A DNA stretch of 64,000 nt from Jaminaea rosea (lineage: Eukaryota > Basidiomycota > Exobasidiomycetes > Microstromatales). Shown here piece by piece: positions 1 to 64,000 of the stretch. The stretch's first letter is position 1, and the number at the start of each line of letters is the position of its first letter. The notes beneath the pieces are model-generated. The model searched no databases. It worked only from the letters and a program-made list of their open reading frames with translations, and had not been told where the DNA came from. Location: positions 310,001 through 374,000 of the forward strand of contig NW_020289984.1 in assembly GCF_003144245.1 (NCBI RefSeq). Direction: 5' to 3'. A program made the position numbers and the translations under genes.

Positions 1-360
1 GAGTACCTCGAGCTTCTCGCACGCGAAGGCGCCCGTTTGCGCGCCAAGGCCGCTGCTGCTGCTGGCGCCTCGGCTGGAACAGGCGGTGACGAGTACGCAG
101 ACGTGTCGTACGATGCGGACTCGGATGAGGAGGCCGATGAGGATGAGGACGAGGAGGGCGTCGTGTATGAGAGCCCGCTCGATGACGTGCCCGTGTTTGA
201 CCATTTCCGTCAACTGATGACGCATCTGCAGAACACGCGACCCAACGTTCTTGCGGGGCTTGGCGCAGAAGGCTCGAGTAGGGTCACTGAGGTTGGGAGC
301 ATCATGGATGAGAGGGTTAGGAGGGAGGAGGGCGACGAGAGTCAGGCGAGCATTCAGTAA
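1..360 (+). CDS. Importin-beta family karyopherin, C-terminal fragment
   Basis: The reading frame is open from base 1 and stops at 358-360, giving the last 119 residues of a larger protein. A long acidic stretch (about residues 34-54, mainly D and E) is followed by ESPLDDVPVFDHF and a short helix-like end. This resembles the tail of importin-7/8 type karyopherins (yeast Nmd5/Kap119, Sxm1/Kap108), where an acidic segment precedes a conserved TPLD/SPLD...F block. These proteins carry ribosomal proteins and histones through nuclear pores. The 5' part lies outside the window, so which karyopherin this is stays open. Confidence 0.6.
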   Translation, partial: EYLELLAREGARLRAKAAAAAGASAGTGGDEYADVSYDADSDEEADEDEDEEGVVYESPLDDVPVFDHFRQLMTHLQNTRPNVLAGLGAEGSSRVTEVGSIMDERVRREEGDESQASIQ

Positions 361-772
361 GGGAGCATGAAGGGCCGGAGGCTGGAGAGGAGGAAGGAGT
401 ATACCAAGTGAAATCGTAGATGCCGCAGGGATGTTTTTTGAAAACATGCGCAGTAGATTGCAGAATCTATCGGCCCGAGCTGAAGGGCGTGGGTAGGGCG
501 CAAACCAGCCTCAGGCGTCGTGGCAGGTACGCTGCCCAAGATCTCAATCTCTTCATGTGGTGATTTTGGCTTTGCATTCTAGCACAGCGGCCGCTACATG
601 GGGGGCTGCGCTGAAGTAGGATCGTCACAAATCGGATCTAGAGCTTAGCCAGTGAGATGCGCCCGGGCGAGGAGTTGTCCCTGTTTATTGCCTGCGCCAA
701 AGCAGGTGGAAAGTCAGTTCATCAGTCAGAACTTCGTTTCGTAGTGAAAGAAAGATGTGCGCGCGCACACAC
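361..772. other. Intergenic, convergent 3' ends
   Basis: The 3' flanks of the importin gene (+) and the formaldehyde dehydrogenase gene (-) meet here. I see no supported gene, repeat or RNA. Confidence 0.6.
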
Positions 773-2633
<1,861 letters not shown>

Positions 2634-3028
2634 TCACTTGTTCTTCGAGAACTTGTACTGGAAGCGCTTCCTTGTAGGAGCAAATTCTCCCAGCTTGTGA
2701 CCCACCATCTCCTCGGTGATTGAGATGGGGACGTGCGACTTGCCATTGTGGATGAGGAAGCGCAGGCTGGCGTGGCGCAGCGTATGAGAATGAAGAACGG
2801 CAGGGGTCAGCGTCAGGGGGACGGAACAGATGCAGAGGCAAAAGGCTGTTGCGCTGCGCCGCTCTGCTCTCGCCGTACTCACCCCACGTAGTTGGGAAGA
2901 ATGGTACATAATCGCGCATTGGTACGGATGGGTGTGTTGCCCCTCAGTGCCTCGGCCAGGTTGGGAAAGGCGACAAAGAAGGGGCCCTTCCATGCCGAGC
3001 GCGCTCGCAGGGCTTGGGATGGGAGCAT
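2634..3028 (-). CDS. RSM19: Mitochondrial small-subunit ribosomal protein uS19m
   Basis: Component of the mitochondrial 37S ribosomal subunit. Exons are 3028-2883 and 2766-2634, joined over a 116-bp GT-AG intron in phase 2, giving 92 residues, the typical S19 length. The S19 signature is complete: AWKGPFFV near residue 12, then NTPIRTNAR, then HNGK, then [14 protein letters not shown] near the C-terminus. There is no long targeting peptide, as is common for uS19m. An internal ATG at 2993 would cut into the conserved WKGPFF motif, so the upstream ATG is preferred. It is divergently arranged with TRM112. Confidence 0.92.
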
Positions 3029-3332
3029 GGCGAGTGTGAGGGCGCCTGAAGAGAGAGAAAGGCAGATAAAAGCTTAGTCAAGACTGCGGCGACATCGACA
3101 GAGGAAAGAGCGTAGACTGACCTCTGCTTTGTCGAGACTACCAGTACGATGAGGATGAGACGAAGCGAAGTTGCTCGAGGCCGGACTGAGCCACCTTGTT
3201 GCGTCTGGCTCGCCACGTGATGCTCTCTCTCGTCGAGATTTTTGGTCCTCAGTCCGTCATTCCACCTCCGCACCTTCGACCTCCATTCCTCCTCATCACC
3301 CTCGACCCACTCCACTTCACCACATCGCCAGC
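3029..3332. promoter_or_regulatory. Bidirectional promoter RSM19 / TRM112
   Basis: About 300 bp separate the two divergent start codons. CT-rich tracts precede the TRM112 ATG. I do not identify a specific factor site. Confidence 0.45.
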
Positions 3333-4094
3333 ATGCGTCTTCTCACCCACAACCTCTTGGCATGCTCGGCACGCACTTGCCTCACCACGTCGAACAACTT
3401 CCCCTTGGCCCTCAAAGATGTGCAGCTCGAAGTTGTAGAGGTCGAGTACAATGAGGGCTTCTTGAAGGGCCTCATGGGTGGGGGAAAGGTCGATTGGAGA
3501 GGTCTGGTGCAGACTGTGAGATCGGTGAGTGAGAGAGAGTCCTAGCAGACGATCTGAACATGGGAGAGAGCTGATATCGATCATCGGGTACTCGCGTGCC
3601 TCCCGCAGCTCGGTGACAGCTCGCTGCCCGAGACGGTCAATGAGGACGAACTTGACGACGACATTCTCAAGAAGCTTCATCATCTGCTACTCGAGGTGAG
3701 CCCACGCTACGCATCCTGCCGTCGCTCAACTTCATTCCCTGACTTGCCTTTTTTCCGCGCCCACTCGCCTCCTCGCACAGATCCACGTAACACAAGGAGC
3801 CATGGTCTGCCCAAACTGCTCTCACGTCTTTACGATTCGTGAGTACATGTGCATCTCCAACCATCCTGTCGATCTCGCCGCTCACCCATTGCTCTTCTCT
3901 CGCGTCCGGCGTCTCCTCGTACAGGCAACGGCATCCCGAACATGGTGAGTATAGAGCCCCGATCCTGTCGCGTGCAGCGCCGGTCCCTTGTGCTTTGGTT
4001 CTCATCTCGCTCGCTCCAATGTTCGCTCACTCATTGTGTCCCTTTGGTTCGCTCATGTTCGCAGCTCCTGGCCGACCACGAGGTACAGCGCTAG
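3333..4094 (+). CDS. TRM112: Trm112, activator subunit of methyltransferases
   Basis: Small zinc-binding partner that activates several methyltransferases (tRNA, rRNA and release-factor modifying enzymes such as Trm9, Trm11, Bud23, Mtq2). Five exons: 3333-3524, 3609-3695, 3781-3838, 3925-3944, 4065-4094. All introns are GT-AG and the frame is kept throughout, giving 128 residues, the family's usual size. The family landmarks are MRLLTHNLLAC at the N-terminus, NFPL, EYNEGFLKGL, the zinc motif CPNC near residue 103, and the closing NGIPNMLL. Exon 4 is only 20 nt. The ATG chosen starts directly on the family N-terminus. Confidence 0.93.
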
Positions 4095-5016
4095 GTCATT
4101 TCGCGCCAGGCCGTGAAGTCTTGTCATTCGCCGAAATACCTCCCCTCACCGTTTCTCTCTGCATCGTGTCGTCCGTTCATCATGTTGTACCACATTCATC
4201 TCACCTCGAAAATTCCATCAGCTGTGATAGCCCAATGCGACTGATACACTAGCGTCTACTTGGTGAGGTTCCCGACGGCAGCTTTTGGCTTGGATCCAAG
4301 TGTGTGACCGGCAGCCCGTAGGTTCAGGCACCATTGCGGCGCCAATCTTCTTCTCGCACGACATTGCTTCGCGTCTTTCTCACGGCCAGGAACGAGCGAA
4401 TAGGTGTACGAAGAGGATTGGCCGATGAGGTGGCAAACGCGAGCAGCTGAGCGCTCACCAACACGCCAACGCTCAAGCTCATGTACCCGCGGCCACCTTG
4501 AATTGCTCCTGTGTGCTCCCTGGTCTACTAAGCTAGCGGGACTGATGGTCGCTCACATTCGTTCGCTCACTCACGCTGCAGCTAGAGTGTGGCGCTCTCT
4601 TTTGCCTCTGGCCCGCCTGCAGCCCACTAGCCCGGCCAGGCCCACGGCGCCGTAGGCCTCCGTTCCCGCCCGGCGGTTGGGAGTCCTGTCGAGTTGAAGT
4701 GCTTGCAGGAACATAGACTCGCGAGATGTGTCGACGCGGTATCTGATTTGCCGTCGCTCTCGCTGACCCTCGTTCAAGGCGAGGCTGAGATGTGGTCTTC
4801 TGCCTCCGTCTCGTCTGAGGAGCAAACGACGGTTCACGAGACGGCGACGGCGGGTTGAGAAAAAGTCAGAGGGCAAGGGGAGAGAGTCACAAGGAGGGCA
4901 GGCAACACTTTATCTTATCAGGTCGGCGTCGCCCTCGCTCTTCCCCATTCCATCTTTTTTCCCATCACCACCGCCACCTACCTGCCTCCATCAGCCAGAC
5001 AGCAGCGCGATCCATC
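4095..5016. other. Long upstream region of the multicopper oxidase gene
   Basis: About 920 bp without a supported gene. It holds the TRM112 3' flank and the promoter of the FET3-like gene, including the GATA pair listed separately. Short open frames here lack conserved features. Confidence 0.5.
4910..4920 (-). promoter_or_regulatory. Tandem GATA-factor element upstream of FET3-like gene
   Basis: Reading the - strand gives TGATAAGATAA, two GATAA cores back to back about 100 bp before the oxidase ATG. Fungal iron regulators of the Urbs1/SreA family bind ATCWGATAA-like sites and repress iron-uptake genes. The extended match here differs from that consensus at one position. The site is seen directly; an iron-regulatory role is inferred from the neighbouring gene. 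Confidence 0.4.
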
Positions 5017-7071
5017 ATGATCCGCAATACGCTCCTCGTCGCCGCTGTCTCCCTCTTGAGCGCAGCTAATGCAGCCAAAGTCGAACAATGGTGGAATGTC
5101 GGATGGGTTGAGAACCAGAATCCTGATGGTCTCCCGGCCAGGCGGGTTATTGGTGTAAACGGCACATGGTAAGTAGCAGTTCCGTCAATGAACGCTGTAG
5201 TACCGCGCTCACATCGCCATGCTCGCTGCGCTGCAGGCCGCCTCCGATCCTCAACATCAACAGCTCCGACTCGCTGACCATCCACGTCAAGAACCAGCTC
5301 AACGATGGCATGGGAACGGCGTTGCACTCTCACGGCATGTTCTTCAACGGGACAGGCTACTACGATGGTGCCGTCGGCATCACGCAATGCCCGATCCCTC
5401 CCAATGAGAGGTGAGAAGTCATTGTCTCAGCGTGATAGCAGCGCAGCATGCTGACTTCGATGGGCCCCCCGGCTGACAGCTTCTCGTACGAGGTGCACAA
5501 CTCGCCCAAGTCGCCCGCTGAAGCTGCCAAGCAGTGGGGTACATTCTGGACTCACGGCCACTCGATGGGACAGTGAGTTGACGCTACCGATGGCAAATGC
5601 CTCCTTTGCAAGGCTGACAAGCTTCTTCTCGCTCCCTCGCAGATACGTCGATGGGCTCCGTACCGCCTCAATCATCCACGCCGACACGGCCGAGACGCAA
5701 GCTCACAAGTACGATGAAGACTACACGATCCTCATGGCAGACTGGTACCACGCAACGCACGACATCCTCATGGAGCAATTCATGACCGACCGCAATCCCA
5801 CGGGCGCCGAGCCCATCCCCGACTCATCGGTCATCTACTTTGCTCACACGAGCAACAACTCTGCTACGCCCACGCTCGTTCCCGGATTCAACGAGGACGC
5901 CAAGCTCCAATTCCAGCCGAGCAAGACGTACAGGCTGCGATTGATCAACATGTCCGCCCTGGCTATGTTCCAATTCTGGATCGACGGCCACGAGATGAGG
6001 ATCATCGAGGCTGATGGAGTCGACACACAGGAGTTCCCCATCGACCGCATCTCCCTCTCGGTAGCCCAGCGCTACTCGATCCTCGTCACGGCAAAGAACA
6101 CGACCGACACCAACTACGGCATGCACATCAACATGGACCCCGTCATGTTCGACACCGTACCTGACTCTCTTAAACTCAATGTCACCTCGCTCATTGAGTA
6201 CAATGACAAGGCCGGTACCCCGGTCGCCGCCGAGGAGACGCGCGACTATGACGACATGATTGACGACACGCTCCTCGTCCCTTACTACCCGGAGCCTTCT
6301 TACCCTGCCGACACCAGCCACGACCTCAACGTGTGGTTCGACGTGCGTGCCGACGGCAAGAACTATGCCGCCTTCAACAACATCTCCTTTGTCTTCCCCG
6401 AGACGCCCTCCCTCCTCACCCAAACCACCATGGGATCGGCCGCCCTCGAGCCTGCGGCGTACGGCCCCTCGTCGCATGCCATCGTCACCAAGCACGGCGA
6501 CATGGTTGAGCTGACCATCTACAACTGGGACGCAAACGCCCACCCTTTCCACCTGCACGGCCACCAGTTCCAGATCGTCAAGAAGACCATGGACGCGCTC
6601 TCGGACGACCCGACCGTCAACCCTCCCCTCAATGAGACGGCCCTCAGCCTGGGTAACCCCATGCGTCGCGACACCGTCACCGTCCCCAGCGGAGGCGCAG
6701 CCGTCCTACGCTTCAGGTCGGACAACCCTGGCGCATGGCTGATGCACTGCCATATCGAGTTCCACTTGAACGCCGGCTTGGCCCTGATCATGATTGAGGC
6801 GCCCGAGGTCGTCAACTCGAAGCTTCAGATCGACCCAGCAGTGCAACGTCACTGCCTTGCTGACAATATTGCCGTCACGGGCAACGCGGCTGGTCTCAAC
6901 TCGACGACGGACTTTGGCAATTTGAAGAAGGAGGCCAAGTTCATCATCTCAGGGTGGACAAAGGAGGCTGTGGGAAGCGTCGTGGGATGCGCCATCACTG
7001 CTGCGCTTGGTTTGGCTGTGGTCGTGTACTTCGGCCTCAGCCAGGGGGAGGAGCAGGAGGACAAGGAGTAG
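5017..7071 (+). CDS. FET3: Fet3-type multicopper ferroxidase, membrane anchored
   Basis: Cell-surface multicopper oxidase of the Fet3 type, which oxidises Fe(II) before uptake by an Ftr1 permease. Four exons: 5017-5168, 5237-5410, 5480-5572, 5643-7071, giving 615 residues. A signal peptide (about 1-20) is followed by copper motifs HSHGMFFNGT, FWTHGHSMGQ, HPFHLHGHQF and WLMHCHIEFHLNAGL, then a single membrane span (about 581-602) and a short acidic cytoplasmic tail. This order is that of Fet3. The first two motifs differ slightly from the common HWHG and HSH forms but keep all histidines. No FTR1 lies beside it. Ferroxidase rather than laccase is inferred from the C-terminal anchor and overall layout. 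Confidence 0.85.
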
Positions 7072-7509
7072 AGAAGTGATGGGAGATGGAAGCATGGGGA
7101 GAAGAATTCTAGCAGAAAGAGTGGAGGCGCGCCGCCACGGGATTGCCTCTATAGTAGTGTAGCGTCTCCAAAAAAGCAAATGTTATGAAGCAACAGCGTC
7201 ACCATCACTGGCATCTCGCATGGCTGCGCATGTGAATTGCTCTGATTCTTCTCTGCTTACCATCAAGTGGTGGTCGAGGTGAATCCCGTCGACCGTAGGC
7301 GCTTGGGTCGCTGAGTCAGCCGCCCGTTCCGTAGCTCACCGAGTCGCCCCCGCCGCCAGTCCGCCCTCGTCGTGTCTTGCCCCGCTCCACTTGACATTCT
7401 CTGCATGCATTTAATTCACGCTTCAATCTCGCCTTCCTCACCATCACAAGACTAGATAGACCCTGATCGACGCATAGAGCTCCTCATCACTACCTCCTCT
7501 CTCGCAGAC
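7072..7509. other. Intergenic: FET3 3' flank and SDHAF3 promoter
   Basis: About 440 bp. The CT-rich run ending in the SDHAF3 ATG looks like a promoter/5' UTR. No other element seen. Confidence 0.5.
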
Positions 7510-8245
7510 ATGGTTCACCCAACCACTCTCCGCTCCCTGCAAAGGACAGCCCGCCTGCTCAGCGACAACCTCCCATCATCCCCTGCCGCATCCTCCTCTT
7601 CTTCCATCTATCAGCGAGCCGCCTCTTCCCTCCTTCCCCCTCTCCCCCTGTATCGTCGCCTCCTTCGAGCTCATCGCACCAAGCTCTCCTATGAAATGCG
7701 ATCATTAGGCGATACTTACCTTCGGGATGAGTTCAGGCGACACAGAAGTGTAACCAACCCGCTGCAGGTTGTGGGCTTCTTGGGCGGGTGGAAGATTTAC
7801 TTGGATCAGTTGGAAGGAGAACTTGATGGTGGGATTGCCGGTGCGACGACTGGTGAAGGTGGAAACAAGAGGTTCTTCGAGGGGAGGAAGTTGAGTGCTG
7901 AGGAGTTTGAGAAGGTGAGACCCGGTCGCGGTTGCGCCTCATCTCGCTCATACCCGCTGGCCGAAAGAAGTCGTCCTAACTCCCTCTCTTTCCTCCACTG
8001 CCTCGTTTTCATACTCGCAGCTCTCAGAAGAACAGCTCTACCAGCTGCACGAATTCATGACGGCCACGCAGGACTTGTATGACCCCAAGGCACCTGGCCC
8101 ACCTGGACCGCCGAGCGCCGATGGGAGTGCTGAGACTGCAGAGGCGGCAGGGAGGAAGTCAGGAGCAGGTGAGGCTAAAGAGGGAGAGGGAGAGAAGGTC
8201 ATCAAGGATATCTTGGAGTCATCATCGCCGGAAAAGAGGAGATGA
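7510..8245 (+). CDS. SDHAF3: Succinate dehydrogenase assembly factor 3 (LYR family)
   Basis: Mitochondrial LYR-motif chaperone (yeast Acn9/Sdh7) that helps mature the iron-sulfur subunit of complex II. Exons are 7510-7914 and 8021-8245 over a phase-0 GT-AG intron, giving 209 residues. A Ser/Arg-rich N-terminus suits a mitochondrial presequence. The LYR motif is in PLYRRLLRAHR (about residues 45-55), followed by LGDTYLRDEFRRHR and GFLGGWKIYLDQL, both hallmarks of Acn9. LSEEQLYQLHEFM closes the conserved core. The tail (about 160-209) is a low-complexity extension absent from yeast Acn9. Confidence 0.88.
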
Positions 8246-8795
8246 CGGGGATGTTGAGGGCATGATGCGCACATGAGAAGCTGGTGAGCGAGCCCGCTGT
8301 AGTGGATGCGCCACTTTACCTCAGGCAATAGACAGTAGCATTTGGCCAGCAGACTGATTTGTTTGAGGGAAGTCGTCGGCTGCTCGCCATCGTCCTCGCT
8401 TCACTGCCGTGGTCACTCGAGTAGAGGCTGCATTGAGTTGAGTCGCAACGCCGGCTCTTTTCGTGGATGAAAGGGCCGACGCCACTGAGCGATGAAATGT
8501 CATTGTTCTCGTCTGAAGACTTGAGCAGCTAAAGATGAAGAGGTGGAACGCGGTAAGAGGAGATGCTGAGAACATGTGCGAAGCGAAAGAGCTACATGAC
8601 GAAACGGAACAAAGTTTCTGACGTCGTGAAGAAAGAGGAAAGGTGTCTATGAGCTCCCGTACCCCACAGGTGCGATGCTGAACTTGATTAATCGGAGGCG
8701 TAGTGGTCTTGACGGGAAAAGAGGGAGAGTCCGTGTCTTGCTCTGTGTTGACGAGACGATGCGTGACGATGTGTGTTCCTGAAACTGCGTGTCCT
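8246..8795. other. Intergenic, convergent 3' ends
   Basis: Converging 3' flanks of SDHAF3 (+) and the phosphodiesterase (-). No supported gene. Confidence 0.5.
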
Positions 8796-10264
8796 CTATG
8801 CCGCGGCAACGGGGATGGCGGCCGCTGGAGGAGCCATCGGCGGGACCTCGGACTTCTCGTTGACAGCTACAAAGCCGGGCGATGAGGTGTTGGAGCTAGG
8901 CTGGCTGCTAGCACCCGCACCACTTTCGTCATGTACCTCTACGGGGACCTCCTGCTGGACAACTCCCCCTGAGGCAGGCGCAGGAGCCATGGGCACAACG
9001 GTCTCGGGCACGTCGAGGTGCTCGGCCGTCTTCCAAGCCTCCTTGAAGGTCACGCCTGCCCTCTTCTCCAGTTGGCCGATCCAGACACTCTGTACGCACC
9101 ACTGGTGGAACGTGTAGTAGCGGAGCGTCGACCAGCGGAAGAACATGCCGACCTCGTTGCGGCGATACTGCGGGAAATCGGCCGTCATGCCCTCCCTCAC
9201 ATCTTGAAGCATGGCAGTCTTGTCGGTGAGAATGGCCTTGACGCCCCAACGAGTCGCCTCGACCATCTCGTCTTTCCTGTTGACGGTCCACACAAAGACG
9301 TCCTTCCCATCGCGCTCAGCTCGGCGGAGAAACTCCTGCCCATCGGTCCCGATGAGGGAGGGGAAGCTCATCGAGAAGCCGTCGCAGTGCTTCCAGAAGT
9401 AGGTGGTGGCAGCCCAAGGGGACCCGCCGATGTGAATGCGGCGCATGGAAGGGACGTGCTTGAGTGCAGCTGCGAGGAAGCAGGGGTGCCAGAGGCCAAG
9501 GATGAGACGAGGGGAGAGGTCCGTGGCGTAGGATGGGTAGGAGGAGACGACTTGCTTCATGAGCTTGAAGAGGACCTCAGGGTCGTTCTCTGGTTTGATG
9601 TCGATCTGCAAATGCGCGAGGAGGGGAAGGAGTGATGAGATCGGCGTGTCCTTCTGCCCACGGCACGCGGACCACTCACGTTGAGCTTGACATGCTTGTT
9701 CTCCGGTCGCATCAGCAAGTCGCAAACGTCCTTGAAGGTAGGCAGCTGCTGATGAGGCTTCTTGGTCGTCCTGAAGTTCTCAATGACGCCTTTCCAAGGC
9801 TGCTCCTTGATGAGGCCGGTGCCATTGGTGGTGCGCTCCAGCGAAGGGTCATGAAACATGATGATGACGCCGTCGGCCGTGACGTGGACGTCTGCGAAAA
9901 AGTTGGTCGAGGGATGAGTAAAACGAAGGGGGGCCGTTGGGCGGCAGAAGCGAGCGTGTAGCGAAAATGTTCCCCCCTCGTCCTCTTTTAATGTCGTGTG
10001 CCATCCGCCTCGACTCTACCCGCCAAACCTCTTTCCCGCAGCGAGAAGTCGCTTCCCGCTTCTCCCCAGCAAAGGAGCAATCAATCGAGGCTACGGGCGC
10101 AGACACTAACCAGACTCCAGACCTTCAGATCCATCCCTGACGGCACGCTCGAAGGAGGCAATGGTGTTCTCCGGGAAGGCAGCCGAGGCTCCACGATGAC
10201 CCCAGCACTCGGGCATCGCCGGCTTGAGATCCTTTTTGAGGAAGGATTTGGTAAGGGGCCGCAT
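8796..10264 (-). CDS. Glycerophosphodiester phosphodiesterase (GDPD)
   Basis: GDPD-fold enzyme hydrolysing glycerophosphodiesters to glycerol-3-phosphate and an alcohol. Exons are 10264-10111, 9891-9680 and 9605-8796, giving 391 residues. The catalytic histidine and glutamate sit in WGHRGASAAFPENTIASFE, the metal-binding pair in ESDVHV, and the second histidine in FHDPSLERTT. Near residues 285-290 VWTVN and AILTD complete the TIM-barrel signature. The C-terminal 80 residues are Pro/Ala/Val-rich and not conserved. A second in-frame ATG at 10216, right before PECWGHRG, is equally plausible and gives 375 residues. Hydrophobic codons lie upstream of 10264 but have no start codon. Confidence 0.88.
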
Positions 10265-10456
10265 CGCGGTGATGATGAGGATGAGGAGAAGATGAAGCAG
10301 CGAGGGAGTAAAGAGGGTGGCGGCAGTGATGGTAGTGGTTGGGAGTAAAGGGAGGAAACGTCAGCTCAGGTCCATTTGATCGCGTGGATGGTGTGGTGTT
10401 GACGAGTTGACGAGGGCCGGCGACAGGGACAGGGCCCACGTCGTTTGGCACGTTCT

Positions 10457-10766
10457 GCTGTGGGGTAATGTGGTTCCGCGCCCTCGTCCCACTTCGTCGA
10501 TGTCCTCCTAGTCACCGCGATCCACGGTCTCGTCGAATCTCAGTCACTCTGACTCTCAGCTGCTCGTTACTCACCTCGCTTGTCTCAGGAGGTGGAGTGG
10601 TCGCTGCGAACGTGCCCGCCTTGGCGCGCGTGCCCGGCTTCGCGGTGCCGCTCATGCCGCCACTGCCGCTACCAGGACCGCTCATCGTCGACGACGACGA
10701 CGATGCGAGGGCGGAAAGGTGAGAGGCGAGGACGGATGCTCCGACTTCTCTGAAGTAGGTGGGCAT
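10457..10766 (-). CDS. Possible small unrecognised gene, incomplete model
   Basis: On the - strand an ATG at 10766 opens a 64-codon stretch, rich in Ser, Gly and Ala, that ends at a good GTGAGT donor (10574). A matching acceptor (CAG before 10457) would continue in frame with QNVPNDVGPVPVAGPR. Beyond that the frame runs into the phosphodiesterase gene, so the model has no credible end. I recognise no family. It may be a 5' UTR exon or chance. Confidence 0.2.
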
Positions 10767-12113
10767 CGAAGGTGATCGAGGGAAGGAAGGTGTGGTGTGG
10801 TGAAGAGGAGAAGTGTGATTGCAATGCGGCTCGGCCTTGACCAAAATTTGGAGGTGGCGCGGGGCAGAGAGGCTGACAGCTGCAGGGACCAGAAACGCTC
10901 TTCTAGTCACCGATGGGCGTGAGCGAGATGAGCGTGTAAAGAGGTCGAGGTCTACGAGACGAAGTCAATGGGTAGAGATGCGGATGGTAAAGAGCGAAGA
11001 AGAGAAGATACCGCATACAACCCGACGTCAAAGCAATCTCCCACCCCTCTTGTCGCTGCATCACTCATCAGGCAATACGGTCAAACCTCCATCTTGCGCC
11101 GGGCCCGCGGCACTCAGGCACGATCCGTCGTCTTCGTGAGCCGGCAAATTCTCGCTCCCGTTCGTGCAGCCGGCGGGGCGCGGGCTCACGGCGCTCTACG
11201 TCGTCGCGGGGGGCTCGGGTTGTCGACATCTTGTCATGATTGCGAGAAGGCTGACATCGATAGCTTGACACCAGAATGGAGACGCAGAGAGGGACAAGTC
11301 ACGACATCTTAGCGGGGGGCTCGCAGGAGGTGCAAGAATGATGAAATAGAGTGACACGGAGTGGGTGAAGGCCGCTGCCTCGTCGTCGTGCGCCAACAAG
11401 CTTAGGCTTTGGGCTCTGCCGAAGCTTCGAATCAGGGTCCATTTCATCTCGCCTGCGCGACTACGACTACGGCGCACAACGCTTTGCACCGTCTTGGACA
11501 GCGCAAAGCTGCCGTCGAGTTCGATGGTGCCGAATTGAGCAGCAGAGGAAACGAGGCGACCTGGTGGCTGCTGATGGAGGCTACGCTGCCTAGCTCGTGG
11601 GCGGCGTATCCCTGGCCGTCTTTGCGGTAGTGAGCAGCTATCCTGACGCTTCCCGACGGCGTGAGCGGGAGGCCGGAGTCTCGCGTGTGCTTCAGGGGAC
11701 GCCAATGAGGCATTCGAGAGCCACGCTGGTCATGACGAGAGAAAAGGTCTGCGAAAGCGGTTTACGAAGTGTACCTGTGCCGCTTGACACAGGGCAGCAA
11801 TCCTTGCTTCTCCTCGACTGTCCCTCCGAGCTGGAGCATCCCAATTCTAAGAAGCTGAATACCTTCGAGGGCATGTCGTCTCGATGGACATGGCCGAAAA
11901 GAGCGAAGTGAGGCAGACCCAACTCGAGGAAACTCGGTCATATCATATCTCGCCCTGTGCGTGCATGTCTTCCGCTCAACTCCACACGCCGCTCTGTCCG
12001 TCCGTCCGCCATCTCGCTCACTCGCTTGCAGCAGAAAAGTCGACCCACCAGTCCTCTCCATCCATCCCTTCCATCCAGCATCCCTCACTTCTCCACAGCA
12101 TCTTCCACGCAGC
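10767..12113. other. Long intergenic region before ARA2-like gene
   Basis: About 1.35 kb. A longer - strand frame (11196-11705) is Arg/Ser/Pro-rich with no domain or splice support. The last 200 bp before the ARA2 ATG are CT-rich, as in a promoter/5' UTR. No repeat or RNA gene seen. Confidence 0.45.
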
Positions 12114-13502
12114 ATGCCCCGCCATCCATCACGCTCTCCATCCCCAGATCACTTCGGGCCCGCCCCAGTCCTGCCCACTGCAGAGCAGGACAAGGACCCT
12201 TTGTACCACCCAAAGAACGGCGTGGCACCATGGGCTTACGGCGAACCTTCACCAGGCCACGCCGCTGCTCCATCCATTACACATCTCCCTTTGGAGAGCG
12301 CCTGCTCCCCGCTCATCTTCGGCGGGGGCGTTTTCGGCGCTGGGATGTATAATGCAGACTCCTACATCCGCACAGACGTCCCGTTACGAACTTTGCTCCT
12401 CGCCTTCCGGTACGGCGTCAATGCCATCGATACCTCGCCTTACTACTATCCTTCGGAGTACATTCTTGGCAGACTCCTCGCTGCACTGCGACCAATCTAT
12501 CCGAGGGATTCTTACTTTCTCTTCACCAAATGCGGGCGGTATGGACCTGACAAAGGGGATTTTGATTATTCGCCGCAGAGAGTGAGGAGAAGTGTCGAGG
12601 CGTCTCTCAAGCGGTTGGGTTCCGAGTGGTTGGATGTAGTGTACTTGCACGACGCCGAATTTGTGGCAGAGCAGGTGGGAGATCCCAGTGGCATGAACGC
12701 GGCGAGGGTCGCGAAGGGCGACAATGAGGCCTTAAGAACGTTGGGTCTTGCAGAGGGTGACGAGGGCAAGGTGCACGGCTCTGGAGACGAAGTGATCCTC
12801 AAAGCGGTAGAGGAGCTGCTACGCCTCAAGAGCGAAGGCAAAGTAAGACGCATAGGCATCAGCGGCTATCCTTTGCCGGTACTTCTCCGTCTTGTCCGCC
12901 TAGTAGCGGCCAAATACCCCAAGTCTGGCGGACTGGACGTTGTCCTCTCCTACTCTAATCATACACTCCACTCGGATATCCTCACGCCCTACCTGGATCT
13001 CTTCAAAGGGTCAACACCCACGGGAGGGCCAATTGTGTTCAATGCCTCGCCCTTCAGTATGGGCCTCCTCACTGATGCGGGTCCGCCAGGCTGGCATCCG
13101 GCAAGAGAGGAGCTCAAGGAGGCTTGTCGGGAGGCAGGAAGGCGGATACGCGGGCAGGAGGGGGAAGCGACGCTTGCCAAGACAGCTCTGCTCTATGGCA
13201 TCAGAGGGGCAGAGACGAGTGCCAAGCAGCCGACACCAGATGGTGGTGCGGACGAGGGTCTCAGCGGCGTCAGACTACGCACCCTGCTGGGTATGAGCTC
13301 CCCAGAGCAGGTGCAGGACGCTATTGAGGCTTATCGCGTTCTATTGGCTGGGACCGCAGCCTCGACCGGCAGCAGTCAAGACGCCGAGCGACATGAAAGT
13401 TTGCTGCAGGCGTACGAGACGCAGCTACGCAACGAGCGCATCGTGATGGAGGAGATGGACAGGGCAGGAGTCAGGGACGAGAGTTGGCCTAGTGGAATAT
13501 GA
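12114..13502 (+). CDS. ARA2: Aldo-keto reductase, D-arabinose 1-dehydrogenase type
   Basis: AKR-superfamily enzyme closest in pattern to fungal Ara2 / plant L-galactose dehydrogenase, which forms the lactone precursor of (erythro)ascorbate. Intronless, 462 residues. The catalytic tetrad is visible: D106 and Y111-112 in NAIDTSPYYY, the lysine in FLFTKCGRYGPD, the histidine in VVYLHDAEF. GISGYPLPVL and VVLSYSNHTLH match the family core. Two longer in-frame starts exist upstream (from 11961), but they add Ser/Pro-rich sequence typical of untranslated CT-rich DNA, so the ATG at 12114 is chosen. An insertion of about 40 residues after the histidine strand and a loose C-terminal tail are lineage features. 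Confidence 0.85.
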   Translation: MPRHPSRSPSPDHFGPAPVLPTAEQDKDPLYHPKNGVAPWAYGEPSPGHAAAPSITHLPLESACSPLIFGGGVFGAGMYNADSYIRTDVPLRTLLLAFRYGVNAIDTSPYYYPSEYILGRLLAALRPIYPRDSYFLFTKCGRYGPDKGDFDYSPQRVRRSVEASLKRLGSEWLDVVYLHDAEFVAEQVGDPSGMNAARVAKGDNEALRTLGLAEGDEGKVHGSGDEVILKAVEELLRLKSEGKVRRIGISGYPLPVLLRLVRLVAAKYPKSGGLDVVLSYSNHTLHSDILTPYLDLFKGSTPTGGPIVFNASPFSMGLLTDAGPPGWHPAREELKEACREAGRRIRGQEGEATLAKTALLYGIRGAETSAKQPTPDGGADEGLSGVRLRTLLGMSSPEQVQDAIEAYRVLLAGTAASTGSSQDAERHESLLQAYETQLRNERIVMEEMDRAGVRDESWPSGI

Positions 13503-13769
13503 GGAGAGGTGCTGGAGCAGGACTGGGTAGCGAGTGGTACTAGCATTGCATCTACGTCATCTCTCAAGGCGAGGCGGTGAAAGAGGGAAAGTAGGAAAAG
13601 GAGCGAGGGCGGGTGATTGACAGGTGTGATGGAAGGGATTGTTGGTGCGAGACTGAGATTTGCCAAAGGACCCAGAGTGACAATGATCTTGTAATCACTA
13701 GACAAGTAACGACCGCTACACGATATGACGACACGATGCTGTCGTCTGCTGCTATTTGCTGCTACCCCT

Positions 13770-14680
13770 TTACTTGTACGTCTTCTTTCCCAGGTCAAAG
13801 GGTACGTAGCGGTACTTGATCATGTGCCTGGCGCGGCGAGGAGAGGCAAGATCATCAGCTGTCGTTGCTCGTACTCAACACTGACAAGCGTGTACTCACT
13901 TGATCTGCCTCTTCATTGTGATTCCCAGAAGGATGAAGAAGTACATGACCAAGATTGGCCAGTAGACGGGTACGTCACAGAGCTCTGTGAGCGTACATGC
14001 CAGGGAGATGAGAATGGCCTGCGTCGCTGAGAGCCAGAACTGGCGGCGTGAACATGAATGAGAGGTCAGCATACGGAGGGCGAGTATTGACCTGGTTTCA
14101 AGAGATGGCGTCACTCACCTTGAATTCCGGCAACCTGCGAATGAACGGCCTGAACTCCTCCTCCGTGTTCACGCTCCCGTTCGTCCCAGGGTTGCCAAAT
14201 ACGCCGCTCATCAGTCCACCGCCGGCTCCACCTTGCCCTCCAGCTCCGGCTCCCCCTGGTGACTTCGCCGCCGCGGACGCTGAGGTCGGCAGACCGGGCT
14301 CTCCTTCCTCAATATCCTGCGACGCGAGATCGTCGTAGAGTTGCGGGTCGAACTTTGGCTGGAGGAACGCAAGGAATAGGTTGAGAAGGTAGATGAAGAG
14401 GGCGTAGCATACTGCGAGCGATTGGAAGCATCACATGTCAGCCACAAGTTGCAGAGCTAGGCTGCCTCCCATCTCGCTGAAACACACCAATATACCACCC
14501 CTGAGCAATGACGATCCTCAAGACGAAGAGGGTGAGCAGCCCGCCTGTCGTGGCCCATCTTCTCCCGACGAAGGGCGTAGTCCTGTCCAAAGCAGCTTGG
14601 AGGCGCATCTGTGTCACTCGCGCCTGCTCAATGGCGTGCGCCACCGCTGGCGGGGGATTGGCGCCCAGCTCGGATGACAT
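13770..14680 (-). CDS. RER1: Rer1, Golgi-to-ER retrieval receptor
   Basis: Four-span membrane protein of early Golgi that returns escaped ER membrane proteins in COPI vesicles. Exons are 14680-14488, 14411-14119, 14039-13900 and 13827-13770, giving 227 residues. Signatures include QAALDRTTPFVGRRW (about 29-43), the membrane segment LTLFVLRIV, FLQPKFDPQL, EFRPFIRRLPEFKFW, and the C-terminal FWPILVMYF-type span (here VYWPILVMYF) followed by KRQIKHMIKYRYVPF. A Gly/Ala-rich insertion (about 117-140) in the cytosolic loop makes it longer than yeast Rer1. The start is unambiguous. Confidence 0.95.
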
Positions 14681-14972
14681 GGCACTGTTGGTGAGGAGCG
14701 GGTAGGGAGGAAGGAAGGAAGGATGTCGAGCGAGAGGAAGCGCGACAAGCGGCGGCCAAGGCGTGGCGTCGCAGACGGAGCCCACTTTCGCTTCTCCGTT
14801 GGCTCGACGCCGCCGTCCGCCCAACAGACAACGTGGAACCCCCTTCCGGCTGAGGCCCACTGCTCCGCTCCACCAAAGACGGAGAGAGAGGACAGCAGCT
14901 GCAGCTCAGCCTCACAGGTTGGACCCCGCATTATCACCACACCATAACCACGAAACTTATCCTCACGCCAAG

Positions 14973-16773
14973 ATGGCGACTCCCTCCTTCCATCCTCCCG
15001 ACATAGACGCTCTTCTGCTGCTAGAGTCGCCTCTAGCACGCGCTCCCTATGAGGATCTCAGACGCAGGATGCGCGTCCACCAGCGTATCACTGAGACGAC
15101 CTTTGGAGGGTTGGCAGGGGTGACTAAGGATCTCGAGGGGTGCGGTAGCAAGGAGGAAATGCTCGGGAAGCTAGATGGAGTAATCGAGAGAGTGAAAGCA
15201 ATGAGGGAGAGGGTAAGTGGCATGCACACGGAAGCGTGTCCTTTCCTCAATGATCGTTGTATGCTGACCACCTTAGCTCCCCCTTGCTCAGCTCAACCCC
15301 CTCACCGGCCACCTCGAGTCCTCCCTTTCCATGCTCCAAGATCGTACGAAGCACCTCGCAGAGATTCACGATATCGTGGGGTCAGCAACAGCTGCATCTA
15401 CCAGCACGGACGCTACAGTCGAAGCCGCATCGGAGCCTGCCGCCGCGTCTGACCTGCATCCCCGCTACCAAAGCTGGACGGATACCCGCCTCCATCGCAT
15501 GATAACAGACTGGCTCCTCCGCCGAGGGTACGTCTCCTCCGCAGCAAGCTTTGTACAGTCGCGCTCCCTCTCCTCCCTCGTGGACATCCCACTCTTCCGC
15601 GAGCTGGCAGAGATTCGCTCTTCCCTCATTCCGGCGCCTAGCTCAGGGGTCGCGCCTTCGTGCAGCTTATCGCTAGCATGGTGCACGGAGAACAAGGCTG
15701 CCTTGAGGCGCTTCAAGTCCACGCTGGAGTTCGATCTGAGGGTGCAGGAGTTTGTCGATCTGTGCAAGTCAGCGCCATCAGGAGGGGCAAGCAGGGCAGC
15801 GGCATTGCCTGCTGCAATCAGCTATGCGAGGAAGCACCTTCTCGCCCCTTACAAAGCGGCACTGGCTGCGAGCGCTGAAGGAGCTCCCTCCGACGGCAAG
15901 ATGGAGGTGGACCCGGCGAAGGACCAGGACGAGGAGGACCAAGCCATCAACGCCCGCATCATCTCGACTGTCAGCCAAGTGCTCGGCCTCCTCGCCGTCC
16001 CTCCCGGCGGGTACGCATACGAGGACCTCTACTCCCCTCTGCGCTACAGGCAGCTCTATGACACGCTCCTCGCCGCCGCACTGCGCATCTACTCGCTCCC
16101 GCCGCAGCCAGTGCTACACATCGCTTTGTCTGCGGGCCTCTCATCGCTCAAGGTGCCTGCATGCTACAATGGGGAGAGGAGTAGCCAGTCTGTACATCAG
16201 GCTGCGGCGGCTACTGATCCGCCGGAGGCGGAAGGTGCTGGACCGGTCAACGAGGATCTCCTCGCCGACGTTCATCGCGAGGTTGAGGCCGAGACGCGCA
16301 AGCACGATGCTGAGCTGCATGCCTCCTCTTCTGACGAAACAGTGGACGAGACACGCAACAATGACTGCCCAGTCTGCGCAACGGTTGGTTGTGGCCACAA
16401 GAAGAAGAAGGGCGGCAATGAGCTCGGCTTGGGGGTTCTGGCCAAGGAGGTGCCTTGGAGCCACCACAGTAATTCGACGATCGTCTGCCGTATTACGGGA
16501 AAGGTGATCAGCGATTCGGGTGAGGAGGCGGACGAGGTTGTTGCTCTTCCTAATGGGCGCGTATACAGTCGCCGAGCGCTTGAGGCAGGCTTTGTGGGGA
16601 GGTTGTCTGGAGAGGAGGTCAAGGAGGAGGAAGTAGTTGGGGATGGCAGGTCCCCGTGGGGAAGTAAGAGGGACAGGGCTCAAGTTGTGGCCGAGGGAGG
16701 CGAGTTTGTCACCTGCCCGAGGACGAAGAGGCGCTTTCCTAGGAGTGGGGTCAGGAAAGTCTATATCACATGA
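14973..16773 (+). CDS. FYV10: GID/CTLH ubiquitin ligase subunit Fyv10 (Gid9/MAEA)
   Basis: RING-like subunit of the GID/CTLH E3 complex, which degrades gluconeogenic enzymes in yeast. Exons are 14973-15212 and 15277-16773, giving 578 residues. Domain order: helical N-terminus, LisH (MITDWLLRRGYVSSA, about 175-190), CTLH/CRA region (about 230-380, with LEFDLRVQEFVDLC and CRA helices), and the Gid-type RING near the end (CPVC...CGH, then HSNSTIVCRITG, CPRTKRRF). A second in-frame acceptor at 15292 would drop five residues; both are plausible. The stop is 90 bp from the stop of convergent SLD5. Confidence 0.9.
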
Positions 16774-16863
16774 GGAGGCGGAGCTCTTTTTACGCTCCTC
16801 TCTGCGCATTCAATCTGTACATTATAGGCAATCCCCACTTGATCTTTCACCTCGATGTGTGCG

Positions 16864-17933
16864 CTAGACAAGCTCAGCCCTACCCGCCCTTACCAGCGCT
16901 CTCACCCCACTCCAACTCAGAAGATGGACGCTCCCCTTTACAAGCTGCACAGTCTCGCCGTCAGCCATTGTCAAGCTTCCGCAGTCCTCGATGCACCTGA
17001 TGAAGACGGGCCCTTGGGCATCCGGCCGCGACACCATCCCGCCTGCTGAAGAGCCGGGTTCCTCGTCCAAGGCGTCATCAGCTAGCCCGCGTAGCGACTC
17101 GGGCAGATAGTCGAGAATAGACGTGTTGAAGTGGGTTGCGCGGATCGAGGCGTACTTGCGGAGGTAGGCGCGCTCGAGAGGTGATACCAGCATTGCCCCT
17201 CCTGGCCCACCACCGTCATCGTCTCCAGCTAAGGAAAGGTAATGCTGCGGGTGTTCCTCCAGCTTGGAGAGGCGAGTCCGAAGAAAGGCACGTAGAAGCC
17301 ATCGTGCTCGTTCGACGTCTAACTGGACGAGGCTGAGCCGCAAATGTTCCTCTTCTGATGTGGCCTCGTCTGTTGAGAGGAGGGTGAGGATGGACTGCGT
17401 ACGAGGGAGTGGCAGAGGGGCGGCGCCTGAATGTCAGCTTTTGCCTGCTGTCTCCCCGTCTCGCTCCAGTAGACTGCATCGTGATGACTCACCACCTGCT
17501 GCTCGACCTGTGCACAAACCTCATCGACTACTTCATCGCATCTGAGGCTGCCATTCGGATCAGACCAGGGCAGTAGCTCGGGGCAGGATCTCTCTGCTAC
17601 CCAGGCTTTTTGTAGGCGTGTGATGGCGGGAAGTGGTGGAGGAGGGCCAGGACCGGGCGCTGTGGGCGCTGCACCGCGTATTGAGAGGGAGGGGGACAAG
17701 CCGCGATTGTATGCTGGGGGGCGTCGTGGTGGTGTAATAGCCCCTGCTGAGGTTGACGGGCCCGCGTGACCGCCGCCACGAGAGAAGGGCGAGGCCGAAG
17801 GCGATTCGAGAGCGTATGCTGCTGCGCTTGAGTCATTGGGTTTGTTGCGTCTCGGTGTTGCTAGCATCGAGGGGGATGAGGGCCCCGCAACGGGACCGTC
17901 CTCATCGTCTGAGAGGGAGTAAAATGCCGACAT
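16864..17933 (-). CDS. SLD5: GINS complex subunit Sld5
   Basis: Subunit of the GINS tetramer of the CMG replicative helicase. Exons are 17933-17493 and 17394-16864 over a 98-bp phase-0 intron, giving 323 residues. I placed the acceptor at 17395 because it gives a gap-free match into the conserved VQLDVERARWLLRAFLRTRLSKLE-type helix (split here: LDVERARWLLRA then FLRTRLSKLEEHP). The A-domain follows, then the C-terminal B-domain ending in GSVHLLSWSGVRALV. The first 100 residues are a disordered Ser/Pro extension. Its start codon lies 200 bp from that of divergent MSD1. Confidence 0.88.
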
Positions 17934-18132
17934 GCTGGACGAGAGGAAGGAAGTGATCAGGCAGTCAATGCCAATGCTCAGACCAACGCCTCTGTCCGCC
18001 TCTCCCTCGAAGTCAAAGGCGAGAGTGGAAGCCACGCGACGCGCATTGCGGGGACACGGACCAAGCATTTTGGGCCTCGAGGCGCATCGTCTTCTTCCTT
18101 TCCTTCGTTCCTTGCTCTGGAGTCCCTTGGGA

Positions 18133-20538
18133 ATGAGGCATCAATGGGCCCTCGTTCAAAGGCTTGCAAGGCAATGTGCCGCATCAAGAGCCTCCACCAC
18201 TCTGCCTCGTAGGCTCTTGGCTTCACAGTGCCCGATTCTTCGCCGCCAACCCTTCTCGTCAACGCCGAAGCGCAGGGAGGACGATGCCTTTCTCGGCTGG
18301 CTTCCTCCACGGACTCACTCGGCCTCCTCGATCTATGCGTCAGATGAAGGCAAGGAAGTCACGCTATCTGGATGGCTCTTACCATGCCGCAAGATCTCCA
18401 ACTCCCTCTCCTTCCATCCTCTGCGGGATTCGACAGGCGTCGTACAGCTGGTGGCCCGAAACGAGCTGGTGCAGACCCTCGCCAACCTGCCACCTGAATC
18501 CGTCGTTCATGTCACTGGACAAATCGGCAAAAAGAAGCAGAAGCAACAAAACCCTCCTTTGCGTGCGGGGGAGAGCAGTCGCCTCCCCTCCTCGACCGCC
18601 CAGGACGAGGTGGAAGTCGAAGTATTCTCCTACCACCTCTTGGGTCGCGCTACTTCTTCTCTACCCTTCCAGCCAAGTGATGCCCACAACCTCCCTTCCG
18701 AAGAGCTCAGAGCAAAGTATCGCTACCTGGATCTTCGCCGTCCTCAGCTCACGCACAACATACGTTTGCGAAGCCGAGTCACCCACGCCATCCGCTCTTA
18801 TCTGCACGACGAGGGCTTCCTGGAGATCGAGACGCCCCTCCTGCTCCGATCAACGCCAGAGGGGGCAAGGGAGTTTCTGGTCCCTTCACGTCTCGCGCCG
18901 GCATCAGAGCAGGATGAGGAGGTAGATGCGGGCGCACCAACTTTCTACGCCCTTCCTCAATCCCCGCAGCAGCCAAAGCAGCTCCTCATGGCATCTGGCG
19001 TCACCGATCGCTACTTCCAAATCGCAAAGTGCTTCCGTGACGAGGCTGGGCGAAAAGATCGACAGCCGGAATTCACGCAAGTCGATTTAGAGATGGCGTT
19101 TGTGGACGGGGCCGCTCCACCTCAGGCGAGGGATGGGTGGGCCATCGGGGGATCGCAGGTACGGCGCGTCATCGAGGGGCTGGTGAGGGCGGTCTGGAGA
19201 GAGGCCAAGGGGGTCGATCCTTTAGAGCACGAGGAAACGGGCTTTGAAGTCATGACATATCAGGATGCGATGCGGAGGTATGGTTCGGACAAGCCTGATG
19301 TGCGTTTCGGACTAGAGATTGTGGATCTCTGCCCCTACATCCGAGAGTCGGGAGCCGCTGGGGAGCGGGCAGAGGATGAGGAGCGACCAAGCCGGACTGT
19401 TGAGGTGCTGGCACTTCGAGTGTCCGCAGCAGGCAAGGACAGCTCGACGAGCAAAGGCAAATCTACAGCTCCCTCGAGCCTGAGCAACAAGGACCTTACC
19501 GACCTGATGAAGGACAAGTCCGGCTCCTCCACCGCTAGCAAGCTAGAGCGCTTCAAGTCATCTTCTTCCTCCTCGTCTGCATCTCCGCATGCGCTCGCAA
19601 AGCTCCTACTGCACAAGTCCTCTCACCTGCGCTCCCACCTCGAAGACCTCGAGATCAACCCAGCAGACCTGGACGCCGAGCTTCTCGCACAGGGAGTTGC
19701 TGAGGCCCTTCGGGTGGGCAGAGCAGACCCAAATACTCTGACCTCTGATGGTCAGGAGGAAGACGTCCACCTGTTCGTCAATACACGCCATTCCCCAGCA
19801 GATGGAGGAAGCACAGAGCTAGGAGAACTACGACTGCGTCTCCGGGATGCACTCGCCTCTCGCTCCCTCCTCCCAGCGCACCTCCTCGACCCTACCCTCT
19901 CACAGCCGCGCTTCCTCTGGATCACCCAATTCCCTCTCTTGACCCGCTCTGATCCTGACAAGGCCGACCTATCCCAGGGAAGATGGAACGCGACGCATCA
20001 CCCTTTCACTGCCCCAAGCGTGGAGAGTCTACCGGCGCTAAAAGAGGTACTGCAGGTAGCGGACGGGAAGCAGGGGTTGGACTTGGATGCCCTACTTTCT
20101 AGTCCGCGGATTTCGGAGCTGCTCAATTCAATCCAAGGGCAGCATTACGACCTTGTGCTCAACGGCGTCGAGCTAGGGGGCGGGTCAGTTCGTCTTCACT
20201 CTGCATCCTTGCAGCGCGCCGTCATGGAGAAAGTGTTGGCTCTGCAACCTCATGAAGTCAAGCGATTCGACCACCTGCTCAGCGCATTGGCGAGTGGGTG
20301 CCCGCCTCACGCTGGGATAGCCCTGGGACTGGATAGGCTGGTTGCGATGCTAGTTGAGCAAGTCGGGGGGACGGCAGCGAGTATCAGGGACGTGATTGCT
20401 TTTCCGAAGAGTGCGGGTGGGAGAGATAAGCTCTTTGGCGCGCCTAGTGTGGTCGGGGGGGATGAAGGTGGGGCTCGCGGAGATGAGGAAGAGAGAGTGC
20501 TCAACGAGTTCAGGTTGCGAAGGAAAAGGGACGATTGA
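18133..20538 (+). CDS. MSD1: Mitochondrial aspartyl-tRNA synthetase
   Basis: Class II, bacterial-type AspRS for the mitochondrion. Intronless, 801 residues from the ATG at 18133; the first 55 residues are Arg/Ser-rich with few acids, as in a presequence. The OB-fold (about 75-200) is followed by KYRYLDLRRPQL and motif 1, motif 2 (FRDE in QIAKCFRDEAGRKDRQPEFTQ-type context, about 300) and motif 3 (GIALGLDRLVAM, about 731). Between motifs 2 and 3 lies a Ser/Lys-rich insertion (about 430-480), much diverged from the bacterial GAD domain. In-frame ATGs at 17932 and 17968 would overlap or crowd the SLD5 start and add no presequence-like segment. Confidence 0.9.
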   Translation: MRHQWALVQRLARQCAASRASTTLPRRLLASQCPILRRQPFSSTPKRREDDAFLGWLPPRTHSASSIYASDEGKEVTLSGWLLPCRKISNSLSFHPLRDSTGVVQLVARNELVQTLANLPPESVVHVTGQIGKKKQKQQNPPLRAGESSRLPSSTAQDEVEVEVFSYHLLGRATSSLPFQPSDAHNLPSEELRAKYRYLDLRRPQLTHNIRLRSRVTHAIRSYLHDEGFLEIETPLLLRSTPEGAREFLVPSRLAPASEQDEEVDAGAPTFYALPQSPQQPKQLLMASGVTDRYFQIAKCFRDEAGRKDRQPEFTQVDLEMAFVDGAAPPQARDGWAIGGSQVRRVIEGLVRAVWREAKGVDPLEHEETGFEVMTYQDAMRRYGSDKPDVRFGLEIVDLCPYIRESGAAGERAEDEERPSRTVEVLALRVSAAGKDSSTSKGKSTAPSSLSNKDLTDLMKDKSGSSTASKLERFKSSSSSSSASPHALAKLLLHKSSHLRSHLEDLEINPADLDAELLAQGVAEALRVGRADPNTLTSDGQEEDVHLFVNTRHSPADGGSTELGELRLRLRDALASRSLLPAHLLDPTLSQPRFLWITQFPLLTRSDPDKADLSQGRWNATHHPFTAPSVESLPALKEVLQVADGKQGLDLDALLSSPRISELLNSIQGQHYDLVLNGVELGGGSVRLHSASLQRAVMEKVLALQPHEVKRFDHLLSALASGCPPHAGIALGLDRLVAMLVEQVGGTAASIRDVIAFPKSAGGRDKLFGAPSVVGGDEGGARGDEEERVLNEFRLRRKRDD

Positions 20539-20645
20539 GGAGCCACGCTTCGGAGAGTTATGCATTTGTACTTGTCCTTCATTGCCACCATTCTAATAGA
20601 CAGCCTTGCGATCCACGGTCTCAACCTTCTCCCTCCACAGCCTCG

Positions 20646-22956
20646 TCACGACCTGTAGTCACCATTGATCGCCACATACTCCTTACTAAAATCGCACGTC
20701 CAGTACGTCGCGCTGGCCTTTGCTTCCTTCCCACCATTGACGTCAGCCCACGCCCCTCCTTGAAGGTCCACCTCAATCACAATATCCTCCAATGCAAGCA
20801 ATCGTCCCGCCTCCGTCTCATCCACTGGCTGCGGAGCTCCGTTCTTGAGCACCACAAGAGGCTTGAAGGCCTCACCGTTGGCTCCGCTAACAGACGCTGC
20901 AGTAGAAGGCGGTAAGAAACGAACCGTCACTTTAGCAGGATCGATGCTCCACCCCTTTGCTGCCCCCTCACTCTCTCCAGCAGGTAGCTTTGCGTACCCA
21001 ACTGCACAAAGGATTCGTCCCCAATTCGCATCCCCACCGTGGAGCGCACACTTGACCAGCGCGCTCGTCGAGACACTCCCCGCGACAGCGTGGGCCGTCT
21101 CCCAATTGGGCGCTCCCTTCACTTGGACCTCGACGAACTTCTCTGCTCCTTCACCGTCGCGGACGATGAGCTGGGCAAGCTCGATGCAGAAACGAGTGAG
21201 AACGTCACGGAACTGGGCGTAAGAGGCGGAAGACTCGGTGAGGAGTTGCGAGTCGGGGACTTGCGCATGGTTGTTGGCCAGGGCGAGGATGGTATCGTTT
21301 GTGCTCATATCACCGTCGACGGAGATGCAGTTGAAGGAGCGAGCGACCGCGTGGTTGAGGGCACTCTGCAGCGCCGTTGGATGGATGGGCGCGTCTGTTG
21401 CGATCAACCCCAGCAAGGTAGCGTGCAAAGCTCCACCTGCTGAGCTGGGACCGGCCATGTTGGGGTGAATCATACCTGCTCCCTTATCGATCCCCAGCAT
21501 ACGGTACTCCTGCCCGTCTAGTTGGAAGACGCGCGTGCGCAGCTTAGGAAAAGTGTCCGTCGTCATAAAGGCGCGACTTGTTTCGTGCCACTGCTCAGGC
21601 GAGGATACCTCTCCCTGCTGTTGGATCTGCTCTGCCAGGTCGGGCAGCTTAGCCTCGATGGCAGGCATTGGCAGGGGAACGCCGATGACCCCCGTAGAGA
21701 GAAGAACGGTCTTGTCCTCCTGCGAGCTCTTGAGGAGTCGGGCCACTTCGGAGTCACAGCGCTTGGCGTCTTCAAGGCCTTGTTGACCGGTGACTGCATT
21801 TGCGCATCCTGAGTTGACGAGGATGGAGCGTGCTCGCCCTACCTGCGCGATGATCTCGCTGGACAAGACGACGGGCGCAGCTTTGAAGACATTTTTGGTG
21901 AAGGTGCCTGCCGCAGCTGCAGGCTTGCTCGTTGTAGAGACGATCAGCGCCAGGTCGGGCTTAGGGGTCGTTGTGGCTGCGGTCGAGGCAGAGGGGGATG
22001 GAGGTGGGCCGGCATTTGCGTCTGGGACGGGCTTGGGAGAGATGGCAGCCTTGATGCCTGCGTAGCCGTAGGCTGCTGCAAAGCCGCGTGGAATAGTCGA
22101 CGGGTCGAGGGGCTTGACAAAGCGCGTGGCTTTGCTGCTCGTAGAAGAGTAGCGCGTCATGCTTGCAGACGAGGTGGCGGCGGTACGGACAGCGCCACGA
22201 CGAGCTGCAATGGCAGTGCTGAGGAGCATCAGGGCTGGGACAGCGGAAGAGGATTGTGAGGTCGTAGTTGAAGATGCGAAAGGTTTCGCTCGGTCAGACG
22301 AAGATGATGTGGCTGACTCAGAAAGACCAGGGATAGCTCCTCTCCAGGAAGTGCGATCAAAGTAATGGATGCCGTGCACTCCTGCGCCGACGACTGCCGT
22401 TGACAGAGTGAGGGCGATGGGCCAGGGCTTGCCGGCGCGTAGGGTCGGATAGCCGTGGAAGGCGAGGTAGAGAAGGGACCAAGCTGCGAGCAGGCAATGC
22501 AATGAGTCAGTAGGCAAACAAAGGGAGTGAAATTCACAGGCAATGCTCGCCTGTCACTGTACCAGCGCCGTTCAAAGGATCACCTTGTGAAGTGATATAT
22601 CCTCCAAGGCCGATGAGGGACCCAATACCAGCGAGCTGCCAAAATGGGGCGAGTCCACCACGAAGGATAGTCTTGGGTGAAGCTACTTTCTGCCCCGCAG
22701 TCTTGACTGTGTCTAAACTATGAGCGTCAAGGGCCTTTGCGAGAGGTGACTTCGCTGCGGCAGCGTGACCAGACGACGAAGCAAGGCGAGGTGATCGTGC
22801 GTCCGAGTGAGCGGATAAGAAAGATACGGGGACAGACGCCCAGAAGAGGGCAGAGAGGCCGTACGCGTAGAGAGGGTCTTGAGCACCGCGCTTTGCAAGT
22901 GAGATGATCGGAGAGGGGGAAGAAGGCGATGCAGGGTTATTTGGAGTCGAGGTCAT
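20646..22956 (-). CDS. ARG7: AIM19-like membrane protein continuous with ArgJ
   Basis: Two exons, 22956-22551 and 22483-20646, give one 747-residue frame. Residues 1 to about 185 match AIM19, a small multi-span mitochondrial protein ([19 protein letters not shown], then [11 protein letters not shown]). Then comes a Ser/Thr-rich linker and a complete ArgJ/ornithine acetyltransferase, the matrix enzyme that moves acetyl from N-acetylornithine to glutamate in arginine synthesis. ArgJ signatures: [36 protein letters not shown], and [14 protein letters not shown] with the self-cleavage Ala-Thr near residue 490. An ATG at 22229 begins an Arg/Ala/Ser-rich segment like a presequence, so ArgJ could also start there. 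No stop codon separates the two parts. Confidence 0.85.
22484..22550 (-). other. GC-AG intron in the AIM19 part
   Basis: Joining GTGACAG to CTTGGTCC keeps the AIM19 frame across NGAGTV-T-AWSLLY, and the only donor that permits this is AG|GCGAGC. The nearby GT (in ACAGTGACAG) would shift the frame and destroy the family match. The intron is 67 bp, phase 1, and ends in CTCGCAG. GC donors are a known minor class in fungi. Confidence 0.7.
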
Positions 22957-22990
22957 GAGGCAGACAAGAAGGAGAAGATGGGCAGCATCG

Positions 22991-23009
22991 CTGGCTGGCT
23001 GGCTGGCTG
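22991..23009. repeat. Short CTGG tandem repeat
   Basis: Four and three-quarter perfect copies of a 4-bp unit (CTGG) lie in the divergent promoter of AIM19-ARG7 and the PPWD1-like gene. Confidence 0.8.
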
Positions 23010-23185
23010 TATGCACGCTTCGACTGACTCGCTTTTGGTCTGACGCCCTCGACCCACTCCCGCTCATCGACTCCCGCTCTTGCCGCTTCCGCTCCTCTCG
23101 ATTTCTCGCACGGCCTCGCGACTTGCGATTGGCCGCGACTTTGGCGGATCTTTGCTTCCTGCTCCACTCCAAATCCTTACCCAGC

Positions 23186-25429
23186 ATGCCTCCTCATCAA
23201 CAAGGAGGTGGCGACAAGCGATCCCGCTCCCCCACGCCCTCATCGTCACGCTCTTCAACACCAGGCCCAGCTCCTCCGCCACCTGCCGTCCGCAATGGTG
23301 ACACAGCAGACTCAGACTCAGACGACGACGTCGGCCCAGCGCCGCCTCCGCCCGCAGCATCCACATCCTCAGCTCCTCCCTCAAAGAAGGTCAAGGTCGC
23401 ACCTCGCAAGAGCCTCCCGCACGCCAACATCTACCTCTCCGCCCTCCCTTCTGCAACTCGCTACTCTCAATCGTTCATGCATCGCTCCCCGATCAACTTC
23501 GTCTCCGTCACACCGTACACCGACTTCCTCATCACAACAAGCGTAGACGGCCACGTAAAGTTTTGGAAGAAGCAGGAGCTAGGCATTGAGTTCGTGAAAC
23601 ACTACCGAGCCCACATTGGTGTGGTGACCGCAACGGCGACTTCAGCTGACGGGAGTCTATTCGCATCGGCGGGGAGTGATGGGACCATCAAAGTGTTTGA
23701 CGTGTTCAACTTTGATCTCATCAACATCCTCAATCTGGGTCAGTGTATCACGCCAAGGACGCTTGCCTGGGTACACAGGAGAGGAGGAAGAGTCGACGCT
23801 GTCTTGGCTGTTGCGGCAGAGGGATCCAATGTCATCCGCCTCTACGACGGGCGAGGCGACGGCAAGCCAACGGCAGAGATCGACAGCGTGCATCGCGCAC
23901 CCGTCCACCTCCTCAGCTACAATGAGCCAAGCGACTGTGTCGTCTCAGCGGACGAGAGTGGCATGGTTGAATACTGGGCGCCGCGAGAGCCTTACGAGAA
24001 GCCTGCTACTTCCAGCAGCCAAGGAGCCCTCTGGGAATACAAAGCCAGCACAAACCTCTTCGACTTCAAGAAGGCCAAGTCTGTTCCAACTTCGCTCGTG
24101 TTCTCTCCCAAATACGACAAATTCGTCACGCATTCCCTACCCGACCGAGCTATTCGTGTCTGGGACTTCAAAACGGGCAAAGTGCTCCGCAAGCTAGACG
24201 AGAGCCTCGATGCTCTCCAAGAACGACAGGCAGCAGGCACCTCTGGCGTGCCATCCCTCGACGCTATGGAGCTCGGTCGCCGCTTAGCGTTGGAGAAACA
24301 GCTCGACGCGGAGAGTGTGGACGCCAAGGCGAGTGCGATCAATTCTGCTCAGGGACTGAGAACGATGAACGCCGTCTTCGACGAGACGGGCCACTTCGTT
24401 GTCTACCCGACCGCTTTGGGCATCCACATCATGGATACATACAGCGATGATGCTCCCCCAATTATTCTGGGTCGGGACGAGACCTGTCGATTCCTGAATG
24501 TCTCCCTGTTCCAAGGGGTGGGCGGGTCAGCCAAGAAGAAGAGAGGAACACGCAGCTTGGCGCTTATGGCCTCGGAGAATCCCGCAGCAGCAGCAGAATC
24601 CAGTGGCGGGGACGACGATGTAGCGGATCCGACGTTGTTCTGTACCGCGTTCAGGAAGGAGCGCTTCTACCTCTTCACGCGTCTGGAGCCCGATGAGGCG
24701 GACGTTGCTGCTGGAGCCGACAAGAAGCGTAAGGGCAAGGGTCACGCGGGCGGGGCAGAGAGGGATGTCTTCAATGAGAAGCCGAGTAGAGAGGAACAGA
24801 CCATTGCCGGTGGGAGCGCCGCTTCGGGAGCTACAGATGAGGGACAGGTAGCATCTCGCTCAACCGCAACAGGAGCGACCTCGACTGCTACATTGCACAC
24901 CACTCTGGGAGACATCCATGTGCGTCTCTATCGCGAGCTCACGCCTCGTACGGTGGAGAACTTCGTTGGGCTCTGCAAGAAGGGCTACTACAACAATGTG
25001 ACCTTCCATCGCGTCATCAAGAAGTTCATTCTTCAGACTGGCGACCCTTTGGGCGACGGAACGGGCGGGGAGAGCCTGTGGGGTGGACAATTTGAGGACG
25101 AGTTCAGGGCGGAGCTGAAGCATGACCGACCGTACACGTTGAGCATGGCGAATGCGGGGAAAGATACGAACGGTGAGTGCGAGACGCAGGACATCAGGTG
25201 ACGGCTCAAAAATGGTAGCTGATCTTCTTCTCTCCCCTTCTTCTCACGCACACCAGGCTCCCAATTCTTCATCACCACGGTCCCAGCACAATGGCTCGAC
25301 GGCAAGCATACCGTGTTCGGACGCTGCACCACGGGCTTCGACGTGGTGCACCGTATCGAGAATGTCCGAGTCGACCAGCACGACAAGCCGAGAGACGCCG
25401 TGAGGATTCTCAATGTCACGCTTGGCTGA
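23186..25429 (+). CDS. PPWD1: WD40-repeat cyclophilin, PPWD1 type
   Basis: Nuclear peptidyl-prolyl isomerase of the PPWD1/Cyp15 family, found with spliceosomes in animals. Exons are 23186-25172 and 25257-25429, giving 719 residues. A Ser/Pro-rich N-terminus precedes WD40 repeats (about 85-440; [41 protein letters not shown]). A cyclophilin domain ends the protein (about 565-719: [50 protein letters not shown]). Active-site Arg in FHRV and the GSQFF block are present, so the isomerase should work. The loop before the cyclophilin domain is charged and low in complexity. Start chosen because upstream codons lie in the promoter of the divergent gene. Confidence 0.93.
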
Positions 25430-25680
25430 GAAGGCGAGGGGAATGGTGTGCGATGGCGATGGCATTAGCGAGTGGAAGTTATAAGGAGAGAATAGAGTGA
25501 GGAGCGAATAGAGAGAGAGAGGTTGTACAAGTACAGTAGAGTGTAGAAAAAGACACGGAGGAAGAGTGAGGGATAGCGGCGGTGCGGGCGTCACGGTGAA
25601 GCCGCATTGAAGGGGAGGGGGAAACGGTCATAGTTGTACAGGGTGAAGAGGGAATCTAGCCCCTCTGCGCGAGTCAAAGT

Positions 25681-27850
25681 CTAGTAATAAGAGTAAGCAG
25701 CCCCATTCTGCTGTTGTTGATGATGGCCGCCGCCGCCTTGTCCGCCTTGATACTGGTGTTGCTGATGGTGGTGCTGGTCCTGCCCGTCTCCCTGCGGGTC
25801 ATAATAGCTCCCCTGCGCATAATAGTCTGCACCTCCCTGCTGGTAATCTCCGCTCCATTCCCCGTGCTGACCATGCTGACCGCCATTCTGCCCATTCTGC
25901 TGATCGTAGTAGTCGTACGAGCTCGCCGCTCGACTGTCCCCACTCGGCCCGGCATACGCATCATAGACATCGCCGAGGGCTTGGGCGTCCTGCTCGCGGG
26001 AGTAACCGCCTTGCCCATCGTCGTAAGGAGCATACTCGGAAAGGTCTCCCATGTACGCTCGCGCATCGTGTCCGCCCTCGTTGTAGTCGTAATCATAGTC
26101 GTAGGCACCGTCCGTTCCTGCCATAGTAGCGCCAGTGTGACCATTCGGCTTGGCGGCGTAGTAGTCGTCTTGACTGCTGCCACTTCCACCGCTGCCCCCA
26201 TTCTGCCCGTGGTAGGCATAGTAATCGTCCTGACTGCCGTTGCCCGCTTGCGAGTGCTGGTAGGCCGCATTCGAGTCTGCAGGCGCGAGAGGGGAGCGAG
26301 AGTAACTCGTTGGGTCGTGCTGCTGCGCCAATGCTGAGCCGTTGCTGTTGCCGTGAACGACGACGCCGCCTCCAGCTCCCATGCTGCGCTGCGCAAAGAG
26401 CTGCGGGCTCGTCCCTATGGGCCCGAGCTGGCTCATCAAATTGGCATGCTGAGAAGTCGACGAAGCTGACGGCGGCATTCCTCCCCTTCCCTTGACATGC
26501 AGCGCATACGTCTCCGGGCTAGTCTGCGCGCTAGGCGGCAAGCTGGGCTGCTGGCTTAGGCTGTCGTGGATGGCGTGGCCTCCGCCGTAGGAGTTGCTGT
26601 GGCCCATGCTGCTTTGCGCGCCTGCATGTCCTTGGTTCAAGACCAGATGAGCCTGGCTGCCGTAGTCTTCCCCGTACGCCCCGCCATTGCCGTACACGTT
26701 ACTCGGGCCGTTGCCGTAGGGCGAGGCGGAGCGAGAGACTTTCTCGTCATTGAACAAGTCGACGTCCACCTTGGGCAGAGTAGGCTGAAGCATCTTCTGC
26801 CCGACAATGACGCCCTTCTTGTTCATCAGATGCTTGTAGTCCCCTTTTGCCTCGGCTCTCGCAATGGCCGCCTGACGGGCTACCCTCTCCTTCTTCTTGA
26901 AGTGTACCAGCTCGGTGATACGCTTGTCGATCTTGTGGCAGCAGTACTCCTTCAAGTTGCCCTTGATGTAGCAGAGCAGCGGCAGGTACATGATCGACGC
27001 AATGAGAAGCAGAATTGCCGACCCAGCGAAGATGACGACGGTGAAAATCATGGTGAGCAACATGATAGCGGTGAAGATCGAACCACCGTAGTAGTCGTAG
27101 ATGTTTGTGCTGAACTTGTTGACCTCAATCAGGCCGTACAAGGTGAGCGCATTGATGACTTGACGGGGACCATCTGCGACTACAAGGCGTTTCCAGCCTT
27201 TGAAGGTGAAGAAGATGAAGAAGGCGATCTCGTCTTGCTTCTTGGTGGAATTGTTGATCTGAGAGAAGAGGCAGAAGTGGTCGTAGGAACGAAGCGAGTA
27301 ATAATTGTTGGCCATGACATTCGTGTAGGCGTAAGAGATGTCGCGAGATCGCACGATGGCGCCTGGAGGAGCAGGTGGGGGCGACGAGGTCTGATCAGCA
27401 ATGCGTAGCGATATAAGGCTTGTCCTTGCCGCTACTCACGACACTTGTGCGCCTCGTAAGCCAGGAGGAGAAATGAGAAGATGATACAGCCAAAGAAGAC
27501 CCATTTACCTGTGTATGCAGACGAGGAGGCAGGTCAGTCATGCTTCTTATCCTGATGCGCGTCGCTCCTTGCTCACCGTACTGAATGGGCACGGGCACCG
27601 TATTGTCTGGGTTATCCTGCACCTTGTTGTAGATGTTTCCATTGAAGTGATTGAATGCAAGCAGCGTGACGGCGGTGTAGATGTCGGCAATGTACACAGC
27701 AAACGACTTGATGACGAGGGCAAAGACGAAGCCGTACTTCATTCTCGTCCAAGCCCCATTATTGTGGTAGTCTCTTACGTCGATGAAGTCGAACTTGTGA
27801 TCAGGAACCTCCTCACGCTTCCAGGCGGCATTGCCACAACAGCAGGCCAT
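25681..27850 (-). CDS. KCH1: Kch1/Prm6-family membrane protein (potassium influx)
   Basis: Fungal plasma-membrane protein of the Kch1/Kch2 (Prm6) family, which gives low-affinity K+ influx linked to calcium signalling in yeast. Exons are 27850-27577, 27508-27440 and 27362-25681, giving 674 residues. The N-terminus holds a CCC cluster, then membrane spans (about 38-66, 93-112, and two near 208-240). Conserved blocks are NVMANNYYSLRSYDHFC, FFIFFTFKGWKRL, ADGPRQVINALTLY and YIKGNLKEYCCHKIDKR. Everything after about residue 300 is low complexity, rich in Gln, Gly, Tyr and Asn with repeated DDYYA and YDYY units, and resembles a prion-like tail; yeast Kch1 is shorter. Function follows the family, not this sequence alone. 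Confidence 0.85.
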
Positions 27851-29258
27851 CGCGGCGTGGGGTCAGAGATGAAGCTGCTGACTCGCCGCCGCTGTTATCG
27901 CGTGATTTGGACTACGAGGTCGTGTGGGGATCGTGATTGCGAAGCTGCGCTGCGCGTCGTGTTGGTCCGCGGGGAGAAAAGGAGTGTGATGGGATGGAGA
28001 GGGGGAAAGGGGCGAGCCGTCAAGGCTTTGGTGGTAGTGATAGGTGAAAAGAGAGGAGCGTGAGTATGGGTGTTTGCGGTGGTGATATCGATGATGGTGT
28101 TATTCGAAGGTGTCCGGCGGCTCCGCCCCCCTCGTCGTCTGAGATCAACGACCGGCGCCCTTCGTCGCTAAATTGGTCACCTCACTTGGGAGCCGAGTCG
28201 CCTCTCGCTGTGGGTGGCTGCTGGTGTTGGACGGATAGATCCGCTGCCCGCCTCGTCGTCTTCGTCGTCGTCGTCGTCTGTTTCGTCGAAGTCTTCCTTC
28301 ATAGCCGCGGCTCGGTCGCAGGCCTCGATCCTTTCGGCGAGGCGCCTCTTTCGCTCGCTCGCTCTTTCGAAGTCGACTGGCTGCTTGCCTGCCTGGTCGC
28401 CCGGCCACCTGCTGTCTGGCCTCGTCGACTGCATCTCCTCTCCGCCTCCGCTCAACTGCCACGCACCGTTGCCCGCCAGTCCGAGGGCCCCTGCACCCTT
28501 TTCGCTGAATGGGGCCAGTCGAGCGAGACAGGAGAGCAAGAAGACAAACACCGTCCGTCGACGACCGACGCCGCTCAGTGACGACCCTACGACGACAAGA
28601 CGTCAACGAAGACGACGACGCAAGCCACGCGAAGAGGCACGCTCCCTCGATACCACGGCCAATTCCCACCTTCTCTTTCACATCATCCCTCCCCACTCCA
28701 TTCCCCCTTTCGCGTCCCTTTGCCTCGTCGTTGCGTGCCGTCCAGCGCGGGCAACGACGTAATTCAGGCACCACCAACAAGGACGACCAAGTAGCCTGTG
28801 CCGAGCGATCAGTCCCCCTCTCGCCGGCCTCGGGACTCTCTCTCTCTCTTCCTCGTCTTCCCTTTTCACTTCATCAACAACGACGACGACGACCAAGCAG
28901 CCGTCAAAAGTACCCTCGTCGTCTCGAAGACGTCATCATCATCTTGCAGGCAGCCACTGTACCGCCGTCTGCACAGCATTCGACGCTCCGCCACATCTTG
29001 TCCCTCGTTCCCTCGTGCGATCTGCCATTGGCGTCATCGTCAGCCTTCCCTCACTTATTGTCCTTCCCACCGACGTCTTCCTCGTCAGTCTCCCTCTTCT
29101 CCCCACGGTCGCTACTCGTCGTTAAGCTCGTATCGCAGATACCCGCTCATTGCAGAGCAATCACCACGGCGTCCAGATCACTGCGCCAATCAGCATCCAG
29201 AGCAGTCACAATCGCCGCTCTCTGAATCTAGCATCGTAGGAGCGCATCGTTGTCCGCT
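27851..29258. promoter_or_regulatory. Long divergent promoter KCH1 / PSR1
   Basis: About 1.4 kb between divergent starts, with GTC/TCG trinucleotide runs near 28249-28290 and long CT-rich tracts leading to PSR1. Several 180-240 codon frames exist on both strands, but they overlap each other, are Ser/Arg/Pro-rich and match no family. I treat it as promoter and long 5' UTR. Confidence 0.5.
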
Positions 29259-31301
29259 ATGTCTGGCAACAATCCAAGCAACGACCCGTTGGCCTCGGTC
29301 ATCACCCAGGTCCAACCGGGTCAGGGAGCAGCAGGAGGCGCAGCAGCATTGAGAGGAGGAGGACCAGCCAGACCTACGCGTGTGGCCAAGGCAGGCACTG
29401 CAAAGGCAGCTCAGCAGCAGCAGGAAGCCGCTGAAAAGAAGAGGAAAAAGAAGCAGCAGCAAGCGGCAGCAGCAGCAGGAACAGCGGCCAGCCCTCAGCA
29501 GCAGCAGCAGCAGCAACAGCCACCTTCAACGGCAGCTACTGCCTCGACGGCGTCCACCGGGGAAAAAGCAGCTGAGGGCGATTCGAACGCAGGCGCCGCA
29601 GCTGGACCGTCATCAACGCCTACGGCTTCAGCATTGATGCGACAAGAGGGCGTAGAGGGCCATTCCAATGATCCATCGTCCACCCTCGTCGGTACCACCA
29701 GCACACTGCCAGAAGGTAGCGCACCTGCCGCCGAGAAGGGAGCCACGCCCGGAGCAGTCGGTGTCGGGGAAACCGACCCAGCTGCAAAGCTGCAGTCGGC
29801 ACCCACGAACGAGCAGGACATGACACAAGCGGCGCAGGCGCTTCAGAAGGAAGACGACAAGGCTACTCCGCAGACAGCCGCTGCTACTACTGCGACCTCC
29901 AAGACGAAGAGTCAGCCAACGACGTCCGCAGCCAAGCAGAGCTCGGCCTCAAGAGCACCTGCCACTCCGGCAGCTCCCTCCTCGAAAGCAGCTCCAGCAG
30001 CGGCGAAGAAGACCTCCCCGCTCAAGAAGCTCATCGCCTTCTTGACATGTTCCTCGGGCGCCTCTGCGGCAATGGCAGCAGAGGACGGCGCAGGCTCATC
30101 GCGTAAGACTACCTCGGGCGACGAAGTGGAGATGGCAGAGAGGAGCGGCGGCCAGCAGAAGAAGGGAAAGGCCCCACCCACCTCTTCCCAATCACCCTCG
30201 ACCCCATCACAGAAGGGCCCGTCGGCCAAGCGGTCCAATAATAAGCTCGCCCCACCCATCACTACCGCAGGACTGGGCGGCAAATCACGGTCCGGGGCCG
30301 GACGCTCACCGTCGAGGCCGAGCTCAGCGCGAAATTCACTTGAGGGCAGATCAGAGACTGGAGTCGTCGCCCCTGCTCCTGGAACGCCTACTGCTGGTGG
30401 GGGCACAATGCTGCCAAGAGAGGAGACGGGCGATGTCATGAGTGGTGCAGTCGTACCGCCAGGCAGCTCGTTCGTCTCGCCGCACGATGTGACTCCCTCC
30501 AAGCAAAGAGGCGCAGCGGGAGGAGGCGCCGAGTCCGAGTCAGATGTAGCGGACAGCAGTGCTCCCGCTGCCTCATCTGCAGGCGGAGATGATGACGGTG
30601 ATGACGGTGCAGACGAGAGTGGCTCAGAGCTTGTCGAAGATTACCTAGACGACGAAGAGCTCAACGAGGAGCAACGCCTGATCGCGGCCGGCGGGATGGG
30701 CATCCCGAAGGATGAGTTCGGGAACGAGCGTCCCCTCCTCGTACCCCTGTCCCAGCAGGACTCAGGGCGTAAATGCCTCGTACTGGACTTGGACGAAACA
30801 CTAGTCCACTCGTCGTTCAAGATGATCCAGAACGCGGATTTCATCGTGCCCGTCGAGATCGAAGGAACGGTCCATAATGTCTACGTGATCAAGCGTCCCG
30901 GTGTCGACGAGTTCATGCGCCTCATGGGCCAGATCTATGAGGTAGTCGTCTTCACAGCCTCTCTTTCCAAGTACGCCGATCCCGTGCTCGACATCCTCGA
31001 CATCCACCGCGTGGTGAGGCATCGCCTCTTCCGCGAGTCCTGCTACAACCACCGCGGCAACTACGTCAAGGACTTGAGCCAGCTGGGTAGGCCGATAGGG
31101 GAGAGCATTATCATTGACAACTCGCCCGCGAGCTACATCTTCCACCCAAATAATGCCGTGCCCATCTCAAGCTGGTTCAACGACCCGCACGATACCGAGT
31201 TGACGGACCTTTGTCCTTTCTTGGCGGATCTGTGCGACGTGCACGACGTGAGGGCGGTGCTTGACGGGGCGCTGGCTGCGCCGGTCGGGATCGAGGGATA
31301 G
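29259..31301 (+). CDS. PSR1: Psr1-type membrane-associated phosphatase (SCP/HAD)
   Basis: Haloacid-dehalogenase phosphatase of the small-CTD-phosphatase group, closest to yeast Psr1/Psr2, which sit at the plasma membrane and act in sodium and general stress response with Whi2. Intronless, 680 residues. The first 490 residues are low complexity (Ala, Gln, Ser, Pro) with poly-Gln near 87-95. A short [12 protein letters not shown] segment near 257 resembles the fungal Psr N-terminal block. The catalytic domain (about 500-680) has [10 protein letters not shown] with the nucleophile Asp, [37 protein letters not shown] and [10 protein letters not shown]. An N-terminal palmitoylation cysteine as in yeast is not seen. 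Confidence 0.88.
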
Positions 31302-32643
31302 GGGAAAGAAGAAGCATCAATGGCGAATCAAGGCTGACAAGCATCCTCACGGCTGGGCCATATTCTCAACGGACAACAAGCTTAAGCATCTTTTCTTCAC
31401 CACCCCGCCACCCCCACTATCCGACCTTGCTAATGGCTTCCACGAGCATCAGCATCGACTGCGGCGACGACGCCGTGCCAGGTCAGGCAAGCGGGCGAGA
31501 CACCAACCGTCGATCACCGGCACGATACCCGTCCTCGCCAGCTACACCACCCGGACATCCTCCCTGCACCTCCCTGCAAGCATCATCATGATCATCACCG
31601 GCTGTCTCCAAGCTGCCGCATCCTTGCACCTACCCCTCATCACGACGCTCCTCTACTCCGCTGGGCTTGCCTCGCTCCTCTTTCCCCTCAACTTAGACCT
31701 TCTCATCCTCTTTCATCTGCCAGCTGGGTCTCCTCGGCGTCAATGCCAGCACCACCAGCCCAGCTCACGGCTAGCTCAATACATCGAGGCTATTCTCAGA
31801 TTGTGCATCCCGTCGGCATTTCGCCGACTACGTCCACCTTGGCATCAGTCGACGTTGCGACAACAGTACCTTTGCTCTTCTTTCACCAGCCCAAGTGGCT
31901 GCTCTTCTCTCTACCCTTTTTTCTTTTTTACCTCTTCTTTGCCAACCCCTTCTTTTCGCCATCCTTCTTCGTTCGCCCCACCCCACCTCAACACCACATT
32001 ACCTCCCTCTTTTGTTTTCCCCCCTTTCTTGCCCCCTCTTCAATACAAAAAGACTCGAAAAGCTAGCTCATGCTTTGCGTCTCGCTACGGGATGATCGAT
32101 CGATTTTATGGAACCAAGACTGGCCCTGCGCATCTCAAGGTCGCTGGCGTGACGGCTCTTCAGTCTGTGTAAGTCTACTCAAGTCGTCTACGGTCTGCTC
32201 ACAGCCTTGGAACTCATTGCTCGTGGTATTTGCTGCAATGAGGTGGTGATGGGGGAGAAGAAGAAAGCAGCTACTGGCTGCGCGTCGCCTTCAAAGACCT
32301 CGTCGAGGTGGCGCGATGAGGGCGGGCACAAAGGGGTGGAAGCGCGTCCGCACGCGACACAGAGGGAGGGGCGGAAAGGGTGCCTGGTCAGTCGAGCTAC
32401 GGGAAAACGCTTCTCGCTCGCTGCAATGCCCGTTACCTCAAGCTGAAGTGAGAGATGTGGTATTGATGAATAAGCTCAATCTGACAGGCAGACACAAATG
32501 GACTGAGTGGATATCGAAATGACGGACCTCTGAAAACGTGCTTCTTGGAGGACCGGTGGTGATGACCGCAGTCGCTGCTTTGAATCGCACGACGCAACTT
32601 AATGCTCGTCAGGGCAGGGCTGGCCTCTGCCATGACGATACCC
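31302..32643. other. Intergenic, convergent; long 3' flanks
   Basis: About 1.3 kb between the stops of PSR1 (+) and the RING gene (-). A T/C-rich stretch lies near 31900-32045. A 300-codon frame that starts inside PSR1 in another phase has no support. No gene seen. Confidence 0.5.
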
Positions 32644-34800
32644 TTAGTCGACTTGGGCTGCAAGATCGTCCTCCTCTGCACCGTGCATCCCGCCGCTACC
32701 TTGGCCTGTCTCCTGCTTCGGCAGGACTGGGATGACAGCCCAGGCGTCGCGCTTGTCTACGGGGCATGTGACCCAATGGCCTACTTTTCGGACCTTCTTC
32801 GCTGCTTCGCCGTCCATCTCGGGGCATTGAGGGTCGTCGATGTTCTGCTCCGGGTCGCTCCAGTCAATCTTCCCACCGCCTGCTACTCGCGTCACCGTTG
32901 TCAAGCATTCGCGATGCAGCTGGTGACCACATGGCCGCAGTGTGACGAGGCGCCTGTCCAGCTGAGCGTCAAGACGCGCTCGTGCTTCATTGTCGTTGAG
33001 ACTGACCGCGTTCTCTCCTGTGCTGTTCTCAGGCGGCGTATCGTAATCGGGAAGGCATGCTCCATAGTCGCACAGAAACCCCCTCGCCTTCTCCCTCCGT
33101 CTTATCTCCTCACGTAGTGAAGCTTTCGTCGTCGTAGCCTTGCCTTTTCCCTTGCCGTTGCTTGATTCCTCTCCATTTCCCTCTGCAGTCTCAGAGAGCG
33201 CCGTGCGACACATGGGGCAAGTCCAATGCTGCGGTGACTGAGCTCCTGCGAGCCATTCGAGCAAGCACTTTCGGTGCATGCAATGGAAGCCGCCGCATGG
33301 GACCACGACCACGCGCTCGTCCTGCGCTGCTTGTCCCCCGGCCCACTCCGGCTTGTCGGATCTCTCGTCGTAGATTTCAAGACAGACAGGACATCCTGGC
33401 CCCGCATCACTTGCTGCACTGCTAGTACCGTCTTCTTCGGCGTACGCTCCAAGCTCCCCGATCTCGAGTCGAGCCATACGCTTCCTCAGATCTGCGTCGA
33501 CTGTCTCGAGCCCGTCGACATAGCTGCGAGCCTTCTTCGGGTTCTTGTCACGCTCCTCTCGTAGCCTTGACCAGCGTTGCGCTGATTCGCCCCAGGGTAG
33601 CGATTCCGTAAGATCATCCGGTGACAGGCCCATGTCGTCGTAGAGGACCACTGGGAAGGGTGGGCCGCTGACAAAGTGTGCATTGCGCGGGTTTGGGTAG
33701 CTTGCTCTCGAGACGTCTGTGACGCTAAACAGAGGCCAGCCCCAGCCGCTCTCGATGTCATAGAGGAAGGAATAAGGACGGTCTGTTGCCCAGTCTGGTA
33801 CATAAGTGGGCGCCGTTGGAGCCAGAGGGATCATACGAGGGCCCGTCGGTGGCGGGCGAGGAGGGGGACCAGAGGTCGTCCCATTGGCAGATCTGAGCAT
33901 ATGTTCCAGCTCTCGAAAGGCGTCAAGTCGCCCGTAAACACCTGAAGACTGCTCGTTGCGTACCTCTTCGACCTGAGGGAAGAACTCGCCCGGAACAGCG
34001 GCGAGGGCTGGGCGTCCATCGGGAGCCGTGAACGGCAGCTTGTACAGTGCAGTGAGCAGCCGTACGCCGTCGAGATATTCGTTGATTGAAGCTTCGTCCT
34101 CGGGAAGAAGCTCAGCCCTCTCAAGGTAGTCGTACCCAGCTTGATCGGCCGGCACCAGGCGGCCGCGGAGACGCTCACGAGGTCGTGCAGGCGGGCGCTG
34201 TTGCTGTTGGCGTTGCTGCTGGGCCCGAGAAGCAGGCTGACGATGCTCCGTGGTGGACGAGGGAGAGAAGATTGGAGCAGCTGCGCGCATACGATTGCTC
34301 GCGGCGCCGCTATTGCCTTGAGTGGCCGCACGAGAAGAGGAATTGGTCGCGGAAGCACTGGCCGGGGGTGCTGGCGGTCGTGGTGTTCGCTGACCACCGC
34401 CACCCCACATGGCTCGTGCTGCAGCGCCTAATCCAGTCGATGATGCTGTGGGCCTGTTGGTTGCTGCCGATGCAGTTGCCGCTTGACCCATTCCATTGCT
34501 GATACTGTTGCCATTCGTGGGCTGCGGTCGAGCAGGCGAGCCCAGGGGTTGAGAGAAGCCACTTGGACTTGAAGCGGATCGAGGCGCAGCTGAAGTAGTA
34601 GATTGAGAGGGTGCAGAGTTGGTGCTGCTCGCAGGATTTGTATCGTTTTGAGAAGCGCTTGCTAGCGAAGCTAGCCACGCCGAGTTGACAACAAATTGCT
34701 CAGACGGTCTCGATGTCGCGTGTGAGGTTACACGCTGAGCCGCGCCACCCGGCTGTGTGTTTGGTTCATCAGATCCTGCAGGAGGCTGTCTGGATGGCAT
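32644..34800 (-). CDS. RING-finger protein with unnamed central domain
   Basis: Intronless, 718 residues. Residues 1-215 are disordered (Ser, Pro, Gln, Arg). Residues about 225-425 form a conserved domain shared with the next gene upstream: PFTAPDGRPALAAVPG, YVPDWATDRPYSFLYDIE, FPLF-like (WPLFSV), YPNPRNAHF. A RING finger follows (about 470-545: CPVC, then CGGFHCMHRKCLLEWL, CPMC). A second cysteine-histidine finger lies at about 575-690 (CDYGAC, RPCGHQLHRECL, CPVDKRD). The fingers suggest an E3 ubiquitin ligase, but substrate and pathway are unknown, and I do not recognise the central domain. The neighbour 594 bp upstream on the same strand is a relative lacking the fingers. Confidence 0.8.
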   Translation of the reverse strand: MPSRQPPAGSDEPNTQPGGAAQRVTSHATSRPSEQFVVNSAWLASLASASQNDTNPASSTNSAPSQSTTSAAPRSASSPSGFSQPLGSPARPQPTNGNSISNGMGQAATASAATNRPTASSTGLGAAARAMWGGGGQRTPRPPAPPASASATNSSSRAATQGNSGAASNRMRAAAPIFSPSSTTEHRQPASRAQQQRQQQQRPPARPRERLRGRLVPADQAGYDYLERAELLPEDEASINEYLDGVRLLTALYKLPFTAPDGRPALAAVPGEFFPQVEEVRNEQSSGVYGRLDAFRELEHMLRSANGTTSGPPPRPPPTGPRMIPLAPTAPTYVPDWATDRPYSFLYDIESGWGWPLFSVTDVSRASYPNPRNAHFVSGPPFPVVLYDDMGLSPDDLTESLPWGESAQRWSRLREERDKNPKKARSYVDGLETVDADLRKRMARLEIGELGAYAEEDGTSSAASDAGPGCPVCLEIYDERSDKPEWAGGQAAQDERVVVVPCGGFHCMHRKCLLEWLAGAQSPQHWTCPMCRTALSETAEGNGEESSNGKGKGKATTTKASLREEIRRREKARGFLCDYGACLPDYDTPPENSTGENAVSLNDNEARARLDAQLDRRLVTLRPCGHQLHRECLTTVTRVAGGGKIDWSDPEQNIDDPQCPEMDGEAAKKVRKVGHWVTCPVDKRDAWAVIPVLPKQETGQGSGGMHGAEEDDLAAQVD

Positions 34801-35394
34801 GCTGCTCTTGATGTCAGTGTGATGATGTTGCGACGATGATGATACGGTAAGGAAGGAAAGGAGGGGCTTGAGCGCCCCCCTTCAATCAACTTCTCCCTCG
34901 AGGGCAGCAAAGGAACAAAGAAAGGATGCGGAGAGAGAGTGTTGGACGGCGGACTGAGAGCTTTGAGCAAGTGGCGGCAGGCGGCGACGAACAAGCGAGC
35001 AAGCGACTCGAGACCGGGGGGCGGATTCGGCGCTAGGCCGCTAAGCCGGTGGAGGCGACCTCGCAGCAGACCTCCTACTCCCACCTTCATCGATGCGAGG
35101 ACTGAGCCTTCAGTGACAACAAAGAAAGAAGCGAGCGAGCCAAAGGATGGGACAAGCGGTAGGCTACGAAAGGATGAAAAATTTCTGACTCACTTTTTGC
35201 TCAAGAGAGGAAGACAGGAGTCGACGCCGTTGCACGTCGGTCAAGGGGAAAAAGAGGAACTGTGAAGACTGGCTACGAGAGCTAACGTCAAGCTGAAAAG
35301 GGTACAGCCGACGCTGCCTAGTAGGGAGAGAGACAGAATGGCTGAGACGTGAAGTACGGCAGGTCCAGCTACGGACGTTGGCGACGAGGCAGCT
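34801..35394. other. Intergenic between the two paralogous genes
   Basis: About 590 bp: promoter of the RING gene and 3' flank of its paralogue. No finger-like remnant seen in any frame downstream of the paralogue's stop. Confidence 0.5.
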
Positions 35395-36765
35395 TCAACG
35401 AGCGCGCTTCTGCGCAAGCTCAATCTGCTCATTGAGCCTATCGATCCTGGCGGGATGCTGGCCCCAATCAATCTTCTGCTGACGTGGATCGGGGCAGGGG
35501 ATGTCGAAGGGGTCATAGGGGCACGGAGCCCAGCCCATGTAGTGCGCCTTGCGATAGTTGGGCCAAGTGGGCAGCGCTGGCCTTTCCTGGATGTCGAAGA
35601 GTGGAAAAGCAAAGCCGGTGCCCGCCTCATAGAGCATGGGGAAGGGGTAGTCCGAAGCCCACTCGGGCACGAAGGTGATCCTTTCGAACAAGACTGCCGG
35701 CGTGGGGATGGATTCGACCTCGTCGTCGCTCATGTTGGGGCGAGCAGGGATGGGAGGAGGGCGAGGGTCGACAGCACCCGCAGAGAGGTCAGGCCTGCGT
35801 GCCCATCCGTACTCAAGGCGGTTGAGCCAATGGGACTTGGAGAACTTGTACATGCGTTCCGTCAGGGTAGCAGGCTGACCGAAGACACCTGGGCGGGGAT
35901 GACCAGGTAGGAAGAGGCCGGGAATAGCAGCGAGTGCTTGGCGCCCATCTTTGCCCTTGAAGGGGAGCGGATAGGTTGCGTCCATCGGCTCACGGTCCGC
36001 GAGCTCGAGCATGGTGAACTTGTCAAAAGGCATCAGTTGGAGCCTTGGGAGGCACGAGAGAGGTGGATATGCCTGAGGACCCTGAATGGGGCAAAGCGTG
36101 CTGGGAGGACGCTGCTGGCCACCCTCGCCTTTTCCTGTCTTCTTCTTCTTCTTGGTACGATTGGCTTTGCTTGGAAGCGTATTAGAGGGTGCAGCGGCGG
36201 CTGCGACTGCGGCTGTGGCTGTGGTGTCAGTGTTGCTCTGCCCCGGAGAAGGTGCGACCCGTCGAACAGCAGAGCTGAATGTGGTCGCAGCCGTTGAGAT
36301 TGCGCACGGCGCAGCCTGACTACTGACGTCGTCGCCTGCCAGCAATTGCGTAGGAGAGCTCAGACGCGTAACGCAGCCCGTCTCTATGTCATCTTGTTCA
36401 GAGGCTGCTGAGTGATTTGATCTTGGGTCGCCACTGTCCTCAAGCTTGAGCGTCTCAGCGACCGAGGCCAGAAGGCCACAGAAACGAGTGGTAGGCCCAC
36501 GAGTAGAGGCTGTCTTAGAGGGCAATGCGTCGGGTCCCTTAGAAACGCTGCTGTCAGTGACAGTAAGGGTGCCCTGCTGAGGAGCAACATCGCTGAGTTT
36601 GGCCTCGCCGTTGTTGGAAGAAAAGCAGCTCTGGGTGACGGTGATGGAAGGATCGGTGTTGGGATGGGCGAAGGTAGGCGCAGACGTAGTCGCGGGAGCG
36701 GGCGTGGGCGAAGCAGGGCCACCCTCCTTGTGTGCGGGAGAGTCCTCGCCCCTATCAGAACCCAT
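35395..36765 (-). CDS. Paralogue of the RING gene, without RING fingers
   Basis: Intronless, 456 residues. Residues 1-215 are low complexity with a poly-Ala and a Lys-rich run (TKKKKKTGKG). The rest aligns with the central domain of the downstream gene: PLPFKGKDGRQALAAIPGLF, GVFGQPATLTERMYKF, FVPEWASDYPFPMLYE, FPLFDIQERP, WPNYRKAHYMGWAPCPYDPF. It ends in RLNEQIELAQKRAR, at the point where the sister protein continues into its RING. The reading frame is whole, so this looks like a functional domain-only version rather than a relic. No family name can be given. Confidence 0.75.
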   Translation of the reverse strand: MGSDRGEDSPAHKEGGPASPTPAPATTSAPTFAHPNTDPSITVTQSCFSSNNGEAKLSDVAPQQGTLTVTDSSVSKGPDALPSKTASTRGPTTRFCGLLASVAETLKLEDSGDPRSNHSAASEQDDIETGCVTRLSSPTQLLAGDDVSSQAAPCAISTAATTFSSAVRRVAPSPGQSNTDTTATAAVAAAAAPSNTLPSKANRTKKKKKTGKGEGGQQRPPSTLCPIQGPQAYPPLSCLPRLQLMPFDKFTMLELADREPMDATYPLPFKGKDGRQALAAIPGLFLPGHPRPGVFGQPATLTERMYKFSKSHWLNRLEYGWARRPDLSAGAVDPRPPPIPARPNMSDDEVESIPTPAVLFERITFVPEWASDYPFPMLYEAGTGFAFPLFDIQERPALPTWPNYRKAHYMGWAPCPYDPFDIPCPDPRQQKIDWGQHPARIDRLNEQIELAQKRAR

Positions 36766-37046
36766 GTTGGCCGAGTGCGTGGCGATCTGGTTGCACTACT
36801 GATGGGTAGAAGAGAAGAAGAAGCAAAGATGGCTCGAGGCTCGTCTCTTGTGATGAGCGGGAGGCGGGGACAGAGTGATCTACACACCTCCCGCCTCCCT
36901 GCCTCGACTGAGCGTGCTGGCCGACGGATCAAGCGAGCGACGCGCAGGCAGGCAGCCGCTGACGAGCGAACGCGAAAGTGACCAAGTTGTGCCCCTGGCT
37001 ACAGATTGACGCTCCGTCGATGCTGACACGGAGGCCATACCACTCA

Positions 37047-38966
37047 CTACGCTCCCAGCTGCGCTGACTGCCTCTCCGCCACGCTCCCTCTCGCCCCACG
37101 GCCGCCGTGATGCCCATTCGCGCGCTTCTCCTGCTTCTCGTCACCGGGCGTCCCCCAACCCCCACCACCAGGAGTCTCAATCACAATCCGATCTCCTCTT
37201 CTCGCAGTGACCGTGTTCTTGCCACCCATGTTTACCTCCCTCTTCCCTATCAGCCTTCCTTTTTCATCCCTCTCACACTTGACCCACAAATTGCGACCTC
37301 CCTCTGCGTCCCCTCCCCCTTCGAGGCCGAAGGGTCTCAGCACCCTCCGTTCAGACAAGATGCTGACCCCAATTTCCTCGGGCAAGAACTCGATATCCCT
37401 CACCACCCCATCCCCTCCATTGTACTTCCCCTTTCCTCCGGACCCTTGCCTGATCTCGAACCGTCTCAACAGCACGGGCAAGCTGCGCTCCATGACCTCG
37501 ACGTCCGAGATGCGGGTATTGGTCATATGCGTGTGGCAGGTAGTCCCATGCCATGATGGGCCAGCGCCACTTCCACCACAGATGGTCTCGTACTGCGCCC
37601 AGCCTTGTACATGTTTGCCTTCTGAGTCGACCCCGCCGGCGCCGAAGGTCAGGTTGGACATGTCTCCCTGCGAGGCAGCGGAGGCTTTGAATGCGCGCAG
37701 GACTACGTCGACTATGCGTTGTGAAGTCAGAACATTACTGAGGGCGAAAAAAGAGGATTGAGAGAGGGTTAGCATGACCATGCTGAGCTCTTGTCGTGCG
37801 CGCCTCCACTCACCCGCCTACTACGGCGGCCTCATCACTCGGATCAAGCAGGCTTCCTTTCGGAATCTTGATCTCCACAGGCGCGAGACAGCCACTGTTG
37901 AGCGGCATATCCACGTCTACCATGCATCGCAAGCAGTAGATGATCGCGCTAGATGCCACACTTCGCGGTACGTTCCAGTTTCCGCACACCTCTGGTCCTG
38001 TTCCCTCGAAGTCAAAGACGGCTGATCCCTGCTCCGGGTCGAGGGTGACGTGCAGCTCGATGGGAGTCCCATCATCCATGTAGTCTTTGGCGTGCAGCGA
38101 ATTGGTGCCTTGTCTCTGGGCCACGTCCTTGAGGAGGTTGCGGACGGAGAGCTCAGCATTGTCCCTGATGAAGGCCATGTACTGGCCAAATAGCAAGCAA
38201 GAAGAGAAGGGACGTCAGTTTGAGGGGTGACCGTGACTTTGTGGCGTCTCGAAACCCTCTCTCGACTCACGTCCTGAACCATTTCCAGCCCCCACTCGTC
38301 GATCAGTCCGCCAATCAAGTTGATCCCCTTTTGGTTCGCAGCAATCTGAGCCTGCAGATCCGACTCTACATCTCTGAAAGCTCTACTGCCTGAGCAGCCC
38401 GGATGTTTTGCCGGCTCTTCGATCATGAGCCTCTCGAGCTCCTCCCTCTGGTATTTGCCCTGATCCACGATCTTGAAAGACTTAATCTGGGCGCCTTCCT
38501 CGTAAATTGACTTGGAATGGGGTGGCATGCTCCCCGGTAGGATACCGCCGATGTCTGCGTGGTGACCACGTGATGCGACGACGAAGACGATCTCCCCTCC
38601 AGAAAAGACGGGAGTGATGACGGTGATGTCGGGCAGGTGTGAGCCTCCGGCAGTGGGATGGTTTGCAAGGATAACGTCCCCCTCCTTGATGCCTTCCTTG
38701 CCGAGCGTGTCGATTTGATAAGAGACTGCGAAGGACATGGACCCTAGATGGACTGGCAAGTGCGGGGCATTTGCAACTAGCTGACCATTTGGGGAGAAGA
38801 CGGCACATGAGAAGTCGAGGCGTTCTCGAATGTTGACGCTGACGGATGTTTGTTCAAGGGTACGGCCCATTGCTTCGGCGATGCTCATAAACCGATTCGC
38901 GAAGACTGAGAGAAGGACGGGATCCGGACCATCCTTGGTGGTTTGTGATCTTTCATTGGCGGGCAT
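37047..38966 (-). CDS. Hydantoinase B / 5-oxoprolinase B half, free-standing
   Basis: Exons are 38966-38271, 38181-37814 and 37737-37047, all GT-AG, giving 584 residues, the length of a full HyuB domain. The match begins at residue 14 ([21 protein letters not shown]) and runs through [73 protein letters not shown] and ETPGGGGWG. In fungi 5-oxoprolinase (Oxp1), which opens 5-oxoproline to glutamate using ATP, is normally one protein of about 1250 residues with HyuA before HyuB. Here only 403 bp separate this start from the divergent ARB1 start, so HyuA is not adjacent. It may pair with HyuA from another locus. Confidence 0.88.
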
Positions 38967-39369
38967 GTTGGTGCAGCGTGATGATGGCGAGGAGAAGAGA
39001 AGAGAGCCAATTCATGGCAGCCCGTCGGTGTCCAGTGGCCCGTGCTGGAGCGGGGTAACGTAGCGTGGGGGGCCGAGTGGTGCTGACGTAATCGACGCCG
39101 ACTCTCACTCGACGCTGACGCCCGCGACGAAATTCTCCCTCTCCCTGTGACGTCCGCGCGCAGCAGGGCAGCCAAATCTCTCGATGGCTCAGGCCGACCT
39201 GCTTCGGATTTCGACATTGGATTTCACACCTTCTGGTTCGCACCACCACCACCATCATCACCACGATCAACACGACGAGAGCCCAGCCTCCCGTTCGTTC
39301 ACTCTATCTCTTCACCTTTCGTTCTCTTGACTGAGTAACGAGCTCCAACCTACTACTTCACCGATCAAG
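38967..39369. promoter_or_regulatory. Bidirectional promoter HyuB gene / ARB1
   Basis: About 400 bp between divergent starts. A run of CACCACCACCACC lies near 39241. No HyuA-like coding sequence is present. Confidence 0.45.
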
Positions 39370-41413
39370 ATGCCCGTGTCTGCTTCAAAGGCAAAGCGCC
39401 AGGCGTGAGTGTAGTCCAGCGCTGCAAGGGTCCCAGCAGCGGGTGGGACAAGTGAGCGCAAGGCTAACAGTCTATCCCGCGTTGTCTTGCTCGCAGCGAG
39501 AAGGCCGCAAAGAAGGCCGAGAAGGGCGAGGATGCATCGACATCCAAGACGTCCAAGTCTTCGACGACCAAGGCATCTGGCTCGACCGGCATTACCACGC
39601 CCGACTCGGACGCAGAAGTCGGCGAACTTGACATGAAGAAGCTGGCCCTCGCTACTGAGCGAAATGCATCGGGTGTCATCACCTCGGACGGCCAGTCTCG
39701 TGACATTCACATCGACTCCTTCACCATGTCCTTCCACGGACGCCTCCTCATCGACACGGCAGACATTGCTCTCAACTACGGACAGAGGTACGGTCTCCTC
39801 GGAGAGAACGGGTCGGGAAAGACGACCTTCCTTGAAGCCCTTGCTCACCGAGACGTAGAGATCCCCAAGCATATCGACATCTACCTCGTGCAGGGTGAGG
39901 CAGAGCCTACTGATATCAATGCGCTCGACTACATCATCAAGTCGGCGCGTGAGAAGGTGGCGCGTTTGGAGAAGGAGATCGAGGACATGTCTGTCGCCGA
40001 TGAGGTTGACGAGGTCGGTCTCGAGCTCAAGTACGAGTGCGTAGGCGTGGGAGAGATATCAATAATTACAAGTGTGCCAGTCGCTGACCAGTTTACCCTG
40101 CCCCTGGTCTTCGCAGAGAGCTCGAGGAGCTTGACCCCTCAACCTTCGAGGCCAAGGCCGGAGCCATTCTCCACGGTCTTGGTTTCAGCAAGCAGATGAT
40201 GGCCAAGCCTACCAAGGACATGTCCGGTGGTTGGCGTATGCGCGTCTCCCTCGCTCGTGCCCTCTTCATCAAGCCCCACTTGCTCCTCCTCGACGAGCCT
40301 ACCAACCACTTGGACCTCGAGGCCGTCGTCTGGCTTGAGGCGTATCTCTCCACCTACAACCGCATTCTCGTCCTCACTTCGCACTCGGCTGACTTCATGG
40401 ACTCGGTCTGCACCAACATTCTTGACTTGACGATGCACAAGAAGTTCCTGACCTACGGAGGAAACTACTCGACCTACGTCCGTACCAAGGCCGAGAACGA
40501 GACCAACCAAATGAAGGCCTATGCCAAGCAGCAAGAAGAGATCCAGCACATCAAGAAGTTCATTGCCTCGGCAGGTACCTACGCCAACTTGGTCAAGCAG
40601 GCCAAGTCCAAGCAAAAGATCATCGACAAGATGGAGGCGGCAGGACTCATCGAGCCGATCTCTCAGCCAAGGCAGTTGCGCTTCCACTTTGAGGAGGTTC
40701 GCAAGCTCCCGCCGCCCATTATTGCGTTCAACGAGGTGGGCTTCTCATACTCCGGCGAGAAGAAGGACTTCCTCTACAAGGACCTCTCCTTTGGTATCGA
40801 CATGGACTCGCGTATTGCCATTGTGGGGCAGAACGGAACGGGCAAGTCAACGCTGCTCAACCTGATCACCGGCGCCCTCATGCCCGTCGAGGGAAGCGTG
40901 CAACGCCATGCCGGTCTCAAGATCGCCAAGTACTCGCAACACTCTGCCGACCAGCTCCCCTACGACAAGAGCCCGATCGAGTACATGGAGTCGAAGTACC
41001 GCGAAAAGTACCCGGGCAAAGACGTCCAGTTCTGGCGTGCGCAGATCGGCCGCTTCGGTCTCTCTGGCCAGCACCAGACGTCGGCCATCCGAACCCTTTC
41101 CGACGGTCTCCGCAACCGTGTCGTCTTTGCCGCCCTCGCAATGGAGGCTCCAGAGATCTTGCTGCTCGACGAGCCCACTAACCACTTGGACATGGGATCC
41201 ATCGACGCGCTCGCTCTCGCCATTAAGGACTTCACCGGTGGTGTAGTGGTCGTCTCGCACGACTTCAGGCTGATCGGGCAGGTGGCCAACGAGCTGTGGG
41301 AGGTCAAGGACAAGAAGGTCGTCAACTTGAGGGACATCGGAATTGCGGAGTACAAGAAGGGACTGATGAAGGCGAGTCAGAGCGCGCTGGAGAAGGCCAA
41401 GATGATGAAGTAA
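39370..41413 (+). CDS. ARB1: ABC-F ATPase Arb1 (ABCF2), ribosome biogenesis
   Basis: Soluble twin-cassette ATPase that shuttles with pre-ribosomes and takes part in ribosome quality control. Exons are 39370-39404, 39497-40036 and 40117-41413, giving 623 residues. A Lys/Ser-rich N-terminus leads to cassette 1 (Walker A GENGSGKT, signature MSGGWRMRVSLARAL, Walker B LLLLDEPTNHLDLEA), a helical linker (about 300-370) and cassette 2 (GQNGTGKS, LSDGLRNRVVFAALAM, LLLDEPTNHLDMGS). The LSDGLRNRVVF form of the second signature is characteristic of Arb1/ABCF2. The first exon is only 35 nt. The exon-2 donor is GTGCGT. Confidence 0.95.
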
Positions 41414-41761
41414 GCCCGCTCATGGGAGAGAGTGGTCACGTCACGTCCTCGACGACGGGGACGAGGTTTGTATTCCATTGCTTCAATAGACACGATGATA
41501 TCGATGTGAGGCAGCAAGTGTTCGAGAACGGGCGACTGCGACAAGGTGTTCGGCGGCAGCGGCGGCGACGAGTGCGAGAGCTACCATCACATCATGTCGG
41601 CCCGATCTTCCGACGCTCTTTAGGTGATCGCGTCGGATGACCTCTACCGGGCCGCACGAGGCTCGAGCACGAGCAATGCTAGTCGTTGCCTACCCGCCAT
41701 CGCCCTCTCCCCTCTCTTTGCATCAATCTCAACACCCTTGACCAACATCGTCTCGAACAGA
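41414..41761. other. Intergenic before secreted orphan
   Basis: About 350 bp: ARB1 3' flank and promoter of the secreted-protein gene. Nothing distinctive. Confidence 0.5.
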
Positions 41762-42354
41762 ATGATCCTCGCCACGCTTCTAGCTCTCGAGCTCCTCGCT
41801 CTCATGACAGCCTCGTACGCGCAGGCAGCAAGCCTCGTGGCAGCCTGTCGTATTGGCAACAACCACTGCATCTTGTGAGTCGCGTGGGGAAGCGTCAAGG
41901 GTGGTCTTGCTGAACTCTTCGGCATTTCCCGACCAGCACGCCAGCAGACTCCCTCCTCACCACGCCCGTCGTCATCAGGGACACGGTGCACAAGCTTGTT
42001 GGCATGGAAAAGGATAAGATCGAACAGGGTGAGCGCGACGCGCGGCACCCATTCTCCTTTCTCCTTCACCCCTCTGATCACCCCTCTCGCACAGGCACCT
42101 ACCTCTTCTCTCCCGGGGCAGGCGGCTCCATCCAAGTGACCTGCAAGAAGAGCGCCAAACTGGAGACCTTCTTTTGGTTCTTCGACCAGGAGCCCAGGCT
42201 GAAGGGAGAGAGCACCTATGCTGAGCTTGGAGCGGCCAAGGATAACACGCGTACGGCCCAAGTGCGCCTGGGTGGGCTGGACCCGGTCTACGGAGAAACC
42301 GTCGAGAGGTCCACGGAGGTCGGGATAGATGTCACTGTCTCTTGTCCGCCCTAG
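41762..42354 (+). CDS. Small secreted protein, unrecognised
   Basis: Exons are 41762-41874, 41937-42028 and 42095-42354, all GT-AG, giving 154 residues. Residues 1-22 form a clear signal peptide (hydrophobic run LATLLALELLALMTA, then AQA). The mature protein has four cysteines: two close together (CRIGNNHC), one in VTCKK and one in the last four residues (SCPP). Between them FFWFFDQEP and alternating hydrophobic residues suggest a beta-rich fold. It shares neither motifs nor exon layout with the cysteine-rich array that begins 730 bp downstream. I do not recognise it; secreted and probably disulfide-bonded is all that can be said. Confidence 0.75.
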
Positions 42355-43085
42355 CTGGACGAGGTTAGGCCTCTGCGACTGCGGCGGTGACGGTACGTGC
42401 TAACGGCAAGAAAGGACATCCAGCCTAGGCGGGATGAGAAAAATATTCTCCCAGCTACAGGGTCAATCTGTGTGCCCTAGTATCCTGTTTCATACAAGTC
42501 GCTCCAAGAATTACTTCGTCCCTCACCTCGACCCTAGCAAATAATCGGCTGACAAACGACCGGCTGACAAACGTGATCAATTTAATGCTGCGGTGATAAC
42601 GACGCCGGCGAGGTCGGAGTGAGGGCCGACGGCGAGAGGCAAAGTGTTAATGCGCTCGGCCTTGACGCCTAACCGTACCGCGGAGAGTGATGACCGGACA
42701 AGTGCTGCGGACACTACGGGCCACTCTCGGATGCTTTTCTCGTAGCTTGGATCGCTTCTGGTCGCCGGGTGAGAAGGGTTTCCGGGCAAAAGACACGGCA
42801 AGACTCTTAACTTGGCGCTGAATTGAGACCGTTCTTCGTGTGATCGTAGTAGCATTCGGCGTCGGGGAACAATGCGACTGGTGAGGTACAGGCTACAGTC
42901 CTAGGCATTGTGGTATGGACGTGTCAGGGCTGGGAGGAGACACGTCAAAAGGCATAAGAACCGGAGTCCCTCGGTCTCACCTTGCCCTCTTCGTCTCCCT
43001 CAACCGATCTTGCAAGCGCACTCGTCGCACCACCAGCCAAAGCTACCTCTTCCCCTTGCTCAACCGTCTACCCTTTCAGACCAAC
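42355..43085. other. Intergenic at the left edge of the array
   Basis: About 730 bp. A 13-bp unit, CGGCTGACAAACG, occurs twice in direct orientation near 42547-42574. A - strand frame at 42577-42855 has no recognised features. Confidence 0.5.
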
Positions 43086-43685
43086 ATGCTTCACCTCACT
43101 CTGCTCAGCTTCGTCGCGGGCCTGGCTAATTTCCCAGTCGCGTTGGCCCACCACGCATACTGCTCCTGGGCGTACGTGCCTGGCTCGCCTGCGGACAGCG
43201 GCTTCACGCGCCACTGTCTTGCGCCCAAGATCTACATCGACAGCACCCACGCTCAGTATAAGTGTCTGGAAAGGCAGGTCGTGGCCGATTGGGGCTATCT
43301 CCGACCGTACACCCTTGAATTTGGTGAGCCTCGGCAAGGGACAGCGCAACGTGACCGGACTGCTCATGCTTTCTTGACCTCCCTTCTCGCGCGGCAGCCA
43401 CGCCCTGCGGGGACTCTGGCTATGCGCTGAGGGTCCATCATAAGCATCATCACTGCGACCACGACGTCTGGGCCCTCTGCAACGCCACCGCTCAGGCCAA
43501 CGACCCTCAGGGCTACAGGTGCTACTATATGAAATCTCATGACGATTGTACGTCCCGCTCGGCGCGACTCCCTCACGTGTCCATGCCCCGCGCTGACTTT
43601 GTGTTGCATCTTCTCAGGCGAGTGGCCTCTCACCTTCGAGAACCAGGATGACCTGCCTGCGGCCGTTGATGTCTGGCATCTTTGA
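43086..43685 (+). CDS. Array member 1: secreted 8-cysteine protein (subtype I)
   Basis: Exons are 43086-43323, 43398-43547 and 43618-43685, giving 151 residues with a signal peptide (about 1-21, ending VALA). The eight family cysteines are present: AYCSW, RHC, YKC, TPCG, HHC, ALC, YRC, DDC. The end EWPLTF...AAVDVWHL matches the family C-terminus. It belongs to the subtype with TPCG and CEW rather than ACP and LWP. A His-rich patch (HHKHHHCDHD) lies in the middle. The intron before the VDxxDD block, present in seven relatives, is absent here, so exon 2 runs through YMKSHDD. Function unknown; a secreted effector-like role is inferred from size, signal peptide and clustering. Confidence 0.8.
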
Positions 43686-43952
43686 GGAACAGGCGCAGCA
43701 GTGAGGCGGCCCGCTCGCTACCTTCTCAAAATCGTCGCTGGTCGACGTTGAGGGCAGTGGTAGGCAGTACGCACGTGTGCTCCATCACGACTTCATTGCT
43801 CCTAGAATTTGAAGATTATCACCATTCGACTGCTCACAGATGTTGACGGCGTGGCACACGGCGCAAGAAGCGCTTCTCATTCGATGCCCAGCTTTGCGCG
43901 CTCTTCTACTACAGTACGTACGGTAGCTTCAGGTTCCTGCGTGTCCTCTTCC
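43686..43952. other. Spacer between members 1 and 2
   Basis: About 270 bp; the two genes face each other here with convergent 3' ends. No feature seen. Confidence 0.4.
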
Positions 43953-44564
43953 CTAGAACACACAACCGGGCTCCATGATACCACAACCGAAGTCGCCGTC
44001 CCCAAAGATGTCCAATCTTTCGGGCAGCGCAAGGAAGGTAAACTTGCCCGGCCATTCGCCTGCGAATGCGAGTCGGATGAGCTGTGAACCATGATACTCC
44101 CCTGCAACTTCTGAACGTGTACGAACAGTCATCTTTGCCATTCAGGTAGTAACAATGGGCTGTGTTCTGGTGAGGCAGCACGGCCTTAACCCAGCAAGCA
44201 GCCCAATGTTTGGATCGACATCGCCCGGTGCGCTTATAGTCCCAGCCGTGACGGGAGCAGGGGGAAGCTGCGAGAAGGGTGACCATCAGGTTGTCGTTCA
44301 ATGCATAGCTTTCGCAGAGCTCTTGCTTCATGACTGACCAATCTCGACAATGTCTGGCCTGAGGTGTCCCCACGACGCTGTCTCCGTGTAATCATTAGCT
44401 GTTTGCCACACCGCATGTGTCTTGTTCTCCCTGAATCCCTCCGCATTTAGAAAAAAATTGAAGCCATGGTCGGTGGGGAAGCCGTCCATTTCCCAAAAGC
44501 AGGTGACGTGCTTGGCGAGAGCAGGTAGGAAGAGCAGTGTGGCAGGACTGATCCAAAGAGCATC
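43953..44564 (-). pseudogene. Array member 2: divergent, inverted copy (subtype I)
   Basis: The - strand carries a family member in opposite orientation. Coding blocks are about 44564-44339 (HVTCFW, HGFNFFLN, THAVWQ, ASWGHLRPDIVEI), 44267-44127 (ASPC, GRCRSKHWAAC, TAHCYYLNGKDD) and 44059-43953 (CEWPGKFTF to the stop). The frame is consistent over both introns. A hydrophobic, signal-like stretch (ALWISPATLLFLPALA) precedes the mature part, but I find no ATG in that frame, so it is either missing its start or begins in an exon I cannot see. Cysteines 2 and 3 of the family are both absent, and two extra cysteines occur near the C-terminus. As in member 1, the micro-exon is merged with exon 2. 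Confidence 0.5.
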
Positions 44565-44910
44565 TTGTCGCGTCGGTGGCGGGAAAGCTCTGGCATTACC
44601 GTAGAGGGCTTGACAGTCGCGGGTGTAAAGACGAAGGCTGCAGCCTTGAACCCATCGCTTTCTCGCTTTGGCATACTTTGCTCAATGACCGGAAAGCTCG
44701 GCCGCTTATGTCGCACGTTCGCAGCACCACACTCGGTGGATTCTACTCGGTTGCTTTGCCTCTGACGTACTGTAGGCAGCGAAGGGCAGCGATGTGTGAT
44801 TGCCTCAGCAATGCTTGCTCCAAGTTGACTTCGGGATAAGGTGGAGACGACGGCGGGCCGAACGAACTTCTCTTCCACCTCAAGAGGACCATCTCATCCG
44901 AACGCCCAGC
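44565..44910. other. Spacer between members 2 and 3
   Basis: About 350 bp between divergent genes, probably their shared upstream region. Nothing specific seen. Confidence 0.4.
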
Positions 44911-45537
44911 ATGCAGCTTCCCCTCACACTCATGCTCGTCGGCTTCCCGGTCGTGCTTGCTAGCGTCCCTATCTTCATGTGCTCGTGGAAAATTTCTGAT
45001 GGATCTCCCGAACTGGTCGGCTTCGAGTGGTGGTGCAACGCCGAGAAAAAGATCACGAGCAACGCTACTGCTGACTACGCATGCCACTATGTCGACCGCG
45101 TCGCCGACTTTGGAGCTCAAGGCTTCGAAAAGCAGCTGCGATTCCGGGCCGCGTGTCCTCACGAGCGCAATGATGGCTGGGGCTACACCTCCTGGCATAG
45201 CTGCGGCAATCCTTGGGCAGTCTGCGTCGGCGCCAATGGACCCAACGATAAGCCTATCCAATGCTTCGTGAGAATACTGTAGCGGCGACGCAGGGTATTC
45301 ATCGTACAGTACAGCACTGACGCGCATGCGCTCTTCCTCCACTCCAACTCGAAGTGGGTCGACAAGAATGATGACTGTAAGCGTCGACCCCAGAGAAACA
45401 CTGAGCTCGGCCCCGAGAGAGATTCTCATCGAAAAGTTTTAAATCGCTGACCATTCGGTCCTGCAGGCCTTTGGCCGACCACATTCGATTCTGCTGAGGC
45501 CGCACCTAGTATGGTACAGATCTGGAATAAGAAGTGA
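44911..45537 (+). CDS. Array member 3: secreted 8-cysteine protein (subtype II)
   Basis: Exons are 44911-45267, 45355-45376 (22 nt) and 45467-45537, giving 149 residues. Signal peptide about 1-18, then VPIFMCSWK. All eight cysteines are present (CSW, WWC, YAC, ACP, HSC, AVC, IQC, DDC), with VADFG, NDGWGY, NGPNDKPIQC and SMVQIW near the end. Relative to its siblings, the first intron (between LRF and AAC) is cleanly missing while the intron around the micro-exon remains. Residues CSWKISDGSPE replace the commoner CSWKPFTDSPE. Function unknown. Confidence 0.82.
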
Positions 45538-45797
45538 AAGTGGGTCATAAGAACCAGGATGGTTCAGTCGTGGCACAGATCAATCTACACTATCTAGACA
45601 CTCCAGCGCTTCTATGCCTGCTGATAATGCTCAACTGTGCCCGCTTGCGCCTGAAACACGGCCTGCCGTGTAGCATCGTGAAGCTGTCTTTTGTCTTTTG
45701 CCATTGCCGTCAGTCAGTATAGGAAGGCTCCGTCACGGCTCGTCGACTTTACTCTGCGCCAAAGCGTACCGCCGTATGCGTCCTTGTTGTACTGTAC
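45538..45797. other. Spacer before the relic
   Basis: About 260 bp with no supported gene. Confidence 0.4.
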
Positions 45798-45885
45798 AGT
45801 ACGTCAATCGCGTCGCAGACTATGGAATCCCCGGCTTCGAAAAGCAGATACGGTTCCGTGCTGCGTGCCGAGGAGACTCGCCGGC
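45798..45885 (+). pseudogene. Array relic: short fragment of a family member
   Basis: About 88 bp translate as VNRVADYGIPGFEKQIRFRAAC, split here as VNRVADYGIPGFEK and QIRFRAAC. This matches member 3 (VDRVADFGAQGFEK, QLRFRAAC) closely, including the junction where the first intron is missing. The rest of the gene is not recognisable on either side. It is a fragment of a duplicated copy related to member 3. Confidence 0.7.
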
Positions 45886-46310
45886 CGAAGAGCGAGGCGC
45901 AGTCATGCAACATACTGGTTGTGAACACTCTGACAGCACTTTATCATGCCTTTGTTCCGTATGTGGATACCTACAAATGAGGTCCAATCATACGCTCATG
46001 GGCTGCTGTCTCTTACGCTCATGCCACTGACCGGCTGATCCTAATGCTTTGTTACTCGGCATATACGCTTCTGACGGGCGGACAGGAGCTGCGGGACATC
46101 TCGATAGTCAGCTGACGGGCACCTTTGGATCAATAGAAGAACGGTCAAGCCGACAGCCGACAGTTTTCGTGCACATCTTGCTGGACCAGCGCTTTGCTGA
46201 GGCAATGCGAAACAGACGGCGCTGTCTCCCGATCCACAGATTCTGACCGGTAAGAAGGCTGCTTTGGTCTGATACAGGATTGTATCCCTTCTCCTCCCAA
46301 CACACCTGAG
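45886..46310. other. Spacer before member 4
   Basis: About 425 bp. No further family sequence recognised; promoter of member 4. Confidence 0.4.
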
Positions 46311-46978
46311 ATGCAGATCATCCTCTTACCTCTCGCTGTGATCGCTGCGGCAGCGTCGGCAGTGCCAATCTTCATCTGCAGCTGGCGCCCCTTCACGGAC
46401 AGCCCAGAGCTACACAACTTCGAGTGGTATTGTAATGCACAGAAGCGTACGGTCAACAGCTCGCATGCTATCTACAATTGCGATTCTGCTCGTTGGCACA
46501 ACGTCGCCGACTTCGGATATCTCCTCCCCTTTGAAGACCTGCTACGATTTCGTGAGTCCAAAAGCGTGGCCGGATGTCTACGAACAGCTTTTCATCACGT
46601 GTCGCGCAGGTGCTGCTTGTCCAGTTGGAAGAGCAGACGGCTGGGGTCTGGGTGGCTTTTCCGACTGCTACAGCCAGACGTGGGCCGTGTGCATTGGCAA
46701 TAATGGACCTCACGACAACCCCATCCAGTGCTACGTGAGCGTGACCACGCGCTCGCCCAGCTGCTACCTTTCCACTGATCCTCCGCGTCTGACTCCTCTC
46801 TCTCAGCTAGTCGACAGGCACGATGATTGTGAGCCCACTACCGCGTGATAGACTCACTCAGCTGTTCGCTCACGTCGGCCTGCTTCCTTGTTTCTGCTCA
46901 GGTGTGTGGCCCAAAATCTTTGACAATGCTGAAATGGCTCCGGTCCAAGTGCAGGTCTGGAAGCAGAAGAAGAGTTAG
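46311..46978 (+). CDS. Array member 4: secreted 8-cysteine protein (subtype II)
   Basis: Exons are 46311-46551, 46610-46734, 46807-46828 (22 nt) and 46902-46978, giving 154 residues. Signal peptide about 1-17 (LLPLAVIAAAASA). The mature chain opens VPIFICSWRPFTDSPELHNF and has all eight cysteines: CSW, WYC, YNC, ACP, SDC, AVC, IQC, DDC. DLLRF, ADGWG, IGNNGPHDNPIQC, LVDRHDD and APVQVQVW are typical. Intron phases are 1, 0 and 1. Closest to member 5, with which it shares TDSPELHN and WYCNAQK. No enzyme or toxin motif is visible; function unknown. Confidence 0.85.
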
Positions 46979-47310
46979 AGGGAAACAGTAGTAAGGAAGC
47001 TCTGTGTGCAAGTACTCGCCGTCTTCGGCTCATTTTTATAGCTTTTGCTTCCATCTGACGCGCTCGTTACATCTTTTCATGCCTGGTCACCGTGATCACC
47101 CAACGACCCATTGAACTGCCTACTGTAGCACCCAAGGACCATTTGTCAGCCTTGAACCCCTGGGCAGCATCGAGTCAACGGAGGCTGCGTGAATGCAACC
47201 TGCCGTCGTAGCTTTTGCTCGTAGGAGAACAAGGCGGGCGGAAGAGAGGAAACGGAGGCGAGCGTGAAGAGCTTGACTTCTTCGTTGGTCTCCCTCAAGA
47301 CGCGCTTGTC
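46979..47310. other. Spacer between members 4 and 5
   Basis: About 330 bp; 3' flank of member 4 and promoter of member 5. Confidence 0.4.
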
Positions 47311-47996
47311 ATGCGAATCCACATCGTCGCTAAGGCTCTCCTCCCCGCCGTCGCCATCAAGTTCATATCTCGCGTGACAGGAACTCCCATCTTTCTGTGC
47401 TCGTGGAAGCCATTCACGGACAGCCCGGAGCTTCACAATTATCGATGGTACTGCAACGCACAGAAGGAGATCATTGATGATCATGCAGCCCAGTACAGGT
47501 GTGACAGGTCGCGTGGGGAGAATGTGGCCGATCTGGGGTCTTTCACTCCTCTGACTGACCTGCTGCGATTCAGTGAGTTGGCGGCTGCCTTCTACGTGCG
47601 CCGACAATGCGCTGACCTGACCGCGCTGGCAAAGAGTCAGCTTGTCCCACGGATCGACGTGATGGCTGGGGCTACCAGCACGAGATGTGCCAAGGGGAGC
47701 ATTGGGCTGTTTGTTTGGGGGATAACGGACCTCACGATCACCCCATCACATGCTACGTGAGACCGGACCGCGATCGTCTATCGCAACCGCAGAAAGCTCT
47801 GAGATTCTGACTGAGACACCTTGTTCCTCTCGCAGTACGTCGATGCGAGGGACGACTGTAAGTTTAACTCTTCGAAGCCGGCTTGATTTGCAGACAGGCT
47901 GCTCACTCTCGGCTTTGATCAGGCTTGTGGCCCGATAGCTTCAACAACTCTCAAGTCGCCCCTGCGCAGGTGCAGGTGTGGAGCGAGAAGTCCTGA
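47311..47996 (+). CDS. Array member 5: secreted 8-cysteine protein (subtype II)
   Basis: Exons are 47311-47572, 47635-47756, 47836-47857 (22 nt) and 47923-47996, giving 159 residues. The N-terminus (ATG at 47311) is hydrophobic with several basic residues, a somewhat weaker signal peptide than in its siblings. Mature motifs: TPIFLCSWKPFTDSPELHNY, WYCNAQK, YRC, DLLRF, ACP, RDGWGY, EMC, AVCLGDNGPHDHPITC, YVDARDD, APAQVQVW. Eight cysteines are conserved. The acceptor of exon 2 (47634) is a CAAAG; it is the only choice that keeps frame with ACP. Probably a recent duplicate of member 4. Confidence 0.82.
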
Positions 47997-48344
47997 ACGG
48001 GCACGCATGGCATCGCTAGGCATTCAGTGTTGAGGTCATGACCTAGGCAACTTTGAGATCCTCCTTGAGGGAGAGTTGGCATCTGCGCGGTCAGACTGGA
48101 GCCAATCCCTACCGGCCGGACCTTCGCCTGCGGCGGAATTAGCGTAGCCCAGGAGGCAAAGTGTGGAGAGACAGATAGGCCATAGAGTAATCTCCAGCAG
48201 GCAACGTGACCGCCGTGCAACATTTCCGATCTCGCGACCGCAAAGGAAACGGGGTGCAAGCAGCAAAAAGCAATGCTGCAGCTCAGCGTGCCGTGCCTCG
48301 TTCTACCTTCCTTCACACTCTCGCTGGACATCGCTCCTAAGATA
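47997..48344. other. Spacer between members 5 and 6
   Basis: About 350 bp, nothing distinctive; promoter of member 6. Confidence 0.4.
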
Positions 48345-49041
48345 ATGACGATGCTCCTCCTCGTTGTGCTCTTTACGGGCGGCCTCTTCACTTCTGTGCT
48401 TGCCGTGCCCATCTTTGTCTGCAGCTGGCAACTGACAACCGAATCACCGGAGCTGCATGGGTACGACTGGTTCTGCGATGCAGACAAGCAATCGGTCAAC
48501 GCGAGCCACGCGCAGTACATGTGTAATGGGAGGCATTGGGATCAGGTTGCCGACCTTGGATTTGTGGAGCCGACGCGCGACCTTCTGCGATTCCGTAAGT
48601 CGGCCGCATCAGGCTCACTCGTCGTACCTATGCTGACGCTGTCCCCCATGCGCGATCAGGTGCCGCTTGCCCGGAAGGCCAAGACCGTAATGATGGCTAC
48701 GGCTTCACGTATGAAGAGGCTTGCGTCAGCCAGAATTTTGCGGTTTGTCTGGGCAAGAACGGCGCCAATGACAGCTCCATCCAATGTTTCGTGAGTGGGC
48801 ACCGAGCTGAAAGCCATTTCTTCTGCTCGAGGTTGTACCAACCGGCTGATGCGACTTCCGCCTCAGTGGGTCGATCGTCGCGACGATTGTGAGTCGGCAC
48901 CGCCAATCACCTTCAGCAGCTCTGACACTCATCCGCTCACGCGCAACACGCTTTCTGTTGACTCGCATAGGTCTATGGCCGAAGTCCTTCGGCAGCTCAG
49001 CGGAGGCTCCAAGCCTGGTGCAGATCTGGAAACAGAAGTGA
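48345..49041 (+). CDS. Array member 6: secreted 8-cysteine protein (subtype II)
   Basis: Exons are 48345-48594, 48660-48790, 48867-48888 (22 nt) and 48971-49041, giving 157 residues. Signal peptide about 1-20 (TMLLLVVLFTGGLFTSVLA), then VPIFVCSWQLTTESPELHGY. Cysteines: CSW, WFC, YMC, ACP, EAC, AVC, IQC, DDC. DLLRF, RNDGYGF, LGKNGANDSSIQC, WVDRRDD and SLVQIW fit the family. A second ATG two codons on (48351) is equally possible. A longer in-frame start at 48273 would bury the signal peptide and is rejected. Function unknown. Confidence 0.84.
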
Positions 49042-49163
49042 TGGCCAGAGCGGCGGGACTTTGTCCCGCTCAAAGGGCAGAAGCAGGCGATTTTGCGGTG
49101 ACATACGCAAAGCGCACGAACTTTGAGCGCGAATGTAAAGCGAAGCAGAAGACATTCTTATCA
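49042..49163. other. 3' flank of member 6
   Basis: Short spacer between member 6 and the decayed-looking gene on the other strand. Confidence 0.4.
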
Positions 49164-50187
49164 TTATAGAAGGGTATGATAAGTCCTGTTTCGGTTGAAT
49201 TGAAATCCTGCAATCCAGGCAACGAGCGTGGGGTATACGCGGAGGAGGCTGACGCCTTTGGCCAGCGCGGCAGCCTTGGCCCCCGCTGGGAACTCGAAGA
49301 TAGCTCCGTCGAGATAGGCTTCGCCGCGGAGCCAATTGAAGGGAGCAAAGAGAAGACGAAACCGTAGGAGTTGATGCGATCCAATTCGGCCATGTTGAGG
49401 GGCAGGACAAGGCCCCTTGGATCGAGAAACTTGTCGTCACCTACGTGCCGCGCTCTCAGGAGATTGTAGTACACGATTTGACGGGTGATATGGTGTAAGG
49501 TATCGCTGATATGGATATGTGTGTGACTGGGCTCTTGATGCTGGGTGCCTCTAAAGGAGACGACGACGGCTGTCGCTACAAACAAGCCCCTGCTCACCCT
49601 CTGGGAAGCGACTGCACTGGAGAGTTCCGGGACCCGTGGACGGGCCTGAGGCGGCCTGCTGTTGGTGGAAAGTGCCGGCACCCGTCGATGAGCGCTTGCG
49701 AGCGGTAGAGCTGACGCCGCCTTGAGCGGGCTCCGGGCGTATTCCAATGATGGACGCGAAAAGGCGGCTGTGCTTGATCCTGCCAATCAGCTTGAGCGCA
49801 TGTTGGCGGGCCGACCATTGGCGAGCGTGATCGCGCTCAGCGAGAGCTTTGCGACGGATCTCCTGCGCAACGGTGATGAGCTCGTCGATTGTGTTGAGTG
49901 TGATGAGCTCGGCCAAAGCCACAGGACGCATCCGCCCTTCTTCTGCGACCGGTTAAAGGGAATTCGGTCTTGCCTTCGCCTTCTTGCTTGCGCCTCTGCC
50001 GCCCTGCTTCGGTCAGCCGCACAAATGTGAGCTTATTGCCGCAATCCTGGCGGTTATGGTTCCTCCTTAGCAAGGCCCTGAGCCGAGCAAATTGGAAATA
50101 TTGACTCGAACGAGGCTGAGCGCTGAGCGCAACGGGAGCATACTGGTAGGTACCATTGGGTGAGGTAGCACGGCTCTCCATCTTCAT
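49164..50187 (-). pseudogene. Decayed-looking unrecognised gene inside the array
   Basis: Three blocks on the - strand read like real protein but sit in different frames. The first, near 50187-49990, has FARLRALLRRNHNRQDCG. The second, near 49931-49680, has ELITLNTIDELITVAQEIRR and ARQHALKLIGRIKHSRLF. The third, near 49470-49164, has DDKFLDPRGLVLPLNMAEL, then FAPFNWLRGEAYLDGAIFEF and a stop. No clear introns connect them. I do not recognise the protein. It is unrelated to the cysteine-rich family and interrupts the regular spacing of the array. It could also be a gene whose introns I failed to place. Confidence 0.3.
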
Positions 50188-50935
50188 CCGGTTCGAAGAG
50201 CGTTGGAAGCGATATGCCGTCTTTCTCTCGCATCGATGGTGCTCCCTAGATTCCTACTCGTAATGCAGATACTCGTGCCCGCGGCCGCCTATTCCGAGAT
50301 TAGACTGGGCACGACGCCCAATAGTGGAGGACGAGGGTTGCTGCGATGAAAGGATGAGAGTGATGGAGAAGAAAGAAGGGAGATCAGATGCGGAGTCGAC
50401 ATGTCGCTTTCGACCTTGCCTGTCCGCACTCGAGGTCTGGATCGCGGATTGCCGTGCACGGGCCCTCGCGCAAGCAAACGTCGTGCCTGCAGGGCAAACT
50501 GGTGTTTGCAATCGCCTCCGCACCTCGCGACTTTGAGATCACACTCGACAGGACGTCTTCTGCTCCGAAGATCGAGACTGGAAGACGAAGGACTGCAAGG
50601 GTACCATGCGAAGATGAGTGAGTAACTCTGGCTCGCAACGCGCTGAGTCGGACTTGCTCGACACGAGGAGCGCTTGGCTGCGCAAAACAACGTGGCGTGC
50701 CGGGGCGTGATCTCGCCGATTCGGGATACCCTCTCCTCCCAAAGAGATCCCAGCGAGGGCCGTCTGGCATCGTGACCTGTCTCATGACCACTAGCATGAC
50801 CTCGGACAGGCTACACCGACATGGCGAGCGCAAGGCCGGAGGCGCCCGCAGGCGAGTGCGAAAGGCATTAGAGGAAGATGCGATCTTCGTCGAGCTGGTC
50901 CATCCTCCATCCATCCAACTTCTCACCAAGTCACG
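50188..50935. other. Spacer before member 7
   Basis: About 750 bp. Several overlapping frames on both strands without conserved features. Promoter of member 7 at the right end. Confidence 0.4.
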
Positions 50936-51641
50936 ATGCAAGTAGCCATGATTCATGTCGCTGTGATCCTTGCCGCTCACATCGCTGCGTCGGCAAGCGG
51001 GAGAGCCGTCCCAGTCATCTTCTGCTCCTGGAAGCCCTTCACCGACTCGCCCGAGTCGCACGGGTACCATCAATACTGCAGTGCCGAAAAGCAGACATTC
51101 GATGACACGGCCGCATGGTACAGCTGTGACGGTCACCAGGACACGCAAGTTGTGGCTGACATTGGCTTCTTGGACCCCTTTCCTGACTTGCTACGCTTCA
51201 GTGAGTTGATTGCAGCCCGTCCCCTTCGGTCGTTCCCCATCAACAAGCGTTTGATTGAGAAACTGACCTCCTCGCACTGCTAGAGGCAGCATGCCCAAAG
51301 GACAGCCAAGATGGCTGGGGCTACAAGGCCACTCGCTGCCAAAGCGAGGCCTTCGCCGTCTGTCTCGGCGGCGGCAGCCCTCACCAGGAACCAACCGCCT
51401 GCTATGTGAGCCTACCGTGGCCGAACAATCAGACCGAGGTCGTGTCATCTGAGAGCCTCTCCCAATCCAGGGCGTCGACGCGAGCGATGACTGTAAGCAC
51501 GAGCCGAATCGGGAACATTGGTCCATCTCTCGCCCAGCAGATACCTGACCCCTGGCCCCTCTATCAGGCCTATGGCCTAGTCGATTCAGTAGTCCCAAGC
51601 AAGCTCCCGCGCAGGTGTCGGTCTGGAAGCAGAAGCAGTGA
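50936..51641 (+). CDS. Array member 7: secreted 8-cysteine protein (subtype II)
   Basis: Exons are 50936-51200, 51284-51405, 51471-51492 (22 nt) and 51568-51641, giving 160 residues. Signal peptide about 1-22 (VAVILAAHIAASAS), then VPVIFCSWKPFTDSPESHGY. Cysteines: CSW, QYC, YSC, ACP, TRC, AVC, TAC, DDC. PDLLRF, QDGWGY, GVDASDD, LWPSRF and APAQVSVW are conserved. The NGPHD loop is altered to GGSPHQE. A later in-frame ATG at 50948 is possible. Function unknown. Confidence 0.84.
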
Positions 51642-52127
51642 TGCAATGGGGCTTCCGATGCTGGCAATCACCGACATTTCCTCCAACTCCTCGAAGACCT
51701 TTACACTACACGACAGCCCGGCGAATGGGAGCACGACTATCCTGCCTAGTGTGACCGACACGTTGCAATGCACGAGATCAAGCATCACCCTCGAGCCCGT
51801 CGAAGCTGATGCTGTCTCGCCGCCGGCGTGTTGCCTGGCCCTGTGGCTGTTGTCTCTACGAGCGTGATCCCCCGATGGGCGGCTGTTCAGGGTGGTCATT
51901 GGCCCAAACCGATCATGCCTATATCAAACGTCCCGTGAGCGCCACCTCGCCGATATTGGGGTCTCTTATGCTTGGCCCTAATGAGCGCCACGGTGGAGCT
52001 TGCCACGCATAGGCTGAAAGCAAAGAGGCAAGTCAGAGAGACTCCAGACCACAAAAGCGCGAGCAGCACCCCCTACTTTCTCTTCTTTCGCTGTCACTTT
52101 CTTCTGACTCCGCCCGCCACGCCTACG
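51642..52127. other. Spacer between members 7 and 8
   Basis: About 490 bp, no supported gene or relic seen. Confidence 0.4.
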
Positions 52128-52812
52128 ATGCTCCTCGCCCTTCACATTCTCCTTCTGATGCTCATGCGTCTCGCACTGGCAGACCCTCCCCTTGTAGCCT
52201 GCTCATGGAAGCCCTTCACGGACAGCCCCGAAAATCACGGTTATCGTTGGTTCTGCAACGCGCAGAAAAAGCAGCTCGACGGCATACGTGGAGAGTACAG
52301 GTGCGACGACAAACATTGGGCGACCGTGGCCGACATCGGATACGTCGAGCCTTATTTGGTGCTGTTGCGTTTTCGTTAGTACGCTTTTGTCATGGGCCAG
52401 CAGTTTGAAAGCTGATGTCACATCTCCCGCGCGCCCGCAGTGGCTGCCTGTCCTGATGAAACCAAGCGAGAGAATGGCACAGCTACAGGGTATGGTTGGA
52501 CTGACTGGTCTACGTGCTTGTCAAGGTCTTGGGGAGTCTGTCTGGGCAACAACGGACCTCACGACAGTCCCATCCAATGCTTCGTAAGTGGACGTGTCAG
52601 GTGACGCGTCGTGATCTGACCTTGCGCTGACTCCGGCGCCTCTTCTGGGCCCGACCAGTTTGTCGACAGAAAGGATGATTGTCCGTGCGCAACCCGTTGC
52701 CATTGAGAACAGACGCTGACATTAGCTTGCAACGTGCTCAGGTGTGTGGCCCGACAACTTCGGCGCCGTCGAGAAGGCCCCGTCTCAAGTCCAAATCTGG
52801 AAAGAAGGGTGA
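52128..52812 (+). CDS. Array member 8: secreted 8-cysteine protein (subtype II)
   Basis: Exons are 52128-52374, 52441-52583, 52659-52680 (22 nt) and 52742-52812, giving 160 residues. Signal peptide about 1-18 (LLALHILLLMLMRLALA), then PPLVACSWKPFTDSPENHGY. Cysteines: CSW, WFC, YRC, ACP, STC, GVC, IQC, DDC. The loop after ACP is longer than in siblings (about six extra residues, ending GYGW). FVDRKDD, VWPDNF and SQVQIW complete the pattern. The donor after the micro-exon is GTCCGT, away from the GTRAGT consensus. The phase and the next exon still fit the family exactly. Confidence 0.82.
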
Positions 52813-53253
52813 CCGGAGGATGAAGGCAACCGACAGCGCGGCAGTCATGTCCCGACCAACACTCTTCGAGAAGAGCTCTTCACCTTTGAGAAGCCAATGA
52901 TATACGATTGCACCTTACAGCGCTGCGTCTACTCTTGTGCCGTACGGCCCATTGCCGACCGTTCTTGCCAAAACAGCCGCTGCGGTAGTTTTGTCCGTGG
53001 CAAGAAATCCCGAGCGAGTACATCCGCTGACATCGTGTGTCTTCGCGTTCGACGCCAAGCCATACCGACAACTTGCTCCTCAGCAAAGCACCGGCCGTCG
53101 AGGCTCTCGACCAATCAGCCCTGTGACCCTCCTTGGTCAGCTCTTGCTTCTGAGCAGGCAAGAGCATGAGCCAATCGAGAACGTTGCCTTGCCTCCTCTC
53201 TTCAGCCCCCCCTCCCCCCCACTTCCCTCATGCATCACGCCTCCGACCTCAGA
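52813..53253. other. Spacer between members 8 and 9
   Basis: About 440 bp, ending in a C-rich run before member 9. No feature seen. Confidence 0.4.
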
Positions 53254-53915
53254 ATGCTGCAGCATGGCCTCCTCCTTGCTTTCATAGCTGCCATCCCTTT
53301 CGCCCTCCTCCCCATCGTGCATGCGGCTCACACCATCTGCTCCTGGTCTCCTGGTCCCCTCAATCCAGACAAGTACAACTTCACAATGTACTGCGAGGGA
53401 AAAGCGGAGAAGATGAATATGACCTACTACACCTACGGGTGTAAAAGGACGGGTAGGGAGTTGGCTACTTGGGGCATTCAAGGGCCGGGCAAGCTGAACT
53501 TCAGTGAGAACCTTCCATGCGGGATACAGCGGCTCGCTGATGAAGCGAGGTTCTTCTCACGTAGACACACCTTGCGGGAAGAACGGGTTCGCTTTGCATT
53601 ACAAGCCTTTTTACTTGAAACCGTCTTGTCACCAGGTATTGTGGGCCTTCTGCATTAGGCCGGAAGGGGCTACGGCGGAGACGGTCAATTGCAAGGTGAG
53701 ACGTGAGCGAGCGCTGAGGAGGAAGGTGCTCTTGCTGACCTCGCTTGATTTGCTGCAGTACATGAATTCGTGGGATGACTGTAAGTGCTTGACGCCACGG
53801 TCAGAGTCTTTCAGCAGCTGACACCTTCGCTCGCGTCTGAGCAGGCGAGTGGAACACGCCTCTCAAGGAATCCGATATCCCTGGCTTCGTTGATGTCTGG
53901 TCCTTGCACAAGTGA
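53254..53915 (+). CDS. Array member 9: secreted 8-cysteine protein (subtype I)
   Basis: Exons are 53254-53503, 53565-53695, 53759-53780 (22 nt) and 53845-53915, giving 157 residues. Signal peptide about 1-24 (LLLAFIAAIPFALLPIVHA), then AHTICSW. Cysteines: CSW, MYC, YGC, TPCG, PSC, AFC, VNC, DDC. The end EWNTPL...GFVDVWSL pairs it with member 1, at the opposite edge of the array. Unlike member 1 it keeps the separate micro-exon (YMNSWDD). A longer start at 53230 is possible but puts charged residues before the hydrophobic core. Its stop lies 146 bp from the stop of the convergent aminotransferase. Confidence 0.82.
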
Positions 53916-54061
53916 GAAAGTACTTTGAAGCAATAACAGAGGCGCTGCAGTCTTTACCCGCTTAGGCGCAGGCTGGTCCCACCGTGGTGGTAATGAATCC
54001 TCGTCTCTCTGCTCGCGCGGGATGAATCAGTACAGTGCAGCCTTGACCATTCCGCGCACGC

Positions 54062-55868
54062 TTAGCACGCTTGACCCAGACGAGCGGTACCATTCCCAGA
54101 GACGAGGCTCTTGTCCTTCTGCTGACCACCGCAAAGGGCTATGTAAATCCCGTGACACGCCGATGGCACCCCCTGCCCGGCGTGGGTCTGCATGACAGCC
54201 GCAGAGCTGCAAGCTTCTACGACTGCCGCTGCTGCGTCTGCCGCAACAGCAACCACACCCTGCTCTACGTTACTTCGACCCTCGCCAAGGCCCAGCGCAA
54301 GCTCGAACCTCCTCAATCCTTCCCGCAGTGTCTGCTCCGGCATAGCAAACGTGAGCCTAAAGATGCCCGGCGTGGGATGCCAGTAGTTGGAGCCAGGAGT
54401 GACGCACACTCCATGTTGAAGGACTCGACTCCACAGCAGTGCTTCGGCTTCTTGTAGTGCCACTTGGGACTGCTCCGCCGTGCATCCCTCCGGGCGCGTG
54501 ATGGGCATAAATCGGTCTAGATTGGCGACGAGGAAATGACCGGCGTTGGAGTGCGTGTACGGGATGCCGTGCTTCATGCACCACTCCTTGGCCACCTCGT
54601 ACGCCGCGCTGAGCCGCTGTTTGTTCTCCTCGACAAACCAAGCATACAAGGTCTCGTCCCGTAGCAAGCGCGACCAGAGTGCGTCTGCCGGGCTGGACAC
54701 CATGTAGAGCTTGCTGGTGCTCTTCATTGCAGCCACGAGCTGAGGATTATGCTGAGAGATAAAGACGCCCAGCCTGAATCCGTTGAGACCAAAGTCCTTT
54801 GATGCCGAGGTGAGAATATGTACGCGCGATGGATGACAGCCAGAAGCCTCACGCTGCCAGTCGATGGAGAGGGCTGATGTGAATGGGACGGGATGCGGGT
54901 CGTCACTCGTTGCGAAGGTGGAGCGGGCGTAGATCTCATCGACTACGAGGTGGAGGTTGTGCTGCTGCGCAAAGCGACCATATGCTAGGAGCGCAGAGCG
55001 GGTGTAGCAGCGGCCGAGGGGGTTGTGTGGGTTGCAGAGGATGAGGGAGGAGACGCTGCCTGCAGGTGCCGCAGCTAGGGCCTCCTCGAAGCCGCGGAGG
55101 GCCGTCTCGCCATCAAAGGACTCGGCCTCGCTACCATCGCCGTATGGCGAGTAGACAGGGATACACCTCACTCCAGCGCGAGTCATGAGATCGGCATCGA
55201 AGCCGTTGTAGTAGGGCGCGGCTACCAGTGCAGCTTGGCCTGGCTCTGCAAGGTGCTCGAAGAGCTGGTCGAGGAGAGGCCCACAACCGGGGCCCGTCAG
55301 GATGTGCTCCTCAAGGACAGGCGTGACTGGGGAAAATGTGGGGCGATTGAAGTGGTGACTGAGAGCCCCGAAGAGGCGTGTCGAGCCGAAGAGGGAAGTA
55401 CCGTAGGTAAGATCTGTGGGGTCGAGGGGCAGATGCGAGAAGTACTGATAGGGACGCCGAGGAGGGGGAAAGAGTTCAGCGCAGGGGTCGAGGAGAACCG
55501 CGATGCTGCCACGCCTCACCTCGAGGAGCTCCTTCTCCATCAGCGAATTGTTGGCAATGCCCATGTTGATGACGCCAGTCGTGTTCGTCTCGGGCGAGTA
55601 GACGTTGCGGAGGACATCGTCAAAGACTTTCCCTGTCATGCGGTGAGGCGAGAGATGAAAGTGAGTGGATGCCAGCAGACACTGATCCTCTCATCACCCT
55701 TGCCTACGCACAGAAGGGTGTCACGTTGGCGGCGTGAGCCTTGCCCCTCGAGGAGAGCTGAGGCAGCGCAGCCTTATCACTATCGTTGACCTGCGTTTGC
55801 GTCTGCGGGAGGGGGCAGACGTTTGGCTCGCTGAGAATGCGCGGAAAGCAGGCCGGTCCACAGGACAT
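54062..55868 (-). CDS. PLP aminotransferase, ACC-synthase-like
   Basis: Fold-type I PLP enzyme of the 1-aminocyclopropane-1-carboxylate synthase-like group. Exons are 55868-55712 and 55632-54062, giving 575 residues. Visible: LSSRGKAHA and NTTGVINMGIANNSLM (substrate-side N-terminal motifs), YGTSLFGSTRLFGALSHHF, NPHNPLGRCY, VVDEIYARSTF, and the PLP lysine in SASKDFGLNGFRLG (about residue 330), then PGIFRLTFA. The last 80 residues are an Ala/Gly-rich extension. Fungal members include true ACC synthases but also aminotransferases of other specificity, so ethylene precursor synthesis cannot be claimed. It converges on the secreted-protein array. Confidence 0.87.
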
Positions 55869-56238
55869 GGTAGAGGGACGTCGAGGGTAGAGTAGGGTGA
55901 AGAGAAGTCAAAAGGAGGGGATTGTGATTCCAAGCCCATCCTTATCGTGGGTCAGGGTCAGGTGGGGTTGACTCGGTCGCACCAAAAGCTGCGAAGGCAA
56001 CAAAGCGTTGCATCTGTCTATCCGTCGGTCCCTCGCTTCTCTCTCGCGGTTGGACGCCCTGTCCGGTCGCCGCGACTTGCTCCGCCCTCGAGTGAGGCAC
56101 AGATGGATGGCCCGCGCCTCTTCCCGTCCGATGCTCTGTCCGTCGACTCGAACGCGAGAGCCTTCGTCACCCTCATCCTCATCACCACCATCCACCCCGC
56201 ACGACGGGCTCATCCTCTCTCACCGCCGCGCAGCATCT
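55869..56238. promoter_or_regulatory. Bidirectional promoter aminotransferase / GLE1
   Basis: About 370 bp between divergent starts. The reading frame of GLE1 extends upstream to 56008 without a stop, but the added residues are Ser/Arg-rich. Confidence 0.45.
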
Positions 56239-58440
56239 ATGCGCTTCGCTCTCTCATCCGCCTCAGAGGCATCGGCGGACGAGGATGCGGCAGGCGAGGC
56301 GACCTTTGGCGGGCGTGATCTGCGCACACGAGCTGGACGGTTAGGGATCGCATCCACATCGACGGCCAATCGAGCCAAGGCGCAGCAACAGCAGCTTCCC
56401 TCGACACTGCCTCGAGCATCGAGCAGCAAATCTGCGGCACAATCAGAGTCACCAGAAGTCAAGCGCACCAAATGGCTGCCACCGTGGATCAAGGCTTCGC
56501 CTGAGCAGCAACGCCGACGTCGCGATGGACAGGGCTCGGCATCCGACTCGAGCGGTGGCAGCGGGCAGGAAGACGACGCCCGGGAGTCAATGTCAGCTCG
56601 CAGACAAAGAAGACGGACACCGACTGCACAGCGTCATCGGATGCCCTCACGCATAGCCTCTTCGTCCAGCTCATCCCAGCTCAGCTCCGACCTCGAAGAC
56701 GAGAGCGACGGCCAAGAGGAGCTAGCCTCGCCGGCACATCGCCGCCGCACTCGTCGCAGAAGCCGTAGCCGGCGAGTGGCCGATGAGGACGAAGATGGCT
56801 CTTTTGCATCTCGCGAAGACAGCATCGAAGACGACGAAGCGTTGCGGAACATCCGTCTAGCAGGGGACGAAGAGCAATGGGACGGCGAGTGGGGCAACGT
56901 TCTCCGCAAGAGCTCGTCGCGGTGGAGCTCCCTCGTGGCTCGCCGCCAGACCCCAACACCAGCAGCGGGCGCCAGTGCCTCCTCACCTTCCAGTCTTGCC
57001 GCGGACAAAGGCTCCTTCAGCATCGTCCGTCCTCCCGGCGGAGGCGCAAACTCCTCTAGCAGCCAGGATAGTGATCTGGCTCCTCTTCTCTCCCGCCTTC
57101 GAATCGAAAAGGAGGAAGCAGAGCGTCAGACGCGAGCAGAGTTTGAAGCGCGAGAGAAGCGCCTATGGGACGGAATCGAAGCTGCGATCAGCGCTGCTGA
57201 GCAGGAAGCGGCGAAGAGGGCGAAGCAGGAGGCAGATAGGTTGGCCAAGGAGACGAGGGAGCGCGAAGAGAAGGAGCGTCTTTTCAAAGAGGCGCAAGAG
57301 GCGGAACAGAGGCGCAAGAAAGAGGAGGAAGAGCGTAGTGCCGCTGCGACCAAGGCGAAGAAGGAGGAAGAGGATCGCCGTGCCCGTGCCGAAGAGGAGC
57401 AGAAGGCTCGCGACGCCAAAGCCGCTGCGGACAGCGAAGCTCTCGCCGGCCTCGCAGGTGGGAGTGCCCTTCTCTCCGCAGCTCGCAAGGACTGGGCTCA
57501 CTGGCGCGACGAGATGGCTCGCATCAAACGCGAAGTTCTCCCCGTCGTCAAGTCCAACCCAGCTTGGAAGAAGTCCTGCTTTGTGGCTAAGCGCCAGATT
57601 ACCCCCAAAATTGGGCAGCTGACCAACTCTCGCACCGAGATTGATCGCATCGCCTCTGCCATCTCCTCCCTCCTGAGCGAGGCCAAGTCCGCGCCGGGCT
57701 GCGAGAAGGGGGAGATCTACGAGTGGGTACTGAACCATCTGGCCAAGTGTCTGATCAGGCAGGCAGAACAGGAAGTCGCAGTCAAGGTGGATACGGCCTA
57801 CCCGCTCGCCCGGCTCGTGTTGCGCATCATGCTTGCAGGCGGTCATGCAGAAGGGCTGGGCAAAGTGCTCATGGCCCGTCTGGTTAAGAAGAGCCCCTGG
57901 GTCGTAGGCTACGTTCCGAGCAGGGCGGACGCGCCTGACGTTCAGGAGGATCCGACTGCTCTGGCCAAGCTGGTGGGCAAGTCCTCTCCCGACGAGACAA
58001 GCGTCCAGTTCACCTCACGGCAGGCCGGTATTCTAGCATTCTACTTCGCCCTCTGCCAAACGGACCTGGTCGACTCTGCTGCCCCCGGCACTACCGCAGT
58101 AACTGCAGCTCAGCAGGTGCCCTCCCAATTCCATCCCTCCGCCCTCTGGCATTGGAGCGCCCGCTGTGTCACTCCACCGATGACAGGCCACGCCTTGATC
58201 GCCACCCTCTGGTGCACGCTACTAGACGTAGCATCGCCGTACTTGCTGGAACGGTACCCCTCCCAATTCGCCAAGGTGCTGCGGCTCCTGTTGAAGGAGG
58301 GCCTCAGGGGCGAGAAGGCGGGCTTTGTCAAGTTGGAAGAAGCGACGAGCGCGAGAGGGAGATTGAGGTTATTGTTGGAAGAGTGGGAGAAGGAGGGAAG
58401 GGTGAAGGAGGCGGGCAAGGGACGAGCGGTGGACCCATAG
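56239..58440 (+). CDS. GLE1: Gle1, nucleoporin and mRNA export factor
   Basis: Cytoplasmic-face nuclear-pore protein that, with inositol hexakisphosphate, activates the DEAD-box ATPase Dbp5 to release exported mRNA. Intronless, 733 residues. Residues 1-270 are disordered (Ser, Arg, acidic). A highly charged coiled coil runs from about 295 to 395 (long Glu/Lys/Arg/Ala heptads). The Gle1 domain fills about 410-733: LPVVKSNPAWKKSCFVAKRQI, KIGQLTNSRTEI, YEWVLNHLAKCLIRQAE, YPLARLVLRIML and GLGKVLMARLVKKSPWVVGY. The ATG at 56239 is chosen over an in-frame ATG at 56008 that would intrude into the promoter. Confidence 0.9.
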   Translation: MRFALSSASEASADEDAAGEATFGGRDLRTRAGRLGIASTSTANRAKAQQQQLPSTLPRASSSKSAAQSESPEVKRTKWLPPWIKASPEQQRRRRDGQGSASDSSGGSGQEDDARESMSARRQRRRTPTAQRHRMPSRIASSSSSSQLSSDLEDESDGQEELASPAHRRRTRRRSRSRRVADEDEDGSFASREDSIEDDEALRNIRLAGDEEQWDGEWGNVLRKSSSRWSSLVARRQTPTPAAGASASSPSSLAADKGSFSIVRPPGGGANSSSSQDSDLAPLLSRLRIEKEEAERQTRAEFEAREKRLWDGIEAAISAAEQEAAKRAKQEADRLAKETREREEKERLFKEAQEAEQRRKKEEEERSAAATKAKKEEEDRRARAEEEQKARDAKAAADSEALAGLAGGSALLSAARKDWAHWRDEMARIKREVLPVVKSNPAWKKSCFVAKRQITPKIGQLTNSRTEIDRIASAISSLLSEAKSAPGCEKGEIYEWVLNHLAKCLIRQAEQEVAVKVDTAYPLARLVLRIMLAGGHAEGLGKVLMARLVKKSPWVVGYVPSRADAPDVQEDPTALAKLVGKSSPDETSVQFTSRQAGILAFYFALCQTDLVDSAAPGTTAVTAAQQVPSQFHPSALWHWSARCVTPPMTGHALIATLWCTLLDVASPYLLERYPSQFAKVLRLLLKEGLRGEKAGFVKLEEATSARGRLRLLLEEWEKEGRVKEAGKGRAVDP

Positions 58441-58612
58441 TCGAAAGGAGGCAGAACAAGTGGACTGCTTATCTTGGTTTCTTTACAGCATTAACATCAT
58501 CATACAATCAGCATCTTCTCAGCATTTGTCCTTTCCCTGCGGCATCGCCTTCTCTTCCTGCTTTCCTCTCGAGCCATCTCTTCAGCTCCTGAACCCTCTG
58601 CCGCGCTCTCTC

Positions 58613-60373
58613 CTAGCACTCAAAAATCCTCGCGGTACTGACATTGATCCTACTCCACGCTCTCCGCCTCACCAGCACCTGCCTCAACACCAAGTAGGGC
58701 CATGTAACGTGGTAGAACACAACGAATGGCAGTGGGTCCTCTTGATCCCACGCCGCATCTCTCTCTCCCGGTGCAGCCAGGTCGAAGTGAGACCCTCCCC
58801 CTGCGACGACTTGTGAGGAAGAGGAGCCAGCTTCACGAGAAGTGAGCCAGAGCGGGTGCACGAGCTTGCGGAGGAAGCGAGGCACGAGGTGCGGGAGAAG
58901 ACGAGCGGGCACGTCGTGCGCTAGCCAGCTCATTGGTTTTGCTCGGGGCAGAGGCTCGATGAGGGCTGGCTGTTCCTTGCTTCGGCCAACATCGAGGTCG
59001 TAGACGCTTCCGAATTTTGGGTTCTCTGCGAGCAGCCCTACGGCCGTGTGCACGCGCGGATTGCACTCGATTGCTACCAGTCGGCCATTGTTCCAGTATT
59101 CTGCCCCCTGTTCCCCCTCTCCAGCATCTGCGTCTGGCTGGTGGATAAAGTCGAAGCTGTAATGCCCTTGAATAGCCCTGCCCTGCCACTTGGCATCCTT
59201 CTTGACTCTCCGCATGAATTCGCGGGTCCACGCCAGCGCTCGTTGGCCCAGTGGGTGGTTCGAGGGGAGAGGATGATACGTCATGAGCATATCGTTGCTC
59301 GGGCAGCATACAAAGGCGAGCACGTTTCCCTGCTCGTCGATAGTCGAATGCGTGCACCACTCTGTCGTTCTGCCTCCTCCGATGAACTCTTGCGCTATGT
59401 ACGGCGTCTGCTTGGAGATGGGGATAGGCAAGGAAGAGATGCGGCGTTCTGTTGCCTTGAAATCTGGAGCGCCGGCCTTGTTGCGAAGGGGGTAAAGTGT
59501 CAAATCGGAGCGTCCGACATCATCTAGCTCTGCGGCGCATTTTAAGATGCGTGGTGGCTGTTTCGGCAAGCGAAGTAGCTTCAGGAGTTCTTGCGGGGAG
59601 TCGACAAGGATCGACTCCGGAGCATCGAGGGAGTAGGAGCGGGTGAGGGTGATGAACTTGTCCTGGCGGCGAAAGAGGGACAGAGCAACGCGTTCAGATG
59701 ATGCTGAGGCGCAGAGTCAGGCCTTACAGTCTCTCACCTTCTCATGCAGTTCGAGGACCAGCTCCGGATCCTGAATGACTGCTCTGAATCCGTCGCTGCT
59801 TTTAGCAGAAGTACGCTGTCTCCGCATCTTGTCCGCCGCCAGAGCATCCTCATGCGTGGTGCCAGCTCCGGAGCAGGGAACAAATAATTCGGCTTTCTCT
59901 GCCTCAGCAATAGCGACCAGAGCATCTACATAGTGCTTCCCGCCTCCAGAGGGGACGAGGTGAAATGCATCAACAAAGCGTGAGAAGCGGGCGGGGGAGA
60001 GAAGACCCCAGCTAAAGTGAGAATGAGCAGATAGAACGTCAGCGGATCGCGATCCAGCCTGGCAAGTCGTCCTGACGCCCACTCACCCATGCTCCTCCAC
60101 TACTACGACTCTCCATCCCTGCCTGGCGAGCGCTCGAGCGATGTAGAGGCTCTTCTGCATTCGACCTCCATTGACGAGCGCGGTGCCCTTCTTATGTCTT
60201 TGGCGCCTCGCCTTCCCGCCGCTCCCGAGCAGAGGTATGTGCCCGCTACGAAGGAGGGCCCAAGCCGTGAATGCGGTGGTGAGCGGAGACAGAGCGAGGG
60301 ACAGCCATACGAGTAGGAGAGACGAAATTATCGACTGTAGCCTCGATGGCGCACGCCGTGAAGTGTCTGACAT
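58613..60373 (-). CDS. Membrane-anchored ATP-grasp domain protein
   Basis: Exons are 60373-60087, 60011-59738 and 59662-58613, giving 536 residues. A hydrophobic segment (about 13-45) anchors the N-terminus. The pre-ATP-grasp region follows (LVNGGRMQKSLYIARALARQGWRV, then FVPCSGAGTTHEDALAADKMR). Then comes an ATP-grasp core (QDPELVLELHEKDKFITL, PYIAQEFIGGG, RAIQGHYSFDFI, LVAIECNPRVHTAV), where ECNPR carries the metal-binding residues. ATP-grasp enzymes ligate a carboxylate to an amine or thiol using ATP; the substrates here cannot be read from sequence. Similar anchored proteins occur widely in fungi without a defined role. It is transcribed divergently from an alpha/beta hydrolase. Confidence 0.82.
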
Positions 60374-61153
60374 GGCAGTACTGAGAAGCTACTGGAGCGG
60401 CAGTAGTCAATGAATGTAGTTGAGTGGATGAGAAGAGGATAGTTGAGGAGAAGAAGAAAGAAAATGCACAAGATGCCTCGCAGGCCAGATCTTCGCCTCG
60501 CCTCGTCCGCTTCTCATCAGGGTCCATCATTCCACCTTGCAGCTCGACGCACGGACTTGTCAGCCTCGCATGCGAGCTTGCGAGTCCAAGAGCCGCGGGG
60601 GTGCAACAGCGACGAGACCGAGTCGAGTCGAGTCGAGTCGAATTCTCGCGAACTGATGGGCGTTGCACATCATCGTAAAGCTCAAGCCAAAGCCGGGAGT
60701 CAACTATAGCCTCACGCACGCCTTTGCTCGCGAGACGGGGAGAGGGAGGCGGGAGAAGGGGATGAAAGAATTCGAGCTGGGCTGACAGAAAGGTCGTGCC
60801 TGTTCGCGGCCTCGCACTCATCGAGGCGAGCCAAACAACACAAGCGGCAGCAGTCAAGTGGTGCGCCGTCGCCTCAATGCCCACCGCGGCGCCATTCCAG
60901 CCGCCCGCTTCTACTCATCATCCGCCCACACTCATCTTGCCCACCTACTCATCACCTCCCTCCCGCGTTCCTGAGCCTGCTCGCACACCGGTCGCACCAC
61001 GGGCCTCCTCGTGCCATCATCACGACTGTCGCCGTCGGCGGTACCTCTATTCCTCCCACTCGCCTTCTTTTTACTCTCCATCCTTGCGTTCACAACTACT
61101 CGCCATCCCTCTGCTCGTCAATACACGCAACCTAGCGAGCCCTTCTCGGCGTG
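60374..61153. promoter_or_regulatory. Divergent promoter ATP-grasp gene / hydrolase
   Basis: About 780 bp between divergent starts. It contains the pentanucleotide repeat listed separately and a CT-rich run before the hydrolase ATG. No gene recognised. Confidence 0.45.
60620..60640. repeat. GAGTC pentanucleotide repeat
   Basis: Four perfect tandem copies of GAGTC plus one base, ending at an EcoRI-like GAATTC. A short microsatellite in a divergent promoter. Confidence 0.85.
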
Positions 61154-63152
61154 ATGCCCCTGTTCGCTGCCCTGCCACCGGGATTGCGTCGCCTTCATTC
61201 CTCTGGTTCACTCCTCCTTAGCAAAGGCAACAGCGCCACCGCCGAGGCTTCCGCCAAGGGCAACATCGTAGACGATGACCTTGTCGAGCCCAATCACATC
61301 GACCCACGCATCATCACCTTCTTGACAGCCGCTGACGCCGCCTGCGCCGATGGGGCCGACTTCACCTCAAGCCAGCGCATCTGGAGCAACACGGGTGGGT
61401 ACACGCCCGAAAGTACAGCTACTGAGTCCAAGGGACAGCCCCGTCGCTGGTTGCTTCGATACCTTCCGATGCCCTCGCTTCGATGCTTCCTTCCTTGTTT
61501 CCCTTCATGGTGTCGCGATACCACCAACGAGCAAGACGACGACCGCCAGCGCGACCTGCTTGCCCCTTCGCCCACGTCGTTGCCGCTTGGCTACCCGTAC
61601 TCGAATCAAGGCAAAGGCACTCCCATCGTCGCTCAAACCAAGCCAAGTCGCTCCTTCTCTCTTCCTTTCCTGTGGAGCAGGAAGACAGCCAACAACATGT
61701 CAGGCACAGCCACTACCACCACATCGCCGGTCACAACAACTGAGAGCGGCTCTCCCATCGAACCCACTCAACAGCGTCTCTCCCTCAATCTCGTTCGACC
61801 GAGCATCGATGTTGATCTCAGCGGCCTCTTCGACACTTCGTGCGCCATTCAGTCTAGCGAAGGGGTGCCTGCTGCACTCTTGCCTTCTTTACCTTCGGCC
61901 AAGGTGAGGCATGAGGAGGTGCTGCTCACCTCTGGAGATGGGCTACCCGTCTGGGCGAGCAAGAGTGTGCTGGAGGGCTACGAAGAGGCAAAGTACCAAG
62001 GTGAGCATGCGAATGGGAGCAGCAACGCCAAGGCTCTTCCTGTGACATTGACACTTGAACCCTGCGTCCGCAGCCCTCATGTTCATCCACGGCCTCACCT
62101 TCACCAGCGACTCTACCTGGGCTCACATCCTCTCCGACGTCAACTTCCACCGCTCACTACTCGTACCCGCTAGCAAAGACAGCACAGCGGCCGAAGCTCA
62201 TTGGCTCGCACGCCCCCTCATCCGCTATGATCTCCGTCATCACGGCCGCTCTGTCGCCTCCGACACGCCCAGTACCACGGCTGCTGCATCGCACCCGATC
62301 AGCTCGCCCAACCTGGTCTCCGACTTTGCAGCCGCCTGCACTCATTTCTGCATTCGTGGCGCCTACCTCGTGGCCTGGAGCATCGGTGGCACAGTGAGTA
62401 CGGATATCGTCGCCGCCGCATTGGCTTCCCCGGATCAGGCTAGCGCAAAGAGTCTGCCTGTCATCCAGGGCCTCATCTGGCTCTGTCCCTTCCCTTGGGT
62501 CGGCCTCACACCGCATATCATCAAGGAATGCATGTACGGCGTCACTGGACCGCTCTTCGAGAGTGGCAACAGACAGATGGCCGCTCTTGGGAGCGGAGCG
62601 GCACCCAGCGAGCAAGATGACCCAGACGAGAACAGGGACGCGTCTATCGTGGCAGCCAAAGTAGGCTTCGTTGGCGAGGCTCTGCGCCTGGTTGGGGAAG
62701 AAGCACCCATTACACCCACCGAAATGCTGGCTCAGCACCACGCTTCATCCCTGGCTCTACCGGTCCTCTCTTTCTTTCAGTATTGCACGCGTCAGGACAA
62801 CGACCCTGCTCCACTCATTGCCGCCGTGCAGGAGGGCAAGCTGCCACTGCTGCACTTGCACGGCGAGAGGGACGCCAGTATCGGGTGCGAGCAGACCATC
62901 AACGCGCTCAAAGAGGCATTTGGGGTCAACGCTGAAGAGAGTCAGGAGCAGAAGAGTCAGATTTCCTACGAAGTGGAGCTCATCAAGGACGCGAGCCATG
63001 CCTTGCCCGTCCAGCAGGCGGAGGAGTGTCTGAAGTGGATCGTGGACTGGCTAGGGAGGATGGAGGGCCAGACCGAGCAGGTTACGAAGGAGGGTACCCG
63101 TGACGTGAAAGCGTCGAGGGGCTCTGCCGACTCTGGGCCGCACATGTGCTAG
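61154..63152 (+). CDS. Alpha/beta hydrolase-fold protein
   Basis: Exons are 61154-62000 and 62074-63152 over a phase-1 GT-AG intron, giving 641 residues. The first 250 residues are low complexity, with a Cys/Trp-rich patch near 98-120 (PSLRCFLPCFPSWC). The hydrolase core follows: LMFIHGLTF (oxyanion strand), RYDLRHHGRS, nucleophile elbow AWSIGG (Ser near 386), LPLLHLHGERDASIG (acid) and KDASHALP (catalytic His). The elbow reads A-W-S-I-G in place of the common G-x-S-x-G. Substrate unknown. Shares a promoter with the ATP-grasp gene. Confidence 0.8.
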
Positions 63153-63864
63153 AGGTCTTTGCGATTTCTCCTTCTTCTTCATTCTCTGTTTCAATCGCGC
63201 TACGCTTCTCTTGCGCGACTTTCATTACCAGCATCTACGATTCGTTGCGTCGTCATCTAGCCAGATAGTCATCCGTCCTTCTGCCCCTCTCTCCCTTGTC
63301 CTTCTACTTCCACCTCTACATCAACGCTTGCTCATTACGTCTCCTCGATGCGACGCATACACTCTTGCTCTCCATGTCAATGAATCCTGATCGCGCCACA
63401 GGTCGAGGATACGACAGCTCAGCCACTCAGCGAGCCGAAAAACGGTAAACCTCTGATCGATTTTTGACTCGAGCTTGCTCACGGACGGCGGGGGCGACGA
63501 CGACGACAGTGAAGAAAATACAGGGGACGAAGTAAGTAGCGATGGCCAAAATGGGGCGAGGGGGGCAGGGTTTGCAGGAACGGATGACATGACGTAACGA
63601 GGCGTGAAGTTGTGGGCAGATGGGACGTGTGAGGTGAGATGGGCCGGAATGGAGGCGTATGGGTAGGCGTGAGAGCATGCAGGCGTTGTCAGCAGGGCAT
63701 GAGGGCAGTGTCGTCGAAGATGATGTGGGGATGGAGCTGGAGCGCAGTAGTCAAGTAGAGCTAAAGGTATCCTTGCCTAGTCTCGCGAGCCTGACGAGCC
63801 CTTGCCATGACGTAGCGGCTGGTACTTCTCTTACGAGGACCCGCTGTCTGCACGCAGCTCAAGC
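63153..63864. other. Intergenic, convergent 3' flanks
   Basis: About 710 bp between the hydrolase stop and the stop of the partial gene on the - strand. Short frames on the - strand are unsupported. Nothing else seen. Confidence 0.45.
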
Positions 63865-64000
63865 TCAGCTCCCTCCAATCTCACTTCCCCACATAGCTGA
63901 AAAGGAGCTGGGATCCCAATCGAATCCGCCTCCTCCACTTGCTCCTCCTGTCGCTCCATTGCCGCTGCCATTGCCGCCGCTTCCGCTTCCGCTGCCACTG
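63865..64000 (-). CDS. C-terminal fragment of an unrecognised gene
   Basis: The - strand is open from the window edge to a stop at 63867-63865, giving 45 codons. The start of the fragment is a Gly/Ser/Asn-rich repeat (SGSGSGSGG), followed by GGGGFDWDPSSFSAMWGSEIGGS, split here as GGGGFDWDPSS and FSAMWGSEIGGS. The aromatic/acidic end after a flexible glycine tract looks like a genuine C-terminus, but no family can be named. Confidence 0.45.
   Translation of the reverse strand, partial: SGSGSGSGGNGSGNGATGGASGGGGFDWDPSSFSAMWGSEIGGS

What the first reader, a model, noticed from the sequence alone, without database searches (positions are those of the whole stretch)
43086..53915. Tandem array of a secreted eight-cysteine protein family
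Eight whole genes, one divergent inverted copy and one relic encode 149-160 residue secreted proteins. They share eight cysteines in order (CSW; xxC; YxC; [A/T]CP or TPCG; C; A[V/L/F]C; xC; DDC), plus DLLRF, DGWGY, NGPxDxPIQC, VDxxDDC and a C-terminal QVQVW motif. They sit between housekeeping genes with 0.3-1.9 kb spacers. Clusters of small secreted proteins in smut fungi (for example the mig2 direct repeats of Ustilago maydis) often act on the plant host, so an effector role is a reasonable inference. I do not recognise this motif set as a named family.
Basis: partly seen in the sequence, partly recalled or inferred. Interest (0 to 1): 0.85.

Follow-up and report, generated by a model that had tools for sequence, protein, structure and literature searches.

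The report
Giant leaf-yeast family of secreted proteins
A row of small secreted proteins with eight conserved cysteines is one outpost of a family of about ninety genes in a leaf-dwelling relative of the smut fungi; they probably bind molecules of other organisms on the leaf, but what they bind is unknown.

Summary
Window 43086-53915 holds eight intact genes, an inverted decayed copy and a probable relic of an eight-cysteine secreted family. The genome is Jaminaea rosea, a phylloplane fungus of the Microstromatales, not a smut pathogen. Genome-wide I modelled 80 genes; 9 further loci are partial or decayed and 3 only seen as hits, about 90 in all. No curated family or solved relative matches by sequence, except one chance-like hit on a fused public model. 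Two introns recur at one position and phase on four contigs; arrays on C20 and C4 and one C7 gene lack both, a state probably reached at least twice. AlphaFold models of two members are all-beta; TRAF domains and the Fusarium effector Avr2 are among the nearest solved structures, too weakly for membership. Cysteines 2+3 and 4+5 tend to be lost together. Where measurable, paralogues are old and constrained. An effector-like role is plausible but unproven; plant versus microbe target is open.

The parts
43086..43685 (+). gene A, 151 aa, 2 introns; identical to public protein P0002
44116..44543 (-). inverted decayed copy B: two pieces (44543-44337, 44280-44116), no in-frame ATG up to 44760, cysteines 2 and 3 missing
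44911..45537 (+). gene C, 149 aa, 2 introns (first family intron absent)
   Evidence: public model P0001 uses another acceptor
45785..45937 (+). probable relic of a C-like copy
   Evidence: weak by profile (10.8 bits, within the shuffled range)
46311..46978 (+). gene D, 154 aa, 3 introns
47311..47996 (+). gene E, 159 aa, 3 introns
48345..49041 (+). gene F, 157 aa, 3 introns
50936..51641 (+). gene G, 160 aa, 3 introns
52128..52812 (+). gene H, 160 aa, 3 introns
53254..53915 (+). gene J, 157 aa, 3 introns (165 aa if the ATG at 53230 is used)

Best explanation
The window holds one of eleven clusters (two or more genes each) of a very large secreted-protein family, so far seen only in Jaminaea rosea and in unnamed samples, within the limits of the searches. 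SHOWN by computation: a hydrophobic N-terminal signal, no membrane-like segment afterwards, eight conserved cysteines, mostly same-strand arrays of diverged paralogues, two shared introns, and intronless lineages. PREDICTED: an all-beta, sandwich-like domain. INFERRED: disulfides lock it; the proteins are exported to the leaf surface or apoplast and act by binding, with a stable scaffold and variable surface stretches (the C6-C7 segment above all, and outward positions of the C2-C3 segment) choosing the partner, so that the genome keeps a repertoire of binders aimed at other organisms on the leaf. I put plant targets and microbial targets at roughly 0.3 and 0.25.
For: Hydrophobic N-terminus in 79 of 80 models; a TM-like segment after the first cysteine in 0 of 80. 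Cysteine columns are filled in 73-80 of 80 models, 69 of 80 have all eight, and C7-C8 spacing is 8 in 78 of 78. Both AlphaFold models (pLDDT 79.7 and 80.0; pTM 0.72 and 0.74) have strands throughout the mature part. Predicted-strand columns are less variable than the rest (2.13 vs 2.62 bits, n 55 and 64, p 0.022), and C6-C7 is the most variable segment. In six pieces matched to close relatives in unnamed samples, 15 of 436 residues differ from the first cysteine on, against 21 of 122 before it, so the mature proteins seem kept by selection. No Pfam or NCBIfam match below E 0.003 except one on a fused public model (8, 8, 7 and 38 proteins scanned, not all 80). J. rosea is a leaf-surface fungus that grows as filaments on Tween 40 (PMC7766764, passages).
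Against: No expression, binding or phenotype data exist here. J. rosea is not described as a pathogen in what I read. In some epiphytic Ustilaginales yeasts effector clusters are shortened or lost (PMC7870139, passages), so a large plant-facing expansion would be unexpected. The fold match to effector structures is weak and tied with unrelated beta-sandwiches. The second most variable segment, C2-C3, is mostly strand in the model, so variability is not confined to loops, and the strand/other contrast is modest. Nothing excludes a role on the fungus's own surface.
Confidence: 0.55

Rival explanations
1. Endogenous role: the proteins coat or remodel the fungus's own surface, or bind nutrients, glycans or mating partners; many copies give condition-specific versions.
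For: J. rosea is described as a phylloplane fungus, not a pathogen; mature sequences are strongly conserved between samples (15 of 436 differences); UniRef calls P0001 'Cyanovirin-N domain-containing', which would be a lectin.
Against: No lectin, wall or enzyme profile matches convincingly in the proteins scanned (one of 38 touches the yeast PIR repeat at E 0.28); so many divergent copies (median pairwise identity 33%) are unusual for a structural protein.
Confidence: 0.25
2. Antimicrobial repertoire: the proteins inhibit competing leaf microbes.
For: An epiphytic yeast close to smut fungi antagonises another leaf microbe with a secreted protein (PMC7870139, abstract and passages); small, cysteine-rich, many variants.
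Against: Predicted mature pI is low (median 5.5; under 7 in 69 of 80), unlike cationic membrane-active peptides; no killer-toxin profile was listed and nothing below E 0.001 among viral structures.
Confidence: 0.25
3. Diverged members of the ToxA/Avr2 structural group of plant effectors, inherited from a smut-like pathogenic ancestor and expanded.
Confidence: 0.2
4. Mostly dying gene copies without function.
For: Four loci look decayed: window B, the window relic, and two on C20 near 171761 and 177502; 11 of 80 models lack one or more cysteines.
Against: 69 of 80 models keep all eight cysteines; dN 0.36-0.53 where dS is saturated (10 of 15 pairs) or 1.7-3.0; mature part conserved between samples.
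Confidence: 0.03

Closest known systems
ToxA-like effectors (ToxA, Fusarium Avr2, AvrL567)
   Same: Small, secreted, predicted beta-sandwich; weak structural nearness to Avr2 and ToxA; expanded families with this predicted fold are reported in Venturia inaequalis and Puccinia graminis (PMC9632046, passages).
   Different: No sequence similarity found; eight conserved cysteines; a fungus not known as a pathogen; structural match far below certainty.
Mig1/Mig2 proteins of Ustilago maydis
   Different: Mig1 group: four conserved cysteines, two disulfides. No protein named as U. maydis returned. Mig sequences were not at hand for direct comparison.
Cyanovirin-N lectins
   Same: UniRef name given to P0001.
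   Different: No cyanovirin profile listed for the members scanned (that Pfam holds one is recalled) and no cyanovirin structure among the rows shown.
Class I cytokine receptor domain (Pfam IL6Ra-bind)
   Same: C-x-W motif; P0004 scores 26.4 bits against a cut-off of 24.3.
   Different: P0004 is a public model that fuses two neighbouring genes (C10:220193 and C10:219281); 2 of 38 members of A2 match, best E 0.003. Taken as chance.

Membership tests
ToxA-like effectors | beta-sandwich with the ToxA/Avr2 strand order | tested here: inconclusive
ToxA-like effectors | action on a plant host | not testable with these tools
   no expression or infection data
Mig1 group | four conserved cysteines forming two disulfides | tested here: not met
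   eight conserved cysteine columns, each filled in 73-80 of 80 models; Mig1 features from PMC12503489 (passages)
Mig1/Mig2 | sequence relatedness to U. maydis Mig proteins | tested here: inconclusive
   no protein named as U. maydis among the hits, but the search needs shared 5-residue words and missed P0002, itself a row of the query
Mig1/Mig2 | induction in the plant | not testable with these tools
   no transcripts available
Cyanovirin-N | match to the cyanovirin profile | tested here: not met
   not among listed Pfam families for 8, 7 and 38 proteins; HMMER filters may hide very weak matches
IL6Ra-bind (PF09240) | profile score above the curated cut-off in ordinary members | tested here: not met
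   of the proteins scanned only the fused public model P0004 passes; best E 0.003 among 38 members of A2
small secreted cysteine-rich protein (descriptive class) | signal peptide, small size, many conserved cysteines, no membrane segment | tested here: met
   149-160 aa in the window; 79 of 80 hydrophobic N-termini, 0 of 80 later TM-like segments; simple hydropathy, not SignalP

The most novel reading that the evidence does not exclude
A leaf-surface fungus, distantly related to Ustilaginales yeasts some of which have shortened or lost their effector clusters, has instead built about ninety copies of one disulfide-locked beta-sandwich binder, with much of the growth in intronless arrays that look like amplified retrocopies. 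That would be a ToxA/TRAF-like scaffold used for commensal life or microbial warfare rather than disease.
Probability: 0.2. Interest if true: 0.8.

Novelty: new variant of a known kind. Interest (0 to 1): 0.6.

Why it matters
Expanded families of small secreted proteins on a shared fold are usually read as a mark of plant pathogens. Here about ninety loci of an unnamed family sit in a 16.6 Mb genome of a leaf-surface fungus not described as a pathogen in what I read, whereas some epiphytic Ustilaginales yeasts are reported to have shortened or lost their effector clusters (PMC7870139, passages). Much of the family seems absent from the public protein set: the three searches returned five Jaminaea rosea proteins, one of them a fusion and two spliced differently from the family's conserved introns, and two genes used as queries (D and a C20 gene) were not themselves found. 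It offers a family that could be removed cluster by cluster to ask what such repertoires do where no disease is known.

Tried and rejected
Profile and structure look-ups that gave nothing convincing: Pfam and NCBIfam on the eight window proteins, Pfam on further members, PDB sequences, Foldseek PDB and BFVD (model 1 only). No cyanovirin or killer-toxin structure appeared in the rows shown; that is absence from a list, not exclusion.

Literature: no paper describing this family showed up in the listings of searches of the open library (listings only, capped). The original J. rosea genome paper (recalled, not read) did not appear in them. PMC12866564 on phyllosphere yeast genomes has no mention of Jaminaea or effectors (find). 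PMC4836707, PMC8405466 and PMC8880017 (passages) did not bear on function.

Positive selection was considered and dropped: pairwise dS between the core window paralogues could be computed for 5 of 15 pairs only (1.7-3.0). The spread of the family beyond Jaminaea could not be settled: the homologue tool works by shared words, and it missed P0002 although P0002 was itself a row of the query. P0011, P0013 and P0014 were compared too but are distant (34 of 62, 75 of 119 and 81 of 120 residues differ from the first cysteine on) and were left out of the orthologue count.
Full report
WHAT IS THERE. Spliced models give eight intact genes between 43086 and 53915, with proteins of 149-160 residues and GT...AG introns. 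Two acceptors are AAG rather than YAG, those of the second exons of C and E; both are unverified. An inverted copy (44543-44116) lacks an in-frame start up to 44760 and cysteines 2 and 3. A probable relic lies at 45785-45937. First exons score 62.7-84.0 bits against the family profile, and the best of 20 shuffled windows is 12.6. The relic (10.8) and several short last exons fall inside the shuffled range, and the profile includes the window genes themselves. The flanks are ordinary genes.

WHERE IT IS. The window is G000:C10:310001-374000. J. rosea belongs to the Microstromatales and is described as a phylloplane fungus (PMC7766764, passages).

HOW LARGE THE FAMILY IS. Three protein queries against the whole genome gave 75 (E <= 10), 89 and 90 (E <= 0.1) exon-level matches. 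From 19 fetched stretches plus the window I took 80 gene models as near complete: 33 on C20, 25 on C10 outside the window, 8 in the window, 5 on C4, 4 on C14, 2 on C2, 2 on C1 and 1 on C7. One of them (C20:196838) has no placed start codon and one (C20:202969) looks degenerate. Nine further loci are partial or decayed: three on C20, one on C2, two on C10, one on C1 and two in the window. Three more on C10 (near 420450, 526667 and 544762, the last at E 0.009) were hit but not fetched. That makes 92, or about 90. The search tool calls such counts lower bounds. Splice models outside the window come from an automatic finder; seven intron-bearing ones lack a cysteine and may be wrong there.

PROTEIN ANATOMY. 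A hydrophobic start in 79 of 80, a later membrane-like stretch in 0 of 80, and a median of 25 residues before the first cysteine. The eight cysteine columns are filled in 80, 79, 77, 73, 77, 80, 78 and 79 of 80 models; 11 of 80 lack one or more. Other near-invariant positions are the tryptophan after C1 (71), a proline (79), A of VAD (76), DD before C8 (79 and 77), W after C8 (79) and a late proline (78). Mature pI is mostly acidic (median 5.5; under 7 in 69 of 80). Median pairwise identity from C1 is 33%.

DISULFIDES. Some copies lose two neighbouring cysteines: C2+C3 in window B and in C20:212467, C4+C5 in C20:201547. C20:202969 lacks C4, C5 and C7. Against this, C4:1015372 lacks only C3. 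Four C2 and C10 models lack C4 alone, one C10 model C3 alone, one C2 model C4+C5 and one C1 model C7+C8, but those seven may be splice errors. In the gene A model C2 and C3 fall on consecutive strands two residues apart, as in a hairpin; I had no coordinates to measure. I infer C2-C3 and C4-C5 bonds; C1, C6, C7 and C8 are left to pair.

HISTORY. Two introns are shared in position and phase: one before C4 (33 genes, phase 1) and one inside the C8 codon (38 genes, phase 1), on four contigs: C10 with the window, C2, C14 and C1. A third is confined to seven window genes, and a fourth to nine genes (two on C1, seven on C10). Members on C20, C4 and C7 lack both shared introns. One clade for C20+C4 is not rejected (p-AU 0.40), but adding C7 is (p-AU 0.033), and C7 joins window genes C-H (support 100/99). 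The groups were defined by contig and intron state, but the test was run after the tree was seen. Clean absence of both introns in two places suggests loss through mRNA copies; this is inferred, and the root of the tree is unknown. Two sister C20 genes carry an intron at a new place, which suggests a gain after loss. The window array is mixed: C-H form one clade (99/88), and all eight as one clade are rejected (p-AU 0.031). Only 132 columns support the tree, and 37 of 76 inner branches are open.

SELECTION. Among the core six, dN is 0.36-0.53. dS could be computed for 5 of 15 pairs (1.7-3.0, ratios 0.14-0.27); the other ten returned no value, as at saturation. In six pieces matched to unnamed samples, 21 of 122 residues differ before C1 and 15 of 436 from C1 on. 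The relatives of A, C and D have the same recorded longest contig length, 7,339 bases, so they probably lie together there as here. This reads as constraint on old copies, not a recent burst.

FUNCTION. Nothing enzymatic or housekeeping matches in the proteins scanned. The most economical reading is a secreted, stable scaffold with variable surface stretches kept in many versions, that is, a binding repertoire facing other organisms. Published work proposes such scaffolds for effector families (PMC9632046, passages). The organism's leaf-surface life leaves plant and microbe as targets. An endogenous role remains open.

NOVELTY. I found no curated family, no solved relative and, in the listings of searches, no paper describing it. 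The kind (an expanded small secreted protein family) is known; the sequence family, its size in a fungus not known as a pathogen and the intronless arrays are new as far as these searches reach.

Noticed in passing
P0001, P0004, P0005 (public J. rosea proteins); window 44911-45537 and 53254-53915; C10:219281-220795: Three of the five public family proteins returned look misannotated: P0004 fuses two neighbouring genes, P0001 and P0005 use splice sites that break the family's conserved intron positions. Gene D and a C20 gene used as queries were not themselves in the hit lists, so much of the family seems to be missing from public sets.
   Followed up: partly
C20:181353 and C20:182250 (minus; L034): Two sister genes beside the intronless C20 genes each carry one 84-base intron at a place where no other member modelled has one: a possible intron gain after loss.
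   Followed up: partly
L034:3351-6431 (+) and L036:7426-10000 (+): Two large genes with F-box-like and YccV-like domains (one also transglutaminase-like) lie beside C20 arrays.
   Followed up: partly
window 49042-50935: The 1.9 kb gap between genes F and G holds no piece of the family at profile level; its reading frames were listed but not examined.
   Followed up: no
C14:85659 and C14:86988 (L048): Two divergent members with C-terminal extensions of several dozen residues, on a long branch of their own.
   Followed up: no
P0013, P0014: Two full-length relatives from unnamed samples, far from any window member and without the tryptophan after the first cysteine: a sign of further diversity outside this genome.
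   Followed up: no
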